From: Scytonematopsis contorta HA4267-MV1
Lineage (GTDB): Bacteria > Cyanobacteriota > Cyanobacteriia > Cyanobacteriales > Nostocaceae
Assembly (NCBI GenBank): GCA_019359035.1
Contig: JAHHIC010000066.1
Coordinates: forward strand, 62,001 to 126,000
Reading direction: 5' to 3'
DNA length: 64,000 nt
Positions within the stretch are counted from its first letter, which is position 1. Each line of letters opens with the position of its first letter. Made by a program: the position numbers and the translations under genes. Shown piece by piece: positions 1 through 64,000 of this stretch. A model generated the notes under the pieces. That model saw only the letters and a list, made by a program, of their open reading frames with translations, was not told where the DNA came from and ran no database searches.

Positions 1-1197
1 ACCCGTTGCAAATATTCTTCCATCTGGTGTAAAAGCAACGCATCTTACCATTCCATTATGCTTGTGCAAAATATCAATTAAATCGTTAGCTCCCACATGC
101 CAAATTTTAATTGTTGAATCTGCTCCACCGCTAACCAAAGTTTGTCCATCGGAACTAAATGCAAGGGAATTTATTTCATCCACTTGTCCCGATGTAATCC
201 AAGGATATTCAGAAAAAGTACCGATTAATTCCCCCTGAGTCAAATCCCATATCTTGGTTTCACCCCTACTACCACTTGCTACCAAAGATAATATTTTACC
301 TTCACTTCTGCATTTACTAAAAGTCAAACAATTAATTCCACGAGTATGACCATTTAGGGTTTGAACACATTCCCAATCACCAATAAAATTTTTTAGTGAA
401 TGATTTGTGGCTAAAGTTTCAATGTTATTGGGAATTAATACTTCATCCAGCGCAGGTTGTAGTTCTTTTTTAGCAATTAATGATTCTAAATACCAATTTA
501 ATCCCCCAGCATATAACAAATTACTTGGTGTAATATCAACCTTTGGCTCATTAAGCTCAATTTGATTACTGGGGAGAAAACCCGCAATTACAGCTTGTTT
601 TTCGTAACCACGACTACCTGTAAAAGGATAAAACAAACATAAAAAAATTAATACTTGGCAACTGTTCAAGTCTTCTTGATTTACAGACCATTTAATTCTC
701 TCTTTTCTAATGCCATTAAAACTTTCACTATCTGCGACAATAACTTTAATTTTCAGCTTGGAACCGAGTGTCAGCAAGTAAGGAAATTTACTTTCTCCTC
801 GTAAATTACCCTCATCATCTAAAACCATATTACTAACAGCATCAACTGGGATTTTTTTTACTAATTTACCCAGACGTTCCGACATTACACGCTCAACAAC
901 TTGCTCACGAAACAAATAAACCTCCGCTTGCTGTAGAAAATAGTCGCAAAAAGGTGTATCCCATTCAGCATCATCAGGGTAATCCGATGGAATCGGGGGT
1001 GGATTTTTCGCAACAATTTTCGCTTGCTGATGAGCAATTTCCGACATTTGGAGTAATGAATCACCCCAAAATGCGATAATCTCACTGTGACAACCTCTAG
1101 CTTGACTTTCTAGTAAAGACAAGTCATAGGTTCTTGTTTTTTTGACCCGCTGAATAAAATCAGCCTGTTGAGCTTTGAGTAAGCTAATCCAATCCAT
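1..1197 (-). CDS. WD40-repeat protein, C-terminus cut by the left window edge
   Basis: The frame is open from an ATG at 1197 to base 1, giving 399 residues with no stop, so the gene continues outside the window. The first ~270 residues are a non-repetitive, mostly soluble region (starts MDWISLLKAQQ) that I do not recognise. From about residue 278 there are WD40 units: NGHTRGINCLTF followed by ASGSRGETKIWDL, then INSLAFSSDGQTLVSGGADSTIKIWHV, split here as INSLAFSSDGQ and SGGADSTIKIWHV, then the start of a third at MVRCVAFTPDGRIFATG. WD40 propellers are protein-interaction scaffolds and are abundant in filamentous cyanobacteria. A role cannot be assigned. It is divergent from nothing nearby and stands alone. 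Confidence 0.8.
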   Translation of the reverse strand, partial: MDWISLLKAQQADFIQRVKKTRTYDLSLLESQARGCHSEIIAFWGDSLLQMSEIAHQQAKIVAKNPPPIPSDYPDDAEWDTPFCDYFLQQAEVYLFREQVVERVMSERLGKLVKKIPVDAVSNMVLDDEGNLRGESKFPYLLTLGSKLKIKVIVADSESFNGIRKERIKWSVNQEDLNSCQVLIFLCLFYPFTGSRGYEKQAVIAGFLPSNQIELNEPKVDITPSNLLYAGGLNWYLESLIAKKELQPALDEVLIPNNIETLATNHSLKNFIGDWECVQTLNGHTRGINCLTFSKCRSEGKILSLVASGSRGETKIWDLTQGELIGTFSEYPWITSGQVDEINSLAFSSDGQTLVSGGADSTIKIWHVGANDLIDILHKHNGMVRCVAFTPDGRIFATG

Positions 1198-1305
1198 GTG
1201 CATACCTATAGCACACTTTTGTATACTTAAGGTAAGCTATTTCTGAGTAATTTTTAAAATCATCTGAATACAATAAACATTTAGTAATTTTTCATACCTG
1301 TAAAT

Positions 1306-1334
1306 GTAGGTTGGGTTGAGGAACTAAATCCAAC
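1306..1334. repeat. Dispersed repeat, GTAGGTTGGGTTGAGG family
   Basis: 29 bp beginning GTAGGTTGGGTTGAGG. The reverse complement of 61857-61885 matches at about 27 of 29 positions. The repeat lies upstream of the WD40 gene. Confidence 0.6.
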
Positions 1335-1385
1335 AATACGCAATAACTACATCTAATAGCTACAAAATATACAGATTAATAAGAA

Positions 1386-1751
1386 TTACTGGTTATTATT
1401 TTTACTATCATTATGATTATTAGCTTCCAATCGTTTAATTTTCATCAGTAAATCTGATTCACTATTACCGCTAGCTATAATTTCCAGGTTAGCAATTCTC
1501 TCCTCCAGTAGCTCTATTTGCTGCTGTTGCGGAAGTGAATACTGGTATTTTTTATTATCAGAACGCCAAACAGCGACTGTACCCACAGCAGCACCACCCA
1601 GTGCAGCTAAAGGGATAAGTGGGCTTCTGGTGATACCTGTAAGCGGTATACTAATTGCCATTATTGCAACCGTAAGTCCCCAAATATTTGAGGTCGCTGC
1701 TACACGAGGGTCTTTTGGTTGTTCAAAATTTTGTTGTGATTTTTTACCCAT
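1386..1751 (-). CDS. Small membrane protein with C-terminal coiled coil, unknown function
   Basis: 121 residues from an ATG at 1751. Residues 1-20 are polar (MGKKSQQNFEQPKDPR). Two hydrophobic stretches follow at about 24-40 and 45-62, compatible with a two-helix hairpin in the membrane. Residues 75-112 (QQQQIELLEERIANLEII and on) look like a short coiled coil, and the tail is Asn/Lys-rich. No family is recognised with certainty. It has its own intergenic spaces on both sides and seems monocistronic. It is likely real because of the ordered membrane plus coiled-coil layout. Confidence 0.6.
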   Translation of the reverse strand: MGKKSQQNFEQPKDPRVAATSNIWGLTVAIMAISIPLTGITRSPLIPLAALGGAAVGTVAVWRSDNKKYQYSLPQQQQIELLEERIANLEIIASGNSESDLLMKIKRLEANNHNDSKNNNQ

Positions 1752-1860
1752 GATTTTTATTTCTCATTTTTATTTCTTAAGGGGCTATTCAAATACTTTG
1801 ACATGAGTATTAGCAAAAGTGCCTCTTACTTTAGAATTAGGAAAATATACTTATTGGGCT

Positions 1861-2018
1861 AATTGGTAATTGGTAATTGGTAATGGGTAATTGGTAATGG
1901 GTAATTGGTAATTGGTAATTGGTAATTGGTAATTGGTAATTGGTAATTGGTAATGGGTAATTGGTAATTGGTAATTGATTTTACCCACTCCCCACTCCCC
2001 ACTCCCTATTCCCCAACT
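1861..2018. repeat. Heptanucleotide (STRR-type) tandem arrays
   Basis: The interval 1752-2060 has no gene. From about 1861 to 1976 it is an almost pure array of 7-mers, TAATTGG with TAATGGG variants. From about 1981 to 2018 a second C-rich array of ACTCCCC/ATTCCCC units follows. Such short tandemly repeated 7-mers are known from heterocystous cyanobacteria. The array reads open in one frame, which falsely lengthens the next ORF. Confidence 0.9.
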
Positions 2019-2060
2019 TTCCATATAAAATCAAATGAGTATTTATATCATCAAGGGCTA

Positions 2061-2726
2061 ATGAGTAATCACATTTTTTTAGTGGGTGCTAGTCGTGGTG
2101 TTGGTAAGGAAATCGCAAAATTTCTCACAGCACAAAATACTAAGGTAACAGCACTTCTGAGAACAGATACCGCTCGTGCTGATATCGAGGGGATGGGAGC
2201 GCAGGTTGTTTCGGGAGATGCGTTGAATTCTGCTGATATCGAAAGTGCGATGTCAACTGCTGAACCTATCGATGCTGTAATTAGTACAATTGGTGGTTTA
2301 CCTGGTGAAAGTGTAAGACCGGATTACTTGGGTAATAAAAATCTTATTGACGCAGCGGTCAAAGCAGGAGTCAAAAAATTTATACTGGTCACTTCGATTG
2401 GTACTGGAAATAGCGTTGATGCTTTACCACCCCAAGCTCTAGAAACTCTTAAACCAGTTTTGATAGAAAAAGACAAAGCTGAACAATATTTAATGCAAAG
2501 TGGACTTAATTATACGATTGTGCGTCCTGGTGGATTAAAATCGGAAGCCGCAACCGGAAATGGGGTATTAACCGAAGATACAAGTGTTGTTGGTAGCATT
2601 CATCGTGCTGATGTCGCACAACAAGTTTGTCGATGTTTGGACTGGGAAAAAGCTAACAATAAAGTTTTGTCAGCTGTCGATAAAAATATGTTATTTGGAC
2701 AAGCTCCCTTTGAGGAATTCAGTTAA
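2061..2726 (+). CDS. Atypical short-chain dehydrogenase/reductase (NAD(P)-binding, NmrA-like)
   Basis: 221 residues. The Rossmann fold starts at once (MSNHIFLVGASRGVGK, with G9-G13-G15 forming the dinucleotide loop), and the 'ISTIGG' and 'KKFILVTSIGTG' strands are typical of atypical SDRs of the NmrA/SDR_a5 kind. The classical YxxxK pair is not evident, as is usual in that subgroup. I chose the ATG at 2061 rather than an upstream start because the upstream 31 codons come from the tandem 7-mer array and a purine-rich AAGGG lies just before 2061. Substrate unknown. It is convergent with the YjbQ gene. Confidence 0.8.
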   Translation: MSNHIFLVGASRGVGKEIAKFLTAQNTKVTALLRTDTARADIEGMGAQVVSGDALNSADIESAMSTAEPIDAVISTIGGLPGESVRPDYLGNKNLIDAAVKAGVKKFILVTSIGTGNSVDALPPQALETLKPVLIEKDKAEQYLMQSGLNYTIVRPGGLKSEAATGNGVLTEDTSVVGSIHRADVAQQVCRCLDWEKANNKVLSAVDKNMLFGQAPFEEFS

Positions 2727-2736
2727 CGGTCAACAG

Positions 2737-3177
2737 TCAACAATAATAAATCTGACAATAAACTGTTCGCTTACGAGGTCCATCTAATTCAAAAAATAAA
2801 ATTGATTGATATGTTCCCAAGGCTAATTTACTATCCACAATGGGAACTGTCTCACTATTATTAAGCATCATTGCCATCAGATGGGAGTGAGCATTCATTG
2901 GCTCATCTGGTGGAATATCTTTTCTGAGATGTAAATCGTTATGTAAATACTTGTCTGACTCTGGTGCTATTTTACGTAAAAAAGTTTTAATATCTTCTAA
3001 TAATCTTACTTCATATTCATTTATTGCTAAAGCTGTTGTTGTGTGTCGCGAAAAAATTAAGACATGACCATTTTCAATAGAGGTTGATATAATTAATTCT
3101 TCAATTTGTGGAGTTATATTATAAATATTTATCCCTGGTTCTGTTTCGATTTCTAGTATTTTGTTTACAATTTCCAT
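2737..3177 (-). CDS. YjbQ family protein (UPF0047, secondary thiamine-phosphate synthase-like)
   Basis: 146 residues, the usual length for the family. Diagnostic pieces are 'LIFSRHTTTALAINE' (about 40-54) and 'NAHSHLMAMML' (about 94-104), carrying the conserved His residues of the YjbQ fold, then 'LGTYQSILFFELDGPR'. Members have a weak thiamine-phosphate synthase activity and no settled main role. The ATG at 3177 has GGGAG at about -12. A longer reading from 3282 would be encoded by the GC-rich dispersed repeat and is not credible. It follows the aminotransferase on the same strand with 85 bases between, so co-transcription is possible although a hairpin repeat lies between them. Confidence 0.85.
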   Translation of the reverse strand: MEIVNKILEIETEPGINIYNITPQIEELIISTSIENGHVLIFSRHTTTALAINEYEVRLLEDIKTFLRKIAPESDKYLHNDLHLRKDIPPDEPMNAHSHLMAMMLNNSETVPIVDSKLALGTYQSILFFELDGPRKRTVYCQIYYC

Positions 3178-3223
3178 ATTTGTAGCTCCCGAAAGGATGT
3201 AAACTGGAACATTCTTCTCTTCT

Positions 3224-3268
3224 CTTTCCCCCCCTTTCCTTATAGGGAAGGGGGGTAGGGGGTTAGGT
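3224..3268. repeat. GC-rich hairpin repeat (CCCCTTCC...GGAAGGGG family)
   Basis: A single arm of the same family as the MITE-like element ends described elsewhere: a CCCCCCTTTCC / GGAAGGGGGG stem, then TAGGGGGTTAGGT. The terminal TTAGGT gives the TAA stop of the upstream aminotransferase gene on the minus strand (3263-3265). It could act as a terminator. Confidence 0.65.
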
Positions 3269-4441
3269 CTCCATATCTCCAAATATTCGTTTTAGACCTT
3301 TGATTAATCTTTCTATTCCTTCTTTTGCGGTTTCTTGTTGTAAAGCTCCATAAGCAACACGCAAATAACATCCATCTTCCATCCCAAATGTTGTACCAGG
3401 AATGACCGCAACTTGATGTTCTTGGATAAGTTTTGTGACTAATTCAAAAGTATCCATGTTTGTATGTATTCTCAGGAAAAAGTAAAAAGCTCCTGCGGTG
3501 GGTGCAATTGTACAAAAATCTCCTATATTTTTCAAAGATTCCAATACTAATTCTCGTACTTGAGAAATAGCTGCAATATTTTGATTAATATATTCTGGGT
3601 CGGACTGTAATGCTCCCAACGCTGCATATTGAGAAACTACAGGTGGACAAATCAAAATTGTATCTTGAATTTTTCTCACAGAAACTAGTAGTTTTTTTGG
3701 TATTACCATATAACCAATACGCCAACTAGCAAAACCATAAGCTTTAGAAAGGCTATATATGGAAATAGTATACTCGCTGCTGTCTGCAAATGAACCTGGT
3801 GAGGTATGTTTTACTCCGTCGTAGGTAAAATATTCATAAGCTTCATCGCTAATATGATAAATTCCTCTTTCCCGGCAAATTTGATTAATATGAAACAATG
3901 ATTCTTTTGAATATACTACCCCTGTTGGGTTATTGGGTGATATTGTCACTATAGCCCTAGTTTTTTCTGTAATTGCTTGAGAAATTGCTTCTGGACGTAG
4001 TTGGTAATTTTCATCTGTTGCTACTAAAACTGGATGACACCCTGCCATTTTTATTGCCATTTCATGATTGAAATAATAGGGTGTGTTTAAAATTATTTCG
4101 TCCCCTACTGTGGTAATAGCAAGTACAGCATTGTTAAATGCCATATTACTACCTGCGGTCACAACAATACAATTTTTATCAGTAATTTCTATCTTGTTAA
4201 AATTTTGTAATTTAAATGTAATTGCTGCTAATAATGGGGGAATTCCTTCAACTGCTTTATATAAATTATTTGTTGGTTCAGCTAAAAATTTTGGCAAAAT
4301 TTCGATAGCTTCCTGAGGTGGGGGGTAAGACACAACACCTTGTCCCAGAGAAATTGTTCCAGGATTTTTTTGGATTAATTCCCCAACAATCGGAATAATT
4401 GGCGACTGTATAGGCTCCATCCGAGATATAATATCAGACAT
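3263..4441 (-). CDS. Pyridoxal-phosphate-dependent aminotransferase, class I/II
   Basis: 392 residues, normal length for fold-type I aminotransferases. Visible landmarks are 'GTISLGQGVVSYPPP' near residue 29, 'TAGSNMAFNNAV' (cofactor phosphate region), 'SPNNPTGVVYS' near 167, 'ISDEAYEYF' (the Asp that binds the pyridine N), and 'SLSKAYGFASWRIGYM' holding the Schiff-base Lys. The C-terminal 'GCYLRVAYG' has the Arg for the substrate carboxylate. Amino-donor specificity cannot be read off. ATG at 4441. The last codon plus stop (acc TAA) coincide with the end of a dispersed repeat, so the native C-terminus may have been altered by that insertion. Confidence 0.88.
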   Translation of the reverse strand: MSDIISRMEPIQSPIIPIVGELIQKNPGTISLGQGVVSYPPPQEAIEILPKFLAEPTNNLYKAVEGIPPLLAAITFKLQNFNKIEITDKNCIVVTAGSNMAFNNAVLAITTVGDEIILNTPYYFNHEMAIKMAGCHPVLVATDENYQLRPEAISQAITEKTRAIVTISPNNPTGVVYSKESLFHINQICRERGIYHISDEAYEYFTYDGVKHTSPGSFADSSEYTISIYSLSKAYGFASWRIGYMVIPKKLLVSVRKIQDTILICPPVVSQYAALGALQSDPEYINQNIAAISQVRELVLESLKNIGDFCTIAPTAGAFYFFLRIHTNMDTFELVTKLIQEHQVAVIPGTTFGMEDGCYLRVAYGALQQETAKEGIERLIKGLKRIFGDMET

Positions 4442-4709
4442 TTGTCAAACAATTTTGAATTTTGTTTTAATTTTAAATCTTCCCGATACCTTGTGCTTCA
4501 AATACACAATACTAGTCTCTTTACATAATTGTAATAAAAATTTAACAATATTACCAATGCCGCACCTAGCAAGCCATTAGCACAACAAATTACCTTCATT
4601 TTTATGAAAAATTATTCATATAATAACAATGGAGGTAACAACGGTTACAAAACCAAAGACATAGGCTTTGATACTTTGAAGTTCATAGACGCAAAGGGGT
4701 CTTGTCATT

Positions 4710-5498
4710 GTGGGTTCGGTCTGTATTGAAATCGTTGAGGGAAATCCGCATCTCAGGTCGTTGTTAGGCTGGCACTTACAACAACTGGAGTACCGGGTAC
4801 ATCAAGCTGCTAGCATTTATCAAGCTAGAGAAGTATTCATTAGCCATCAACCGACGTTAGTGATTCTTGATGCTGACTTACCAGATGGTGATGGTATTGA
4901 ATTTTGTCGTTGGTTACATCGTCAGCAACAGCCATTAATTTTAATGCTATCCGCTCGAAGTAACGAAGCTGATGTAGTTGCAGGGTTGAAAGCAGGAGCT
5001 GATGATTATCTGAGTAAGCCTTTTGGGATGCAAGAGTTTTTAGCGCGAACAGAAGCGTTAATTCGTCGTAAGCGCACACCTGTTGCACCTGCTTATTTGG
5101 ATTATGGCTCGCTGCAAATTGATTTAGTTCAGCGTCGCGTTCGTTTCCAAGGAGAGTTTATTGATTTGACTCCCCAGGAATTTAGTTTGTTATATGTTTT
5201 AGCGCAAGCCGGGGGAACAGCTCTATCTCGGTCAGAATTATTACGTCGCGCTTGGCCCGATGCCATAGATAATCCGCGTACAATTGACACCCACGTTTTA
5301 TCACTCAGAAAAAAAGTTGAATTAGACCCACGGCAACCCAGTTTAATTCAAACTATCCGTAATGTTGGCTACCGATTTAACATTGAACTTTTGAATGTGA
5401 ATAATAATAATCATCAACAACAGTCACAAGTTAAAGTCACAAACCACAAATTTCATAATCATCGCTCTCCTCTGACTCAGAGGACGGTTTCGGGGTAG
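4710..5498 (+). CDS. OmpR/PhoB-type response regulator with atypical acidic pocket
   Basis: 262 residues: receiver domain about 4-120, winged-helix DNA-binding domain about 130-226, then a 35-residue Asn/Gln/His-rich tail. In the receiver, the phospho-acceptor Asp54 (VILDADLPDG) and Lys103 (LSKPF) are present, but the usual acidic pair at the end of strand 1 is E10-G11. The winged helix shows 'FIDLTPQEFSLLYVLA' and 'TIDTHVLSLRKKVE'. Start is GTG at 4710 with AAGGGG about 10 bases upstream. No histidine kinase is adjacent, so it is an orphan regulator. The missing acid recalls regulators that work without phosphorylation, such as NblR, but I cannot assign it to NblR. Confidence 0.85.
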   Translation: MGSVCIEIVEGNPHLRSLLGWHLQQLEYRVHQAASIYQAREVFISHQPTLVILDADLPDGDGIEFCRWLHRQQQPLILMLSARSNEADVVAGLKAGADDYLSKPFGMQEFLARTEALIRRKRTPVAPAYLDYGSLQIDLVQRRVRFQGEFIDLTPQEFSLLYVLAQAGGTALSRSELLRRAWPDAIDNPRTIDTHVLSLRKKVELDPRQPSLIQTIRNVGYRFNIELLNVNNNNHQQQSQVKVTNHKFHNHRSPLTQRTVSG

Positions 5499-5500
5499 AG

Positions 5501-5660
5501 AATGGGGAGTGGGGAATGGGGAATGGAGAATTGGGGGTGGGGTGCGTTCAAAATACAGCAAGTTAATTTAGATATTTCCGTCTAAAAATGTAGAGACGTT
5601 ACATGTAACGTCTCTACATAATTCGTTCCTACTCCCTACTCCCCATTCCCCACTCCCCAT
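5501..5660. repeat. Palindrome flanked by inverted 7-mer arrays
   Basis: GGGGAGT/GGGGAAT units at 5501-5540 and their complements at about 5628-5660 flank a perfect 28-bp palindrome at 5590-5617 (arm GTAGAGACGTTACA). The right array enters the 3' end of the ABC ATPase gene and encodes its last residues. Confidence 0.8.
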
Positions 5661-6414
5661 CATCTTCTGCTTCTGCTTGTTTGAGGCTTTCGCGCAAATT
5701 TTCCCAGTTAACGGAAGATGTTGTTTGATTTGTTGTTTGATTTAACATCAGTCGTCCTTGGTGGAGTTGCAGTAGTCGTGTAGCAAACTGCTGTTGCAAT
5801 TCCAAATTGTTATTTATCATGAAAATTGTTGTTTGCTGACTGGAAGCGATTTGGGTCAGGACTTTGATTAGTCTTTCTGCTGTACCCAAGTCTAATGCTG
5901 AGGTCGGTTCATCTAATAATAAAACTTTAGGTTCGATGACTAACGCACGAGCAATAGAGACGAGTTGTCGCTGTCCGAATGAAAGTTGTACCTCTGTGCG
6001 TCCTAACCAATCGTCGGGTATTCGTAGTTGTTCTATCCAACTGGTGGTTCTCTTAGCAATTTCTTGTTTTGGCAAACCTCGTAAAACCAACCCGTAGGCT
6101 AAACTGTCTCTAACAGTCATTCCTAAAAGTTTAGGTTCCTGGGAAAGTAATGTTACCTGTTGACGTAGCTGTAAAACAGGAATTTGGCGATATTCCCGAT
6201 TTTCCAAATAAATTTTACCGCTAGTGGGTTCGCTTAGACGGTTAAGTAAACGAAATAAATGAGTTTTACCAGCACCCGACACTCCAACGATAGCAACAGT
6301 TTCACCGCTTAATACTTCAAAAGAAATATCCTGCAGTATGGGGTGTCCCGGCAAACTATCTTTGTTTTGGACACCCAGCTTGGTAAATAGATTAACTTGT
6401 TCTAGCCGAAGCAT
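5629..6414 (-). CDS. ABC transporter ATP-binding protein, H-loop His replaced
   Basis: 261 residues, one nucleotide-binding domain. Walker A is GVSGAGKT (44-51), signature LSFGQ (144-148), Walker B VLLLDEPT (164-171). The H-loop position reads MINNNLEL, so the switch His is Asn202. Probably a soluble subunit of an importer or exporter; substrate unknown. The 186-residue membrane protein gene lies 53 bases upstream on the same strand, but it does not look like a permease. The extreme C-terminus (GEWGMGSRE) is encoded by a GGGGAGT-type tandem repeat that has replaced or extended the native end. Confidence 0.82.
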   Translation of the reverse strand: MLRLEQVNLFTKLGVQNKDSLPGHPILQDISFEVLSGETVAIVGVSGAGKTHLFRLLNRLSEPTSGKIYLENREYRQIPVLQLRQQVTLLSQEPKLLGMTVRDSLAYGLVLRGLPKQEIAKRTTSWIEQLRIPDDWLGRTEVQLSFGQRQLVSIARALVIEPKVLLLDEPTSALDLGTAERLIKVLTQIASSQQTTIFMINNNLELQQQFATRLLQLHQGRLMLNQTTNQTTSSVNWENLRESLKQAEAEDDGEWGMGSRE

Positions 6415-6467
6415 AGGTTATTTTTTTCTTCTTAGCGTTCTTAGCGTCTTAGCGTGAGGCTTTTTCT

Positions 6468-7028
6468 TTAACCTAATTGACCCAAAGCAGTAGTAATAGT
6501 CCAAGCATCCACCAGTAAAAGCAGAAAACTGAACAATAGTAAAGTAAAATACATCCACGGTTGCGCCAAAGGATACACATCCTTAGTATCGATACCCGTT
6601 TTTTGCTGAACTTCTCTAACCAAACGTGCAAATCCCGCTACACGCATCGGTAACAAATAAGCCTTCCCTTCCTGACTGAGAAAGTAATAAACCAAACCAC
6701 CTTGACCCGTAGTTCTGGGTTTTAATTCCTTCACTTGCGACCAAGGTAGCGTCCAACCTTTGCGGAAAAATCGCGGAACCCAATTGGGATAAGTTACTTT
6801 AATTCCTTCATCATCTAAAATAACTCTTTCTGATAATGCCGCATAAAGAGCCACAAAACCGAAACCGATTCCAACCCAAAGCAACGAGGATGGGACAGGG
6901 GAATTAGTAACCTCAGATAAAAAAGGTAGCGGTACAGTAAGAGCTATGTAAAGACACAATAGTGTGATGCGAATTAAAGGTGAAAGACGAAATAGTGAGT
7001 CTGGGGTATTGCTTTCAGTTACAGTCAC
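6468..7028 (-). CDS. Membrane protein with a PH-like central region, unknown function
   Basis: 186 residues. Hydrophobic segments at about 18-38, 48-66 and 160-183. Between them a soluble stretch (ERVILDDEGIKVTYP, then WTLPWSQVKELKPR) has the pattern of bacterial PH-like membrane proteins. Start is GTG at 7028 preceded by AAGAAG; no better ATG exists downstream. It sits 53 bases upstream of the ABC ATPase gene on the same strand and may be co-transcribed with it. Confidence 0.7.
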   Translation of the reverse strand: MTVTESNTPDSLFRLSPLIRITLLCLYIALTVPLPFLSEVTNSPVPSSLLWVGIGFGFVALYAALSERVILDDEGIKVTYPNWVPRFFRKGWTLPWSQVKELKPRTTGQGGLVYYFLSQEGKAYLLPMRVAGFARLVREVQQKTGIDTKDVYPLAQPWMYFTLLLFSFLLLLVDAWTITTALGQLG

Positions 7029-7218
7029 GGCTTCTTGCTTAATCTATAAATGTTTAATTATATGTTAGCGTTGGTTTAAAATTCGTGTGACGTAATTCTT
7101 AGCTGAAAATAATCAAAACTTTATATTGAAAACTTACAACGTCTCTAAATAATATTAAATAACAGTTAGAATAGATGCAGATAAGTTGAAACTTAGTTCA
7201 GGGATTTTTCACCCTTGT

Positions 7219-7413
7219 CAGTAGAAAAATTCATTTGATATAGTTGCGAAATAGAAAAAACAAAAGCATTTACTTGGTTGCAAATAACGTATAAATGCAC
7301 AGTTTGGAAATGTCATTTACTCCTATATAAGCTCAAGGTATTTATATTAACCTTGGCATTTGGTAGGTATGGCATTGCATGGTAGTGAAGAAAAAAGGTT
7401 GCTCTACATTCCG
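7219..7413 (+). pseudogene. Decayed partial copy of the M15 peptidase gene at 8513
   Basis: Within the gene-free stretch 7029-7484, bases from about 7219 to 7413 align co-linearly with 9056-9240 of the M15 peptidase gene. Shared blocks include 'ggaaatgtcattt' versus 'ccaaatgtcattt', 'accttggcatt', 'gcatggtagtgaagaa' and 'gctctacatt' versus 'gctctacact'. The copy has small indels, and its best frame ends at TAG where the intact gene encodes WHG. Only the 3' third remains. The homology stops just before the point where the intact gene carries a 28-bp palindrome. Confidence 0.75.
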
Positions 7414-7484
7414 ATTATCAATTGATTTTGTGTTCATTGAAAAAGGTTTGGCTTCTTATATTGGAGTAATGAGAACTTACAACT

Positions 7485-7943
7485 ATGAATAAACTTTCTA
7501 CCGCTTGCTTGACCTTGTTGGTATCTGTTGTTCCTGTTTTAGCCTCTAATTCGAGCGCTAATGCAATTCCTTTAAATCCATCACATCGTGAGTATTTGCG
7601 ACCAGAGAATCAAGGCAGAAACTCATATCGCAATAATTGGGAACGAGCTATTCGTAGAGGAATAATTGACAGACCTAGCCGAGTTCGTAACTCAAACGAA
7701 GCTTGGCAATTGTTCTTAGAAGCTGCTAGAAATGGTGATAGATACAATGCTACACGTCGTTTAGGTCAGTATTTGGTTATATATTCTGAAATATATGGCG
7801 TTTATGCTGCTTTAGAAGAAGAACAAAGAATTAATAGAGTACTGCTACGACGAACAGACAGAGATATTCGTCAGTTGTATCCACTATTTAATCGTATTTT
7901 CCCAATAAGTACTCCTCCCTATGAACAGGATGCACCGTATTAA
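7485..7943 (+). CDS. Small exported protein, unknown function
   Basis: 152 residues. The N-terminus is a clear signal peptide (MNKLSTACLTLLVSVVPVLA, likely cleaved near SANA at about 25-28). The mature part is helical and Arg-rich (NWERAIRRGIIDRPSRVRN, RVLLRRTDRDIRQLYP). No family recognised. ATG at 7485, with GGAG about 16-20 bases upstream as the only weak ribosome-site candidate. It lies between the M15 pseudogene fragment and the tandem repeats at 8045. Confidence 0.7.
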   Translation: MNKLSTACLTLLVSVVPVLASNSSANAIPLNPSHREYLRPENQGRNSYRNNWERAIRRGIIDRPSRVRNSNEAWQLFLEAARNGDRYNATRRLGQYLVIYSEIYGVYAALEEEQRINRVLLRRTDRDIRQLYPLFNRIFPISTPPYEQDAPY

Positions 7944-8018
7944 AATATTTTCAAATTAACAATTAATTGCTCATAGCATTTTTCAGTTAACTTACGTACT
8001 ACTTAAATTAGTAAAAAT

Positions 8019-8184
8019 CTTGTGGGGTGGGCATCCTTGCCCGCCCTGTCCTGTCTACTTCATCAGACCCTGTCCTGTCTACTTCATCAGACCCTGTCCT
8101 GTCTACTTCATCAGACCCTGTCCTGTCTACTTCACCAGACCGCCCTATGTATTTCACCAGACCGCCCTATGTATTTCATCAGAC
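8019..8184. repeat. GGGTGGGCATCC hairpin followed by six 22-24-bp tandem units
   Basis: The gap 7944-8512 contains a copy of the dispersed TCTTGTGGGGTGGGCATCC...GCCC hairpin (about 8019-8046), then four 24-bp units (cctgtcctgtct acttcatcagac) at 8045-8140 and two related 22-bp units at 8141-8184. All three forward frames stay open through the array, so the 65-77 codon ORFs there are artefacts. The rest (8185-8512) is AT-rich with nothing recognisable. Confidence 0.85.
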
Positions 8185-8512
8185 TGCCAGAAACGTCAGG
8201 TCAAGCTTCTCTCATAATTGTTAAATATATTTACATACATTTGTTTAAAAAATAATACACAAAAAGTATTACACTTACTAAAAATAAGTTTTAACATACA
8301 CCCTTGCGAATTTATTATCAATCGCTAGGTATTTTTTCATGGCAATTTTAAGTTTTCATAAACTCAAAGCTTTTTGCTGCTTACAATCTGGGGATTTACT
8401 TATTTTTTAATGATAAGTGCAACCACTGTGGATAGCACAAAAGTAATCGAGTTACAACAATAAAACCAAACTAAAATTATTTTTCAATTAAACCTGCCAA
8501 ACAGAGAAATGC

Positions 8513-9322
8513 ATGAGAAAACAAGGCATAATTTATTTTTTGATAAGCTGCTCTCTAGTAATAATATTTAGCCACTCCCAAGTTAAAGCGGCTGATTTTA
8601 CACCAGAAATATCTAACCCACAAATATCTAACCCACAAATATCTAACCCACAAACACCCGACTTACAACTCCCAGATTTACAACTTCCAAACTTAGAAAA
8701 TCCAGACTTACAATTACCAAAGCCAGAAACTCCAAACCTACAAATCCCCGACCAACAGCAATGTGCAGGATTACCAACAAGTTTTAACCACTATCCATAT
8801 CAAGAAGCATCAAGCAGTCAATTAGTACTAATAGGAAACAAGCAAAAACTCCATATGCAAGCAGCACAAGCCTTCGGAGAAATGCAAAAAGCAGCGAGAA
8901 GTTCAGGAGTTATCTTAAAACCAGTTTCAGGATTTCGCTCTAGAAGTCAGCAACAATATTTATTTTATGGCGTCGCTAAACAACGAAAGCAAACTTTAGC
9001 ACAAAGAGCAAAAGTAAGCGCTCCCCCTGGTCATAGCCAACATCACACAGGATACGCAATAGATATTAATTCGTTGAAGCAATCATTCGCTAAGACAAAA
9101 GAATTTGCTTGGCTACAAAGGAATGCAGAAACATATGGTTTCCAAATGTCATTTCCGCCAAATAATCCTCAAGGAATTATGTATGAACCTTGGCATTGGG
9201 CATGGCATGGTAGTGAAGAAGCAAAAACAGCTCTACACTCAGCTTGTAAAGACGCGATTAATAGCGTCTCTACTATTAACAAAACGGGGTGGCCGACAAA
9301 TCAGCTACCCCGTCACCAATAA
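8513..9322 (+). CDS. M15 family D-alanyl-D-alanine carboxypeptidase (VanY-like), exported
   Basis: 269 residues. Signal peptide or membrane anchor at 1-26 (IIYFLISCSLVIIFS), then a low-complexity linker of repeated NPQIS and DLQLP units (about 32-82), then a VanY/M15B domain (about 90-245). The zinc site is intact: S175-x-H177-xx-G180-x-A182-x-D184, then E225-P-W-H228. It should trim the terminal D-Ala of peptidoglycan stem peptides in the periplasm. ATG at 8513. Bases 9246-9273 inside the gene are a copy of the dispersed 28-bp palindrome and encode CKDAINSVST near the C-terminus. A decayed partial copy lies at 7219-7413. Confidence 0.88.
   Translation: MRKQGIIYFLISCSLVIIFSHSQVKAADFTPEISNPQISNPQISNPQTPDLQLPDLQLPNLENPDLQLPKPETPNLQIPDQQQCAGLPTSFNHYPYQEASSSQLVLIGNKQKLHMQAAQAFGEMQKAARSSGVILKPVSGFRSRSQQQYLFYGVAKQRKQTLAQRAKVSAPPGHSQHHTGYAIDINSLKQSFAKTKEFAWLQRNAETYGFQMSFPPNNPQGIMYEPWHWAWHGSEEAKTALHSACKDAINSVSTINKTGWPTNQLPRHQ
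9246..9273. repeat. 28-bp palindrome copy inside the M15 coding sequence
   Basis: The near-palindrome GTAAAGACGCGATT / AATAGCGTCTCTAC is the same family as the intergenic copies at 27484, 33213 and 40336. It is in frame and adds about ten residues after the zinc domain. Confidence 0.8.
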
Positions 9323-9334
9323 ATTTGTTTTTTA

Positions 9335-9727
9335 TCAATTGGACATTAAACCAGCAATTTGAATTGGTTTAGTGGTATCTCTGATATTTGTATTAATTGC
9401 CTGAACAATAGGTATGTTATTGATTGGGTCTTCTTGGGTTGAGTTGGACTCAACTTGTTCATAAGTTCCATGTTCGTTGATTGCAAGCCTATCGCACGGA
9501 ATTGTATCCGAAATAATAGCGCTTGCCATCATACCCGTGTGAATCTCCATTAGAGATTCTCTCGGAGCCTCGAAAACTAGTCTTTGACCAGGGAAAACCA
9601 CCCGTTCAAAATACCAATTAGGAACATTGGAGATGCGAGCCACCTGTATTTTGCTCGTGGCATTTACGTAGCAGCAGAGAATCTTGCCAGATTGCTCAGG
9701 TGGTAGAGAGTCTAAAATTTGAGCCAT
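9335..9727 (-). CDS. DUF1830 domain protein
   Basis: 130 residues from the ATG at 9727 (MAQILDSLPPEQSGKILCCY). The block 'KILCCYVNATSKIQVARI' with 'NWYFERVVFPGQRLVFEA' and 'CDRLAI' is the DUF1830 domain, a small cyanobacteria-wide family without known function. The last ~45 residues are a polar tail. A TTG start at 9754 would add WRPAPPAV; I prefer the ATG because the family typically begins at this point. Convergent with the M15 gene, 12 bases apart. Confidence 0.8.
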   Translation of the reverse strand: MAQILDSLPPEQSGKILCCYVNATSKIQVARISNVPNWYFERVVFPGQRLVFEAPRESLMEIHTGMMASAIISDTIPCDRLAINEHGTYEQVESNSTQEDPINNIPIVQAINTNIRDTTKPIQIAGLMSN

Positions 9728-10172
9728 AACTGCCGGAGGAGCTGGACGCCACAATTTTACATTACACTCGCCAAGCTAACATCGCCTGATCCCCACTTGC
9801 TGTAACTGCGACTACCAAGTTGAGATATTTTCCCATATTTCTATCTAAAGTAATGTTTTCATTATGACAATTTCGTAATATTTCATGCTGATTTTGCAAT
9901 TTGTTTTGCATGGACACAATCCTTACTGTCCCCTGCTTGTTCTCTAAAAACTTTGACAACTATCTTAGATTAAGAAAAGGTAAAGTTTAATCGATAATAC
10001 TTAGCCTTGAACATGAATACAGGCTTGAGTTTTGACTATATTTAGCGAATAACCCTTTTAAACTGATATTCTCAGCAAAATCGGTGTTATTGTTAAGATA
10101 TATAGAGTTTTCTTCATAAAGCATTATATAACGAAAAGTTAAAGGGAAGAAGTCTGAGGGAAGGAAGAATTT
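9728..10172. other. Intergenic region upstream of the radical SAM gene
   Basis: No supported gene. A 65-codon minus-strand frame (9762-9959) is open but has no family signature. The part near 10080-10170 is AT-rich and ends in purine-rich GGGAAGAAG and GAGGGAAGGAAG stretches before the ATG at 10173, so it probably holds the promoter and ribosome site of that gene. Confidence 0.4.
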
Positions 10173-11750
10173 ATGAAAATGGAAAGTAAAATCCTTTACG
10201 TTCGTCTCCCATGTAACCCAATTTTTCCGATTGGGGTTGTTTACCTGTCAGACCACGTACACAAGCAATTTCCCGACATCGAGCAAAAAATATTTGACTT
10301 AGGGACTGTACCACCTTTAGATTACGCATCCGCCCTAGATAACTGTATTGACGAATTTAAACCGACATTAATAGTTTTTTCTTGGCGGGATATTCAAATT
10401 TACGCTCCAGTGGGTGGACGTGGTGGGAACCCTTTACAAAATGCTTTTGAATTTTACTACGCGAAAAATCCCTTAATTAAACTACGCGGAGGATTAGGTG
10501 GTTTAAAAATATTCATCGCTTACTACGTGGAATTATGGCGCAACATAGGATTAATCAAACGAGGTTTGTACCGCGCTCGTCGCTATAATTCTAATGCCCG
10601 TGTGGTGGTTGGTGGTGGTGCTGTTAGCGTATTTTACGAACAACTGGGCAAAAGTTTACCTCAGGGAACAATTGTTTCCATAGGCGAAGGCGAAACCCTG
10701 CTAGAAAAATTGTTAAGTGGCAAAGATATTAGTGATGAACGCTGCTATGTAGCGGGAGAAAGTAAACCACGTCAACGTTTGATTCACGAACAGCCCACAC
10801 CACTGGAAAAAGCTGCTTGTGACTACGACTATATAGAGAGCATTTGGCCGGAATTTAATTATTACATCGAAGAGGGAGACTTTTACATCGGTGTCCAAAC
10901 TAAGCGCGGTTGTCCCCATAACTGTTGTTATTGTGTTTACACCGTAGTAGAAGGGAAACAAGTACGTATTAACCCCTCCGATGAAGTCGTTGCGGAAATG
11001 CGACAACTATATAATAGAGGGATTAGAAAATTCTGGTTTACCGACGCCCAATTTATTCCAGCGCGAAAATTTATTGATGATGCGGTGGAATTGCTACAAA
11101 AAATAGTTGATTCTGGAATGACGGATATCAACTGGGCAGCATATATCCGTGCAGATAATTTGACCCCAGAGTTATGCGACTTGATGGCAAAAACAGGGAT
11201 GAATTATTTTGAAATCGGTATTACCAGTGGTTCCCAGGAGCTAGTGCGGAAAATGCGGATGGGTTATAACCTGCGTAATGTGTTGCAAAACTGCCGTGAT
11301 TTAAAAGCTGCTGGTTTCAATGACTTAGTTTCCGTCAATTATTCCTTTAACGTGATTGACGAAACCTTTGACACAATTCGTCAAACCATCGCTTACCACC
11401 GCGAACTAGAACGTATTTTTGGTGCAGATAAAGTTGAACCAGCAATTTTCTTTATTGGATTGCAACCCCATACTCACTTAGAAGAATACGCCTTCAAAGA
11501 AAATATCCTCAAACCAGGGTATAATCCCATGAGCTTGATGCCTTGGACAGCTAAAAAATTACTGTGGAATCCCGAACCTTTAGGCTCCTTCTTTGGTGAA
11601 GTTTGCTTGCAAGCTTGGCAACGAAATCCCAACGATTTTGGCCGAGAAGTAATGAAAATTTTGGAAGAAAAGCTGGGTTGTGCGGAATTAGAAGAAGCGC
11701 TTTCTGCTCCGATTGAAGACAAGAAAAAACAACTCGTGGCTGCGGGATAA
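10173..11750 (+). CDS. B12-binding-type radical SAM protein, resembling the photosystem II high-light acclimation family
   Basis: 525 residues. An N-terminal Rossmann-like, cobalamin-binding-type region (about 5-200, no clear DxHxxG) precedes a radical SAM domain. The 4Fe-4S motif is RGCPHNCCYC with C247, C251 and C254 (CxxxCxxC). Downstream strands read 'FWFTDAQFIPA', 'NWAAYIRADNL' and 'YFEIGITSGSQEL'. The whole resembles a cyanobacterial family annotated as photosystem II high-light acclimation radical SAM protein; I recall that name from general knowledge and cannot check it here. Substrate unknown. GGAAGGAAG precedes the ATG. It is monocistronic and is followed 4 bases later by an inverted-repeat element. 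Confidence 0.8.
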   Translation: MKMESKILYVRLPCNPIFPIGVVYLSDHVHKQFPDIEQKIFDLGTVPPLDYASALDNCIDEFKPTLIVFSWRDIQIYAPVGGRGGNPLQNAFEFYYAKNPLIKLRGGLGGLKIFIAYYVELWRNIGLIKRGLYRARRYNSNARVVVGGGAVSVFYEQLGKSLPQGTIVSIGEGETLLEKLLSGKDISDERCYVAGESKPRQRLIHEQPTPLEKAACDYDYIESIWPEFNYYIEEGDFYIGVQTKRGCPHNCCYCVYTVVEGKQVRINPSDEVVAEMRQLYNRGIRKFWFTDAQFIPARKFIDDAVELLQKIVDSGMTDINWAAYIRADNLTPELCDLMAKTGMNYFEIGITSGSQELVRKMRMGYNLRNVLQNCRDLKAAGFNDLVSVNYSFNVIDETFDTIRQTIAYHRELERIFGADKVEPAIFFIGLQPHTHLEEYAFKENILKPGYNPMSLMPWTAKKLLWNPEPLGSFFGEVCLQAWQRNPNDFGREVMKILEEKLGCAELEEALSAPIEDKKKQLVAAG

Positions 11751-11754
11751 AAGA

Positions 11755-13773
<2,019 letters not shown>

Positions 13774-14040
13774 ATGATTAAGCACTATATTCTCAGTTTA
13801 AATCCCACTGCGAAGCATGAATGGGATAAATATATTGTACGCGACCCCCTAACTGCAAAACGTCCAGATATAGCTAAATTAATTGCGGAAGTTGTGGGAG
13901 CGGATGATGGCAATTATTTGGTCAGCGTAAATATTGAAGTTAAGGTTTTAGAGCAAGCTAGGGAAGCTCAAGTGGAGCAACTTTCGCTACCGTTACCAGA
14001 ATTTAACACTGAGAAATCACAATTGCGGGAAGCTGCGTAG
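13774..14040 (+). CDS. Small conserved-looking protein, unknown function
   Basis: 88 residues. The ATG at 13774 is preceded by AAGGTGAG at a good distance, so I prefer it to the TTG at 13732. The protein is soluble: MIKHYILSLNPTAKHEWDKY, then AKLIAEVVGADDGNYLVSVN and a helical, Gln/Glu-rich end. I do not recognise a family. It is monocistronic and convergent with the next glycosyltransferase gene. Confidence 0.6.
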   Translation: MIKHYILSLNPTAKHEWDKYIVRDPLTAKRPDIAKLIAEVVGADDGNYLVSVNIEVKVLEQAREAQVEQLSLPLPEFNTEKSQLREAA

Positions 14041-14050
14041 CATAATAAAC

Positions 14051-14134
14051 GAACCGCCAAGAGTCCAAGTTAGCCAAGATAAGAAAGAGTGTGTAATTTT
14101 ATTAATCTTGGCGTTCTTGGCTTCTTGGCGGTTT
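14051..14134. terminator. Long inverted repeat between convergent genes
   Basis: The arms 14051-14080 (GAACCGCCAAGAGTCC...) and 14105-14134 (...CTTCTTGGCGGTTT) pair over about 30 bp with a few mismatches around an AT-rich loop. Lying between two converging 3' ends, it probably stops transcription from both sides. Confidence 0.6.
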
Positions 14135-14143
14135 GCGATTAAA

Positions 14144-15274
14144 TCATTTAAGAAGATGGTAAATTTGCTGATTAATAACACTCACATCAAAGCGCTGACT
14201 AGCACTAACTCTTGCATTCTTAGCTAAAGCATGACAATTTTCTGGTTGTAAAAAACAAGAATTAATTACTTCTGCTAACTCTTGGGGTTCAGATGGAGTC
14301 ACTAAAAAACCATTAACATCTGGTTCAACTAACTCCATCGCACCACCAGCTTTCGTAGCCACAACAGGTGTTCCGCAAAGCATAGCTTCAACAATGACTC
14401 GACCAAAAGGCTCTGCTGCGGTAGAAGTATGAGCAACCAAATTACATGCTGTCATTAATTGAGGAATATCCGAGCGAAAACCTAAAAATTTAACCCGTTT
14501 TTCTAATTTAAGATTCGCAACTTGTTCATGTAAACTTTTAACATAATTTTGTTCTCCAAATAACGCATCACCAACTAGAATCGCTGTCACATTTTCCGGA
14601 GTATTAGCTAATGCTTCAATTAATATATGTTGTCCCTTCCAAGGAGCAAGACGGCTAAAATGTCCAACAACAAATTGACCATCTAATTCCAGATTTTCTC
14701 TAATTTTTTCTACTTCAGATTCCGGAACTTGATATGCTTGGGAATCAAAGCCGTTGTAAACAACTTCTGTTATTTCAGCCTTTCCTCCAGCCTCGATAAA
14801 AGCAACTTGACTAGCTTGAGAATTTGCAATTACTAATGATGCAAATCTATTGGCTAAAGTAACAGCTATCCGACGGTTCGTTTTACTAAAATGCTCTGGA
14901 GAGAGAATATCATGCAAATGATACACTAAAGGACGACGTGCTAAAAAACTTGCAAGAGCACCAACGACTAAGGCTTTTTGCGTGTTAGCGTAGATAAAAT
15001 CATAGTCACGGGCAATTTTAGTGACTTTAGAAATCAAAGGAATTAGTTGACCTAAACTTCCTAAACCCTGAGCTAAAGAGCTTTCTTTACGAACTTGAAT
15101 TGCTTGTGTTGTCAGGATTTGTACGGGAATTTGATTTTGTTCCAGTAAATTTTTAAAAGCTCCGTCTGCAAATAATCCTACCAAACAGGAATCGCGATAG
15201 GGTTTAGCGATATCTATTAAACAGAGTTCCGCACCACCCGGTTTACCACTTTGGTCTAAAAAAAGAATTTTCAT
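14144..15274 (-). CDS. GT4 family glycosyltransferase
   Basis: 376 residues, GT-B fold. The N-domain opens with 'MKILFLDQSGKPGGAEL', with the glycine-rich acceptor loop. The C-domain has 'VVGHFSRLAPWKGQHILIEAL' and the nucleotide-sugar-binding E-x7-E in 'EPFGRVIVEAMLCGTPVVAT'. A retaining transferase moving a sugar from a nucleotide donor at the cytoplasmic face; donor and acceptor unknown. It is followed by another GT4 gene upstream on the same strand (127-base gap with 7-mer repeats), suggesting a two-gene unit. Confidence 0.88.
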   Translation of the reverse strand: MKILFLDQSGKPGGAELCLIDIAKPYRDSCLVGLFADGAFKNLLEQNQIPVQILTTQAIQVRKESSLAQGLGSLGQLIPLISKVTKIARDYDFIYANTQKALVVGALASFLARRPLVYHLHDILSPEHFSKTNRRIAVTLANRFASLVIANSQASQVAFIEAGGKAEITEVVYNGFDSQAYQVPESEVEKIRENLELDGQFVVGHFSRLAPWKGQHILIEALANTPENVTAILVGDALFGEQNYVKSLHEQVANLKLEKRVKFLGFRSDIPQLMTACNLVAHTSTAAEPFGRVIVEAMLCGTPVVATKAGGAMELVEPDVNGFLVTPSEPQELAEVINSCFLQPENCHALAKNARVSASQRFDVSVINQQIYHLLK

Positions 15275-15349
15275 TTATGCTTTCAGGAATTGATGTTTTA
15301 AGTGCCAAAAGCGAGGAAGATGTCGCAATTACTTAAATTGCCCAATTGC

Positions 15350-15412
15350 AAAATTAATTGCGAATTGCGGATTGCGGATTGCGAATTGTTTTTCCCACTC
15401 CCTACTCCCCAA
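15350..15412. repeat. TTGCGAA/TTGCGGA and ACTCCCC 7-mer arrays
   Basis: Short heptanucleotide arrays between two glycosyltransferase genes: attgcgaattgcggattgcgg followed by cactccctactcccc. The second one touches the 3' end of the gene at 15402. Confidence 0.75.
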
Positions 15413-16574
15413 GCAAAACTTGTCGCACTTGTTGAGCTATTTTATCCCAGTCGTAATTTTGCGTAGCGTACTGACGACATTCATCACTTGAAGGTACGGC
15501 TATTTGTTGTGAAAACGCTTGTTCTATTTTCTCCGCAATAGCTGTGGCTGTAGTGGAAGAAGTAAGTAAATCGGGAGAAAAGGGTTCTAAAATTTCTGGC
15601 ATCCCACCAATGGGGGTACATATAATAGGAGTTCCACAAGCAAGAGACTCGACAACTGCTAATCCAAATCCTTCAAACGATTGAGTGGGCATAACAGAGA
15701 AGTCCGCAGCTTGATAAGCTATGGGTAATAGTTCATCTGGTAAAAAACCTAAGAATTTTACGTGGTTACTCAGCTCTAATTCTTCTGCTTGTTGCTTTAA
15801 TGCTGCTTCCAGTGGTCCGCGTCCCGCAATTGCCAGCATTATATCAGGAATGCGTGGTTTAATTTTTGCTATAGCTGTGAGTAATTTATCTAGTCCAACT
15901 CTATTAACTAAACGTCGTGATGTGAAAAGTGTCGGACGCTCCAAAGACCAGTTGAGCTTGCTTCTCGCGTCTTGTTTTGTAATAGCTGGTTTAAACCAAT
16001 CAATATCAACCCCACCAGGAATTATATGAATTTTTTCCCAAGGAACTTGATACTCTTCATGTAAGATTTTTCCGAATGCTTTACTCAGAACTATGAAGCG
16101 TTGGCATCTATTATAAACTTTTTTTTCTATGAATGTTTTTTTCAGATAAGCGACGAAGCTACTGATTCCCTCGGACTGACTTTCCGAAGCCCAAGGGCCA
16201 TGAAAATTGAAGGTTATTGGTACGTCTTTTGGTAAAATATCTAATATGGGTAAACTGTATAACGCAAAATGTAAATTAATTGCATCTAGTTTTTCTACTC
16301 TGGTTTTTTGAAACTTTTTCTTAATAGCCGGCAATCTGTTCCAAATTCGGCTATCTGGTTCTGCTAAGTTCGTTAATTTTATGGGTAAATCTGTTGCCGA
16401 GTCTGGTAATCCCACTCCACATAATTCTACTTTGTCTTTGTGATTAAGTGCTAATCTTTGGGTCAGTTCATATACGTATCGTTCTAAACCTCCGGGTGTT
16501 TTGGGAAACCAGCCTATTCCTAAACAAAGGATAGATTTTGAATCTGAAGTATAATTTGTTTGTTCGTTGTTCAC
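15402..16574 (-). CDS. GT4 family glycosyltransferase
   Basis: 390 residues, GT-B fold. After a 14-residue polar start come 'ILCLGIGWFPKTPGGLERYV' (acceptor domain) and, in the donor domain, 'TLFTSRRLVNRVGLDKLL' and 'FEGFGLAVVESLACGTPIIC' with the two Glu of the E-x7-E motif. Likely a mannosyl- or glucosyltransferase of extracellular polysaccharide synthesis; specificity not readable. The C-terminal LLGE lies at the edge of a CTCCCC repeat. Confidence 0.88.
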   Translation of the reverse strand: MNNEQTNYTSDSKSILCLGIGWFPKTPGGLERYVYELTQRLALNHKDKVELCGVGLPDSATDLPIKLTNLAEPDSRIWNRLPAIKKKFQKTRVEKLDAINLHFALYSLPILDILPKDVPITFNFHGPWASESQSEGISSFVAYLKKTFIEKKVYNRCQRFIVLSKAFGKILHEEYQVPWEKIHIIPGGVDIDWFKPAITKQDARSKLNWSLERPTLFTSRRLVNRVGLDKLLTAIAKIKPRIPDIMLAIAGRGPLEAALKQQAEELELSNHVKFLGFLPDELLPIAYQAADFSVMPTQSFEGFGLAVVESLACGTPIICTPIGGMPEILEPFSPDLLTSSTTATAIAEKIEQAFSQQIAVPSSDECRQYATQNYDWDKIAQQVRQVLLGE

Positions 16575-17543
16575 TCATTTTCCTCCTTGACTAGCTGAAT
16601 ATTAACGCAAACTAGTATAGTAATTAACATTTTTGAGTTTTTCAATACTATAGAGACAATAAATGATTTTAATTTGCCTTCTTAAGATACTTAAAATTAA
16701 TTGAAAATATGGGTAACTTCTAATAAAGTTTCTGTAAATAGAATTTTGTTGATAGAAGTACCTATAAAATTATAAATAATTAGCTTCCAATATATGATAT
16801 TTTTTATAATTAGATAATATTACTATCTTCATGTAAGAAATTATACAATTTATTCTGGTGTCTTAGTACCTCAATACTATTGCAATAACATAAATCATTG
16901 AGATTATATTTATTAAGCTTAACCATAAATTAACCATACGACATTTTAATTTAGATTCAGAACATTAACTTAACCTTTACTATTTAAGGCTTAATTCAAT
17001 CTTTTTACTATCAGTTGTGCTTTTAAACTACAGTTAATATTTGATTTAGTCATAGAGTTTTTACTATAATAATCATAAGATTATGACTGTAAAAATATAT
17101 ACATGAGGCTTTACAATCAATTCAGAAAGTAATACTTTGAACTCAATGATTATAGAAAAAGCAATTGTTAGTGTGAAGTAGCAGCCTTTATTGGTAAGTT
17201 TAAATAGGTAGTGACTAGCAAATTATTTTATATAAAATATAAAATAATTTACGTTTTTCTTTTGTGCATTTAGCTTTTAATAGCAGTTTAAATATTTTTC
17301 ACAAAAAAGAATTAGCAGCAACATTCACTATTAATGAAATTTATTTAAAAGCATAAAAATAGCTTTTTAAAATGATTTTTGCTTAATTATAAGACTGTGG
17401 TAAAGTAGGATAACTATTTTTATTTAATTTACTTTGAGCTATTTTCTTTAATAAAAAGAAAGGTATTTTCTCAGGTATATACCTGGGTCTATATCGAGGT
17501 CTTTAACTTAATCAGCCACGTGTAATTTTTTTAAGTAAAACAA
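16575..17543. other. 969-bp AT-rich divergent intergenic region
   Basis: It separates two glycosyltransferase genes pointing away from each other. It is strongly AT-rich, with several A/T runs. I see no coding frame, repeat family or RNA gene in it. It must hold promoters for both directions. Confidence 0.5.
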
Positions 17544-18650
17544 ATGAAAATTTTACATATCACTAATGATGTCCAAGAAATAGGAAACGGTATCATCAAC
17601 GTAGCTGTCGATTTAGCTTGTTTGCAAGCAAAAGATGGTCATGATGTGGCTTTCGCTTCTGCTGGTGGAGAGTATGAGGTATTACTTGCTGGCTATGGGG
17701 TGAAGCACTTCCATCTGAATCAGAAAAGAACACCGTTGAATATTCTGAAAGCAGCAGTCGATTACCGACTGATATTGCAAAAATTTCAGCCAGATATTGT
17801 TCATGTACATATGATGACTGGAGCGGTGCTAGCTTTAAGTCTCAGATTTGGTAATGAATATTCGGTTGTTTCGACACTACACAACGAATTTCAACGTAGT
17901 TCCATAATTATGGGTTTAGCTGACCGAGTAATAGCAGTTAGCCAAGCAGTCGCAAATTCCATCTCTAAGTGGGGAATCTCAACGGAGAAAATACGAGTAG
18001 TACCTAATGGAGTGTTGGATAGTCCTCGTAATTGCCACAAAAAAGATTGGACAGCTGAAAATCTTAAACATCCATCAATTGTTACTGTGTCGGGAATGTA
18101 TCGACGTAAGGGTGTTGGAGAACTTATTGAAGCTTTTGCAGCTATTGCGGGAGATTTCCCGGATGCTCATTTATATTTAGTTGGGGATGGACCAGAACTG
18201 GAATCTTTACAGGAGCAAGCTAGTTTGACGGCTTTTGCTGAACGAATTCATTTTGAAGGTTTTCAGCGAGAACCTCAAAAGTATTTACTATCTACGGATA
18301 TATTTGTTATGGCTTCTTATAGTGAGTCTTTTGGTTTAGCCATTGCGGAAGCGCGAACAGTTGGAGATAGTGCGATAATTGCTTCTAATGTTGGTGGTAT
18401 CCCAGAAACTTTAAATGGTGGTCAAGCAGGTATCCTTGTGCCACCCAAAAATAGTCAAGTTTTGGCTATAACTATGAAAGAGTTGTTGAATAATCCTGAA
18501 AAACTACAATGGTGGAAAAAGCAAGCGTCTAGCAATTTAGAATGGCTCAGTCTTCATCGTGTTCACCGAGATACAATCAGGGTTTACCGTGAGTTTGCTT
18601 GTTCTTCTGCTAGGGATGAAGCTGTACCTAAATTTGCGAGTATGGAATAA
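17544..18650 (+). CDS. GT4 family glycosyltransferase
   Basis: 368 residues, GT-B fold. The start 'MKILHITNDVQEIGNGIINV' has the acceptor-site glycine region. 'IVTVSGMYRRKGVGELIEAF' and 'SYSESFGLAIAEARTVGDSAI' carry the donor-binding motifs. First gene of a plus-strand set with the propeller proteins at 18711 and 19941; gaps of 60 and 285 bases make joint transcription of the first two likely. Confidence 0.87.
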   Translation: MKILHITNDVQEIGNGIINVAVDLACLQAKDGHDVAFASAGGEYEVLLAGYGVKHFHLNQKRTPLNILKAAVDYRLILQKFQPDIVHVHMMTGAVLALSLRFGNEYSVVSTLHNEFQRSSIIMGLADRVIAVSQAVANSISKWGISTEKIRVVPNGVLDSPRNCHKKDWTAENLKHPSIVTVSGMYRRKGVGELIEAFAAIAGDFPDAHLYLVGDGPELESLQEQASLTAFAERIHFEGFQREPQKYLLSTDIFVMASYSESFGLAIAEARTVGDSAIIASNVGGIPETLNGGQAGILVPPKNSQVLAITMKELLNNPEKLQWWKKQASSNLEWLSLHRVHRDTIRVYREFACSSARDEAVPKFASME

Positions 18651-18710
18651 TGTTACTTTGTATTCAATAAATACTTTAAATTTATCTAGGATGTAATCTA
18701 AATTACCAGT

Positions 18711-19655
18711 ATGTTGCTGAAGAAAACTATTAAAGGGCTGCGCTACGCAATAGTCAATACTTTACCAGCACCTTTGGCGAATAAATTACCTTTTGGTGGC
18801 TTAACAAAAAAATCAAGATGGTCGATTGGTATTTATGTTGGTGATTCACTTTATGGATTAGCTACACCTACAAGTATAAAAAACCCTATATTGAGTCGTC
18901 GAGATATATCTGATGTACCAACGGAGTTTGTTGCTGACCCCTTTATGCTTAGGGTTGGGCAAAGTTGGTATATGTTTTTTGAATTGTTAAATCAAAAGAC
19001 AGGTCGAGGTGAAATTGCTGTAGCCACAAGTGAGGATGCTATTGATTGGAAATATGAACAAATTATATTAGCGGAACCATTTCATTTATCTTATCCATAC
19101 GTTTTTGAATGGATGAATGAGTATTATATGATTCCAGAGACATATCAGGCTAATGCAATTAGGTTGTACAAAGCATCTAATTTTCCCACGCAGTGGGATT
19201 TTGTTGGTAATATCATCAGCGATGGGTTGTTTATTGATTCATCTATTTTTCGTTATCAGGACAAATGGTGGTTATTTACAGACTCTAGTCTTGATAATAA
19301 ATCTGAAACTCTCCGACTTTTTTATGCTGATGAATTATTGGGCACTTGGGAAGAACACCCGAAAAGTCCTATTATCAGCGGAAATCCCGAAATTGCTCGA
19401 CCGGGGGGTAGAGTTTTAGTGATGGATGATAAAATTATTCGCTTTACTCAAGGTTGTGTGCCTGATTATGGTACGAATGTGAAAGCATTTGAAATTACCG
19501 AATTAACGACTACAACTTATAAAGAACAAAATTTAGAAAAAAATTTAGTATTACAACCAACAGGTAGCGGTTGGAATGGTGCGGGAATGCATAATATTGA
19601 CGCTCATTTAATGCCAAACGGAAAGTGGATTGCTTGTGTTGACGGTAGAGGTTGA
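18711..19655 (+). CDS. Five-bladed beta-propeller protein, GINT1-N / GH43-like
   Basis: 314 residues. The blade pattern is clear: 'VADPFMLRVGQSWYMFFEL', 'GEIAVATSEDAIDWKYE', 'YPYVFEWMNEYYMIPET', 'IDSSIFRYQDKWWLFT' and 'HNIDAHLMPNGKWIACVDG'. This matches the glycoside-hydrolase-43-like propeller found fused to or beside glycosyltransferases (the glucosamine inositolphosphorylceramide transferase N-terminal domain family). No signal peptide, so cytoplasmic. It could act as a sugar-binding or transfer partner of the GT4 enzyme encoded 60 bases upstream; activity unproven. Confidence 0.75.
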   Translation: MLLKKTIKGLRYAIVNTLPAPLANKLPFGGLTKKSRWSIGIYVGDSLYGLATPTSIKNPILSRRDISDVPTEFVADPFMLRVGQSWYMFFELLNQKTGRGEIAVATSEDAIDWKYEQIILAEPFHLSYPYVFEWMNEYYMIPETYQANAIRLYKASNFPTQWDFVGNIISDGLFIDSSIFRYQDKWWLFTDSSLDNKSETLRLFYADELLGTWEEHPKSPIISGNPEIARPGGRVLVMDDKIIRFTQGCVPDYGTNVKAFEITELTTTTYKEQNLEKNLVLQPTGSGWNGAGMHNIDAHLMPNGKWIACVDGRG

Positions 19656-19879
19656 GAATTAGATTCAATCCCACCAGTCAACAGTAAACAGTCAACAAAT
19701 CACTTAACAACCTGCATTCTTTTAATTAACATTACTGTTATTATCATTTGCATTTGTAATATACTTAGACCCAATTTAAAATTTGGACAATTTTTAATAA
19801 AGTTTATGTAAACGGCATATCGTAGGCAGAACTAGACATAAGATTAGAAATAAATTATGCGCTGTCTACACCATTGTTC

Positions 19880-19907
19880 TTAGAGACGTGACATGTCGCG
19901 TCTCTAA
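19880..19907. repeat. 28-bp palindrome copy (diverged)
   Basis: TTAGAGACGTGACA / TGTCGCGTCTCTAA, a variant of the GTAGAGACGCGATT family, lies about 30 bases before the start of the gene at 19941. Confidence 0.75.
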
Positions 19908-19940
19908 TATATGGTATTATTTATAACAAGATAATCTAGC

Positions 19941-22091
19941 ATGAGAAATTTTCATCGTAAAGGATTTCGCTTTTTATTATGCATGTTCGCCGCAATACTC
20001 GCTTGTTGGGGTATAGGAGTTTACTTTGCTGGTAATGGAAATGCTGCGAGCGCTTACAAAACTTCATGGATAGGTAATAGTTTTGGTGGTGGTGAAAAGT
20101 GGGTGCAAAACTACATTGAAGCGATGTATGTTTCATCTGATGGCACAATTTATACTAATAGTACTTGGGATGAAGGTGGCAGGGAAGCTGGTATATATAA
20201 AAATGGTGATGTGGTAGCGAAAGCTGATGACCTTCACGGTTGGAATCGTCTTGGTGGTAAAGCCGTTACTGCTGATAGTAAATACCTTTATGTTGCCATG
20301 TTTCAAGGTGCGGTTGACCGGAAAGACCAGGATTATCCCCGTGGTAAAGAGGAATGGTATTGTATTAGACGCTACGATTTATCTGGTAAGCCTGCACCTT
20401 TTCCTGGTGGACGTGGTTGGGATAAGAGTATGCTGATTGTCAGCGAAAAAAATCCTGTTTTAGGCTTAGCAACTTGGGGTAAAGAATTATATGTCAGTGA
20501 GGAAGCTGCTAACCAAGTTCATGTTTATAATACCCAGACGATGAAAAAGCTACGCAGCTTTTCTGTTTCCAGACCTGGACAGATAGTTTTTGACCGTCAG
20601 GGGAATTTATGGATTCTTCAAGCTAAAAAAGATAGCGCTCCTCAGGGTCAGAAGATTTTTCATTATTCCAAACAAGGAAAACAGTTACCCCAGCAAGTTA
20701 CTAATGTCGTCCAACCAAGTGCGATCGCAGTGGATAATCGTGGCAGATTGTTGGTGGGAGAAAACGGACCGAACCAGCAAGTATTAATCTACGAGGTGAA
20801 AAACAAACCAACAATTGTCGGTACATTTGGAGTTAAAGGTGGTATTTTTGCGGGGAAAGCTGGGGAAATCGGAGATTTAAGGCTTTACGGGATAAGCGGT
20901 ATCGGTACAGATTCCCAGGGAAACATCTATGTTAATAACAATGGTTTTAATAACTGTGGTACAGATTTGAGGAAATTTTCACCTCAGGGAAAACTACAAT
21001 GGCAATTGATGGGCTTGCATTTTGTAGATAATGCCGATACAGACCCCAATAGTGATGGGGTGTCTGTGTATGGGAAACATGAATATTACCAAATGGACTA
21101 CAGTAAGCCAGCTGGAAAGAAATGGAATTATAAGGCTTACACAGTTAACCCGTTTAAGTATCCTGATGACCCAAGGTTACATACGTCACCGACATCGGTT
21201 TTTTTCCGTCGTATCGAAGGCAAACCCTTCATGTTCTTGACGGATATGTATAATAGCTTTTTGCAAATTTATCGCTTTGACCTTCGTAGCGATGGTTATA
21301 TTGCGATTCCATCAGCAATGTTTGTAAACACAAAAGAAGACGGAAAATACTTTACAGAAAACTGGCCTCGTTATCAACCAGAAAAAGGGGAATGGATATG
21401 GCGTGACAAAAATGGAAATGGAGCCTTTGACAAAGACGAGTATGAAACGAGCAAAGATTATCCTTATGTTGGAGGATGGTGGGTAGATAGCAAAGGCAAC
21501 GTGTGGAAAACTTTAAGGACAGAAAAAGGTATCCGACGTTTTGCTGTACAAGGTTTGGATGGGAATGGTAACCCCATTTACAACTACAAAGGAATGGATA
21601 AGCAAGAAAATCCTAAAACCTTTACGGATATGCGGCGATTAGAGTATATCTCTGAAACCGACACAATGTATATATCAGGTTTCACAGCCGAAAACCCGCA
21701 GAGTGAAGATGAGGGTAAAAAATTTGGTTCAGAAATAGCACGCTACGACAATTGGAGTAAAGGTAACCGGAAAGAACGCTTTAGAATAACAGTTCCTTAT
21801 GACACAAAAGCCGACCCACCAAGCTTAATGGCATCAATGAGCGCTGCTGGGAATTACATATTCACAATCTTAGTCAAATCAGCAGAAGTTTATGTTTACA
21901 ACGCGGCAACGGGAGATTTAGTAAAACAGTTTAAACCTGGGCCAGAAGTTGCTAACGAAAGCGGTTGGATTGATATACCTTACGGAATTCGCGCTTTTCG
22001 TCGCAAAAATGGGGAATATATAGTTTTCGCGGAGGAAGATTGGAAAGGCAAAGTAATTGTTTATAGCCTACCAGCGAAAATTGGCAAATAA
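19941..22091 (+). CDS. Exported NHL/SMP-30-like beta-propeller protein
   Basis: 716 residues. The N-terminal positive stretch and hydrophobic helix (FLLCMFAAILACWGIGVYFA, about 12-31) with AGNGNAAS after it indicate export. The rest is built of propeller blades: 'AMYVSSDGTIYTNSTWDEGG', 'PGQIVFDRQGNLWILQ', 'PSAIAVDNRGRLLVGENG', 'GIGTDSQGNIYVNNNG' and 'VGGWWVDSKGNVWKTL'. A Ca-binding-like stretch, 'WRDKNGNGAFDKDEYE', lies in the middle. Function unknown; possibly binding or processing a secreted polysaccharide, given its neighbours. Its 3' end faces the polymerase gene across an inverted-repeat element. Confidence 0.72.
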   Translation: MRNFHRKGFRFLLCMFAAILACWGIGVYFAGNGNAASAYKTSWIGNSFGGGEKWVQNYIEAMYVSSDGTIYTNSTWDEGGREAGIYKNGDVVAKADDLHGWNRLGGKAVTADSKYLYVAMFQGAVDRKDQDYPRGKEEWYCIRRYDLSGKPAPFPGGRGWDKSMLIVSEKNPVLGLATWGKELYVSEEAANQVHVYNTQTMKKLRSFSVSRPGQIVFDRQGNLWILQAKKDSAPQGQKIFHYSKQGKQLPQQVTNVVQPSAIAVDNRGRLLVGENGPNQQVLIYEVKNKPTIVGTFGVKGGIFAGKAGEIGDLRLYGISGIGTDSQGNIYVNNNGFNNCGTDLRKFSPQGKLQWQLMGLHFVDNADTDPNSDGVSVYGKHEYYQMDYSKPAGKKWNYKAYTVNPFKYPDDPRLHTSPTSVFFRRIEGKPFMFLTDMYNSFLQIYRFDLRSDGYIAIPSAMFVNTKEDGKYFTENWPRYQPEKGEWIWRDKNGNGAFDKDEYETSKDYPYVGGWWVDSKGNVWKTLRTEKGIRRFAVQGLDGNGNPIYNYKGMDKQENPKTFTDMRRLEYISETDTMYISGFTAENPQSEDEGKKFGSEIARYDNWSKGNRKERFRITVPYDTKADPPSLMASMSAAGNYIFTILVKSAEVYVYNAATGDLVKQFKPGPEVANESGWIDIPYGIRAFRRKNGEYIVFAEEDWKGKVIVYSLPAKIGK

Positions 22092-22111
22092 GCTAGTCGT
22101 TCCTGCACATG

Positions 22112-22321
22112 AAACCCCACCCCCAACCCCCTCCCCGTACACGGGGAGGGGGCTACGATAATAAGTACATCAAAATAGTTAATTACAGATACTTCAAGCC
22201 CGGATACAGTTAATTACCGATAGCTTGAAAAATGCCATTTAAAAAATACAATTTGAAAAATGCGAGCATCAAATCGTAGCCCCCTCCTCGCGTGCGGGGA
22301 GGGGGTTGGGGGTGGGGTTCT
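22112..22321. mobile_element. MITE-like element with GC-rich terminal inverted repeats, copy B
   Basis: The left arm, 22112-22158 (AAACCCCACCCCCAACCCCC, then a CTCCCCGTACACGGGGAG hairpin and CTACGA), is mirrored at 22274-22321. The interior is AT-rich and includes 'aaaatagttaatt'. It lies between two convergent genes and could also terminate both. Confidence 0.6.
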
Positions 22322-22358
22322 TTTGCGCTTGGGAGTGGTTTTTTGGGGTGAGTTTTTT

Positions 22359-23843
22359 TTACGATTGAGGTGGACTCAAATTATTTAAATTACCCCCGTA
22401 ATAATAGAAACTTTGTTGCATAAGAGCATTTTGGTGCTGATTATATTTTTTCCCAGCCATTGCCATAGCTAAAAATCCCCAAAAAATCATCCCAGCCAGA
22501 CCAAGCATTAAGCTGCTAAAAATTAATTGGAAAAATATCGCTAAAGAAATCGAGCGACAAGCATTAGCAAAAGAATCACTCTGTCCTTCAGAACCTTGAA
22601 ACACTGAATACAAAAGTATAACCGCAGCACCAAGATAAAATATTCCTCCAAACCAACCAAGAGTAAAAAATGAATCTAAAATACCACTATCAAGGACTAT
22701 TGGTAAAAGCCTACCATCCTTATCAATTATCCAAGTACCACCAATACCGTTTCCAAAAACACTGGAAAGAGCAATGGCTAGGTTTCTGTCGTAATTATTT
22801 GAACGGTCGAGAAAGCTTTGGTCATTTTCCAAATTACTGAAACTATCGAAGCGTTCGGTAATAATCTTAGAAAATGGTTCGATAGTTGTTAATGGCACAA
22901 CACACAAAACCATCACCAAGACAGTAATCACCAAACGCATTTGTATCTTGGGTTTTAAATTGCTTAGCATACTTAGGAGTCCTATAGCCCAACCCCCCCA
23001 AGCAGCTCGTGCTAAAGAAAGCAAAAATGATAAGTAGCCAACAATCGAAGCTGGTAAAACCATAGGACTTTGACTGCTAAACAATAACAGCAAACCAGCC
23101 ATCATTACCAAAGCAAAGGGTCCCGGAGAATGCATTGTACTCCAAACACGAATTTCCAGTGGTCTGGGATTGCCAAAGGAGGTCATGTTTGTGCTAACTA
23201 ACCAAAATTTGTCCCACTCAGGTGCTACCAAGTATTGAAAAATACCATAAGCCCCAGTTATCAATACAGTCCAAACGAATACTGATTTAATAACACGGCG
23301 ATAGTGGGGGTAATCTCGCCAATTGATAAATAAGTGAAAAGCAAAAACGACTGGGGAAAACCAATCGAGCATGGTACGGGCTACGACGATTGGCGGAAAA
23401 TTAATTAACCCGATAAAGAAACCATATATGACACTCAAAATCGCCACAACAAATGGCAATCCACCTGAGCGTATTGACTGAGGTAAGTAACGAATAAACG
23501 ATATTATAGAGATTAATGATACTAAGTAAGATGCTGTGAGAATTATACCTTGTGGTTCCCAACCGTAGCGATAATCAATAAAACGCCGGAGAATTGCAAT
23601 TAAGAACCACATCCACCAGGCAAAACCCAGGTAAAGCAGAGGGTATCGAAAATACAAAAATAAGCCAACCAATGTAGAAACCACTGGAAAAGCTATACGT
23701 AATAAAACACCTGCACCACCAAAATAAAAAGCAAGTGTAAATAAAATAAGTCCTATAATAGCAGCCCAACCAAGAGTTGCAGGCTTTGTTGGTGTAGCAC
23801 CGGAACCACCAGAATAATCAAAATAAATTTGTTTTGTAGTCAC
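22359..23843 (-). CDS. O-antigen polymerase/ligase-like membrane protein (Wzy-like)
   Basis: 494 residues with about ten to twelve hydrophobic helices (for example 'AAIIGLILFTLAFYFGGAG', 'FVVAILSVIYGFFIGLI', 'WTVLITGAYGIFQYLV', 'LVMMAGLLLLF'). A large outside loop with 'MHSPGPFALV' and a second with 'RSNNYDRNLAIALSSVFGNG' fit the Wzy_C/O-antigen ligase pattern. It would polymerise lipid-linked repeat units on the outer face of the plasma membrane. Last gene of the HEP-like run. 49 bases separate it from the GT2 gene upstream, so it belongs to the same unit. Confidence 0.82.
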   Translation of the reverse strand: MTTKQIYFDYSGGSGATPTKPATLGWAAIIGLILFTLAFYFGGAGVLLRIAFPVVSTLVGLFLYFRYPLLYLGFAWWMWFLIAILRRFIDYRYGWEPQGIILTASYLVSLISIISFIRYLPQSIRSGGLPFVVAILSVIYGFFIGLINFPPIVVARTMLDWFSPVVFAFHLFINWRDYPHYRRVIKSVFVWTVLITGAYGIFQYLVAPEWDKFWLVSTNMTSFGNPRPLEIRVWSTMHSPGPFALVMMAGLLLLFSSQSPMVLPASIVGYLSFLLSLARAAWGGWAIGLLSMLSNLKPKIQMRLVITVLVMVLCVVPLTTIEPFSKIITERFDSFSNLENDQSFLDRSNNYDRNLAIALSSVFGNGIGGTWIIDKDGRLLPIVLDSGILDSFFTLGWFGGIFYLGAAVILLYSVFQGSEGQSDSFANACRSISLAIFFQLIFSSLMLGLAGMIFWGFLAMAMAGKKYNQHQNALMQQSFYYYGGNLNNLSPPQS

Positions 23844-23892
23844 TCAGCCTCTCTCCCGTCTTTAATATTATTTGCACTTCGACGCGAAAATC

Positions 23893-24825
23893 CTACAAAC
23901 TTGATTGTTGCCATGTACGCAAGCCCATAAAACGTCCGCGTATTGAAGCCAGCCATTTCTTAGAAGCCAATGTTCCCTGGGAAGGTAAAAGACGCAGCCA
24001 TTGCACAAAACCTAATGCTTCTCTTGTTCCTATTAATATTGCCCAAAGGATAAACACCATTCTTCGTAATGCGTTTAAATGTTCTAATAACCCTAGAGTT
24101 TCGTTGTGTACCGCATTTATAAACGCTATTTCATTAAATTGGTAGCGCTGGTCTTCATCAAAACGTACTGCTGGGTAGTGATTAACTGCTATTTGTGGGT
24201 CATAAATTAACTTCCAACCAGCTCGTTTTAGAGCCAGACAAAATGCTATCTCAAAGTGTACCTGCGCTCCTGTTCCCAGCATCCGTTCATCAAAACGTAA
24301 ACTAGACCCAATCGCATCACGTCGATAACTGACATTTACTCCCTTAAGAACATCGACTTCACGGGCTAGACCAACTCCTAAGTGATGGTTACCAATTACA
24401 CGCCCACACCACTGTAATTTTCCAACTACCTCTTTTGCTCCATCTAAAAGCTGGTTATTTTCATAAACCCAATCACGACCACCAACAGCACCGATACGAT
24501 TATCAGTCAAGAAGCAATTTTCTATACGTTCCAACCAATCAGTACGCGGTTCAGCGTCGTCATCAGTAAAAGCGATAATATCCCCAGTAGCAGTATCAAG
24601 ACCTGTATTCATTGCAGCAATTACACCAGGTGTTCTGACTGTAGCTGTCTGTAATGACAAACTACCAGAGTTGAAGCTCTCAAGAAAATTCCAAGTCTGG
24701 GTGTCAGTATCTCTTACAACTACGATTATTTGGTTAGGTTGACGAGACTGCTGAGCAAGTGCCCCCAAACAACGTGCTAAGTCTTGAGGGCGATGATAGG
24801 TAGGTATTATAACGGTTAATTGCAT
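23893..24825 (-). CDS. GT2 family glycosyltransferase
   Basis: 310 residues, GT-A fold. 'MQLTVIIPTYHRPQDLARCL' is the nucleotide-binding start and 'IIAFTDDDAEPRTDWLE' holds the metal-binding acidic cluster (about 85-101). A C-terminal hydrophobic stretch near 256-275 (MVFILWAILIGTREALGFV) may attach it to the membrane. An inverting sugar transferase acting on the repeat unit; sugar unknown. In line with the GT4 gene upstream (58-base gap). Confidence 0.87.
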   Translation of the reverse strand: MQLTVIIPTYHRPQDLARCLGALAQQSRQPNQIIVVVRDTDTQTWNFLESFNSGSLSLQTATVRTPGVIAAMNTGLDTATGDIIAFTDDDAEPRTDWLERIENCFLTDNRIGAVGGRDWVYENNQLLDGAKEVVGKLQWCGRVIGNHHLGVGLAREVDVLKGVNVSYRRDAIGSSLRFDERMLGTGAQVHFEIAFCLALKRAGWKLIYDPQIAVNHYPAVRFDEDQRYQFNEIAFINAVHNETLGLLEHLNALRRMVFILWAILIGTREALGFVQWLRLLPSQGTLASKKWLASIRGRFMGLRTWQQSSL

Positions 24826-24883
24826 GTTTTATTTAGTACTAATAAAGATAACTTAAACAATTAAAAATTGAATTTGGTTTTCT

Positions 24884-26095
24884 TTAATTTTGAATTTTGT
24901 AAACCGGGGTCTTCCCGTAGGGTATTTTGAATTTTGAATTGATATGAGTTTTTGTAAGTTTATTTTTACTCAAGTCCTCAAATAAATCTATGTAACTTGC
25001 TGCCATAGTTGCCCAACTGTGCTGAAGAGCAATATTTCGTGCTGCTTGACCCATTTGTTGTCTCAATTTAGCGTCATTACTTAAAGTGTTGAGAGCGGTT
25101 GCTAATGCTTCGGAGTCATCTGTATCATTTAAAACAAAACCACATTCTGATGTTACTAGTTCTGCACCTCCCGTAGCCTGAGCAGTAATAACAGGCAGTC
25201 CAGAAGATAAAGCTTCCAGCAATACTAAGGTACAAGCTTCATAACGAGAAGGAAAAACAAATAAATCCACCGCTCTCATAATGTCAGCAATATCACGACG
25301 ATATCCGACAAAATGCACCCGGTCACTTAAACCCAATGATTTTGCTAATTGAGGAAAGGGGCTACCCTCAGGATTTCCCACAACTATTAAGTGTAGGTTG
25401 GGAGCTTTCACCAGAGCATGAAGCACTGTGTCCAGGTTTTTCCGAGATGTGCGAATGTCCCCAGCAAATAACCCTAAGGTGACATCTTCAGGAAGACCTA
25501 ATTTTTGCCGTTGTGAAACATCTGGTGCAACATCAGGATAAAACTCTTGCAGGTCTACCCCATTTAAAATTACCCGAATTTGAGAACAAGGTACTCCTAG
25601 GTTAACTAATTCTCGAGCAACTTTTTCTGATACAGCGATAACGACTTTCGCTTTTTTAAATGCCTGTTTTTCTGAGTAGGAATTTATCGCGGTATATAGC
25701 CACTGATAGAAACCATACAAATCTCGACGTGTGCGGGAAATATGAACTGATGAACTGAGCCAGGAAGTATGAACAAAATGAACTGCATTTACATCGCTCG
25801 CGGCTATTGTAATTGCACCGTTGACTTTTACTACATCTACTTGTGAGCGATATTTACGCAACCAGTTAGCACTTTTTAAAGCAAAAACAAAGTTACGTAA
25901 AAATTCGCTAGGAAGGTTGTTTACTGGTATGGAAATCCAGTTAACTAAGCTATTTTTTTCTAGTTCTGGTGATATTTCTGAGGCGACTAAAGTTAATTCG
26001 TGACCTCGACGCAATGCTTCTAGGGCTACTTCGTAATTCACCCTTCCTTGACCGTCACCTTTTTTAATTCTATGAGTTACTATACAAAGTTTCAC
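24884..26095 (-). CDS. GT4 family glycosyltransferase
   Basis: 403 residues, GT-B fold. 'MKLCIVTHRIKKGDGQGRVN' opens the acceptor domain; 'LGLFAGDIRTSRKNLDTVL' and 'RYEACTLVLLEALSSGLPVI' are donor-domain motifs with the E-x7-E pair. The C-terminal ~25 residues (HINSKFKIPYGKTPVYKIQN) are encoded in an AATTTTGAATT-type repeat and are probably not part of the fold. Member of the HEP-like run. Confidence 0.86.
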   Translation of the reverse strand: MKLCIVTHRIKKGDGQGRVNYEVALEALRRGHELTLVASEISPELEKNSLVNWISIPVNNLPSEFLRNFVFALKSANWLRKYRSQVDVVKVNGAITIAASDVNAVHFVHTSWLSSSVHISRTRRDLYGFYQWLYTAINSYSEKQAFKKAKVVIAVSEKVARELVNLGVPCSQIRVILNGVDLQEFYPDVAPDVSQRQKLGLPEDVTLGLFAGDIRTSRKNLDTVLHALVKAPNLHLIVVGNPEGSPFPQLAKSLGLSDRVHFVGYRRDIADIMRAVDLFVFPSRYEACTLVLLEALSSGLPVITAQATGGAELVTSECGFVLNDTDDSEALATALNTLSNDAKLRQQMGQAARNIALQHSWATMAASYIDLFEDLSKNKLTKTHINSKFKIPYGKTPVYKIQN

Positions 26096-26225
26096 TTAAT
26101 ACCTATCCTAAATAATTAATAAACCACGAAGGAACGAAGAACGCGAAGAAAGAAGAAAAAACAAGAAAAAAGCGCTTAAGACAACGATGTCTAACTTTGC
26201 GTCTTCGCGACTTTACGCGAGACTC

Positions 26226-27218
26226 TTACCTAGCTACTCCTAATAATTTATTCGCTATGGTGTGGGGAGCAAAACTAACTGTCAAGGCTGTAAGAGTTCG
26301 CAAATTAAATTTTTGTTCGCTCAGTGCTTGCCAAAGATATGGACGTGCTTGTGCAGTTTGTTCGTTTCGCAGCAAACCAATACCTAAGGTTGTATTGGCT
26401 TCTAACCATTTTTCTTTAAAGTGGGGTTTCCATTGCTTGAGACGTTCATCTTCCATAAATTTGTGGTAGCAAAATATTTCACTTTTAGCTTTGCGGATTT
26501 TTGCCTCAACATTACGACTACCGCTTTGCATTGTATCAGTTTGAGGATGTTCGCGATATCTGGTTAATTTATCGGGACAATAGTAAGCTCCACCACCTGT
26601 GATAGAACATAAATAAGTTAAAAATAAATCCCACATACCACCAACTTCTTGCGGCATTTTATCCCAATATTCAGGATTATTTCTAATTACCGCTGCACAA
26701 GCAGTTCCTATCGATTTATTTACTAACCCGATTTCATAAAAAGGCTTATGTTCCCCAGGAGTATATTGGTCACGTTTATAAGCCTGTGTATTTATTTGAG
26801 TTGCGTCATTATCGATTTGACTTTGGGGATTTATAATGTAATGGTCACAAAAAGCTAAAACCAAATCGGAATTTTCTTCTAAAGGTGGAACAAGCTTTTC
26901 TAAAAAATTCTCGTTCCAAATATCATCATCATGTAAGCTCGCTACATATTTACCACGCGCCATTTTAAAAGCGTGCATCTGATTGATAAACATGCCCATA
27001 TTTTGCGGCTGCTTCCAATACCGAATTCGTGGGTCGGTGAAGGATGCAACAATCTCTTCTGTATTATCTGTACTACAATTATCAGAGACAATTATTTCAA
27101 TATTTTTATAAGTTTGTTTAACCGCACTTGCCAAAGCTTCTGTGAGATACTCTACCCGATTATAGGTGGGAGTAATAACACTGACTAAAGGCTGCTGATA
27201 TTCCTGATTTTGTAACAT
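26226..27218 (-). CDS. GT2 family glycosyltransferase
   Basis: 330 residues, GT-A fold. 'VSVITPTYNRVEYLTEALAS' and 'ASLHDDDIWNENFLEKL' (DDD metal site near 97-99) are typical. The middle has 'NPEYWDKMPQEVGGMWDLFL', in the acceptor-binding place. Probably adds one sugar of the heterocyst polysaccharide repeat. It is separated from the GT4 gene at 24884 by 130 bases of GAACGAAG-type repeats and has a 700-base repeat-rich leader. Confidence 0.86.
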   Translation of the reverse strand: MLQNQEYQQPLVSVITPTYNRVEYLTEALASAVKQTYKNIEIIVSDNCSTDNTEEIVASFTDPRIRYWKQPQNMGMFINQMHAFKMARGKYVASLHDDDIWNENFLEKLVPPLEENSDLVLAFCDHYIINPQSQIDNDATQINTQAYKRDQYTPGEHKPFYEIGLVNKSIGTACAAVIRNNPEYWDKMPQEVGGMWDLFLTYLCSITGGGAYYCPDKLTRYREHPQTDTMQSGSRNVEAKIRKAKSEIFCYHKFMEDERLKQWKPHFKEKWLEANTTLGIGLLRNEQTAQARPYLWQALSEQKFNLRTLTALTVSFAPHTIANKLLGVAR

Positions 27219-27483
27219 TTTTAAATTAATCTATTGATTTTTACGTAAAATAACACCCAATTTTTTGACTCTAGCTCTTAAATCCCTCTCCCCTAAAAGC
27301 CAGATTTAGGGTCAGGACTTAATTTGCTATTGTTATATTATGCTTTCAACTAGTTGACAAGAATATATTGATATTGTTTTTTCATCAATTTTTTGCATAT
27401 ATTTTACAGAAAATTTAATTATCAAATGGCCAAGAGTCAAAAGTAGAGCTATGTAAAAATTAAGTATACGCACAAAAAAACAC

Positions 27484-27708
27484 GTAGAGACGCGATATAT
27501 CGCGTCTTTACAGAGGTAATAGGTAGAGACGCGATTAATCGCGTCTTTACAGAGGTAATAGGTAGAGACGCGATTAATCGCGTCTTTACAGAGGGTAATA
27601 GGTAGAGACGCGATTAATCGCGTCTTTACAGAGGGTAATAGGTAGAGACGCGATTAATCGCGTCTTTACAGAAGTAATAGGTAGAGACGCGATTAATCGC
27701 GTCTCTAC
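27484..27708. repeat. Tandem array of six 28-bp palindromes
   Basis: Six copies of the GTAGAGACGCGATT palindrome start at 27484, 27523, 27562, 27602, 27642 and 27681. Copies 1-5 end GTCTTTAC and are separated by 11-12-base spacers (AGAGGTAATAG type); copy 6 is perfect. The unit is 39-40 bp. The array lies between the GT2 gene at 26226 and the terminator at 27770. The rest of 27219-27920 is AT-rich. Confidence 0.95.
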
Positions 27709-27769
27709 AATGTTTATGTCATTTTTTTAGTTTTTACTTTATCTTGACATTAAAAATAATATTTATTAG

Positions 27770-27800
27770 AAAAAAAACCCGGTTCTATAATAGACCGGGT
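27770..27800 (-). terminator. Rho-independent terminator of the 27921 gene
   Basis: Read on the minus strand: ACCCGGTCTAT, a short loop, ATAGAACCGGGT, then eight T. The stem is GC-rich at the base with one bulge. It is 120 bases after the stop of the GT4 gene, so it likely ends the hepA-side transcript and separates it from the downstream GT genes. Confidence 0.8.
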
Positions 27801-27920
27801 GACTGACAGCAAAGATGAAAGTCTGAAAATATTTTTAATTAAAAAAATAAGTTTTTAATTCCGATAGAATTAATTTTGATAATATCAATTATAACCTATT
27901 TTCTATAATAATTGATATTT

Positions 27921-29150
27921 TTATTTATTATTTATTCTATGGAAACTATCGATAGTTTGTTCATAGATTATTTCTAACTTTTTGACATGAGCATCCATAG
28001 TAAATTCTTGCGTCAAAAAATTATGACCTTTCTCACCCATCAATTTACTTTTATGAAAATTGGAGTGTAATTCATTTATGGCATCAGCTAGTTGTTTAAT
28101 ATGGTTGCCTGCTACAAGAATACCTGTTTCACCATCGCGTACATGTTCAGGGATTCCACCAACTGCGCTTGCGATTACAGGACGATAACGAGCATAGGCT
28201 TCCAAGGTTATTAAACCAGCAGGCTCCGGCCAAACACTGGGGAAAATAACAGCAAAGCACTGCTCATAAAGTTTATTCATTTTATCAGTATCACACCAAC
28301 CGTGCCAAACAATACGGTTAGTTAATCCCAATTCGTTAGCCAATTTTTCTAGACGGGGTTTGTCCCAACCCTCTCCAGCTATATCAAGTTGAACATGCTT
28401 ATCCACCTGCAATAAAGTTTTCAACAACCATTCTAAACCTTTATCTGGTACAATTCTCCCAGCAAATAAAATTCTATTATTATTGTGTACTTCTTGGGTG
28501 AGAGGTGCTGCTTTTGTTCGGGTTGCTAAGGTTCCGTAGCGCAGGGTTACGGTTTTCTCGGCTGGTATGCCATGTTTCATTAACTGTTGCCGTACATATT
28601 CACTATTAGCAATGACGGTGATTGGTATTGATTTTAAAGTTTGTTGTAGAAAATAAGCACCTGATAATTCGTTATATACTCGTACTGGTCGGCGACTACC
28701 ACAGCCATCTACAGCTTTACCCCAAATACATCCGAAAACAGAGTAACTACGCTCGCAAATTTTATTTTGTGCTGATAAATACTGTGTTCCACTGGGACAA
28801 TAAATTGAGTGATTATGTACAGTGAAGATTGCTGGACATTCTCCTTTTAACTGTAGAAGTATTTCTGGACTGTGGACGTGGAGTAACTTAAATTGTCTTT
28901 GGTCAATATTATTAAGCGATTTAATTACTTGAGAACTGACACCCTGTTGTCCGTGGCTCAGTAATGAAGCTACATAAGTTTCAATTCCTCCACCACTTAG
29001 ACCTAACTCAGAGCAGTGGTATACCGATTCTTTGTCAAATATTTCTGAAAAAGAAACTATTTCTGAAGATTTTTTTACCGTGATTGATTCTGGATTACTT
29101 ACAGATAAATTTCGACTTGACTGTGATTGTGGGTTTTCAGTATTTAACAT
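27921..29150 (-). CDS. GT4 family glycosyltransferase (HEP island)
   Basis: 409 residues. The first ~45 residues are polar and Ser-rich. The acceptor domain includes 'YHCSELGLSGGGIETYVASL' and a Cys-containing insert, 'CPSGTQYLSAQNKICERSYS' and 'GCIWGKAVDGCGSRRPVRVY', seen in a subgroup of GT4 enzymes near hepA. Donor-domain motifs are 'ILFAGRIVPDKGLEWLL' and 'EPAGLITLEAYARYRPVIAS'. It follows hepA by 136 bases on the same strand, a gap filled by inverted AATTAGTAATT repeats. Role: extension of the envelope polysaccharide unit, by context. Confidence 0.86.
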   Translation of the reverse strand: MLNTENPQSQSSRNLSVSNPESITVKKSSEIVSFSEIFDKESVYHCSELGLSGGGIETYVASLLSHGQQGVSSQVIKSLNNIDQRQFKLLHVHSPEILLQLKGECPAIFTVHNHSIYCPSGTQYLSAQNKICERSYSVFGCIWGKAVDGCGSRRPVRVYNELSGAYFLQQTLKSIPITVIANSEYVRQQLMKHGIPAEKTVTLRYGTLATRTKAAPLTQEVHNNNRILFAGRIVPDKGLEWLLKTLLQVDKHVQLDIAGEGWDKPRLEKLANELGLTNRIVWHGWCDTDKMNKLYEQCFAVIFPSVWPEPAGLITLEAYARYRPVIASAVGGIPEHVRDGETGILVAGNHIKQLADAINELHSNFHKSKLMGEKGHNFLTQEFTMDAHVKKLEIIYEQTIDSFHRINNK

Positions 29151-29157
29151 AATTAAG

Positions 29158-29290
29158 TCAGTAATTAATAATTAGTAATTCGTAATTAATAATTGTAAAT
29201 CAGAATGTTCACTACCTTACTTTTCACTCTGTAGGAGTACAAGTCCGGTGGCAACAAATGACGAATTACTAATTACTAATTACGAATTAT
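29158..29290. repeat. Inverted AATTAGTAATTCG-type arrays between hepA and the GT4 gene
   Basis: The 7-mer-like tract 'aattaataattagtaattcg' near 29160 is matched by its complement near 29265-29290 (attactaattactaattacg). They bracket about 70 bases and abut the hepA stop codon. Confidence 0.65.
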
Positions 29291-31146
29291 GTTGTTCCAA
29301 CCTGATGTTGCATTTGATGATATTTCCAGAGCGCACCCTCTTGCTCTAGTAGTTCTTGATAATTACCTTGTTCGATAACTCTTCCTGCTTCTAAAACTAC
29401 GACTTTGTCGGCTTTAGCTATGGTAGAAAGACGGTGAGCGATGGCAATTACAGTTCTACCTACAGACAATTTTTCGATGGATTCCTGAATTAATCTTTCC
29501 GATACCGAATCCAATGCACTAGTTGCTTCATCCAAAATCAAAATTTCTGGGTCACGCAACAACGCACGAGCTATGGCAATCCTTTGCCTTTGTCCTCCAG
29601 ATAACCGTACCCCACGGTCACCTAAAACAGTATCAAAGCCTTCAGGCATTTCCTCAACAAAGTTTAGCGCATTTGCCAGTCGAGCGGCTTCTCGAATTTC
29701 TGCTTCGCTTGCATTTGTGGAGCCGTAAGCAATATTATTCCAAACTGAAGTGTTGAAAATAAAGGTATCCTGACTAACGATAGCCATTTTCTGACGCAAC
29801 GAGTTCATATCAAACTCGCGAACATTAATGCCATCAATCAAAAGATGACCATCGGTGACATCGTAAAAACGAGGAATCAAATCTACCAAAGTTGATTTAC
29901 CTGCACCTGACTGTCCAACTAAGGCTGTTGTTTTACCTCGCTCAATGCTGAGGGTCACATTTTCTAATACTAAATTCTTGGGTTCGTAGCCAAAATCGAC
30001 TGAGACCAGTTGGATAGAGCGATTTAAACCGTAAAATTTCTTAGTCCCGTTTGTGGGATAATGCTTATCGTCAGTACTCACGAGCTTCTTAATATTTTCA
30101 GCCGCTCCATACAAGGTGCTGAGATAAGCTCTGGTACCGTTGATGTCCTGCATCATGGGCACAACGCGAAACAGAACAAAGAAATATGTCAGCAAACTAG
30201 CAACTTGTAAGTTTCCGCTAGCAGAAAAAATAGTAAACGACAAAGCCAGCATACTAATAAGAACCGTAGAGGCTAACCCTTGTGCCAAAGGTCTCACCAT
30301 ATTCCAAATTAATGAGACTTTAGCGGCAGAATTAAGCAGTTCATTAGCGGCTTTGTAAAAGCGTTTACGCTCAAAGTCTTGAGTTGTAAATGCTTGGACG
30401 GTACGAATTCCGTTGATAAATTCTATTGCAACTGAGGTAAAATTAGCATTTGCGGTGGAAACGTTAAAGCTTCCTTCTCTTGTTCGTGCGTTTAAAGTTG
30501 ACAAACCCACTGCTAAAAGCGCGAACAGCATAAATGAAATAATAGTCAATTGCCAAGAGAGCGTAAACATCCAGGAAAAGTAAACAACTGTTGTCAACCC
30601 TCTGGTAAACAAGAAAGAAACACCACTAAACCACTGCTTGAGTTTTTCTATTTCCGTAGTAATTGTGTTTAGTAGCTCTCCCGAACGACTTTTCGCAAAA
30701 AAGCTCAGTGGTAAAGACTGGAGTTGCTCAAAAATTCGCTTTTGTAATCGGTCTGCAAGATTTAGTTGAACAAGTTCTGTGTTGACAGAACCGAAATAAT
30801 TAAAACCAGCAGTAACCCAAATGCTTAATAAAATTAATATACACACTCGGTAAAGGCGATTAATTACCGATGCATTTACCCCTAAAAACAAAATATCGAA
30901 CCATTCAATACCCGTGTGAACAGGAGCAGCATTGGGGGTAGTTAAATTTTGTAAAAAAGATAGCAAAAATCCAATAGTTATGCCTTCAAAAATAGAAGCA
31001 AAAGATGAAAAAACGAAAGCTAGTACAGCATATTTTTTAAATTTTTTAATTTCTTGCAATATCAAATAATTATCTTGCCAAAACCCTGTACCTTTAAAAA
31101 ATTGTTTTAGCAGATGCGAAATTTCTTTATTACGTTTAAGAAGCAT
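29287..31146 (-). CDS. hepA: HepA-type ABC exporter for heterocyst envelope polysaccharide
   Basis: 619 residues, a half-size exporter: six-helix membrane domain (about 40-345) then an ATPase domain. The ATPase has Walker A VGQSGAGKST (near 405-412), Q-loop 'AIVSQDTFIFN', signature LSGGQRQ (near 514), Walker B 'ILILDEATSALD' and H-loop 'AIAHRLST', all intact. In Anabaena PCC 7120 hepA (alr2835) is needed to lay down the heterocyst polysaccharide, and mutants cannot fix nitrogen in air. The identity with HepA rests on family resemblance plus its neighbour hepC and the surrounding sugar genes. It should flip or export a lipid-linked or free polysaccharide unit. It has a 380-base leader, fitting its own nitrogen-stress promoter. 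Confidence 0.88.
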   Translation of the reverse strand: MLLKRNKEISHLLKQFFKGTGFWQDNYLILQEIKKFKKYAVLAFVFSSFASIFEGITIGFLLSFLQNLTTPNAAPVHTGIEWFDILFLGVNASVINRLYRVCILILLSIWVTAGFNYFGSVNTELVQLNLADRLQKRIFEQLQSLPLSFFAKSRSGELLNTITTEIEKLKQWFSGVSFLFTRGLTTVVYFSWMFTLSWQLTIISFMLFALLAVGLSTLNARTREGSFNVSTANANFTSVAIEFINGIRTVQAFTTQDFERKRFYKAANELLNSAAKVSLIWNMVRPLAQGLASTVLISMLALSFTIFSASGNLQVASLLTYFFVLFRVVPMMQDINGTRAYLSTLYGAAENIKKLVSTDDKHYPTNGTKKFYGLNRSIQLVSVDFGYEPKNLVLENVTLSIERGKTTALVGQSGAGKSTLVDLIPRFYDVTDGHLLIDGINVREFDMNSLRQKMAIVSQDTFIFNTSVWNNIAYGSTNASEAEIREAARLANALNFVEEMPEGFDTVLGDRGVRLSGGQRQRIAIARALLRDPEILILDEATSALDSVSERLIQESIEKLSVGRTVIAIAHRLSTIAKADKVVVLEAGRVIEQGNYQELLEQEGALWKYHQMQHQVGTT

Positions 31147-31526
31147 GAGGACTTTACACTGATTGAATAAATATTATATGGAATCAAACAATTTTGGATT
31201 TTAGATTTCATCTTTTGGATTGTCCCAGGACGCGGCTTTCCTGGGCTTATTTTAATCCAAAATCTAAAATCTAAAATCCAAAATCTAAAATCTAAAATTC
31301 TTCGTCATTTCTAACTATTTCCAAATCTTAGACCGCGAGATAACACTAAAAACCAGAGCATAAATTCATCAGCGATAACGACTTAGTAAAAGCAATGTAT
31401 TATATTTAACTTTAATACCTAGATTTTATTACTAGCGATGCATTTAGGATAAATTTAATACAATTTATAACAAATTCATACAAGTAGGACTTAGTACTTC
31501 GGTAGATTACCGCTCTCGCTAGTAAA
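31147..31526. promoter_or_regulatory. hepA leader with inverted TCTAAAA arrays
   Basis: No gene. Tandem ATTTTGGATTTTAGATT units at about 31190-31220 and the inverted AATCCAAAATCTAAAATCT units at about 31255-31300 could form a large hairpin around GTCCCAGGACGCGGCTTTCC. In Anabaena, hepA has a long regulated upstream region. A comparable promoter is expected here, but no site is identifiable by eye. Confidence 0.45.
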
Positions 31527-32336
31527 TTACAAGGTTTGGCTATCTAGATGTAGCAAGCTAGGTTCGGTTTCTACTTGCCAAGAACCCATAACTCCTGGGA
31601 GCTTGTTGAGCTGTCGTTGTGCTTCTGAGCTTAGAGTTAAAGATTCTTCTAAGCTCCAGCAACGAGAACCTGTTAAACTCATCTCACCTCGAATAACATT
31701 CCATAAGGAAGGAAGGTTATGCAAACCATACTTACGTATCCAATGTCCTGAGTCTATAATATTTTCCTCAGAGGATACCTCACTTGGCCCTGTAGTAAAT
31801 GTATCGTTAACGACATTGCTTGTGCGGAATTTGAGAACCCGAAAAACTTTACCACGTTCCCCGACATGCCACTGATGAACAAAGATTGGCTTATCTGAAG
31901 TGAGACGCAGTAGAAATGCTAAGGTCAGCATCAAGGGACTCAACAAAAAGAAAAGAACAATTGCCGCTAACCACTCAGTTAACCGTTTCAGGTAGTAAAA
32001 AAGTGGAACACCAATTTTTTGGTTTTTGTTAGCTGAAGGTATGCGTAAAAACATTGGCTTTGAAGCTGCTTCACAAGCATCAGCCCAAAGTAAAAGTTTA
32101 GCAGTTCCTAACTTTGGGTCAACACGCACTCTTGTCGCTTGTGTTTTTTTTAAACACTCTGTTAAAGATTGTTTTTGCTCCAGTAAAGGCATCAGCGGCT
32201 GTTGTTGTAACCCAGGGAGCAAAACTAAAAGCTGCCCTCTTCGCCAATGTAGAGTGCAGTATGAAGACCGAGATTCTTGGTTTGGCTCTTTAGCTGTATG
32301 GCTTTTCTCTAAATTTGGAATTATTGATGTAGTCAT
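31527..32336 (-). CDS. hepC: HepC-like phosphosugar transferase, catalytic pair replaced
   Basis: 269 residues. The N-terminal ~100 residues are a family-specific soluble part; one membrane helix follows (LAAIVLFFLLSPLMLTLAFL, about 126-145), then the short polyprenyl-phosphate hexose-1-phosphate transferase domain. Landmarks are 'VFRVLKFRTSN' and 'LPSLWNVIRGEMSLTGSR'. In catalytically proven relatives (PglC/WbaP type) the segment before LPQ is DE; here it is H-N (GLHNLPS, near 204), and the PRP end is SRC. HepC of Anabaena (alr2834) is required for the same envelope layer. It would start the unit on undecaprenyl phosphate if active. Confidence 0.82.
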   Translation of the reverse strand: MTTSIIPNLEKSHTAKEPNQESRSSYCTLHWRRGQLLVLLPGLQQQPLMPLLEQKQSLTECLKKTQATRVRVDPKLGTAKLLLWADACEAASKPMFLRIPSANKNQKIGVPLFYYLKRLTEWLAAIVLFFLLSPLMLTLAFLLRLTSDKPIFVHQWHVGERGKVFRVLKFRTSNVVNDTFTTGPSEVSSEENIIDSGHWIRKYGLHNLPSLWNVIRGEMSLTGSRCWSLEESLTLSSEAQRQLNKLPGVMGSWQVETEPSLLHLDSQTL

Positions 32337-33310
32337 ATTTATTTCATTCTAATACAGTGGCTGATTACCGCTTTGATATAAAAAGGTTCACTTTCGACTT
32401 TTAATATTTTTATCTAATACCAAAAGAAGAGTGAAATTCATAAGAAATAACATCGAATTTGTAACAATGAAGCTGATGCAATAAAATCCAAGAAAGCTTA
32501 GGAAATATATTGTATTTTTCTATCGTTAAAGGCTATCTATATAATAGAATATAAGAATCTTCGGCAATAGCACCTATTTCGGCAGATTCTTTATTCACTC
32601 TTTAAATAGCCAGCGCCATTTTTCGTACTTTGTTAAGTTCTGATGAATTTTCCTTAGAGTGTTAGTACGCAGAACCTTTATCTAATAGTACTCATCAATA
32701 ATCATAACTTACCTAAGTTTTACAATTATTAAAAGCTAAATTAACTATAAATACGGAAAATAAAAGTTTGACTCTCAAGAAAATTTGTTTGAAATAGTTT
32801 GGAAATGTAAGGTATTTCCTTGCCAAAGCTTTTGGGCAATATTACTATATAACAATTCTTCTTCATGTATATAAAGGTGGCTCTTACTCCCGTATTATCC
32901 CTGAAGAAAGTAAAAAGTAAATAAGTTCTATTTACTACCTGTTAAAATTTACAACTTGTCATAAAATAATCAGTCGCATCTGTCACCAACCTACATAAAA
33001 ACTATAAGTTAGAGCGAAAAATAAGTAAAGGAATGGCAATATTTTTCATTGACTTTACTGTACTTAGTTGCTAAAGCTATATCACTTAGAACAATATTGA
33101 TACGTAGAAATAGCTCTAAACTTGTTATATTATTTCACATGTCGCTTGCACAATTTAATGCTAGCGTAAGAAAAATTTAATTTTCTGTTTTCTTGCTAAC
33201 CCAGTAAAAAATGTAGAGACGCGATTAATCGCGTCTCTACTGATTAATCGCGTCTCTACTGATTAATCGCGTCTCTACTGTACGTAAGACCAAAGGATAT
33301 CACGATGGGG
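32337..33310. other. 974-bp region between the wzc-like gene and hepC
   Basis: AT-rich, no coding frame. At 33213-33278 lies one perfect 28-bp palindrome followed by two extra 19-bp half units (tgattaatcgcgtctctac). The remainder shows nothing recognisable but is where the hepC promoter must be. Confidence 0.5.
33213..33278. repeat. 28-bp palindrome plus two duplicated half units
   Basis: A perfect palindrome (arm GTAGAGACGCGATT) at 33213-33240, then the 19-mer TGATTAATCGCGTCTCTAC twice (33241-33259, 33260-33278), a stepwise amplification of one arm. Confidence 0.95.
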
Positions 33311-35551
33311 CTACTTATCTACAGCTTCTTGTAAAGCAAGCCTTTGTTGTCGTGCATATGGGATATAAGTACTTTCAGAGTTAGAAACTCCGTTTGCGAC
33401 AACCCCAATTAAATTTAATTTGCTCATCATCGCTGTAGCCTGAGATAATTGAGTACGAGTAACTTTATGAATGCTGGCTAGCATCACCACACTACGACAA
33501 GATGATGCAGCTAGCATGGCATCTACCATACCCAAAACTGGTGGTGCGTCTAAAATCACCAAATCGTAGTTTTCTTCAAATCCAGCCATTAACTGCTCCA
33601 TACGTGGAGAACTCAACAGGTTTGCAGGGTCAGAAGGTTGTGGTCCAGCAGTCAAAATATCAATATAAGAGGAACTGGAAGACTGAACGCTAATTTGGTT
33701 CGGTAGAGGAGCATCACCTGCAAGCAGAGTCGAGAGTCCCTGTTCGTTAGGTAAATTTAGTTGTCTGTGTAAAGCTGGTTCACGAAGGTTCGCATCAATT
33801 AATAGCACTCGCTTGTGTAAACGAGCAGCACTCATTGCCAAACCCAAAGCCAAAGATGATTTACTGTCATCGGGTAACGCTGAGGTAATCATCAAAGATT
33901 TTAAATTACCAACATTATTCAGCAGTTCGATATTTTTAAATATCAAATCCAGCGACTCCCAACGGGGAGAAGACTGCATCACTTGAACTGTCCAAGGAGC
34001 CAAAACTTCTGGCTTTCCAAATGGTAACTTGATGGCAGAATCTTTAGACCTGCTGTGAGGCAATTTTGGCGTTGTTCCTAAAAGTGGTAAAGCAACTTGC
34101 TTCTCCAATTCGGCTGTGGTGCGAACAGCATCATCAGAAGCTTCCCGCACAAAGGCTGCGATACCACCCAACATTAAACCAACTACAGCTCCCAACAACA
34201 TATTATTCTTCATGTGGGGACCCATAAAGGTTCCCAATTGTGGGTCTTCCACAATTTGCCATTCAAAACCACCTTTGGAAAGTTCTTGTCGCAACACAAC
34301 TTCCGCTTTCAATAATTGCTGCAACCTGTCACGAGTGAGTTGTACTTGTGGCTGTAAACGGCTATATTCTGCTAATAAAGCCGGAAATCTTTTCAGGTCT
34401 GTTCGTGCTTCGGTTTCCTTTTGAGCCAAAACTTGGTCACGAGCAGCAAAAGCAAGAATGTTTGTTTGTGTTTCTACCAGTTGGCTGGAAAGAGTCAGGT
34501 CAATTTGGCTCTTTTGTCCTTGTTGTAAGGTCTGTTCAGAACTAGTGTTTGCTGCTTCTCCTCCTAAAGTTCTTCTTTGTTCTTGTTGTAGTAAATCCTT
34601 CTGGCTAGTAAGTTGCTCTAATAGCTTTTTCACACTAGGTGTTTCATCTGTAAACCGCAATCGCTCTTGAGCCAATGCTAATTCGGTTTTTTGAATTTCG
34701 TTCAGCAGTCCTTGGTAACGAGTATTTTGACTGAGGCGAGCTTCAACTAGAGCGTTTTGAGGTGTACTTTTTAATTGTTGTTGTAAAGATTTATAACGAG
34801 CTACAGCTTCTTCATATTGAGCACGAGTTGCACGTCGCTCTTGAACAACTGCACTTAACTGTTGTTCCAGTTCTTTTACCTGAGCATCAGGGTCAGTTAA
34901 GTTATTAACTTTACGGAATCTTAGTAAGTTAGAATCAGCTGTGTTTACTTCATCACTAACTTTTCTTAGTTGTTCTCTAATAACTCTTAGACCCTTTTTC
35001 AAGCGGTCATCCTGTTGTGTTTTATTGTAATCAATATAGACTTCCCGGATTGCCCGAAGAATTTCTTGAGTCTGCTTGGGGTCAGAAGAAGTATAATCAA
35101 CACTAAATATTTTTGTACGTAGATTATTATCGTCTTTGACCTTAACTTGAGTTACTACTAAAGATTGTTTAATTTCTTCAACAGTGATATTCTTATACTT
35201 CGGATTTAATTTAAGTTTATCAACTGCCTGTTGCAGTAGCTTTGAACTCAGCATCAGGTTTAGTTGAGTTGCTGTGTCTATTTCTACTGTGTAGTCAGTA
35301 AACTGTTGTTGTTCTGTTTGTGCGGCTCCATCTTTCCTAACTTGATAGTTCGGCTCTACCAGCAACTGCATCGAGCTTCGATAAATGGGTTTTGCTCTTT
35401 GAGTAATCAACCCCGCTACCGCAACTGAAAGAACTAATACTCCTATCAACCAAGGAAGTCTGCGTAATAAAATTCCGAATAGTTGTCCGTAACCAGGTTC
35501 TGGTTCAGCAACTACCGGATTGAAACTGGGATTTAAACTAGTCTGAATCAC
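33311..35551 (-). CDS. Wzc-like polysaccharide co-polymerase with degenerate P-loop kinase domain
   Basis: 746 residues. Wzz-type N-domain with a first membrane helix (LPWLIGVLVLSVAVAGLI, about 32-49), a long coiled-coil part (about 190-430), a second helix (MLLGAVVGLMLGGIAAFV, near 455) and a cytoplasmic BY-kinase-like domain (about 535-740). Walker A' (VLLIDANLREP) and Walker B (LVILDAPP) are good, but Walker A reads ALPDDSKSS where the family has PGEGKS/T, and the C-terminus has only two Tyr (TYIPYARQQR). It should set chain length of the envelope polymer; kinase activity is doubtful. It matches the position of the Wzc-like gene beside hepC in Anabaena. Confidence 0.85.
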   Translation of the reverse strand: MIQTSLNPSFNPVVAEPEPGYGQLFGILLRRLPWLIGVLVLSVAVAGLITQRAKPIYRSSMQLLVEPNYQVRKDGAAQTEQQQFTDYTVEIDTATQLNLMLSSKLLQQAVDKLKLNPKYKNITVEEIKQSLVVTQVKVKDDNNLRTKIFSVDYTSSDPKQTQEILRAIREVYIDYNKTQQDDRLKKGLRVIREQLRKVSDEVNTADSNLLRFRKVNNLTDPDAQVKELEQQLSAVVQERRATRAQYEEAVARYKSLQQQLKSTPQNALVEARLSQNTRYQGLLNEIQKTELALAQERLRFTDETPSVKKLLEQLTSQKDLLQQEQRRTLGGEAANTSSEQTLQQGQKSQIDLTLSSQLVETQTNILAFAARDQVLAQKETEARTDLKRFPALLAEYSRLQPQVQLTRDRLQQLLKAEVVLRQELSKGGFEWQIVEDPQLGTFMGPHMKNNMLLGAVVGLMLGGIAAFVREASDDAVRTTAELEKQVALPLLGTTPKLPHSRSKDSAIKLPFGKPEVLAPWTVQVMQSSPRWESLDLIFKNIELLNNVGNLKSLMITSALPDDSKSSLALGLAMSAARLHKRVLLIDANLREPALHRQLNLPNEQGLSTLLAGDAPLPNQISVQSSSSSYIDILTAGPQPSDPANLLSSPRMEQLMAGFEENYDLVILDAPPVLGMVDAMLAASSCRSVVMLASIHKVTRTQLSQATAMMSKLNLIGVVANGVSNSESTYIPYARQQRLALQEAVDK

Positions 35552-35567
35552 TTTTACTATCCCTCAG

Positions 35568-36680
35568 CTAACAAATCGAATGAAGGTTTGATAATGTTCG
35601 GCTAGAAGTTTGGTCAATAACTTGTTCAACTTTGTTAAAGAACGCTTCTTCCGAAAAATTGTCCACCGCATGATTGCGGATACTTTTATAATCCCAATAG
35701 ATTTCCCTGGCTTCTAGTAGTGCAGCTTGCAAGGAGTCTGGTGTTTGCCTTTTAAAGAATACACCGGTTTTACCAGGTATTTGAGTGTCTAACACCCCTC
35801 CCGCTCCAAAAGCGATGACAGGTGTTCCACTGGCGTTAGCCTCCACCGGAACTAACCCGTAGTCTTCTAAGGCTGCCACAATAACAAATTTGGCTTTAGA
35901 AAACAACTGGGTACGTTTTGAATCAGACACATGACCCACAAACTCAACATTTTCTAACGCATTAGACTGTAGACGCTCACGTTCTGGTCCGTCACCTGAT
36001 ATCAACAAAGGCCATCCCAACCAATTAAAAGCTTCGATTATTATATCAAGACGTTTATAACTTATCATTCGAGCCGATGCCAAAAAATAGTCATCTTTAT
36101 TTTCGGAAAAAATAAATTTACCTGTATCAATTGGGTAGTTTATAACGATTGCTTGTTTATGATAAGTCTGTTTGATACGACGTGCAACAATACTGGAGTT
36201 AGCAATGTAAAGGTCAGGTTCTTGCGCGTATAGTAAATCTATCTTCCTCATAAATTGGAAGACTTGTTCTATTAAAGAAGCAAAGTACCTATAATCGCCG
36301 TACTCCCGTAAATAGGTTTCCGTATCCCACAAAAAACGAGTTATATTATGACAAAAGCAAATGTGGCGTGCCGATGGTTTTTTTCTTACCGCCTTCGCAA
36401 AGCTTGTACTACTACTGATGATTAAATCATACCCAGAAAGGTCTAAGGCTCTGAAAGCCGGGAAATAAAAAGGCGCCATCAGCCGGAAATATTTCTTAGC
36501 ACCGGGTATATTTTGTAAGTAAGTTGTTCTAACTAATCTCTCACCCAAATCAATAGTTTTTTCTGCATCATATAAAGAAGTATATACATCCGCTGTCGGA
36601 AATCGTTTGCAAAGTATTTCAAATACGCGCTCTGCACCGCCTTTTTGTGTTAAATAATCATGGACTAAAGCTATTCTCAT
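35568..36680 (-). CDS. GT4 family glycosyltransferase (WbaZ-like)
   Basis: 370 residues. 'MRIALVHDYLTQKGGAERVF' and 'ICFCHNITRFLWD' are typical of WbaZ-type mannosyl/rhamnosyl transferases. The donor domain has 'FLASARMISYKRLDIIIEAF' and 'LEDYGLVPVEANASGTPVIAF' with E-x7-E. It is 16 bases upstream of the Wzc-like gene on the same strand, so the two are almost certainly co-transcribed. Sugar donor likely a GDP- or CDP-sugar, not readable. Confidence 0.87.
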   Translation of the reverse strand: MRIALVHDYLTQKGGAERVFEILCKRFPTADVYTSLYDAEKTIDLGERLVRTTYLQNIPGAKKYFRLMAPFYFPAFRALDLSGYDLIISSSTSFAKAVRKKPSARHICFCHNITRFLWDTETYLREYGDYRYFASLIEQVFQFMRKIDLLYAQEPDLYIANSSIVARRIKQTYHKQAIVINYPIDTGKFIFSENKDDYFLASARMISYKRLDIIIEAFNWLGWPLLISGDGPERERLQSNALENVEFVGHVSDSKRTQLFSKAKFVIVAALEDYGLVPVEANASGTPVIAFGAGGVLDTQIPGKTGVFFKRQTPDSLQAALLEAREIYWDYKSIRNHAVDNFSEEAFFNKVEQVIDQTSSRTLSNLHSIC

Positions 36681-36860
36681 GTCCCATCCTTTAAGTTTAC
36701 TGATGCTTATTACAGTTATAAGTAGAATTTGATGTAAGTATCTTTCTAGAGCAATATATTATTTTTTTGCTTTAGCGATACACCCTCAGGAAGCTGTTGA
36801 TGATAAGAAAAGTTTTTACTTGTTTTGCTTTATATCTTGCCAAAAATTATTAAAATTGAT

Positions 36861-37607
36861 TCAACTTTTAAAGAAAATTTCATACTCGCAGGTACAAGAA
36901 TCAATTAAAACTCCTGGTAAACCACGAATTTGAGATTTATAATTTTCTATAGCTTGTTTTTTTTGTTGTCTTACGGAGCCGATAAATACTTTGTAAGCAT
37001 TTGCTATATCTTGTTTTTTAAGAGTCGAATCCGAAGGTTTTCGCCAAAATGCCCAAATTGGATATTGTAACAATTCAGCCTCAATCCTAGCTTGTTCAAT
37101 TGCACTCCTCACTAATTCATAGGTAGCTTCATGGTCTGGATGACCGTCTTTGTTATGGGGAACATAAATCTCCTCTGGTTTAAAAGATTGTAATATTTCA
37201 ATCAATTTAGCTATCAATTTTTGCCGTGGTACGTTTTCTAGCTGTGACAATGAGCCATCTATTTCCCCCACAAACCTTATTGCTGATGGTTCAATGCCCA
37301 AATTGGATAGTGCGTTCGTGGCTTCCTGTTGTCGCAATTGAATTATTTCTTCCGGTTTGACCCATTCCGGTCTACCTAAATGTCCATCAGTCAAAAATAC
37401 AACCTTTACTGGCACTCCTTGCGAATGTTTAAGAGCAATCGTACCCCCGCAACCAAAGGTTTCGTCATCTTGGTGGGGAGCAAACACGATGGCTTTTTTA
37501 TTACTAACTGCTAGCGGTTGACTTTTGAACCTTAAAATCCAGTTAAAAAGTATTTGGTGTTTGAAGTCCCGAAGTATGGCGCCTGTAGCAACTCTGATTT
37601 TAGACAT
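36861..37607 (-). CDS. PIG-L family deacetylase
   Basis: 248 residues. The zinc motif is APHQDDE (H45, D47, D48), with Gln in place of the usual Pro, and the second ligand is in 'GHPDHEATYELV'. 'VVFLTDGHLGRPEWVKPEEI' is also typical. Members deacetylate N-acetylglucosamine-containing lipids or saccharides. In this cluster it could remove an N-acetyl group from a sugar of the polymer or its lipid carrier. 180 bases separate it from the GT4 gene downstream. Confidence 0.85.
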   Translation of the reverse strand: MSKIRVATGAILRDFKHQILFNWILRFKSQPLAVSNKKAIVFAPHQDDETFGCGGTIALKHSQGVPVKVVFLTDGHLGRPEWVKPEEIIQLRQQEATNALSNLGIEPSAIRFVGEIDGSLSQLENVPRQKLIAKLIEILQSFKPEEIYVPHNKDGHPDHEATYELVRSAIEQARIEAELLQYPIWAFWRKPSDSTLKKQDIANAYKVFIGSVRQQKKQAIENYKSQIRGLPGVLIDSCTCEYEIFFKS

Positions 37608-38648
37608 GATGACATAATAGGTATATTTAGTAGATTTAGTCCCAGTATGAAATTGTTAATTATTTATCGTTTAGAATGGAAAATTCAAGGTTTAATAGAT
37701 ACAAAAGTAGCTCAGTTAATCAGATAATTTTATGAACAAATATAAATAGACATTATTAATGTAACTATTTAAATATTATTGGGGAGTGGGGAGTGGGGAA
37801 TGGGAGGTGGGGAGTGGGAGGTGTGGAACATTTTTCATGGGGTACGTACAATTTTTCAACGTCTTGGAGAATTACTGACAAAAACTTACATCTGTGTAAA
37901 GTAATTATGAAATTAAATCATTTTCATCATTTTTTTTAAAGCTTGGATAAAGTTTCTTAAAAGCACATTGTTGTTTTGCCAACAATATTAGTATTAATAA
38001 CTAAAATTTTCTACAGTTTAAATGTTTTTTATCATAAGCTTTACATATTTAATCGCTATTATGTAGGAATGAACAATAATTAGGTTTACGTAGGTAATTC
38101 TACAAACCTAAAAGTCCTGTCAAAAGCAGTGTTTTCAATGGCTTGGGAAGAATGACTGGAATTCTTTATGAATTATTAATAATATGACGGCAAGACTACT
38201 TAGATGATAACGCCACAGCAGACGTGATATATATAACACTGACATTGCGGAGCTTCGATTCAGTTTCAAAAGCATGGTATTACAGGATACAGGGAAGCAG
38301 GTTTTTAAGTTTTTGCCTAAGTCCTCACTAGTATTTGTGCAGATGGCAATATGAAAAATTCATTTATAACATAACCTACTTTATGAAGATTCAGTAAAAA
38401 TAACTAAGAAGAAACATGTGGAGACGCGATTTATCGCGTCTCCACGTATCAAAGACGCGATAAATCAAAGACGCCATAAATCAAAGACGCGATAAATCAA
38501 AGACGCCATAAATCAAAGACGCGATAAATCAAAGACGCCATAAATCAAAGATAAATCAAAGACGCGATAAATCAAAGACGCGATAAATCGCGTCTCTACG
38601 TATCGAAGACGCGATTTATCGAAGACGCGCTTTATAGCGTGGTTTTTT
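37608..38648. other. 1041-bp repeat-bearing intergenic region
   Basis: No gene. GGGGAGT 7-mers at about 37781-37822, AT-rich sequence to about 38400, then the palindrome-derived array 38418-38640. The array begins immediately after the 3' end of the dehydrogenase gene (38649). Confidence 0.7.
38418..38636. repeat. Palindrome with a 16-bp tandem expansion
   Basis: A palindrome, GTGGAGACGCGATT / TATCGCGTCTCCAC type, at 38418-38445, then about nine 16-mers AAAGACGCGATAAATC alternating with AAAGACGCCATAAATC, one truncated, closing with a palindrome arm (GATAAATCGCGTCTCTAC) near 38580-38600 and more fragments. It is built entirely from one palindrome arm. Confidence 0.92.
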
Positions 38649-39962
38649 TTACTTGGCTACCGCTAAGGTTTTTGATGACGCGAAGTAGGCATTTTGTTCT
38701 GCACGCAGTTTGTCACAGAGTCTACCTGTAGGTAATTCTACGTCGTCGTAAGTTAAAACTTGGTCTTTGGAAACATCACGTTTGAGACGGCATCCTTCGG
38801 CTAATCCCATTGGTAGCAGGTTTTGCTCTTGGGCGATTTCCGAGTTTTCGCATTGTCCGTAAGTCATGTAACAACCTATCCCGTCTAATGTCTCTCCTGC
38901 TTTCAAGTCAATTTTGGCAGTGGTGACTACATCTACTAAGGGAGCGCCTAAGGGACTTAGGACGTAATCTTTAAATAGGACAGCGCGGGCTACGGATAAT
39001 GGTACTTCAAAGTGACACAGGTGATAAGGTGTGTAAAAACTATATAGAGGACCTTCACCTAATTTATATAAGTTGAGGTAATGTCTTTGTTTGGGGTCGT
39101 CGTGAGTTGCAAACACAAATACCCCTGGGCCGGGTTTTGTCCCGACTACGTAATCAACAATCCCTCCCCATTCTTTGAGTTGGTCTACGTCATACATTTT
39201 GGTCATTTCGTCAACATGACCGTTAAAGTCGTAACCTAGCATTCCTCGTTTGGCAACACGAAGACCTGTTGCGTTGGCTACTATTGCTTGTTCAAAGGAA
39301 ATTTTTGTCCCGTCAGCAAAGCTGGTTACCATCATCGGGTTTTGACCCCAACGTTTGGCAAAACCTTCTTGGGTAGTGGGGTTGCGGTAAGGGTCTTGTA
39401 GTCCTTTTATGTTCCCACACAGTAATGGAGTTAAGCCAATACTTTTAACAAATCGGTAAAGATTCATCTCTACTCCTGGTTGGTCTCCATCACACGCTGA
39501 TAGAACCACTCCCGCTTTGTCGGCATACACTTTTAGGATTGAACCAACTGTACCGTCTAGTTCCGCGTTCATCATAATTACGTGCTTTTTATTGGCAATT
39601 GCTTCCATTACCACATGAGCACCAAACTCTACTGCTCCCGTTACTTCCACTAAAGCGTCTATTCCATCTGCTCGACACAGCAGCATCGCATCTTCTGTAA
39701 CTACATATTTGCCATTTGCGATCGCAGTTTCTAGTTCAGTGATAGAATCGGCTACAGCGTAATTTTCGATACCAGCTTCGGCATAAGCACGTTTAGCAGA
39801 ATCAATATTACGATTGGAAATTGCCACCAATTCCATACCAGGAAGAGAATTAATGATTTGATTGGCTATTCCTCGACCCATAAAACCAGCACCAATCATC
39901 CCGACTTTAATAGGGTTGCCAGCTTCAGCACGAGCTTGCAATGCACGGTCTACAATAATCAT
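38649..39962 (-). CDS. NAD(P)-dependent oxidoreductase with C-terminal SAF domain
   Basis: 437 residues. Rossmann start 'KVGMIGAGFMGRGIANQI' (about 18-35), homoserine-dehydrogenase-like middle ('DALVEVTGAVEFGAHVVMEA', 'NAELDGTVGS'), and a C-terminal SAF-like part ('GLAEGCRLKRDVSKDQVLTY', 'DDVELP'). Such proteins occur in nucleotide-sugar and envelope clusters; an equivalent dehydrogenase gene is in the Anabaena HEP island. The likely role is oxidation or reduction of a sugar intermediate; substrate unknown. Confidence 0.82.
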   Translation of the reverse strand: MIIVDRALQARAEAGNPIKVGMIGAGFMGRGIANQIINSLPGMELVAISNRNIDSAKRAYAEAGIENYAVADSITELETAIANGKYVVTEDAMLLCRADGIDALVEVTGAVEFGAHVVMEAIANKKHVIMMNAELDGTVGSILKVYADKAGVVLSACDGDQPGVEMNLYRFVKSIGLTPLLCGNIKGLQDPYRNPTTQEGFAKRWGQNPMMVTSFADGTKISFEQAIVANATGLRVAKRGMLGYDFNGHVDEMTKMYDVDQLKEWGGIVDYVVGTKPGPGVFVFATHDDPKQRHYLNLYKLGEGPLYSFYTPYHLCHFEVPLSVARAVLFKDYVLSPLGAPLVDVVTTAKIDLKAGETLDGIGCYMTYGQCENSEIAQEQNLLPMGLAEGCRLKRDVSKDQVLTYDDVELPTGRLCDKLRAEQNAYFASSKTLAVAK

Positions 39963-40245
39963 TGGTTTAACTCCGAGAATATAAGCTTACTATTTACTAG
40001 TTATAATTCCTAGGTGCGGAATTACTGGTTGAAAAATACCCTGAGAAATATTTGGAAAATAAAGTTTTTGAATTTCCCCCATTTCAATCAAGAAAGGGGG
40101 TTAAATCAGATAATTAGAGAGTAAAAGATGCTGATGATAATTTAACAATAAAAAGTGCTTGCTGCTTGTTTCATTTTTTATAGATAGTTTGTTGATTATG
40201 ACTCAGACTATAAGATGCTAGTCTGGCAAAAATATAAATTATCTT

Positions 40246-40363
40246 GGACAGGTTCACAGGTATGGACAGGTTCACAGGTATGGACAGGTTCACAGGTATG
40301 GACAGGTTCACAGGTATGGACAGGTTCACAGGTATGTAGAGACGCGATTAATCGCGTCTCTAC
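40246..40363. repeat. Five 18-bp tandem units abutting a 28-bp palindrome
   Basis: In the gap 39963-40379: GGACAGGTTCACAGGTAT five times (40246-40335), directly followed by the perfect GTAGAGACGCGATT palindrome at 40336-40363. The rest of the gap is AT-rich. Confidence 0.95.
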
Positions 40364-40379
40364 AAATCTATGATTCTAG

Positions 40380-40937
40380 TTAGCAGGGGTAAGCACCACC
40401 AACTGGAATGTTTTTAAACAAAGGCCAATTTAAATCTTTTTCAGATATTTCTGAAACTTCCAGAGGCCACTCGATATTGAAAAACGGGTCGCTGTAGCGC
40501 AGACCTCTTTCATACCCAGGAGTATAAAACTCACCTACCATGTACAGAATTTCTGTGTCATCAGTGAGTGCTTGATAACCGTGAGCAAACATTTCAGGGA
40601 CATATAATCCACGATGATTTTCTGCGGAAAGTTCCACTCCAATATGAGATAAAAAGCTTGGAGACTCTGGACGCATATCAATAATCACATCGTAGATTGC
40701 TCCTTTTATACACCGAATAAATTTACTTTCCGCAGCTGGGGGGATTTGATAATGCATTCCTCGCAACGTACCTTTTTTGTAGTTATAAGACAAGTTACAT
40801 TGAGAAACTACCGGTTTTAACCCATATGCTTCAAATTCTTGAGCACAAAAAGTACGAGCGAAAAAACCCCGATGGTCGTGTTTTTCTTCAATATCGATGA
40901 TAAATGCATCTTTTAGCTTTGTTTCCGTAAATTTCAT
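40380..40937 (-). CDS. rfbC: dTDP-4-dehydrorhamnose 3,5-epimerase family protein
   Basis: 185 residues, the normal cupin length. 'HDHRGFFARTFCAQEF', 'LRGMHYQIPP' with catalytic His62, 'KFIRCIKGAIYDVIIDMRPES' and 'YVPEMFAHGYQALTDDTEILY' are all diagnostic. It epimerises C3 and C5 of a 4-keto-6-deoxy sugar nucleotide. No rfbA/rfbB/rfbD is in the window; with RfbF nearby the substrate could be a CDP- rather than a dTDP-sugar. Part of the HEP-like run, with its own 417-base leader. Confidence 0.9.
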   Translation of the reverse strand: MKFTETKLKDAFIIDIEEKHDHRGFFARTFCAQEFEAYGLKPVVSQCNLSYNYKKGTLRGMHYQIPPAAESKFIRCIKGAIYDVIIDMRPESPSFLSHIGVELSAENHRGLYVPEMFAHGYQALTDDTEILYMVGEFYTPGYERGLRYSDPFFNIEWPLEVSEISEKDLNWPLFKNIPVGGAYPC

Positions 40938-41161
40938 GGCTAGGTTAATACCTCAATTTGTTGGTTGTTGACTGGTTACTGTTGACCGATGACTTTTGAC
41001 TGATGACCATAAGTAATTTTGGGAAACTCGTACAATTACACTGGTACAATTACGATTACAAGATGAATGGATGTTTTATTTTATAAACGTTCTCTGGAAT
41101 TACGAAATACTTAATTGCATTCTTTACCTAAGTTTCATACAAAACTTAATTTTTTTAACAA

Positions 41162-42433
41162 TTAATTATTTGTGTTGGATTTTACTTGATTCTTATCAGT
41201 AGAAAATTTTAAAATCTGATGATATAAATCAATATATCTTTGGGCATATAATTCCAAAGAATATTCTTTAACAGCAATTTGACGACATTTTTCGCTCATC
41301 GTAGCCCGCAGATTTTCATCTTCTAATAATTGGACGATGCAATCACGAAACTGTGTAATATTTTCTGGTTCTGCCAAAAGCCCTGTAATGTTGGGACGAA
41401 CAGTGTCAGTAAGCCCTCCAACTCTAAATGTGACTACAGGTGTACCACAAGCTAAGCTCTCCATCGACACTAAACCAAAAGAATCACTACGAGTTGGATA
41501 GATAAATATATCAGCAGCGGCATAGATGATTGCTTTAAAAGAGTCGCTATCAACATAGCCAAAATTAAAACATGGCATCCCGATATCTTCTGATTTTACT
41601 TTGCCGTGACCAATAGTTATTACCACGGTTTCGGATTTTAAAGATGCTGGAATCATTTGTAAAGCTTTTATTAGTAAATCACCACCTTTTCGATAATCTT
41701 TGACACTAGTTGTACCAAACATTAAAACTTTTTTTCCGGAAGGTATTCCTAGGACTGAACGACAGTGTTCTTTGTTGTGTGGATAGTAAACTTCTGTATC
41801 GAGACCGTGGGGGATATAATGAATTGGAAAACGACGAAGCATACTTTTTTGTGCTAAATCGTAAATCCATTGACTAGGAGTAACAACATGTAATAGAGAA
41901 CGACTATAAGCCCAATTTTTCAAATTCCATTCTAAACGGGTATTATCTTTCTTAACTTTAGGAGGAGTCTCTAAATGTGGACATTCACCACAACCGCTTC
42001 TCCAACGCTCACACTCATAGCTAGAAGTACAATGTCCAGTAAAAGCCCACATGTCATGAATAGTAAAAACTGTAGGCTTTTTAGTTAACCAAGGAAGCGC
42101 AAGATAGCTAATAAATTCGTCATGTATACAATGCAAATTGATGATATCCGTTGTGCGATAGGCTTCGTGTTTTCTAATATTCAGAGAACTGATAACTCGA
42201 CTGATATCGTTTAAGCCAAATTCAACTTCTAATTTCCTGAGTACTGCTTCGACGGCTCTAACTGTATAACAACGCTTTTGAACAGCAATACTATTATCTG
42301 ACGATTGATTACGAGCGCAAAATATTTTCGATTCAATGCCTTTTTTATTAATACCTGCATGGAGTCGATGCATTGTAATCCCTGTTCCCCCAGTTAGGGA
42401 ATAATCACTCAAATTCAGTTGTAAAACTTGCAT
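41162..42433 (-). CDS. GT4 family glycosyltransferase
   Basis: 423 residues. 'MQVLQLNLSDYSLTGGTGIT' starts the acceptor domain. A Cys-rich insert, 'TGHCTSSYECERWRSGCGEC' (near 139-158), is typical of WcaC-like colanic/exopolysaccharide transferases. The donor domain has 'VLMFGTTSVKDYRKGGDLLI' and 'RSDSFGLVSMESLACGTPVV'. Adds a sugar to the repeat unit, by context. The short tail is Asn/Lys-rich. Confidence 0.86.
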   Translation of the reverse strand: MQVLQLNLSDYSLTGGTGITMHRLHAGINKKGIESKIFCARNQSSDNSIAVQKRCYTVRAVEAVLRKLEVEFGLNDISRVISSLNIRKHEAYRTTDIINLHCIHDEFISYLALPWLTKKPTVFTIHDMWAFTGHCTSSYECERWRSGCGECPHLETPPKVKKDNTRLEWNLKNWAYSRSLLHVVTPSQWIYDLAQKSMLRRFPIHYIPHGLDTEVYYPHNKEHCRSVLGIPSGKKVLMFGTTSVKDYRKGGDLLIKALQMIPASLKSETVVITIGHGKVKSEDIGMPCFNFGYVDSDSFKAIIYAAADIFIYPTRSDSFGLVSMESLACGTPVVTFRVGGLTDTVRPNITGLLAEPENITQFRDCIVQLLEDENLRATMSEKCRQIAVKEYSLELYAQRYIDLYHQILKFSTDKNQVKSNTNN

Positions 42434-42671
42434 TTTATTTTTTGAAAGGTAGAGATTTCACCTGATAAGTCAGTTTGGGTGAGTAAGAAAACCCAACATC
42501 AACCCAGTATAAATTATTGCACCCGGCTTAAAAATCGCTAAAAGTTTTGATTTATGATTAAAACAGAGGAAAATTTATAACAGTCCTCTTTTCAAAACAC
42601 TTAAAGATACTCTTATGATAATTGTACATGTAAAGTTTATCCCCAAGTTATTTACCTGAGAATTTTTTACA

Positions 42672-43622
42672 CTACAAAGTATTCTCTGTAGTTTGACGTG
42701 GAAAAATTATTTGCAAAACCGATGCTCTGACTAAATTGAGGTATGGGATAATCGTATTAATCGTCAGTAGAGGCCAACGCCTTAAACTACCGAAAAATAC
42801 TTTCCAGTTATTGGTTCTGAAGTGATTTAAAATTAAGTCACTGCAATATTTTTTGGGATAACCAATCTCTTCTAATTTGGCGTAAATACTGGGTAAATCT
42901 ATGTATTGCATTCTCAGGAGTATTTTAGGTTCGCGCATCCAGTAACTAAGGCCAAAAACACTTTCCACATAGGTTTCTTTGCTGATTTTTACACTTCCAC
43001 GAGCAGCGCAATACCCCACCCAATATACTTGTCCTTCGAGATTATTCAAACAAGGTTCCCAGTTTCTAATCGCTTTTTGAACTATTTCAGTACGGTATAC
43101 TTGAGCAGTTAAGAAACCAATCCCAGAGTGATTTTCTTTTAAGCAACGTTGGAAAACAGCTTTACCATCAGGATTAACTTCTTCATTTTCAATATTAAAT
43201 ACACGCTCGTACAATATTTCGTTTGTCGGTTCATAGCGACAAGAAAAATTAAGTGTTAGCAACGATAGCTCAGGATGTTCGTGCAAATTTTGGAATACAT
43301 AAGGGACTGCCTTATCTTCAACTTTATCATCATCACCAATCATCCATAAAAAATTAGTATCAGCCGCTTCAATACAATATGCGACATTTCTCATCACACC
43401 TATATTTTCACTATTTTTATTATTTGCGAAGCTTACCTCATGCAAAATATTTTGCCACTTTTGGATGATTTCCTGAGTATTGTCAGTAGAACAATTATCA
43501 GATACTAAGATTTTACATTCTGACTCAAAGCCTTTTATGGCTTTAGCTAACCAAGCTAATTGCTTGTCAAGCAATGCAGCTCGATTATATGTTGGTATAG
43601 CAATTGTAAGTAATTCACTCAT
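42672..43622 (-). CDS. GT2 family glycosyltransferase
   Basis: 316 residues. 'LLTIAIPTYNRAALLDKQLA', 'ILVSDNCSTDNTQEIIQKW' and the metal site 'FLWMIGDDDKVEDKAV' (near 95-110) are clear. The C-terminal 'LLTINTIIPYLNLVRASVLQ' is mildly hydrophobic. A repeat-unit glycosyltransferase, by context. The flanking gaps (238 and 232 bases) are AT-rich without repeats. Confidence 0.86.
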   Translation of the reverse strand: MSELLTIAIPTYNRAALLDKQLAWLAKAIKGFESECKILVSDNCSTDNTQEIIQKWQNILHEVSFANNKNSENIGVMRNVAYCIEAADTNFLWMIGDDDKVEDKAVPYVFQNLHEHPELSLLTLNFSCRYEPTNEILYERVFNIENEEVNPDGKAVFQRCLKENHSGIGFLTAQVYRTEIVQKAIRNWEPCLNNLEGQVYWVGYCAARGSVKISKETYVESVFGLSYWMREPKILLRMQYIDLPSIYAKLEEIGYPKKYCSDLILNHFRTNNWKVFFGSLRRWPLLTINTIIPYLNLVRASVLQIIFPRQTTENTL

Positions 43623-43854
43623 AAAATAAAATTATATTACTGAAGCTTAACAGTTATATATAAATATATAGTAGCCAGAAGCAATTCGTCTAACTGTATA
43701 GTAAACAAAACGTGATTTTTAATTACAAGAGTTTTTGATGATTTTATTGTAAAATTACTAGTAAATAAATTAATAAAATGCTATCCTAATTGATTGATAT
43801 TATGCAAGGAAAGCAACGGAAATAAAACTCACCGCTGCTTTAAATTATACCCAG

Positions 43855-45123
43855 TTAGGAAACTTTTAGTGCTAACTCACGAACGGGAGCAGGATAAATT
43901 CGCACTTCAGGTACTGGGACTACAAATTGCCCACCCCATTCACCAATAAAAGACATTTGTTCCATAATTTCTTCTTTTAAGTTCCAAGGTAGGATTAATA
44001 CATAATCCGGCTTGGTCTCAAGAATTTTATCGGGATGAAGAATGGGAATATGTGTCCCAGGTAAAAATAGGGTTTGCTTGTGAGGGTTACGGTCTACTGT
44101 GTAGTCAAGAAAATCTGTACCGATACCACAGTAATTGAGTAAAGTATTACCTTTAGCAGGAGCACCATAACCAACAATAGATTTACCTTCCGATTTTGCA
44201 GCCAACATAAAGCTTAAAAGCTTACGCTTCGTTTCCTTAACTTTTTCGCCAAAAGTTACATAAGTTTCAATCCGGTCTAATCCCGCTGCAACTTCTTTAG
44301 CTTTTAGTTGGGCAACTCTCTCACTAATCTTTGGAGATTCTGCATCGTCATGTTTAGCGTAGATTCTTAAAGAACCACCGTGTGTTGGCAACTCTTCTAC
44401 ATCAAACAACGTTAAATTATGTGCGGCAAAAATCTTTTCGACAGTAAGGAAAGAGAAGTAAGAGAAATGCTCGTGATAAATCGTATCGAATTGGTTATGT
44501 TCAATTAGTTGCAAAATGTGGGGAAACTCCATCGTCAAAATACCAGATGGCTTGAGGATAATTTTCAACCCAGCGATAAAATCATTTAATTCCGGTACAT
44601 GCGCTAAAACATTATTACCAATTAACAAGTCCGCTTGTGTACCTTGTAAAACTAACTCTTTCGCAGTTTGTACCCCAAAAAACCTTACCAAAGAAGGAAT
44701 ACCTTTTTCTTGAGCAAACTGAGCAATGTTAGCAGCAGGCTCAATTCCCAAAACTGGAATACCCTTTGTTACAAAGTTTTGTAATAAATAGCCATCATTG
44801 CTAGCAATTTCAATTACTTGGCTACTACCATTAAAGCCAAACCTGTCAACAATCATATCGGTGTATTCTTTAGCATGTTTCAGCCAACTTTCCGAATATG
44901 AAGAGAAATAAGCGTAATCACTAAAAATATTATCAGGAGTTTCAAACTGTTCTAGTTGAACTAATAAAGTTTCTTCTGAAACATACGCATGTAAAGGATA
45001 AAACTTTTCTGCCTGATTTAACTGTTCTGCTCGTAAATAAGCATTTGCTAAAGGTGACATACCTAAATCAGCAAAAGTATGCTGCAAAGGCTGACCGCTA
45101 AAACGACACTTCGCTTGACCCAT
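43855..45123 (-). CDS. Sugar C-methyltransferase family protein (TylC3/NovU-like)
   Basis: 422 residues in the three-part layout of these enzymes: N-terminal zinc-type domain (1-65), SAM-binding domain with 'QVIEIASNDGYLLQNF' (about 96-111) and 'LIGNNVLAHVPELNDF', and the C-terminal domain with 'SIVGYGAPAKGNTLLNY' and 'LILPWNLKEEI'. 'YHEHFSYFS' is the family signature loop. It would methylate C3 or a similar position of a 4-keto sugar nucleotide. The first Cys pair reads C6-R-F-S-G instead of CxxC, so the zinc site may be incomplete. Confidence 0.85.
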   Translation of the reverse strand: MGQAKCRFSGQPLQHTFADLGMSPLANAYLRAEQLNQAEKFYPLHAYVSEETLLVQLEQFETPDNIFSDYAYFSSYSESWLKHAKEYTDMIVDRFGFNGSSQVIEIASNDGYLLQNFVTKGIPVLGIEPAANIAQFAQEKGIPSLVRFFGVQTAKELVLQGTQADLLIGNNVLAHVPELNDFIAGLKIILKPSGILTMEFPHILQLIEHNQFDTIYHEHFSYFSFLTVEKIFAAHNLTLFDVEELPTHGGSLRIYAKHDDAESPKISERVAQLKAKEVAAGLDRIETYVTFGEKVKETKRKLLSFMLAAKSEGKSIVGYGAPAKGNTLLNYCGIGTDFLDYTVDRNPHKQTLFLPGTHIPILHPDKILETKPDYVLILPWNLKEEIMEQMSFIGEWGGQFVVPVPEVRIYPAPVRELALKVS

Positions 45124-45152
45124 GATGGCTATATTCTCCTAATGAAAAAATT

Positions 45153-45279
45153 AATTGGGAATTGGGAATTGGGAATTGGGAATTGGGAATTGGGAATTGA
45201 GAATTGCTCTTTGCGAATTGCTCTTTACCCATTACCCATTACCCATTACCCATTACCCATTACCCATTACCCATTACCA
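45153..45279. repeat. TTGGGAA and CCATTAC heptamer arrays
   Basis: TTGGGAA units at about 45153-45206 and CCATTAC units at 45227-45279, joined by a TTGCTCTT motif. The arrays fill the gap between the C-methyltransferase and SDR genes and end two bases before the SDR stop codon. Confidence 0.93.
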
Positions 45280-45280
45280 A

Positions 45281-46312
45281 TCACCCTTTCTTTGCCCAGA
45301 AGAAATCTTTATCTATTTGCTGAGTACGAATGAGATATTCCAGCTGTTTGAGACGAGTAAAACCACGAGCCTGAAACACATCTTCGGTCATATCAATTTG
45401 ACTAAACACATCATACAGTTGTTTAGCACCACGTTCAGCGTTCCAATCTGACTTAAAGCCAGGTAATAAGGTATTTATTTTCTCGAAAGATACCTTGTAG
45501 CTGCGATTATCTGAACCTTGCTCACCAAAGCTTAGCTTACAGCCAGGAAAGACCTCTGCAACAATCTCAGCAATTTCTTTGACGCGATAGTTATTAGCTG
45601 TGTCCCCAACATTGAATATTTGGTTGTGAACAATGTCGCGAGGTGCTTCCAAAGCGCAAACGATTGCTTTGCAAATATCCAAAGCATGAACTAAAGGACG
45701 CCAAGGAGAACCATCGCTGGTCATTTTAATTTCTTTGGTTGTCCAAGCTAACCCAGCTAAGTTATTTAATACAATATCGAAACGCATCCGAGGAGAAGCT
45801 CCGAAAGCTGTCGCGTTCCGCATAAAAGTAGGAGAAAAATCGTCATCCGCTAGGGGGGTAACATCTCTTTCTACAAATGTTTTACATTCCGCATAGGCTG
45901 TTTGGGGGTTCACAGGTGTTTTTTCTGTAACCTCACCATCGGTTGCAACACCATAAACACTGCACGAAGACATATAAACAAATCGACGAACTCCTGCTTC
46001 TTTTGCCAGTTTGGCAAGACGTAGCGAGCCTTTATGATTAATATCGTATGTAATATTAGGTGAAAGTTGTCCAGTTGGGTCGTTAGAAAGTTCCGCCATG
46101 TGAACAATTGCTTCGATACCTTGCAAATCTTCCACAGTAATGTTGCGGATATCTTTGTTTAGGGTTTTAGCAGTAAAGTCCGTGCCGTTGTACAACCAAC
46201 CCACTTTATAAAAACCTGTATCAACACCGGTAACTTCATGTCCCCGTTCTAATAATAGAGGAGGTAATAACGAACCTAAATACCCTTCTGTTCCAGTTAC
46301 CAATACTTTCAT
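45281..46312 (-). CDS. NAD-dependent epimerase/dehydratase (extended SDR)
   Basis: 343 residues. The NAD loop is GTEGYLGS (7-14), the catalytic pair Y140-A-E-C-K144, with Ser near 116 in 'MSSCSVYG'. Later motifs 'RNATAFGASPRMRFDIVLNN' and 'NVGDTANNYRVKEIAEIV' fit nucleotide-sugar SDRs. It could be a 4-reductase, epimerase or dehydratase for the CDP-sugar made by RfbF. The 12-base gap to the LhgO-like gene upstream shows one transcript. Confidence 0.86.
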   Translation of the reverse strand: MKVLVTGTEGYLGSLLPPLLLERGHEVTGVDTGFYKVGWLYNGTDFTAKTLNKDIRNITVEDLQGIEAIVHMAELSNDPTGQLSPNITYDINHKGSLRLAKLAKEAGVRRFVYMSSCSVYGVATDGEVTEKTPVNPQTAYAECKTFVERDVTPLADDDFSPTFMRNATAFGASPRMRFDIVLNNLAGLAWTTKEIKMTSDGSPWRPLVHALDICKAIVCALEAPRDIVHNQIFNVGDTANNYRVKEIAEIVAEVFPGCKLSFGEQGSDNRSYKVSFEKINTLLPGFKSDWNAERGAKQLYDVFSQIDMTEDVFQARGFTRLKQLEYLIRTQQIDKDFFWAKKG

Positions 46313-46324
46313 TGTCGTTAAACC

Positions 46325-47539
46325 TTATGAATTAATTGTTGTTAATAAATGAGATTGTTCAGGAATTTCCGCAACAATTGCCTTACCGATTTCAATTGAT
46401 GAAGTGGCAGCAGGAGAAGGTGCGTTACATACGTGAACAGCATTTTCAGCATGAATAATTAAAAAATCATCCACCAATGAGCCATTATCCATCAAAGCTT
46501 GTGCCCTTACACCAGCATGAGTTGGTACAACATCAGATGCTGTAACTTCCGGAATCAATTCTTGCAAACTTTTAACAAAAGCCGCTTTGCTAAAAGAGCG
46601 AATAATTTCTTTAATTCCTTCATCTGCATGTTTTGCAGCCAATTTCCAAAAAGCTGGATAGGTCATTACCTCAACAAAATCACGCAAGTCAAAATCTGTT
46701 TTCTTGTAACCTTCACGCTTCAAACTTAAAACCGCATTTGGACCAGCATGAACGCTAGTGTCTATCATACGGGTAAAGTGGACGCCAAGAAAAGGAAATT
46801 GTGGATTTGGAACAGGGTAAATTAAACCTTTTACCAAATAGCGTTTTTCTGGTACAAGTTCGTAATATTCTCCTCGAAACGGTACAATTTTCGCTTGAGG
46901 ATTCACATTAGCGAGCTTAGCTATTCTATCGCTGAATAATCCAGCACAGTTGATTAAGAAACGAGTTTCATATGTGCCATTATTAGTTTCTAACACATAA
47001 TTTTTGCCGCTGGAAAGTATTTTCTCAACTTTAGTATTGAGTTTTATTTCTCCACCTTGCTTTTGAATTAATTCAGCGTATTTTTGCGAAACCTGTTTGT
47101 AATTAGCAATACCCGTAGAATAAACTCGAATTCCCCCTACAGATTTAACATAAGGTTCAAATTCTTTGACTTCCTCGGCACTAATTTTTTTTACTTGGAT
47201 GCCATTTTCTAAACCACGTTGGTAAAGATTTTCTAGACGAGGTAATTCTTCTTCTTTTGTAGCAACAATAACCTTACCACAAACTTCGTGGTCAATACCA
47301 TGTTCTTGACAAAAATCTACCATTGACTGACAACCGTCACGGCAAAATTTTGCTTTAAAACTCCCAGGTTTATAGTAAACCCCGGAGTGAATTACACCAC
47401 TATTGTTTCCTGTTTGGTGAAATGCTAATTTACTCTCTTTTTCCAGCACAACAATTCGTGCATTAGGATAACGTTTAGCTAAAGTCATCCCTGTAGAGAG
47501 TCCAACAATTCCACCACCAATAATTGCAAAATCGTACAT
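46325..47539 (-). CDS. LhgO-like FAD-dependent 2-hydroxyacid oxidase
   Basis: 404 residues. FAD loop 'FAIIGGGIVGLSTGMTLAKR' (4-23), then 'GNNSGVIHSGVYYKPGS', 'LINCAGLFSDRIAKLANV' and the end motif 'NAPSPAATSSIEIGKAI'. It resembles L-2-hydroxyglutarate oxidase across the whole length. In a polysaccharide cluster it may oxidise a sugar-linked or free hydroxyacid instead; the position just after rfbF is the same as I recall for the Anabaena island. Substrate unproven. The flanks carry TTGCGAA heptamers. Confidence 0.84.
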   Translation of the reverse strand: MYDFAIIGGGIVGLSTGMTLAKRYPNARIVVLEKESKLAFHQTGNNSGVIHSGVYYKPGSFKAKFCRDGCQSMVDFCQEHGIDHEVCGKVIVATKEEELPRLENLYQRGLENGIQVKKISAEEVKEFEPYVKSVGGIRVYSTGIANYKQVSQKYAELIQKQGGEIKLNTKVEKILSSGKNYVLETNNGTYETRFLINCAGLFSDRIAKLANVNPQAKIVPFRGEYYELVPEKRYLVKGLIYPVPNPQFPFLGVHFTRMIDTSVHAGPNAVLSLKREGYKKTDFDLRDFVEVMTYPAFWKLAAKHADEGIKEIIRSFSKAAFVKSLQELIPEVTASDVVPTHAGVRAQALMDNGSLVDDFLIIHAENAVHVCNAPSPAATSSIEIGKAIVAEIPEQSHLLTTINS

Positions 47540-47576
47540 TCTTTTTTACCCTGTAACAAAACAATTCGCAGTAAGC

Positions 47577-47727
47577 CGAAGCGGCACGCTGCGCGAACGC
47601 AGTTCGCAATTCGCAATTAATTAGCAATTGGGTAATTATTTAACTAATTGCGAGATGTTAACTGTGGACTACGATGGAAACTAAGATATGGGAAACGGTA
47701 ATTGCGAATTGCGAATTGCGAATTGCT
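47577..47727. repeat. TTGCGAA heptamer arrays between rfbF and the LhgO-like gene
   Basis: TTCGCAA units at about 47600-47622 preceded by a GC-rich 'agcggcacgctgcgcgaacg' segment, and TTGCGAA units at 47700-47727, ending next to the rfbF stop codon. Confidence 0.8.
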
Positions 47728-47728
47728 T

Positions 47729-48502
47729 TTACCAAGATTTCCAAGGAGCTTTGTTCTCGCTCCACATTTCTTCGAGATATTTTCTATCTCTTAAGGTATC
47801 CATTGGTTGCCAAAAACCACTATGTTTGTAAGCTGACAATTCTCCCATTGTCGCTAGCTTTTCTAATGGTTCTTTTTCCCATACTGTTGAATCGTCTTGA
47901 ATAAAATCAATTACTGATGGTTCTAGTACGAAATAACCTCCGTTTATCCAAGCTCCATCACCATCTTGTTTTTCTCGGAAACTGGAAATTTTTGTTTGCT
48001 CCTGTCCTAATACAATTGCACCAAATCGTCCTGGTGGTTGTACTGCAGTCAGTGTTGCTAATGTTTTGCTTTCTTTATGAAATTTAATTAACTCGGTTAT
48101 ATTCACATCGCTGACACCATCACCATAAGTGAAACAAAAAGTATCATTACCGACGTGTTCTTTTACCCGTTTTAATCGTCCGCCAGTCAGTGTATTATCA
48201 CCAGTATCAACCAACGTGACGCGCCAAGGTTCCGCATAACCGCAATGCACGCTCATTTGATTAAACCGCATATCAAATGTTACATCTGACATGTGTAAAA
48301 AGTAATTGGCAAAGTATTCTTTAATCACATAACCTTTATAGCCACAACAAATAATAAACTCATTAATGCCGTGAGATGCATAAATTTTCATTATGTGCCA
48401 CAGTATCGGTTTGCCACCAATTTCGACCATTGGTTTAGGTCTGACGCTTGTTTCCTCACTTAGGCGCGTACCCAGTCCTCCAGCCAAAATCACTGCTTTC
48501 AT
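47729..48502 (-). CDS. rfbF: Glucose-1-phosphate cytidylyltransferase
   Basis: 257 residues, the standard length. '[20 protein letters not shown]' with '[20 protein letters not shown]' is the nucleotidyltransferase signature, and '[15 protein letters not shown]' with '[11 protein letters not shown]' marks the CDP-glucose subfamily. It makes CDP-glucose from CTP and glucose 1-phosphate. I chose the ATG at 48502 (AGAGGAA upstream) over an ATG at 48574 because enzymes of this family begin with MKAVILAGG. First gene of the HEP-like run. In Anabaena the corresponding gene opens the island. Confidence 0.94.
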
Positions 48503-49092
48503 GTAATAGTTTCCTCTTAATATTTCTAGTAGATGAATACTTGGTTTACTCTGAAATTCAGAAATGACCAACAAGCGAAAATACTTTTATAGATTTCCAT
48601 AGTAAACAAGTTAACCGTATTTTTACCAGCAAGTATGAAGACGATGTAAATAAATTTGTTGGCCGTGTAAAAAAACGAAAAAGCTGTTAACATGCTCTCT
48701 TAACATTGGGAAATTACAAAAATAGCAATATATTTATAAAACTTTATGGAAATATAACAATTGTCTTCCCCATTATTACCGAGAACAAAAATTTTGCTTA
48801 CTTAAAGTATAATTGTCGCATCTATTACTTATAATCTACTTATTATTTTTTTCTCATCTATTGTTGCTTATTGATTTTTATATTAGGTAATTAAAACTAG
48901 AAAAGCTATTGGGAAGTAAAAGCCTAGAAATTTAGATGCAGTTATTTGTAATTTACAATACAATTATTTGCCATAATTTTGTACTAATTAAGGATTTATT
49001 TAGATACTTTGATTATCTTAAAATAGTTTGGTATTTTTGCAATGATAAATTTGAGCTAATTACACATTTGGGGAGATTTACGTACCGACCAA
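48503..49092. other. AT-rich leader upstream of rfbF
   Basis: 590 bases, very AT-rich, no supported gene. A 91-codon plus-strand frame (48936-49211) runs into the GC-rich repeat and is rejected. The promoter of the first HEP gene is expected here. Confidence 0.5.
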
Positions 49093-49431
49093 GAAACCCC
49101 ACCCCCAACCCTCGAAGAAAACCCACCCCCAACGGTGACTCCCCGTTAACGGGGAGGGGGCTACGACAAAATCATAAGAATAGAGCACAGAATACAGAAC
49201 ATAGAACATAGAACTATAGAACAAAAATAGTTGATTTATCATTGCAGTAATATGTCGTCAAAGGCTTACATACAGCATTTTGCAGATAAATGAGGTACGC
49301 CAACTAAAGACTAAAACTCTTGTGGGGTGGGCATCCTTGCCCGCCCGATTGTACTTAGCTAACTTGAAATCCGTTGTATATATAGTCGTAGCCCCCTCCC
49401 CGCGTGCGGGGAGGGGGTTGGGGGTAGGGTT
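49093..49431. mobile_element. MITE-like element with GC-rich terminal inverted repeats, copy C
   Basis: The left arm, 49093-49166 (AAACCCCACCCCC, partly duplicated, then a CTCCCCGTTAACGGGGAG hairpin and CTACGA), is inverted at 49384-49431. The interior contains 'aaaatagttgattt' as in copy D, a run of ACAGAAC-like words (49185-49222), and a nested GGGTGGGCATCC hairpin at about 49322-49350. It lies just after the kinase 3' end. Confidence 0.6.
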
Positions 49432-49468
49432 TCTTTAGGAGTAGGTTTCTTTGGGAGTAGGGTTTAAT

Positions 49469-51667
49469 CTACGAGCCACCCTTTTTCAGATAATTATAAT
49501 TAGGCAATAAAGTATCGCATTTAGTTTCCACAACAATACAAATACTATTTAATGCCTGTTGATAATTATCCATATCATCTTGCTTCAAAGATATTTTAGC
49601 GGCTTGCTTTAAATCCTCAACGGCTTGTTGATGAAATTGCTTAGATTGATTTCCGCCATACTGTGCAAGTTCATAGCGGATAATACCACGTTTCAGATAT
49701 ACTTTTGCTAATTGAGAGTTAACGCGCAATGCCTTATTAAAGTCCTCAATCGCCTTCCTGTACTCTGCCTCAAACTCGCTACTGTATTGAGCAATCTGAT
49801 ATCGCACTAATCCCCGTTGAAAAAGTGCTTCTGCTCGCGACGGGCTAACATTTAATGCTAAATTAAAGTCCTCAATCGCTCGCTTATAATTTTGTTGCGA
49901 GTCACCGCTAAACTTAGCAATTTGGGCACGCACAACACCTCGTCTGATAAAGGCTTCGACCTCATCAGGGTTGAGACGTATTGCATCATCAAAGTCCTCG
50001 ATTGCTAAACGATACTCTCGTTCTGGGTCGCTACTATATTCTGCGAGCATATAGCGAACATTCCCTCGGTTTACATATGCTTTTGTTTCCGAAGGATTGA
50101 TTTGTATTGCTTTGTTGAAATCCGCAAGCGCTCCTTCATAATCTTTAATATTAAAACGAGCGTTAGCACGATTTACATAAGCCCTAGCATTTTCAGGTTT
50201 TTTTTGTATCGCTTTACCAAAACTATCAATTGCTCGCTCATAGTCGCGTACGGTATAAGCTGCATGACCTTGTGCATAGAATTCTTCGTAAGTTCCTTTA
50301 TCTGGACTTTTCTTACGCTCAAGAAAGCTTTGTTGAGTGTAAGCGCTTTCGGCATTTGTATAGGGACGATTTGTTAATTTAACCATTAAATCCAAATACC
50401 CCAAAAATGCAAATCCCAGTACACACAAAATCACTGGATAAATTTTTGGCTTTTTGGGAGGTTTATAGTACGCAACTCTTGGTAATGCTCCTGCTTGCCA
50501 ATTATTAACATGTCTATTATTTCCCTGAGTTGTTTGGGCTACTCGTCGTAGTGAACGGGTAGACCGATAACGCCTTTTTGCTGGTACTCTTTGTTTTAAA
50601 TGTTCTTTCGCCTCTACTGCTTCAGGTGTTGGAAATGGGTCGCGTCCACCTAAGCGTGTACTCCGCTCGCACCAAGGACAACTTTCTTGATGATTGCCAT
50701 ACCGATGCTGTGGGTTTACTTTGCAATTCATTAAAGCTTCTTCCGCTTCCGACAGTGCTAGCAACCAAGTTTGGGCACTGGGACGCTGTTCGGGATTAGT
50801 GTGACCGACTTCAAAACACTGCAGAAATAAATTTTGTAAAGAAGGATGCAAAACTTCCCAAGGTGGTGCTATAGGGGTAGGAATATACGGAACCTTCCGC
50901 TTTTGACTGTAGGTAAAATGACCCGCTGCAATTCGCGCTTCATAAGTAGGTGGTTCCCCCGCACCTTGATAAATCCCTGAAAATGGGTGCGTGCCTTCCA
51001 TTAATAATTGAAAAATTAGCACCGCTAAACCAAACAGGTCATGGGAAACTGTTCTATCACATTGAGCAAATATTTTATTTTGTAATTCTGGGGGAGTAAA
51101 CTCCGGTTTGCCTACTGGACATCGGTAAACTGCTTGATTTTCAGGGTCACGAACTTGAAACGAGTCGGTATCTACTATTGTTACCAACGCTGTGTCGCTC
51201 ACCAAAATATTTGATTCGTTTACATCCCCAACGCAATATCCACTCGCATGTAAAGAGGCAAAAGCTGCTGCCAAATTGCGAGCGGTACGCACCAAATATT
51301 GATAATTAAATAATGGACAATGTTGACGACGAGTTCTAGGATTATAAAAATCGATAACCGGACGCATCCCCCGAATGCGCGGCATCAAAAATCCAATTAC
51401 ATTCCCACTTCCATCTTCTGCTCGCAATAATTCCATTGGCCAAGCAATGGAAATATGCCCTAAAGTTACTGTTGGATTTTCTGGAGGATGAGCTAGCATT
51501 ACTTCTAGCTTGCGGGCATGTTCTAAAGAAGGCTGGTGATAGACTTTTGCCACTAAATTGGCATCACCAGGCATCGTATAGATACATGCTTCACCACCAC
51601 GTCCTAAACTGACTGTAAGATTTATGGGAGTTGCTTCTTTGTTGGTAAGACAACGTAGTACCTGCAT
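49469..51667 (-). CDS. Ser/Thr protein kinase with zinc-knuckle-like motif, membrane helix and TPR domain
   Basis: 732 residues. The kinase domain (about 10-310) is of the divergent type found in TerY-phosphatase-kinase triads: glycine loop GRGGEA (22-27), K41, catalytic Asp148 in GDVNESN, and D166-TDSF in place of DFG. A small CPWC motif in 'NHQESCPWCERS' (near 345) follows. One membrane helix (VILCVLGFAFLGYLDLMV, near 408-426) leads to five to six TPR units (from ~460, for example 'ARAYVNRANARFNIKDYEGA'). The family often carries a helix-hairpin-helix instead; here it is TPR. ATG at 51667; the PP2C gene ends 49 bases upstream. Confidence 0.85.
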   Translation of the reverse strand: MQVLRCLTNKEATPINLTVSLGRGGEACIYTMPGDANLVAKVYHQPSLEHARKLEVMLAHPPENPTVTLGHISIAWPMELLRAEDGSGNVIGFLMPRIRGMRPVIDFYNPRTRRQHCPLFNYQYLVRTARNLAAAFASLHASGYCVGDVNESNILVSDTALVTIVDTDSFQVRDPENQAVYRCPVGKPEFTPPELQNKIFAQCDRTVSHDLFGLAVLIFQLLMEGTHPFSGIYQGAGEPPTYEARIAAGHFTYSQKRKVPYIPTPIAPPWEVLHPSLQNLFLQCFEVGHTNPEQRPSAQTWLLALSEAEEALMNCKVNPQHRYGNHQESCPWCERSTRLGGRDPFPTPEAVEAKEHLKQRVPAKRRYRSTRSLRRVAQTTQGNNRHVNNWQAGALPRVAYYKPPKKPKIYPVILCVLGFAFLGYLDLMVKLTNRPYTNAESAYTQQSFLERKKSPDKGTYEEFYAQGHAAYTVRDYERAIDSFGKAIQKKPENARAYVNRANARFNIKDYEGALADFNKAIQINPSETKAYVNRGNVRYMLAEYSSDPEREYRLAIEDFDDAIRLNPDEVEAFIRRGVVRAQIAKFSGDSQQNYKRAIEDFNLALNVSPSRAEALFQRGLVRYQIAQYSSEFEAEYRKAIEDFNKALRVNSQLAKVYLKRGIIRYELAQYGGNQSKQFHQQAVEDLKQAAKISLKQDDMDNYQQALNSICIVVETKCDTLLPNYNYLKKGGS

Positions 51668-51716
51668 GATAAAATTATCTATATATAATGTTTACGAACA
51701 GTTTACGAACAGCCTA

Positions 51717-52496
51717 CTACCCGCGTAACGCCGCCAGTATTAGGGTCAAATCATCATCTGTACGTTGTGTAATTCTATCGGAACGTAAAAACCCCACTAA
51801 TTGCTCGCTTGCTACCATTTTATCTTCCGCATTTGTGACAAAATCAAATAACGGTTGAAAGAACGGCTTGTGTGGTTCAGAAATTGCCATATTCATAGCC
51901 AACAATTGCAGCCCGTCGGTAAAAACAGCAACATTGACTATATCCTCACGCCATACCCGTACCTGGGCTGTATCCAAAGCTCCAAATGAAGTTAAAAAAG
52001 TGGTCTCATTCATATATTCGCCAATATCAGGCAAAGTCAGGGCAATCAAATCACCCTGACTATTTTTAGCCACAGCAGCACCATCACCTATCTGAGCTAC
52101 AGCCACAACATTGGGAGAAGCAACTACAATAATTAAAGTTGTCGCAAAATCAGAAACAGGTAAGCTAGCGGCAGACGCTTCCGACTCCAGAGCTTTAAGA
52201 GCAGCTAACATCGCGTCAGCCAACACCGAGCAAATTAATTTATCGTCGCGAAAAGTCGAAAAAGTAATCTCAGCAAGGGAAATATGTTCCACCACAGCTT
52301 CTGTAGCTAACATAGCACCGACTTTTCCTTGGCTGGCGCTCCCAGCACCATCAGCAACCACAGCCACTAAAACATTATCAGGTAATATCGAGAAGCGGTG
52401 GGCATCTTGGCACAAAAGATTATTTTTCACATGGCTAGTGCCACATACCGAAGCAGCTAACACCTGCCAATAAGGCATTACTATTGATTGTTCCAT
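51717..52496 (-). CDS. PP2C family Ser/Thr phosphatase
   Basis: 259 residues. Metal-binding motifs are 'NLLCQDAHRF' (D near 31), 'VAVVADGAGSASQGKVGA' (near 44-61), 'VAQIGDGAAV' and 'QRTDDDLTLI' near the end, so a complete PP2C_2 catalytic set. It should reverse the phosphorylation made by the neighbouring kinase, possibly on the VWA protein or a shared target. 69 bases downstream of the VWA gene and 49 bases upstream of the kinase gene, same strand. Confidence 0.86.
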   Translation of the reverse strand: MEQSIVMPYWQVLAASVCGTSHVKNNLLCQDAHRFSILPDNVLVAVVADGAGSASQGKVGAMLATEAVVEHISLAEITFSTFRDDKLICSVLADAMLAALKALESEASAASLPVSDFATTLIIVVASPNVVAVAQIGDGAAVAKNSQGDLIALTLPDIGEYMNETTFLTSFGALDTAQVRVWREDIVNVAVFTDGLQLLAMNMAISEPHKPFFQPLFDFVTNAEDKMVASEQLVGFLRSDRITQRTDDDLTLILAALRG

Positions 52497-52565
52497 AAAA
52501 TAATTTCACACAGGAATTTCACACCGAGTGTGTACCGTTAACCGTCAACCGTCAACAGTCAACAA

Positions 52566-53267
52566 CTAAACAGAACCCCAACCAATGGGTGGTAATGCGA
52601 CCTGTTCGTCCACCTGAGAATGTGAAATAGCCGACATACTAGCGGACAGCCAAACAAACATCTCAACGAAATTTAGTCCCTTCAACTTTAAAGGAGTACG
52701 TACCGAAATTTTACTTAGGCGAGTTATGTTAGCATTTTCCACACCAACAGTAAAGAATGCTACACGCTTATTCGCTTCGTCAGTTTGTATCCTTTGTGCA
52801 GCCTGTTCTACAATATGGTCTAACTCGCCTTGTGGTTCACCATCGGTAATTAAAAACACCCAGGGGCGATAATAGGCGATACCATTTGAGCGATACTGAG
52901 ACTTACGCTCGGCAATCATATCCAAAGCTTTATGAATTCCCCCACCCATATTAGTCAGTCCTTGAGCTGTCAATATTGGTGGGTTAAATTGGTCTGCAGT
53001 TACAAAATCCTGTACTATATTAATTGTACTATCAAATGTGACTATTGCTACTTCAACTCGCCGTGAAGCTAAAGAGTTTTTAACTAACTCATCTTTAAAA
53101 CTTAGTAAACCCTGATTTAAAGCTTCAATTGCCGTTCCTTCCATCGAACCAGAAGTATCGAGTAATAGGACACATGGACAACGAGGTTCAGGATTTTCGG
53201 CGAACTCTACTACTTCATCAAGTTTTAATGTATCAAGCATAACTTTTTGCGTTATGTTAAAATCCAA
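52566..53267 (-). CDS. TerY-like VWA-domain protein
   Basis: 233 residues, a single VWA domain. MIDAS residues are complete: D37-T-S39-G-S41 (LLLDTSGSM), the Thr in 'QGLTNMGGGIHKAL' and the Asp in 'FLITDGEPQG'. Together with PP2C and the special kinase it makes the known TerY-P triad arrangement, thought to form a metal-linked phospho-signalling complex. I keep the TTG at 53267, which has AAGGAA 8 bases upstream; an ATG at 53240 is the alternative. First gene of the three-gene unit. Confidence 0.85.
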   Translation of the reverse strand: MDFNITQKVMLDTLKLDEVVEFAENPEPRCPCVLLLDTSGSMEGTAIEALNQGLLSFKDELVKNSLASRRVEVAIVTFDSTINIVQDFVTADQFNPPILTAQGLTNMGGGIHKALDMIAERKSQYRSNGIAYYRPWVFLITDGEPQGELDHIVEQAAQRIQTDEANKRVAFFTVGVENANITRLSKISVRTPLKLKGLNFVEMFVWLSASMSAISHSQVDEQVALPPIGWGSV

Positions 53268-53842
53268 AATTTTATTTCCTTTTCTTCAAAGTATATAGCC
53301 TCAAAGGACGTATGGACTATAGCAATTGTGTTTGAGCAATTAGAATTTAATATTAACTGTTACAAAATTTTGCCTCCTAAAACCATAAAGCTTTACTAAA
53401 ATTATCCTTAAGACATCACAAGCACTCGACTGGGTATACCCAAGTAAGCGTGCTCTATATAGCTCAGCTTATACAAATATTTATACTTTGATTATCTACG
53501 ATACATCAAAACATTACATTTTGTCCAAGAAATATTTAAAGATTTGATGTAGAAATGCTGGAAAATAACATAAATTTCATCTAAATTATTAACAATAATA
53601 TCTCCAAAAATGTTTAGTAAAATCACAATAAATAGCCTGAAAAATTCTCTCTAAAAATCTAGTAAACAATCTGGAAAAAAATGTTACCCAAACAGTTTGC
53701 GGTAAAAATTTTAGCTGTTAAGATGTATACATCATGATTTCAAATAATTTTCTCAGAGAAAAAATAAATAAAAAATTTCAGGATTTGCTTCTATTTATCA
53801 TTCACCAACTTTAAGTCTAACAATCAGGAAGATTCCAAATAA
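53268..53842. other. Divergent promoter region between the triad and the PATAN regulator
   Basis: 575 AT-rich bases between divergent genes. No frame, hairpin repeat or tandem array was noticed. Confidence 0.5.
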
Positions 53843-55255
53843 ATGAATAACGGTACATTTACGCAGTTGCGTCCCATAAGCTTACTAAAACACTTATCAA
53901 GTAGTCACGACACTACTTGCGTAGAAGTATTAAACAATTCTGTAAGCTGGAAAATTTACTTAGAACATGGGAAAATTACTTATGCAACAAATTCAGTAGA
54001 ACCCTTTGATAGGCTAGAGCGACATTTACGCCGTCTCAGCCACCAGTTTCCGAGCATCACCAATGAAATTCGCGTACAACTACGCTTGACGTTTGATAAT
54101 GACTTAACTACGCAAAATCAAGCAAGCTTGCATCCAGAACCAAACACTTTTTCAGTACCAGTAGACTATCAAGCAATATGCTGGTTAGTGAATGAGCAAC
54201 ACTTGAACCCAGACGAAACAGCAGTATTGATTCAGGAAGTAGTAAAAGAAGTAGTCGAATCATTCTTATTAATCAACAAAGGGACTTATGAGCTAAAAAA
54301 CGGCACTAATACGCTCCCAAAAATTTGTCGGCTAGATACAGAAAAAACATTAGTATACTGTCAAGAAAGATTAGAAGCTTGGAAATATCTAGCACCACAA
54401 TTTTCCTCTCCATTTCAGCGTCCATATGTATGGATGAAAACAACAACACAGAGAATAAATCTACCTGGGATAGAAGAAAATCTTGCTATCTGGATGAAAG
54501 GTTTTAGTTTACGTCATCTTGCCGTAATCATGAACCAAGACGAATTACAGCTAGCAAGAACTTTATATCCGTACGTTATCAACGGAACGATTTTGTTACA
54601 TGAACCAGACCCACCATTCGATAAACTACCCAGAACATTTGAAAACTTTACACAAATTCCCACTTACTCCAAAGAATTGGCATCTAGAGAATCACGTAAT
54701 AAAGTGGTAACAGTAAACAGCACTACCACCCTTAAACCGTTGAGTAATTACACTGAATCAGCAACGACCCCCGTCAGGTCATCACGAGTGTCTACTCCTG
54801 TTAGAGAAAAAGTTCAAACAATTTCCACATCGAGTAGCACTACCACCACAAAAGAAAAAACAGCTAATTCGTCAGCAACCCCGAAAAAGCTCTACAAAAT
54901 TCTTTCCGTCGATGATAGTCCTACCATCCTCAAAGAAATCAGTCATTTCCTAGAAGATGAAAATTTTTCTGTAGTGACAATCAGCGAACCCCTGAAAGCG
55001 GTAATGTCTATTATTAGAGAAAAACCAGATTTGATTTTGTTAGATTTGAACATGGAAGGAATCGACGGCTATGAATTATGTCGGTTAGTCAAAAATAACT
55101 CCATGTTCAAAAAGACCCCAATCGTCATGGTCACAGGGAATAAAGGACTAGTAGATAAAGTCAGAGCCAAACTAGTAGGCGCCTCAGGGTATTTAACCAA
55201 ACCATTTGACCGCACAGAATTACTAAAGACCGTGTTTATGCATTTAGCTGCATGA
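53843..55255 (+). CDS. PatA-like response regulator: PATAN domain plus receiver
   Basis: 470 residues. The N-terminal part (about 1-270) matches the PATAN layout of PatA/PixG-type regulators ('MNNGTFTQLRPISLLKHLSS', 'SVSWKIYLEHGKITYATN'). A Ser/Thr-rich linker (about 285-345) leads to a receiver domain with 'KILSVDDSPTIL', phospho-acceptor D401 ('LILLDLNMEGIDG') and 'GYLTKPFDR'. Such proteins steer motility/taxis or, in PatA itself, heterocyst position. No CheA, CheW or MCP gene follows, unlike in pix or hmp taxis operons, so the partner kinase is elsewhere. ATG at 53843 with AGGAAG upstream. Confidence 0.87.
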   Translation: MNNGTFTQLRPISLLKHLSSSHDTTCVEVLNNSVSWKIYLEHGKITYATNSVEPFDRLERHLRRLSHQFPSITNEIRVQLRLTFDNDLTTQNQASLHPEPNTFSVPVDYQAICWLVNEQHLNPDETAVLIQEVVKEVVESFLLINKGTYELKNGTNTLPKICRLDTEKTLVYCQERLEAWKYLAPQFSSPFQRPYVWMKTTTQRINLPGIEENLAIWMKGFSLRHLAVIMNQDELQLARTLYPYVINGTILLHEPDPPFDKLPRTFENFTQIPTYSKELASRESRNKVVTVNSTTTLKPLSNYTESATTPVRSSRVSTPVREKVQTISTSSSTTTTKEKTANSSATPKKLYKILSVDDSPTILKEISHFLEDENFSVVTISEPLKAVMSIIREKPDLILLDLNMEGIDGYELCRLVKNNSMFKKTPIVMVTGNKGLVDKVRAKLVGASGYLTKPFDRTELLKTVFMHLAA

Positions 55256-55321
55256 TGACTATAAAGTTATTAATCGCTAGTCAAGAGTCAAATACTACCA
55301 AATTCACAACATCTTATTATT

Positions 55322-55411
55322 GTAGAGACGCGATTTATCGCGTCTAATATATCGCGTCTACCAAATTACAACATATTATTATTGTAAAGACGCGATATAT
55401 CGCGTCTTTAC
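55322..55411. repeat. Two 28-bp-palindrome family copies
   Basis: One copy at 55322-55361 has a duplicated inner half (GTAGAGACGCGATTTATCGCG then a second ATATATCGCGTCTAC); a second copy is a perfect palindrome with arm GTAAAGACGCGATA at 55384-55411. Both lie between two response-regulator genes. Confidence 0.9.
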
Positions 55412-55554
55412 AGTGTGTGCGTGTAACATTTTGCCAGAAAAATACTACAAATCTAGATGCTCGACGCCGAAAAAAGAAAGTTACGCTAAATAGACTTTTA
55501 TTTTCCATAAAACACAATCATACTTAATAAATAAGGATGGTGAGGATTAAAAAC

Positions 55555-55917
55555 ATGACGACAGTTTTAGTAGTTGACGATACAGCTTCTCAGCTGGAAT
55601 TAATTAATAGTTTTTTGCAAGATGCTGGGTATACAGTTATCAAATCTTCTGATGCGAAAGACGCATTTAATCTCGTAGTTACTCATCAGCCAGACGCCAT
55701 AATAACTGATGTAGTAATGCCTGGAATGAGTGGATTTGAATTTTGCCGTATGCTGAAGAGAAATTCAGAAACACAAAAAGTACCTATTATTATTTGTAGC
55801 TCTAAAAATAAAGATATTGACCGCATTTGGGGATTGCGACAAGGGGCAGATGTTTATTTAACTAAGCCTTTCACCAAGCAAGACTTAATCAGGGCTGTTA
55901 AATCGGTTGTTTTGTAA
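55555..55917 (+). CDS. CheY-like single-domain response regulator
   Basis: 120 residues, receiver only. D8-D9 (LVVDDTASQ), phospho-acceptor D52 (IITDVVMPG), Thr/Ser position 'IIICSSKN' and K near 102 (YLTKPFTK). It is the usual partner type of a PATAN regulator (PixH/PilH-like). I take the ATG at 55555 (GAGG 9 bases upstream) rather than the ATG at 55537. The gene is 299 bases after the PATAN regulator and may share its transcript, though two palindromes intervene. Confidence 0.85.
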   Translation: MTTVLVVDDTASQLELINSFLQDAGYTVIKSSDAKDAFNLVVTHQPDAIITDVVMPGMSGFEFCRMLKRNSETQKVPIIICSSKNKDIDRIWGLRQGADVYLTKPFTKQDLIRAVKSVVL

Positions 55918-56289
55918 GCAAGAATAAAACAAGCAAAAGGAAGAAGCTACAAGCAAGAAGCAAGCCTCTTCCTCAACTATACAAAGTCTTCATAATCTTT
56001 ACAAAATCTATATTGATAACTGTGGTAACTACTATATAATCGTGATAAACATACAGTCTAAATTATTCAGTCTGTATTTTTCAATAATGTGATTGCATCA
56101 TACCTAAAGCGGTTAACGTAAGAAGTGAAAGTCATACACTCCACAACTTAAAATAACTTAATTACATATAAATTATAGTTTTTTCTTATTTTTGAGAAAT
56201 GACATTTTTTTACTGCAATCAATTATTATCATAAAATATCGCCAATCAAACAAAAATATTTTATTTTACGAAATAAGAGATATTTCAGA
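55918..56289. other. Intergenic region upstream of the NodB deacetylase
   Basis: 372 AT-rich bases; the start contains short AAGCAAGAAG-like repetitions (about 55916-55965). Nothing else recognisable. Confidence 0.45.
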
Positions 56290-57324
56290 ATGAGCATACT
56301 CAGCAATCCAAAATTACGCCAAGTAGTACGTCGAGCCGTAAAACCATTTATTCCCACAGGGGTCATCTTAATGTATCATCGTGTTGGTGAACCAGATTTG
56401 GACCCCTGGTCACTGCATGTAACACGAAAGAATTTTCAAGAACAAATGGAAATATTGCGAAAATACGCAAATCCAATCAGCCTAAGAGAATTAGCTCAAG
56501 CTCAACAAAAGGGTAAAGTTCCAAGACGTTCTGTTGTTGTCACCTTTGATGATGGTTATGCCGATAACCTGTACAATGCCAAACCAATATTAGAACGTTA
56601 TGACATACCCGCGACCTTCTTTATAGCCACAGGTCATATAGGTCAAGAACGGGGATTTTGGTGGGACGAGCTACAAAAGTTATTCTTGCAACCAGGTAAA
56701 CTACCGGAAAAACTGACAATTGAAGTAGATGGTGCTGTCCATACCTGGGATTTAGGAACTGTCGCTAATTACAGCCAAGATGACTACCAACGCGATAAAG
56801 GTAGAAGAGCTTACGAAAGTGACCCATCATCTCGACTTGGTTTTTACTATTCAGTTTGGCAGACAATTCAATGTTTTCCCAAAGAAGCGCAACTTCCGGT
56901 TATAGAACAAATAAAAGCTTGGGTTGGTTCTGAAGTCGTAACAGACCCAGACGACCGTTCTCTTTTACCAGAAGAATTATGTGCTTTAGGAAATAGAGAG
57001 CTAACAGAAATAGGTGCTCATACAGTAACTCACCCATCCCTCAAAGAACATCCAGCAGAGTTTCAATTAAAAGAAATTCAGGAAAGCAAAGCTTATTTAG
57101 AAACACTTCTTAACCGTCCAGTGACTAGCTTTGCCTATCCATACGGAAGCTATACAACCGAAACAGTTAGCCTATTAGAACAAGCTGGACTAGACTGCGC
57201 TTGTTCTACGGTAGAAGGTTTAGTCTGGAAAGGTAGCAACGGTTTTCTACTTCCTCGCTATCACGTTCACGACTGGAGCGGAGAAGAATTTGCCCAGCAG
57301 TTAGAGAAGTGGTTTAATAACTAG
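56290..57324 (+). CDS. NodB-type polysaccharide deacetylase
   Basis: 344 residues. Motif 1 is 'VVVTFDDGYADN' (near 77-88), with metal-binding Asp. The HxxxH of motif 2 is 'GAHTVTHPSL' (near 242-251), and 'SFAYPYGSYTTE' follows. 'GVILMYHRV' at the start is typical of the family. No signal peptide; residues 10-30 contain a mild hydrophobic stretch only. It could remove N- or O-acetyl groups from an exopolysaccharide. The gene pairs with the GT2 gene downstream. Confidence 0.87.
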   Translation: MSILSNPKLRQVVRRAVKPFIPTGVILMYHRVGEPDLDPWSLHVTRKNFQEQMEILRKYANPISLRELAQAQQKGKVPRRSVVVTFDDGYADNLYNAKPILERYDIPATFFIATGHIGQERGFWWDELQKLFLQPGKLPEKLTIEVDGAVHTWDLGTVANYSQDDYQRDKGRRAYESDPSSRLGFYYSVWQTIQCFPKEAQLPVIEQIKAWVGSEVVTDPDDRSLLPEELCALGNRELTEIGAHTVTHPSLKEHPAEFQLKEIQESKAYLETLLNRPVTSFAYPYGSYTTETVSLLEQAGLDCACSTVEGLVWKGSNGFLLPRYHVHDWSGEEFAQQLEKWFNN

Positions 57325-57709
57325 GTTCTTCAGTTGTTGTAGAGACGCGATTTATCGCGTCTGATATATCGCGTCTCTACATTGACACAAGTTTTACAAT
57401 CTATTTAGAATTTCTATGTAATATTGACAAAAAAATAAACATTAAAAATGAGCAACAATTATTTATAAAGTTTGCTTTATAAACCTATTCAAAGTTCATT
57501 TTAAATATAAGATTTTGGTCTTTTATTGTAATACAATATAAACATCTAAGACTAAGTAGTTAGGCATAAGAAATATTAATGAGTTTGTTGATGATATTAG
57601 CGCTAAAGCGCAACTACAAACAAAAATCAGGGTATTTGCAGGTAATTGTTTTTTGATTTTTATCTCTAGTCTACTTAATGATAATTTTTAGCTCGGTGTA
57701 AAAAGAATT
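57325..57709. other. Intergenic region with one palindrome copy
   Basis: 385 bases. A palindrome of the 28-bp family with a duplicated inner half lies at 57339-57380, 15 bases after the deacetylase stop. The rest is AT-rich. Confidence 0.8.
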
Positions 57710-58600
57710 ATGAAATTGAGTGTAATAATACCTTGCTTCAATGCGGCTGAAACAATTCTGGAGCAATTAGACGCATTTGCAAATCAAAACTGGTTAGAAC
57801 CTTGGGAACTTATTATTGCTGACAACGGTTGCACCGACGAAACAATAAATATAGTAGAAAACTATAAAAAAAATCTGCCGAACTTACGCATTGTTGACGC
57901 ATCAAAGAAAAAAGGTCCATCTCATGCTCGTAATGTAGGAGCGAATGCAGCAAAGTCCGAAGCATTAGCTTTTTGTGATGCTGATGATATAGTTGAACCA
58001 GGCTGGGTTGCAGCAATGGGTGAAGCACTCTCCCGTCATGATTTTGTCGGTGGTCGTAATGAATACTTGAAGCTGAATGAACCTTGGTTGGTAAAAAATT
58101 ATGGTGTCGAGAATGGTGATGGAGTGACTTTCGACCATCCATATTTGCCATATAAAGGTGGTGGGAATATGGCTATAAAGCGTTCAATTCATCTAGCAGT
58201 AGATGGTTTTGATGAAACTCTTGTATTCCACGAAGATTGTGATTACTGTTGGAAAGTTCAGCGTACAGGAGTAAAGCTAGTAGAAGAACCAAACGCAATC
58301 ATCCAGATTCGCTTACGTCCAGATATCAAAGGGGTATTACGTCGCGAACATCGTTGGGGTATGTATGAGCCACTTTTCTATAAGAGACACCGACCTTTTG
58401 GTTTACCTCAAATGATTTACTGGACAACATGGATTAAAGCACCTGTCAAGTTTTTATTACATCTTATTACTTTTAAAATACGCGACAAAACAACTTTAAA
58501 TTGGTGGTTAAAATATTTTGCATATCAAGCAGGTTTGCTAAAAGGTTGTATTTTATTTCGCTATGCTCCGGGAATGTTTCACCCTGGAGAAATTCAATAA
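57710..58600 (+). CDS. GT2 family glycosyltransferase
   Basis: 296 residues, GT-A fold. 'LSVIIPCFNAAETILEQLDA', 'ELIIADNGCTDETINIVENY' and the metal-binding 'ALAFCDADDIVEPGWVAAM' (near 84-102) are clear. 'DGFDETLVFHEDCDYCWKVQ' holds the catalytic base region (ED). Likely works with the deacetylase upstream on one polysaccharide; the sugar is unknown. ATG at 57710. Confidence 0.87.
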   Translation: MKLSVIIPCFNAAETILEQLDAFANQNWLEPWELIIADNGCTDETINIVENYKKNLPNLRIVDASKKKGPSHARNVGANAAKSEALAFCDADDIVEPGWVAAMGEALSRHDFVGGRNEYLKLNEPWLVKNYGVENGDGVTFDHPYLPYKGGGNMAIKRSIHLAVDGFDETLVFHEDCDYCWKVQRTGVKLVEEPNAIIQIRLRPDIKGVLRREHRWGMYEPLFYKRHRPFGLPQMIYWTTWIKAPVKFLLHLITFKIRDKTTLNWWLKYFAYQAGLLKGCILFRYAPGMFHPGEIQ

Positions 58601-58807
58601 TTGGTGGTTGGTAAACGGTAATTGATAATTGGTAATTTATTACGCCCGGCGATTTCTAATCGCTGGGTCTTATCCATCGGGTCTTATCCATCGGGTCGTA
58701 TCGTCTGTTCAAAAAAGGTAGAATGTTCAGGTTGGTGGTTGCCCATCAAAGGCCATACCTTAAAGATACGAACATTCAGACGACCGATAGAACAAGTAAG
58801 ACTTTTT
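58601..58807. promoter_or_regulatory. pheT leader with potential RNA structure
   Basis: A short 'ggtaattgataattggtaatt' repeat remnant at about 58613-58638, then GC-richer sequence with pairing segments: ATCGTCTG (near 58697) with CAGACGA (near 58779) and GAATGTTC (near 58722) with GAACATTC (near 58771). The two stems are nested, so a leader hairpin is likely. Whether it regulates pheT is unknown. Confidence 0.4.
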
Positions 58808-61249
58808 ATGCGTATTTCTCTTAAATGGCTACAGGAACTTGTAGAAATAAAATTAAGCCCAGAAGAATTAGCTAAAATCCTGACGATAGGTGGGTTTGAA
58901 GTAGAAGATATTGAAGACCGTCGCACTTGGGCTGATGGCGTTGTGGTCGGCAAAGTTTTGCAACGCGAGCAACACCCCAACACTGATAAATTAAGTGTTT
59001 GCCAAGTCGATATCGGTACTGGTGAAATTTTAAATATCGTCTGTGGCGCTTCTAATGTCAAAGCAGATATATTTGTACCTATTGCGACTGTGGGTACTTA
59101 TTTACCAAACAAAGATTTAAAGATTAAACCCGCTAAATTAAGGGGTGTTCCTTCTAATGGGATGATTTGTTCTTTGTCAGAATTAGGTTTAACTAGCGAC
59201 ATAGATGGCATCCATATTTTTACGGAGAATGATATTACTCTAGGTGGTGATGTGCGCCCGTTATTGGGTTTGGATGATGTCATTTTAGATGTTAGCTCAA
59301 CCGCAAACCGTGCTGATGCATTAAGTATGGTCGGTCTTGCACGAGAAGTTGCAGCCTTGACGGGTGGCAAGCTCAGCATTCCTGAACCCGGTGAAATATC
59401 AATTCCTCAAGGTAAAGGTAATTTAGCTATCAAAGTTGATGACACTCAGGCAAGTCCTGCTTATTTCGGTACGGTGGTGGAAAATGTCAAAATTGGCCCA
59501 TCTCCAGAATGGTTACAGCAACGTTTAAGGGCTGCTGGTACACGCTCCATCAATAATATAGTGGATATTACTAACTATGTATTGTTGGAATGGGGACAAC
59601 CATTACACGCTTTTGACCGCGAGCGTCTTGTTTCTGTTGCTGGAAGCGAAAATTTAGCTGTTGGTGTACGTTTCGCTGATGCTGGAGAAACACTCAAAAC
59701 ATTGGATGGGCAAACCCGCAATCTCTCTACACAAAATTTATTAATTACCGCTAATGGTAAACCTGTTGCGCTTGCGGGTGTTATGGGTGGGGAAGAAACC
59801 GAAGTTAATGACAGTACGCAAAATCTTTTACTCGAAGCTGCGTTGTTTGATAGTATCGCTGTTCGCCGTTCTTCCCGTGCTGTGGGTTTAAGAAGTGAAG
59901 CTTCTACCAGATATGAGCGAGGGGTAAACTTGGCAACTCTGGAAGTCGCTTGTCGTCGAGCTTTATCGATGATGGTTGAGTTGGCTGGTGGTACTATTGT
60001 AAATCAAGCAATTAACGACCGTCGTCCTGACCCATCAACTTGGAGTCGTTCCATTGAGTTACGTTTAGAGCGAGTTAATGAAATTTTAGGATTCGTTCTG
60101 GTAGATGAAAACGAGGAAGAGCTAAAAGCTATCGATGTTGAACGTACTTTGACTGCCTTGGGATGTGAATTAACACTTTCAGGTGAGGGAACTTGGCTGG
60201 TGAAAGTCCCCCCTTACCGTTATCGCGATTTAGAACGGGAAATAGATTTAATAGAAGAAGTCGCCCGTCTCTACGGTTACGATAATTTTTGCGATACCTT
60301 ACCCGAACAAGAAATGGTAGAGCCTGGTTACTTACCATTTGAAGTGCAAATGCTCCGTAAGTTAAGAAGTAGTTTGCGAGGGGAAGGTTTAACAGAACTA
60401 ATACACTATTCCTTGGTCAAACCAGGTGATGACCGAAAAGTAGTATTAGTGAACCCTTTGTTCTCAGAATATTCTGCCCTTAGAAGTGATTTAATCACTG
60501 GATTAATAGACGCCTTTCAATACAACTTAGAACAAGGAAACGGTTCTCTCAACGGCTTTGAAGTTGGGCGAATTTTTTGGCAAGAAGAAGACGGACTTCA
60601 AGAAGCCGATGCCGTTGCCGGTATTTTGGGAGGCGATCGCACCGTGAGTAAGTGGTCAACCAGTGGACGAGAAGAAGCGATGACCTGGTATGAAGCCAAA
60701 GGAATCTTAGAGGGTGTATTTAATCACATGGGTCTGCAAGTAGAATATCAACCAGACCAAAGAGATGAGCGCTTGCATCCAGGGCGTACAGCCTCATTAT
60801 GGATAGGAGGGGAGAGGCTAGGCAGCTTCGGTCAATTGCATCCGCAACTAAGGCAAGAGCGAGGTTTACCAGAATCAATCTATGTATTTCAACTTAGTCT
60901 AGATGTGCTTATAGAGGCGATGGACAAAGATGATATCTTAATTCCCCAATTCAAAGCATACTCTACATACCCCGCTTCAGATAGAGATATTGCTTTCTTC
61001 GCACCGACAAAATTAACAGTCAGCGAAATTGAAAAAGCAATAAACAAAGCAGGAAAAGGTCTACTAGAATCCGTGGAATTATTTGACGAATATAGAGGTG
61101 AAAATGTCCCAGACGGACAACGGAGTTTAGCATTTCGCTTAATTTACCGCGCTAGTGAACGGACACTCACCGACGCAGAAGTCGAACCAGTACATCAAAA
61201 AGTTCGTGATACCCTTATCGAAAAATTTGGTGTGACACTTAGAAGTTGA
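58808..61249 (+). CDS. pheT: Phenylalanine--tRNA ligase beta subunit
   Basis: 813 residues, full length. It forms the alpha2-beta2 enzyme with PheS (not in the window) and charges tRNA-Phe. Domains in order: N-terminal '[14 protein letters not shown]', EMAP/tRNA-binding ('[13 protein letters not shown]'), B3/B4 editing ('[20 protein letters not shown]', '[11 protein letters not shown]'), B5 ('[20 protein letters not shown]'), catalytic-like core ('FEVGRIFW') and C-terminal anticodon-binding ('[15 protein letters not shown]'). I use the ATG at 58808, where the family begins; an upstream ATG at 58622 would add 62 residues read from the leader. Confidence 0.96.
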
Positions 61250-61263
61250 CCTAACTCCAAAGA

Positions 61264-61416
61264 AAACCCCACCCCCAACCCCCTCCCCGCACGCGGGGAG
61301 GGGGCTACGAAAAAGAGTTAACACCTAGACAGAAATAGTTGATTTTTACTTTTCGCGAGTATGATGAATTGTAGCCCCCTCCTCGCTTGCGGGGAGGGGG
61401 TTGGGGGGTGGGGTTC
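61264..61416. mobile_element. MITE-like element with GC-rich terminal inverted repeats, copy D
   Basis: The smallest and cleanest copy. Left arm 61264-61310 (AAACCCCACCCCCAACCCCC, CTCCCCGCACGCGGGGAG hairpin, CTACGA); right arm 61371-61416 is its inverse. The 60-base interior contains 'gaaatagttgattttt', shared with copy C. It begins 15 bases after the pheT stop. Confidence 0.65.
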
Positions 61417-61480
61417 TCTTTGGGGTTGGGGGTGGGGTTCTCTTTGGGGTTGGGGGTGGGGTTCTCTTTGGGGTTGGGGG
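61410..61480. repeat. Three 24-bp tandem units derived from the element end
   Basis: GGGGTTCTCTTTGGGGTTGG and four more bases, repeated three times at 61410-61433, 61434-61457 and 61458-61480. It is an amplification of the right end of the preceding element. It reads open in frame with the YciI gene but is not thought to be coding. Confidence 0.9.
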
Positions 61481-61525
61481 AAAATGAGCAATCGCCAATT
61501 AACAATTAGCAACTACCAATCAACC

Positions 61526-61795
61526 ATGCCAAAATACATAATGTGGGGTTCATATTGCGAGGACGTTCTAGAAAAACGCGCTCCTTATCGTCAAGCACAT
61601 CTTGATGGACTCGCAAAACAAAAAGAATCTGGTGTTTTAATTACTATTGGTCCGACTAAGGATGTCACCAAAGTTTTTGGCATCTATGAAGCACCAGACG
61701 AAGAAACTGTTCGTCAGCTAGTAGAAAATGACCCGTACTGGCAAAACCAAGTTTGGACTGAATACGCAATAAAAGAGTGGATTCAGGCGTTTTAG
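61526..61795 (+). CDS. YciI-like protein
   Basis: 89 residues, the common size. 'MPKYIMWGSYCEDVLEKRAP', 'YRQAHLDGLAKQKESGVLIT' with the conserved His, and 'LVENDPYWQNQVWTEYAIKE' with the conserved Asp-Pro-Tyr are typical of the YciI ferredoxin-like fold. Function in general unknown; some members are lyase-like. I chose the ATG at 61526; the longer frame from 61361 is made of element and repeat DNA. Last plus-strand gene of the window. Confidence 0.88.
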   Translation: MPKYIMWGSYCEDVLEKRAPYRQAHLDGLAKQKESGVLITIGPTKDVTKVFGIYEAPDEETVRQLVENDPYWQNQVWTEYAIKEWIQAF

Positions 61796-61800
61796 GTAAA

Positions 61801-61885
61801 TGTTGGGGAAATGTTGGGGAAATGTTGGGGAAATGTTGGGGAAATGTTGGGGAAATGTTGGGTTTCGTTCCTCAACCCAACCTAC
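61801..61885. repeat. 11-bp tandem array joined to a GTAGGTTGGG-family repeat
   Basis: TGTTGGGGAAA five times (61801-61855), then a sixth unit continuing as the dispersed repeat TGTTGGGTTTCGTTCC... to 61885. The array looks like stepwise amplification of that repeat's end. The repeat's CTA gives the TAG stop of the next minus-strand gene. Confidence 0.93.
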
Positions 61886-62832
61886 GTCTTTTCCTGTAAT
61901 GCCGACAATAAGCGTCCGCTAATTAACCAACGGTTAGAACCAAGTTGTATCCAACGTTTTTCATCGGCATTATAATCGCGTTGCTTGAGTAAAACTAAAC
62001 GTAAAACTTCTTTTTTCTGAGCATCCAGCTGAGAAACCATTTTTTCCATCCCTCGCAAAGCACAAGTTTGCTCAAAAGCTGTTTCGGAATTATTGATAAG
62101 ATTTAAGACCAAATCAAAATAAATGATGTCTTCCGACTTTTCTGCAATAGAAAGTCCTAGCAATCGCTTACCTTGGTCGTTAGATTGTAACAAATCTTGA
62201 ATTTCCTTTACAGAAAACTTTACTTCCGAAGCAAGCGCACGCATTCTACCAGTAATTGACTCCATCTCAAATGTTCGCTGTGCGGAAGATGGCATAGAAT
62301 TTCTGATTTCTTTGTAACGCTCAGCCAAACGCTCCATTTGCTTTTGTGTTTCTGACAAAGGAATGCTCGAAGCATAAACCTTTTGCCATTCATGCCGTAT
62401 TTGCCGCATTTCCAATTGCTGTTGTGGTGGAGCAACTTCTTCTGCGAGCTTAGTTTGCTCAATTAAAAATCCCAGGGAATCACCTGTCATCGATTGCAAC
62501 ATCGGCATCATCCCCGAACCATTAATTTCTCCTGCTGGGGTTTTCACTGCTCCACCACTAAGAGCAAAAACTTTCAGTGTTGATGGCAGCCAAATTAGTG
62601 CTAAAAAAACTGCTGTTGTATTAGTGACTTTAAATTTAAAAGAAAATTCTTTACCTAAATTAACTTCACAGGTACTGAGAACAATCAAAAGACTACTAAT
62701 TATTAACCAGTATTTTGGAAGTTCGACGATGCGACTAAGCAACCAATCTATAGCTTCCTTGCTAATTTGGCTGCTCTCGGATTTTGTATCTAACTGACTG
62801 TTTTGTTTATTTTTATCTTCTGTATTTTGCAT
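61882..62832 (-). CDS. Membrane protein of unknown function with helical C-domain
   Basis: 316 residues. A polar N-terminus (about 1-38), two hydrophobic helices at about 39-56 (YWLIISSLLIVLSTC) and 72-92 (TAVFLALIWLPSTLKVFAL), and a long helical soluble domain rich in Glu/Gln ('LAEEVAPPQQQLEMRQIRHE', 'LSETQKQMERLAERYKEIRN'). HEAT-like features appear near 'LGLSIAEKSEDIIYFDLVLN'. No family recognised. It starts 29 bases after the stop of the RES gene on the same strand, so it may be part of that unit. The stop codon lies in a dispersed repeat. Confidence 0.7.
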   Translation of the reverse strand: MQNTEDKNKQNSQLDTKSESSQISKEAIDWLLSRIVELPKYWLIISSLLIVLSTCEVNLGKEFSFKFKVTNTTAVFLALIWLPSTLKVFALSGGAVKTPAGEINGSGMMPMLQSMTGDSLGFLIEQTKLAEEVAPPQQQLEMRQIRHEWQKVYASSIPLSETQKQMERLAERYKEIRNSMPSSAQRTFEMESITGRMRALASEVKFSVKEIQDLLQSNDQGKRLLGLSIAEKSEDIIYFDLVLNLINNSETAFEQTCALRGMEKMVSQLDAQKKEVLRLVLLKQRDYNADEKRWIQLGSNRWLISGRLLSALQEKT

Positions 62833-62861
62833 TTTAGAGACAACCCTTTAAAATAAAAATA

Positions 62862-63608
62862 TTAATTTATTAATTTATAGTCATTAGGAAAAATAAAGTT
62901 TATATTATTCTTTTTTCCTACTTTTATAATATGAACTTTTAATTCTTCATAAGTTAGTAAATGAATAGCTTCGGGTAAGTGTAATAAATTTTCTGCACGG
63001 TCGTAAAGCGCAATAGACTCTTCATTATTATGAGCATTGCAGTAAATAATTCCTTGGATTTCTGTATAAATCTTTGTTTGGTTATAAAAATAGCGTGACC
63101 AAGCTTGACTGACTTCATATTTACCCACTTTTGACAAACTTGCTTCGTTCGCACCAGCTCGCATTGCTCCGTTATTACGTATGTCCAACAAATTTAAATC
63201 TTTTTTAGCTTTAAGAATTACTAGGGAATACTCTTCTGTAATATACGCAGCATCTGCTGTGTTTCCAAACACTTCTACTAGGCAGCAGGAAAATTCTTTA
63301 CCAAAGTAAGATATACCACGCTGTGAATCTTTGCTAGGTTTAGATTCCTGTACCTTATATGTAAGGTAAGGAGGCTCACCTCGATGATGGTCAAAGCGAT
63401 TCAAAGGGCCGTAATAGCGAAAATCCAGAGGACTGGGACAATATTCTGAGGTACAACGGTAAATTCTAAAAAGCTTTGTACCTTTTTTTAAAGTGTAAAA
63501 TATTGGATTCGCACGGTCATCGCTAGAAGAAAGTGGCGGATGGATGATTGGAACCACCTTATATTGCTCCTCAATTGATTGACAGGATGTAAAAAAAACT
63601 TGATGCAC
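62862..63608 (-). CDS. RES-domain protein, probable toxin of a RES-Xre toxin-antitoxin pair
   Basis: 248 residues. RES-domain features are 'GTKLFRIYRCTSEY' (R48 and Y50 region), 'PLNRFDHHRG', 'RGISYFGKEFSCCLVEVFG' with the conserved Glu, and 'QGIIYCNAHNNEESIALYDR' near the end. RES toxins of the known pairs destroy NAD+. The antitoxin gene, with the matching toxin-binding C-terminal domain, lies upstream on the same strand (63813 onward). Start is GTG at 63608; an in-frame TGA lies seven codons upstream, and no internal Met offers another start. The family match is clear, but toxicity is inferred. Confidence 0.78.
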   Translation of the reverse strand: MHQVFFTSCQSIEEQYKVVPIIHPPLSSSDDRANPIFYTLKKGTKLFRIYRCTSEYCPSPLDFRYYGPLNRFDHHRGEPPYLTYKVQESKPSKDSQRGISYFGKEFSCCLVEVFGNTADAAYITEEYSLVILKAKKDLNLLDIRNNGAMRAGANEASLSKVGKYEVSQAWSRYFYNQTKIYTEIQGIIYCNAHNNEESIALYDRAENLLHLPEAIHLLTYEELKVHIIKVGKKNNINFIFPNDYKLIN

Positions 63609-63729
63609 CTGTCTGACTAAGTTTCAAGTCGTATTTAATACTTCTTTCGTTAAAGATACAAATCATCCTGATGTTTTTACGGAAACAATCCAAAAAAATC
63701 AGTAAAATTTCTGATGCTTTTTTGTTCGC

Positions 63730-63768
63730 AAAAAAATAAGAACCCGGCTTCTTATAGAAACTGGATTC
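63730..63768 (-). terminator. Hairpin with T-run between antitoxin and RES toxin genes
   Basis: On the minus strand: GAATCCAGTTTCT, ATA, AGAAGCCGGGTTC, then an AT-rich stretch ending in seven T. The hairpin resembles that at 27770-27800 (ACCCGG...CCGGGT), so it belongs to a dispersed family. It could attenuate transcription from the antitoxin into the toxin gene. One mismatch and two G-U pairs weaken it. Confidence 0.45.
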
Positions 63769-63812
63769 ATAATCAATTGATGAAATTGTAATAATATTTA
63801 TGTACTATGTAC

Positions 63813-64000
63813 TTAAAGAACTCCTACAATTTTTGCTAGAGAAATTACTTCATCTTTGTTACCTCGCTTTAAGGCATCTATAGGTGTAAATCCATCCAAT
63901 GCAGGATTTGGTCTGGTTAACCAACTAATTTTGGAAAAATCAGGCACTTTTAACGCTTTCAGTACATCAGGCAATCCATCAATTACCCCGTCTGCCGCTT
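63813..64000 (-). CDS. Xre/MbcA/ParS-type antitoxin, C-terminal part (cut by the right edge)
   Basis: 61 residues read from base 63998 to the TAA at 63813; the gene's start is outside the window. The C-terminus shows 'WLTRPNPALDGFTPIDALKR' then 'GNKDEVISLAKIVGVL', the toxin-binding DUF2384 domain of antitoxins that pair with RES toxins. In such pairs the antitoxin neutralises the toxin and represses the operon, and the toxin gene follows, as here (204-base gap). Identification rests on this short but typical stretch and on its neighbour. Confidence 0.72.
   Translation of the reverse strand, partial: AADGVIDGLPDVLKALKVPDFSKISWLTRPNPALDGFTPIDALKRGNKDEVISLAKIVGVL

Follow-up and report, generated by a model that had tools for sequence, protein, structure and literature searches.

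Background

The SDR elements of Nostoc punctiforme, reportedly described by Elhai et al. in 2008, are said to be tiny dispersed repeats of 21–27 nt that fall into eight families, show compensatory changes, sit in heptameric tandem repeats and nest in copies of themselves. Another set of comparable elements is found among the GTAG-tagged REPs. One of these, the GTAG-12 family, is given in PMC3733652 as occurring in filamentous cyanobacteria only, while the double-foot REPs, which go with RAYT transposases of subclass 2.4, are described in PMC6006769 as abundant in Cyanobacteria and Bacteroidetes. As to the upkeep of matching hairpin arms, their restoration by template switching is an established idea (PMC8794818), reported there for RNA genes.

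The locus studied here is an array of six palindromes at 27484–27708 of the window, by which we mean the whole 64,000-nt stretch of DNA that was analysed. It shares with the SDRs the features of a covarying stem and an embedding in heptamer repeats, and the palindrome, at 28 nt, differs in length from their 21–27 nt. It also resembles the GTAG-tagged and double-foot REPs, as characterized in PMC3733652 and PMC6006769, in its GTAG end, a palindrome length within 20–40 nt, high copy number and a mostly extragenic, gene-downstream location. The double-foot type is further matched by a 5' GTAG with its complement CTAC at the 3' end and by a distribution over Cyanobacteria and Bacteroidota (PMC6006769). 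However, it departs from the GTAG-tagged REPs in that the GTAG pairs with CTAC and that no cognate RAYT was found in the searches reported below. A literature search with the letters of the palindrome returned no cyanobacterial title among the matches listed; we do not claim that it is unpublished. Our preferred reading, to which we assign a probability of roughly 0.75, is that the array arose by tandem amplification, in place, of a dispersed palindrome of REP/SDR-like type that belongs to Nostoc-family cyanobacteria.

Results and discussion

Structure of the array

The six palindromes, of the form GTAGAGACGCGATTAATCGCGTCT[T/C]TAC, occupy 27484–27511, 27523–27550, 27562–27589, 27602–27629, 27642–27669 and 27681–27708 (none assigned to a strand), with start-to-start distances of 39, 39, 40, 40 and 39 nt and gaps of 11–12 nt between copies. 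Copies 2–5 have the same sequence; copy 1 differs by an ATATAT centre, and copy 6 is perfect, with a CTCTAC end. The five spacers, the first of which lies at 27512–27522, are only 1–2 bases apart from one another and have a heptamer-like make-up (GGTAATA GGTA). Tandem Repeats Finder (TRF) scored the array at 406–408 with a unit of 39 or 79, and 100 dinucleotide shuffles of the window yielded zero matches to either palindrome pattern. These results bear out the original prediction of six near-identical palindromes in a regular 39–40-bp array, the copy number being that of one assembly. The regular palindromic repeats recall a CRISPR; however, the spacers are short and near-identical instead of unrelated, and the earlier description of the array as CRISPR-like yet non-CRISPR therefore stands. 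The minus-strand RNA of the array has a predicted fold of -123.2 kcal/mol against a shuffle mean of -46.7 (z = -18.2), with a minimum free energy structure in which whole copies pair with each other rather than forming six separate hairpins. Both the sequence and the folding are thus in line with the hairpin or cruciform potential attributed to it. An Rfam search at gathering scores gave no match in the window.

Genomic setting

The array lies in a 702-nt gap between two minus-strand glycosyltransferase genes: a group 1 gene at 27921–29150, whose 3' end points toward the array, and a family 2 gene at 26226–27218, which starts beyond it. The products of 29287–31146 and 31527–32336 were identified as HepA (995.7 bits against an NCBI cut-off of 725) and HepC (282.4 bits against a cut-off of 140), confirming the proposed location within a HEP island. 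A Pfam scan of eight nearby proteins recovered four glycosyltransferases, HepA, HepC, a Wzz-like protein and one protein without a match. The array had also been placed just past a terminator, and a minus-strand terminator-like hairpin with a U run (27777–27800; -12.9 kcal/mol, z = -2.9) does lie between the upstream glycosyltransferase gene and the array in the direction of transcription. This hairpin came from a separate fold test and was missed by a simple terminator scan of 27200–27960, which returned 3 terminator-like sites against 0.2 in shuffles. Copy 6 gives such sites on both strands, where the T runs are poor. At its transcribed end (27474–27511, minus strand) the array is also terminator-like: there the hairpin of copy 1 (-15.1 kcal/mol), of which a sub-hairpin was flagged in the scan, is followed by GTG and seven T, which leaves the originally suggested transcription block conceivable.

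The neighbouring gene at 27921 is matched in 104 of the 192 family genomes, counting the own genome. The array was found beside none of its best matches in 29 relatives (59–65% identical), one of which has a single palindrome with another centre about 1.1 kb downstream. An early search of named genomes using the neighbouring protein as query had found no relative. Given the dispersal of the element and the lack of the array at these 29 loci, a special role in the HEP island is unsupported. The idea of a HEP-specific regulatory array is weakened as a lead, and the array most probably plays no dedicated part in making heterocyst polysaccharide.

A dispersed palindrome family in the genome

The 22-nt core of the palindrome was detected at 457 places in the 10.66-Mb genome (at most 2 mismatches), compared with 0 for a reversed control. 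Within the window further copies lie near 9247, 33214, 38419, 38573, 40337, 55323, 55385 and 57340; neither these nor the hundreds of occurrences in the genome had been part of the original prediction. They include a perfect lone copy (40336–40363) and two copies 62 nt apart (55323–55411). Elsewhere a copy is accompanied by 19-nt repeats of its right half (33213–33280), and copies are combined with a 16-nt half-palindrome tandem array (38418–38635), none of these features being assigned to a strand. The half-palindrome arrays proper, at 38448–38589 (16-nt unit) and 33223–33280 (19-nt unit), look as if one arm had been copied repeatedly.

A sample of 0.86 Mb of the genome, consisting of the window and 40 stretches partly picked for known arrays, contains 99 family members, of which 52 are perfect across 13 pairs. 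Their centres vary on both arms; for example, pair 8 is C-G in 57 members, T-A in 27, G-C in 5, A-T in 4 and unpaired in 6. The members form 74 clusters, with 66 single, 3 double and 5 of 4 to 8 copies. Six of the 74 lie within ORFs and 6 at sample edges or unplaced, so that the element is a short, mostly extragenic, high-copy palindrome, as REPs are. The four clusters of at least 4 copies other than the window array have periods of 74–77, 62–63 and 83–84 nt, and their spacers are unlike those of the window array, for whose spacer no second place was found in the 0.86-Mb sample. In general, spacers are common to the copies of one array and different between arrays; the exception is formed by the sets at the end of contig C29 and the start of contig C30, which share one unit. 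These two are arrays of the palindrome with an 84-nt period, and may be one array split by assembly.

Distribution and placement in relatives

The outer frame of the palindrome, TAGAGAC-N12-GTCTCTA with any 12-nt centre, was found in 187 of the 192 family genomes, among which there was no other member of the strain's own genus. Counts range from 0 to 517 per genome, with the highest in the own genome (517), as opposed to 0 to 2 per genome for a control pattern. The usual centre varies by genome; for instance, it is GTTCCATGGAAC in genus g53 among the matches listed. A plasmid collection gave a single weak match, in Nostoc sp. C057. Outside the cyanobacteria, the core was encountered in tandem in the isolate Flavobacterium cucumis and in two Bacteroidales MAGs (loci L285, L275 and L311), the MAGs being open to contamination.

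Placement relative to genes was counted in samples from five species using a crude gene finder, with clusters inside ORFs or at sample edges left out. Only 11 of 137 intergenic clusters lie in divergent gaps, against 26% expected from gap length, and 72 of the 91 clusters in co-directional gaps are closer to the upstream stop codon.

Scanning named genomes for two copies 8–38 nt apart drew in at least 115 stretches, mostly from Nostoc, Komarekiella and Tolypothrix among the matches listed, with three from Bacteroidota records, including that of F. cucumis. With both-strand duplicates removed, these at least 115 loci contain at least 147 pairs, at least 62 of them at a period of 39; an earlier count over 80 of the loci had given 104 pairs, some duplicates included, with 44 at that period. 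The spacers and flanks are heptamer-like, as in GGAGTTA, as is the spacer of the window array, and the self-identity of the flanks at a lag of 7 is 0.386, compared with 0.261 in random stretches. Long heptamer tandem repeats (TAATTGG, AATTGGG, TTACCCA) also occur in the window itself, at 1860–1977 and 45153–45286. In one Komarekiella genome, near-alike spacers (GTACAAGRGTCAAGAGTAG and near variants) are present at about 10 places with mostly different flanks. The recurrence of similar palindrome-spacer-palindrome composites in such differing surroundings suggests that composites may also move as units. A difference in copy number between species is seen at one site where genome G137 has a dimer, with palindromes 38 nt apart, and G145 a single copy, the flanks showing 16–17 differences in about 272 positions; G126 has one degenerate palindrome there, and either a gain or a loss of a copy may account for the difference between G137 and G145.

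Relationship to RAYT transposases

We detected six Y1_Tnp hits in the own genome, and the palindrome lies within 1.5 kb of none of them. Two RAYT-like genes, with YIRQNP motifs, are adjoined by other GTAG- or GTGG-tagged hairpins, while a C-rich palindrome lies at the start of a truncated YIHANP-type RAYT gene. In relatives, the palindrome of the array is present within 1.5 kb at 5 of the 30 loci with a YIHANP-type RAYT homologue, compared with 2 of 30 glycosyltransferase loci (one being the window array itself, hence 1 of 29 relatives) and 2 of 30 best Y1_Tnp loci, which are mostly IS200-like. We regard this as a weak excess and not as a REPtron. A motif scan for subclass 2.4 (NH[IFV]H, YIxNNP) recovered no gene in 3.8 Mb of sampled loci, overlaps counted. 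With no cognate RAYT among the six own hits, the relatives' loci or the 3.8 Mb scanned, the REPtron hypothesis was set aside. Nor does the palindrome have the GTAG unpaired at one end only, as in REPs, since in perfect copies it pairs with CTAC; the palindrome flanks none of the six own Y1_Tnp genes. The contexts compared contained no clean empty sites with target duplications; at one full/empty site, G029 against three species, 8 nt are left and there is no clear target duplication.

A second abundant palindrome family with a GTAG end, CCCCCTCCCC...GGGGAGGGGG, occupies 22103–22324, 49386–49442 and 61255–61419 of the window, and a copy of it also lies at the start of the truncated YIHANP-type RAYT gene elsewhere in the genome (L019). 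A REPtron-like arrangement is seen on contig C53 (L141, 2797–4020), where a RAYT-like gene is bordered on one side by nine GTAGTGCGAGCATCTTGCTCGC hairpins at a spacing of 62–68 nt and on the other by one more.

Concerted change of the two arms

Orthologous sites were compared among four species of one genus, with flanks at most 10% different and alignments with gaps inside the palindrome omitted. After one of 14 comparisons was dropped for not being a family member, 13 remained, from 8 sites; they are non-independent, and their source copies were picked for being palindromic. Of the 143 base pairs in these comparisons, 17 had changed on both sides and 13 on one. In the flanks of the same 13 rows, 1606 pseudo-pairs showed 5 two-sided and 133 one-sided changes, with 1 from Watson-Crick to Watson-Crick (all 14 rows: 1705 pseudo-pairs, of which 148 changed on one side and 5 on both, with 1 change from Watson-Crick to Watson-Crick). 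When changes were shuffled within the centre, the mean number of two-sided changes was 8.4, and 17 was never reached in 20000 shuffles. Paired change is present at 5 of the 8 sites and absent at 3. An earlier set of contexts had an indel in 48 of 88 cases, with 3 counted as gaps, and three of its 19 pairs are chance matches in coding DNA. The original suggestion of a recombination hot spot finds indirect support here, in the duplications, indels and concerted changes of both arms by which palindromes of this family differ from one related species to another.

At one site a pair is G-C in G137, half-changed (T/C) in G126 and T-A in G145, and at another three species have three different centres. 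The centre resulting at the former, GCTATTAATAGC, has one exact place in G145 and one in G075, and 0 in five other genomes searched. With a single place in G145 there is no identical donor in that genome, and gene conversion was accordingly rejected as the sole cause. The odd centre TGTACATTTACA, on the other hand, is shared by two G126 sites whose flanks differ, which leaves room for copying from one element to another. At sites of G126 compared with G137 and G145, we also noted that one species may have a different short repeat inserted close to the midpoint of the palindrome, in the hairpin loop, where another species has none.

Mismatches read in transcript sense (one copy per cluster) comprise 23 G-U, 21 A-C and 42 others in five species, and 14 G-U, 6 A-C and 19 others in the own genome alone. 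Selection on an RNA stem was rejected as the explanation of the arms, there being no clear overall G-U excess in the five species. As selection for RNA pairing would favour G-U, the lack of such an excess makes a DNA-level cause of the concerted change more likely, albeit on small numbers and with a leaning to G-U in the own genome alone. Template switching, as treated in PMC8794818, is similar in producing multi-base paired changes without the need of a G-U intermediate; it concerns RNA genes there, whereas the present case is a dispersed bacterial intergenic palindrome. We tentatively propose, at somewhat less than even odds, that this is a mobile palindrome whose arms are co-rewritten at fixed sites by a DNA-level process, either hairpin-templated correction or whole-hairpin exchange at the GTAG/CTAC feet.

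Origin of the array

Local tandem amplification could have begun when a palindrome lying within heptamer-type repeats was duplicated to give a palindrome-spacer-palindrome unit. This unit would then have been multiplied by slippage, template switching or unequal exchange, aided by hairpins in single-stranded DNA, and the same hairpin-templated copying would keep both arms matched. In view of the near-alike composites in one Komarekiella genome, a dimer or the array may instead move as a unit, which would speak against local amplification, as does the terminator-like transcribed end of the array. In a specific version of mobility, a RAYT (TnpA-REP) transposase would move the palindrome as a double-foot REP, and the array would be an enzyme-made REP cluster. 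The GTAG/CTAC ends fit the double-foot REPs of RAYT subclass 2.4 described in PMC6006769, the core is in tandem in F. cucumis and the two Bacteroidales MAGs, and at one orthologous site entire centres have been exchanged for others between unmoved flanks. Yet none of the six own Y1_Tnp hits has a copy within 1.5 kb and the two RAYT-like ones adjoin other REP-like hairpins; the 5 of 30 YIHANP-type loci stand against 1 of 29 and 2 of 30 in the comparison sets, and the YIxNNP motif was not found in the 3.8 Mb of sampled loci. We therefore consider enzymatic origin doubtful.

A selected RNA function, with the array acting as a transcript-end or mRNA-stabilising chain of hairpins and as insulation between the hepA-side unit and the gene that follows, would be consistent with the very stable fold, the excess of terminator-like sites over shuffles (one of them the transcribed array end with its seven T) and the gene-downstream placement of family members, which are rare in divergent gaps. 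Nevertheless, we hold it to be unlikely: a separate terminator-like hairpin is already present upstream of the array, none of the best matches of the neighbouring gene in 29 relatives has the array alongside, and G-U and A-C mismatches are nearly balanced in the five species, even if the own genome alone has 14 against 6. If the array does affect transcription, for instance by causing termination at its T-rich end, this would most likely be incidental. An array of candidate binding sites for a protein, for example a nucleoid protein or a regulator, could draw on the presence of the outer frame in 187 of 192 genomes, but is quite improbable in view of centres that vary freely while the arms mostly match, and of hundreds of dispersed sites with few in divergent gaps. 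Despite the family arrays at the ends of contigs C29 and C30, an assembly artefact is very improbable indeed, as the units differ in period (39 or 40 nt), copies 1 and 6 are distinguishable from the rest, and pairs of a similar kind turn up across many independent genomes.

Conclusion

The six palindromes form a genuine tandem array of an element of known kind, in an ordinary setting, and the evolution of the element's arms is what deserves pursuit. In this palindrome family, concerted arm evolution is measurable in a bacterial palindrome, with paired changes far above the flank controls, one half-changed intermediate and one centre that is single in its genome. How small repeats of this type keep their symmetry, and how they spread when no transposase is obvious, is a long-standing question that can now be tested by genome comparison. 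If arms are indeed co-rewritten at fixed sites, the palindrome would change in sequence more quickly than the DNA around it and yet remain an almost perfect palindrome, and arrays would be a by-product of this process.
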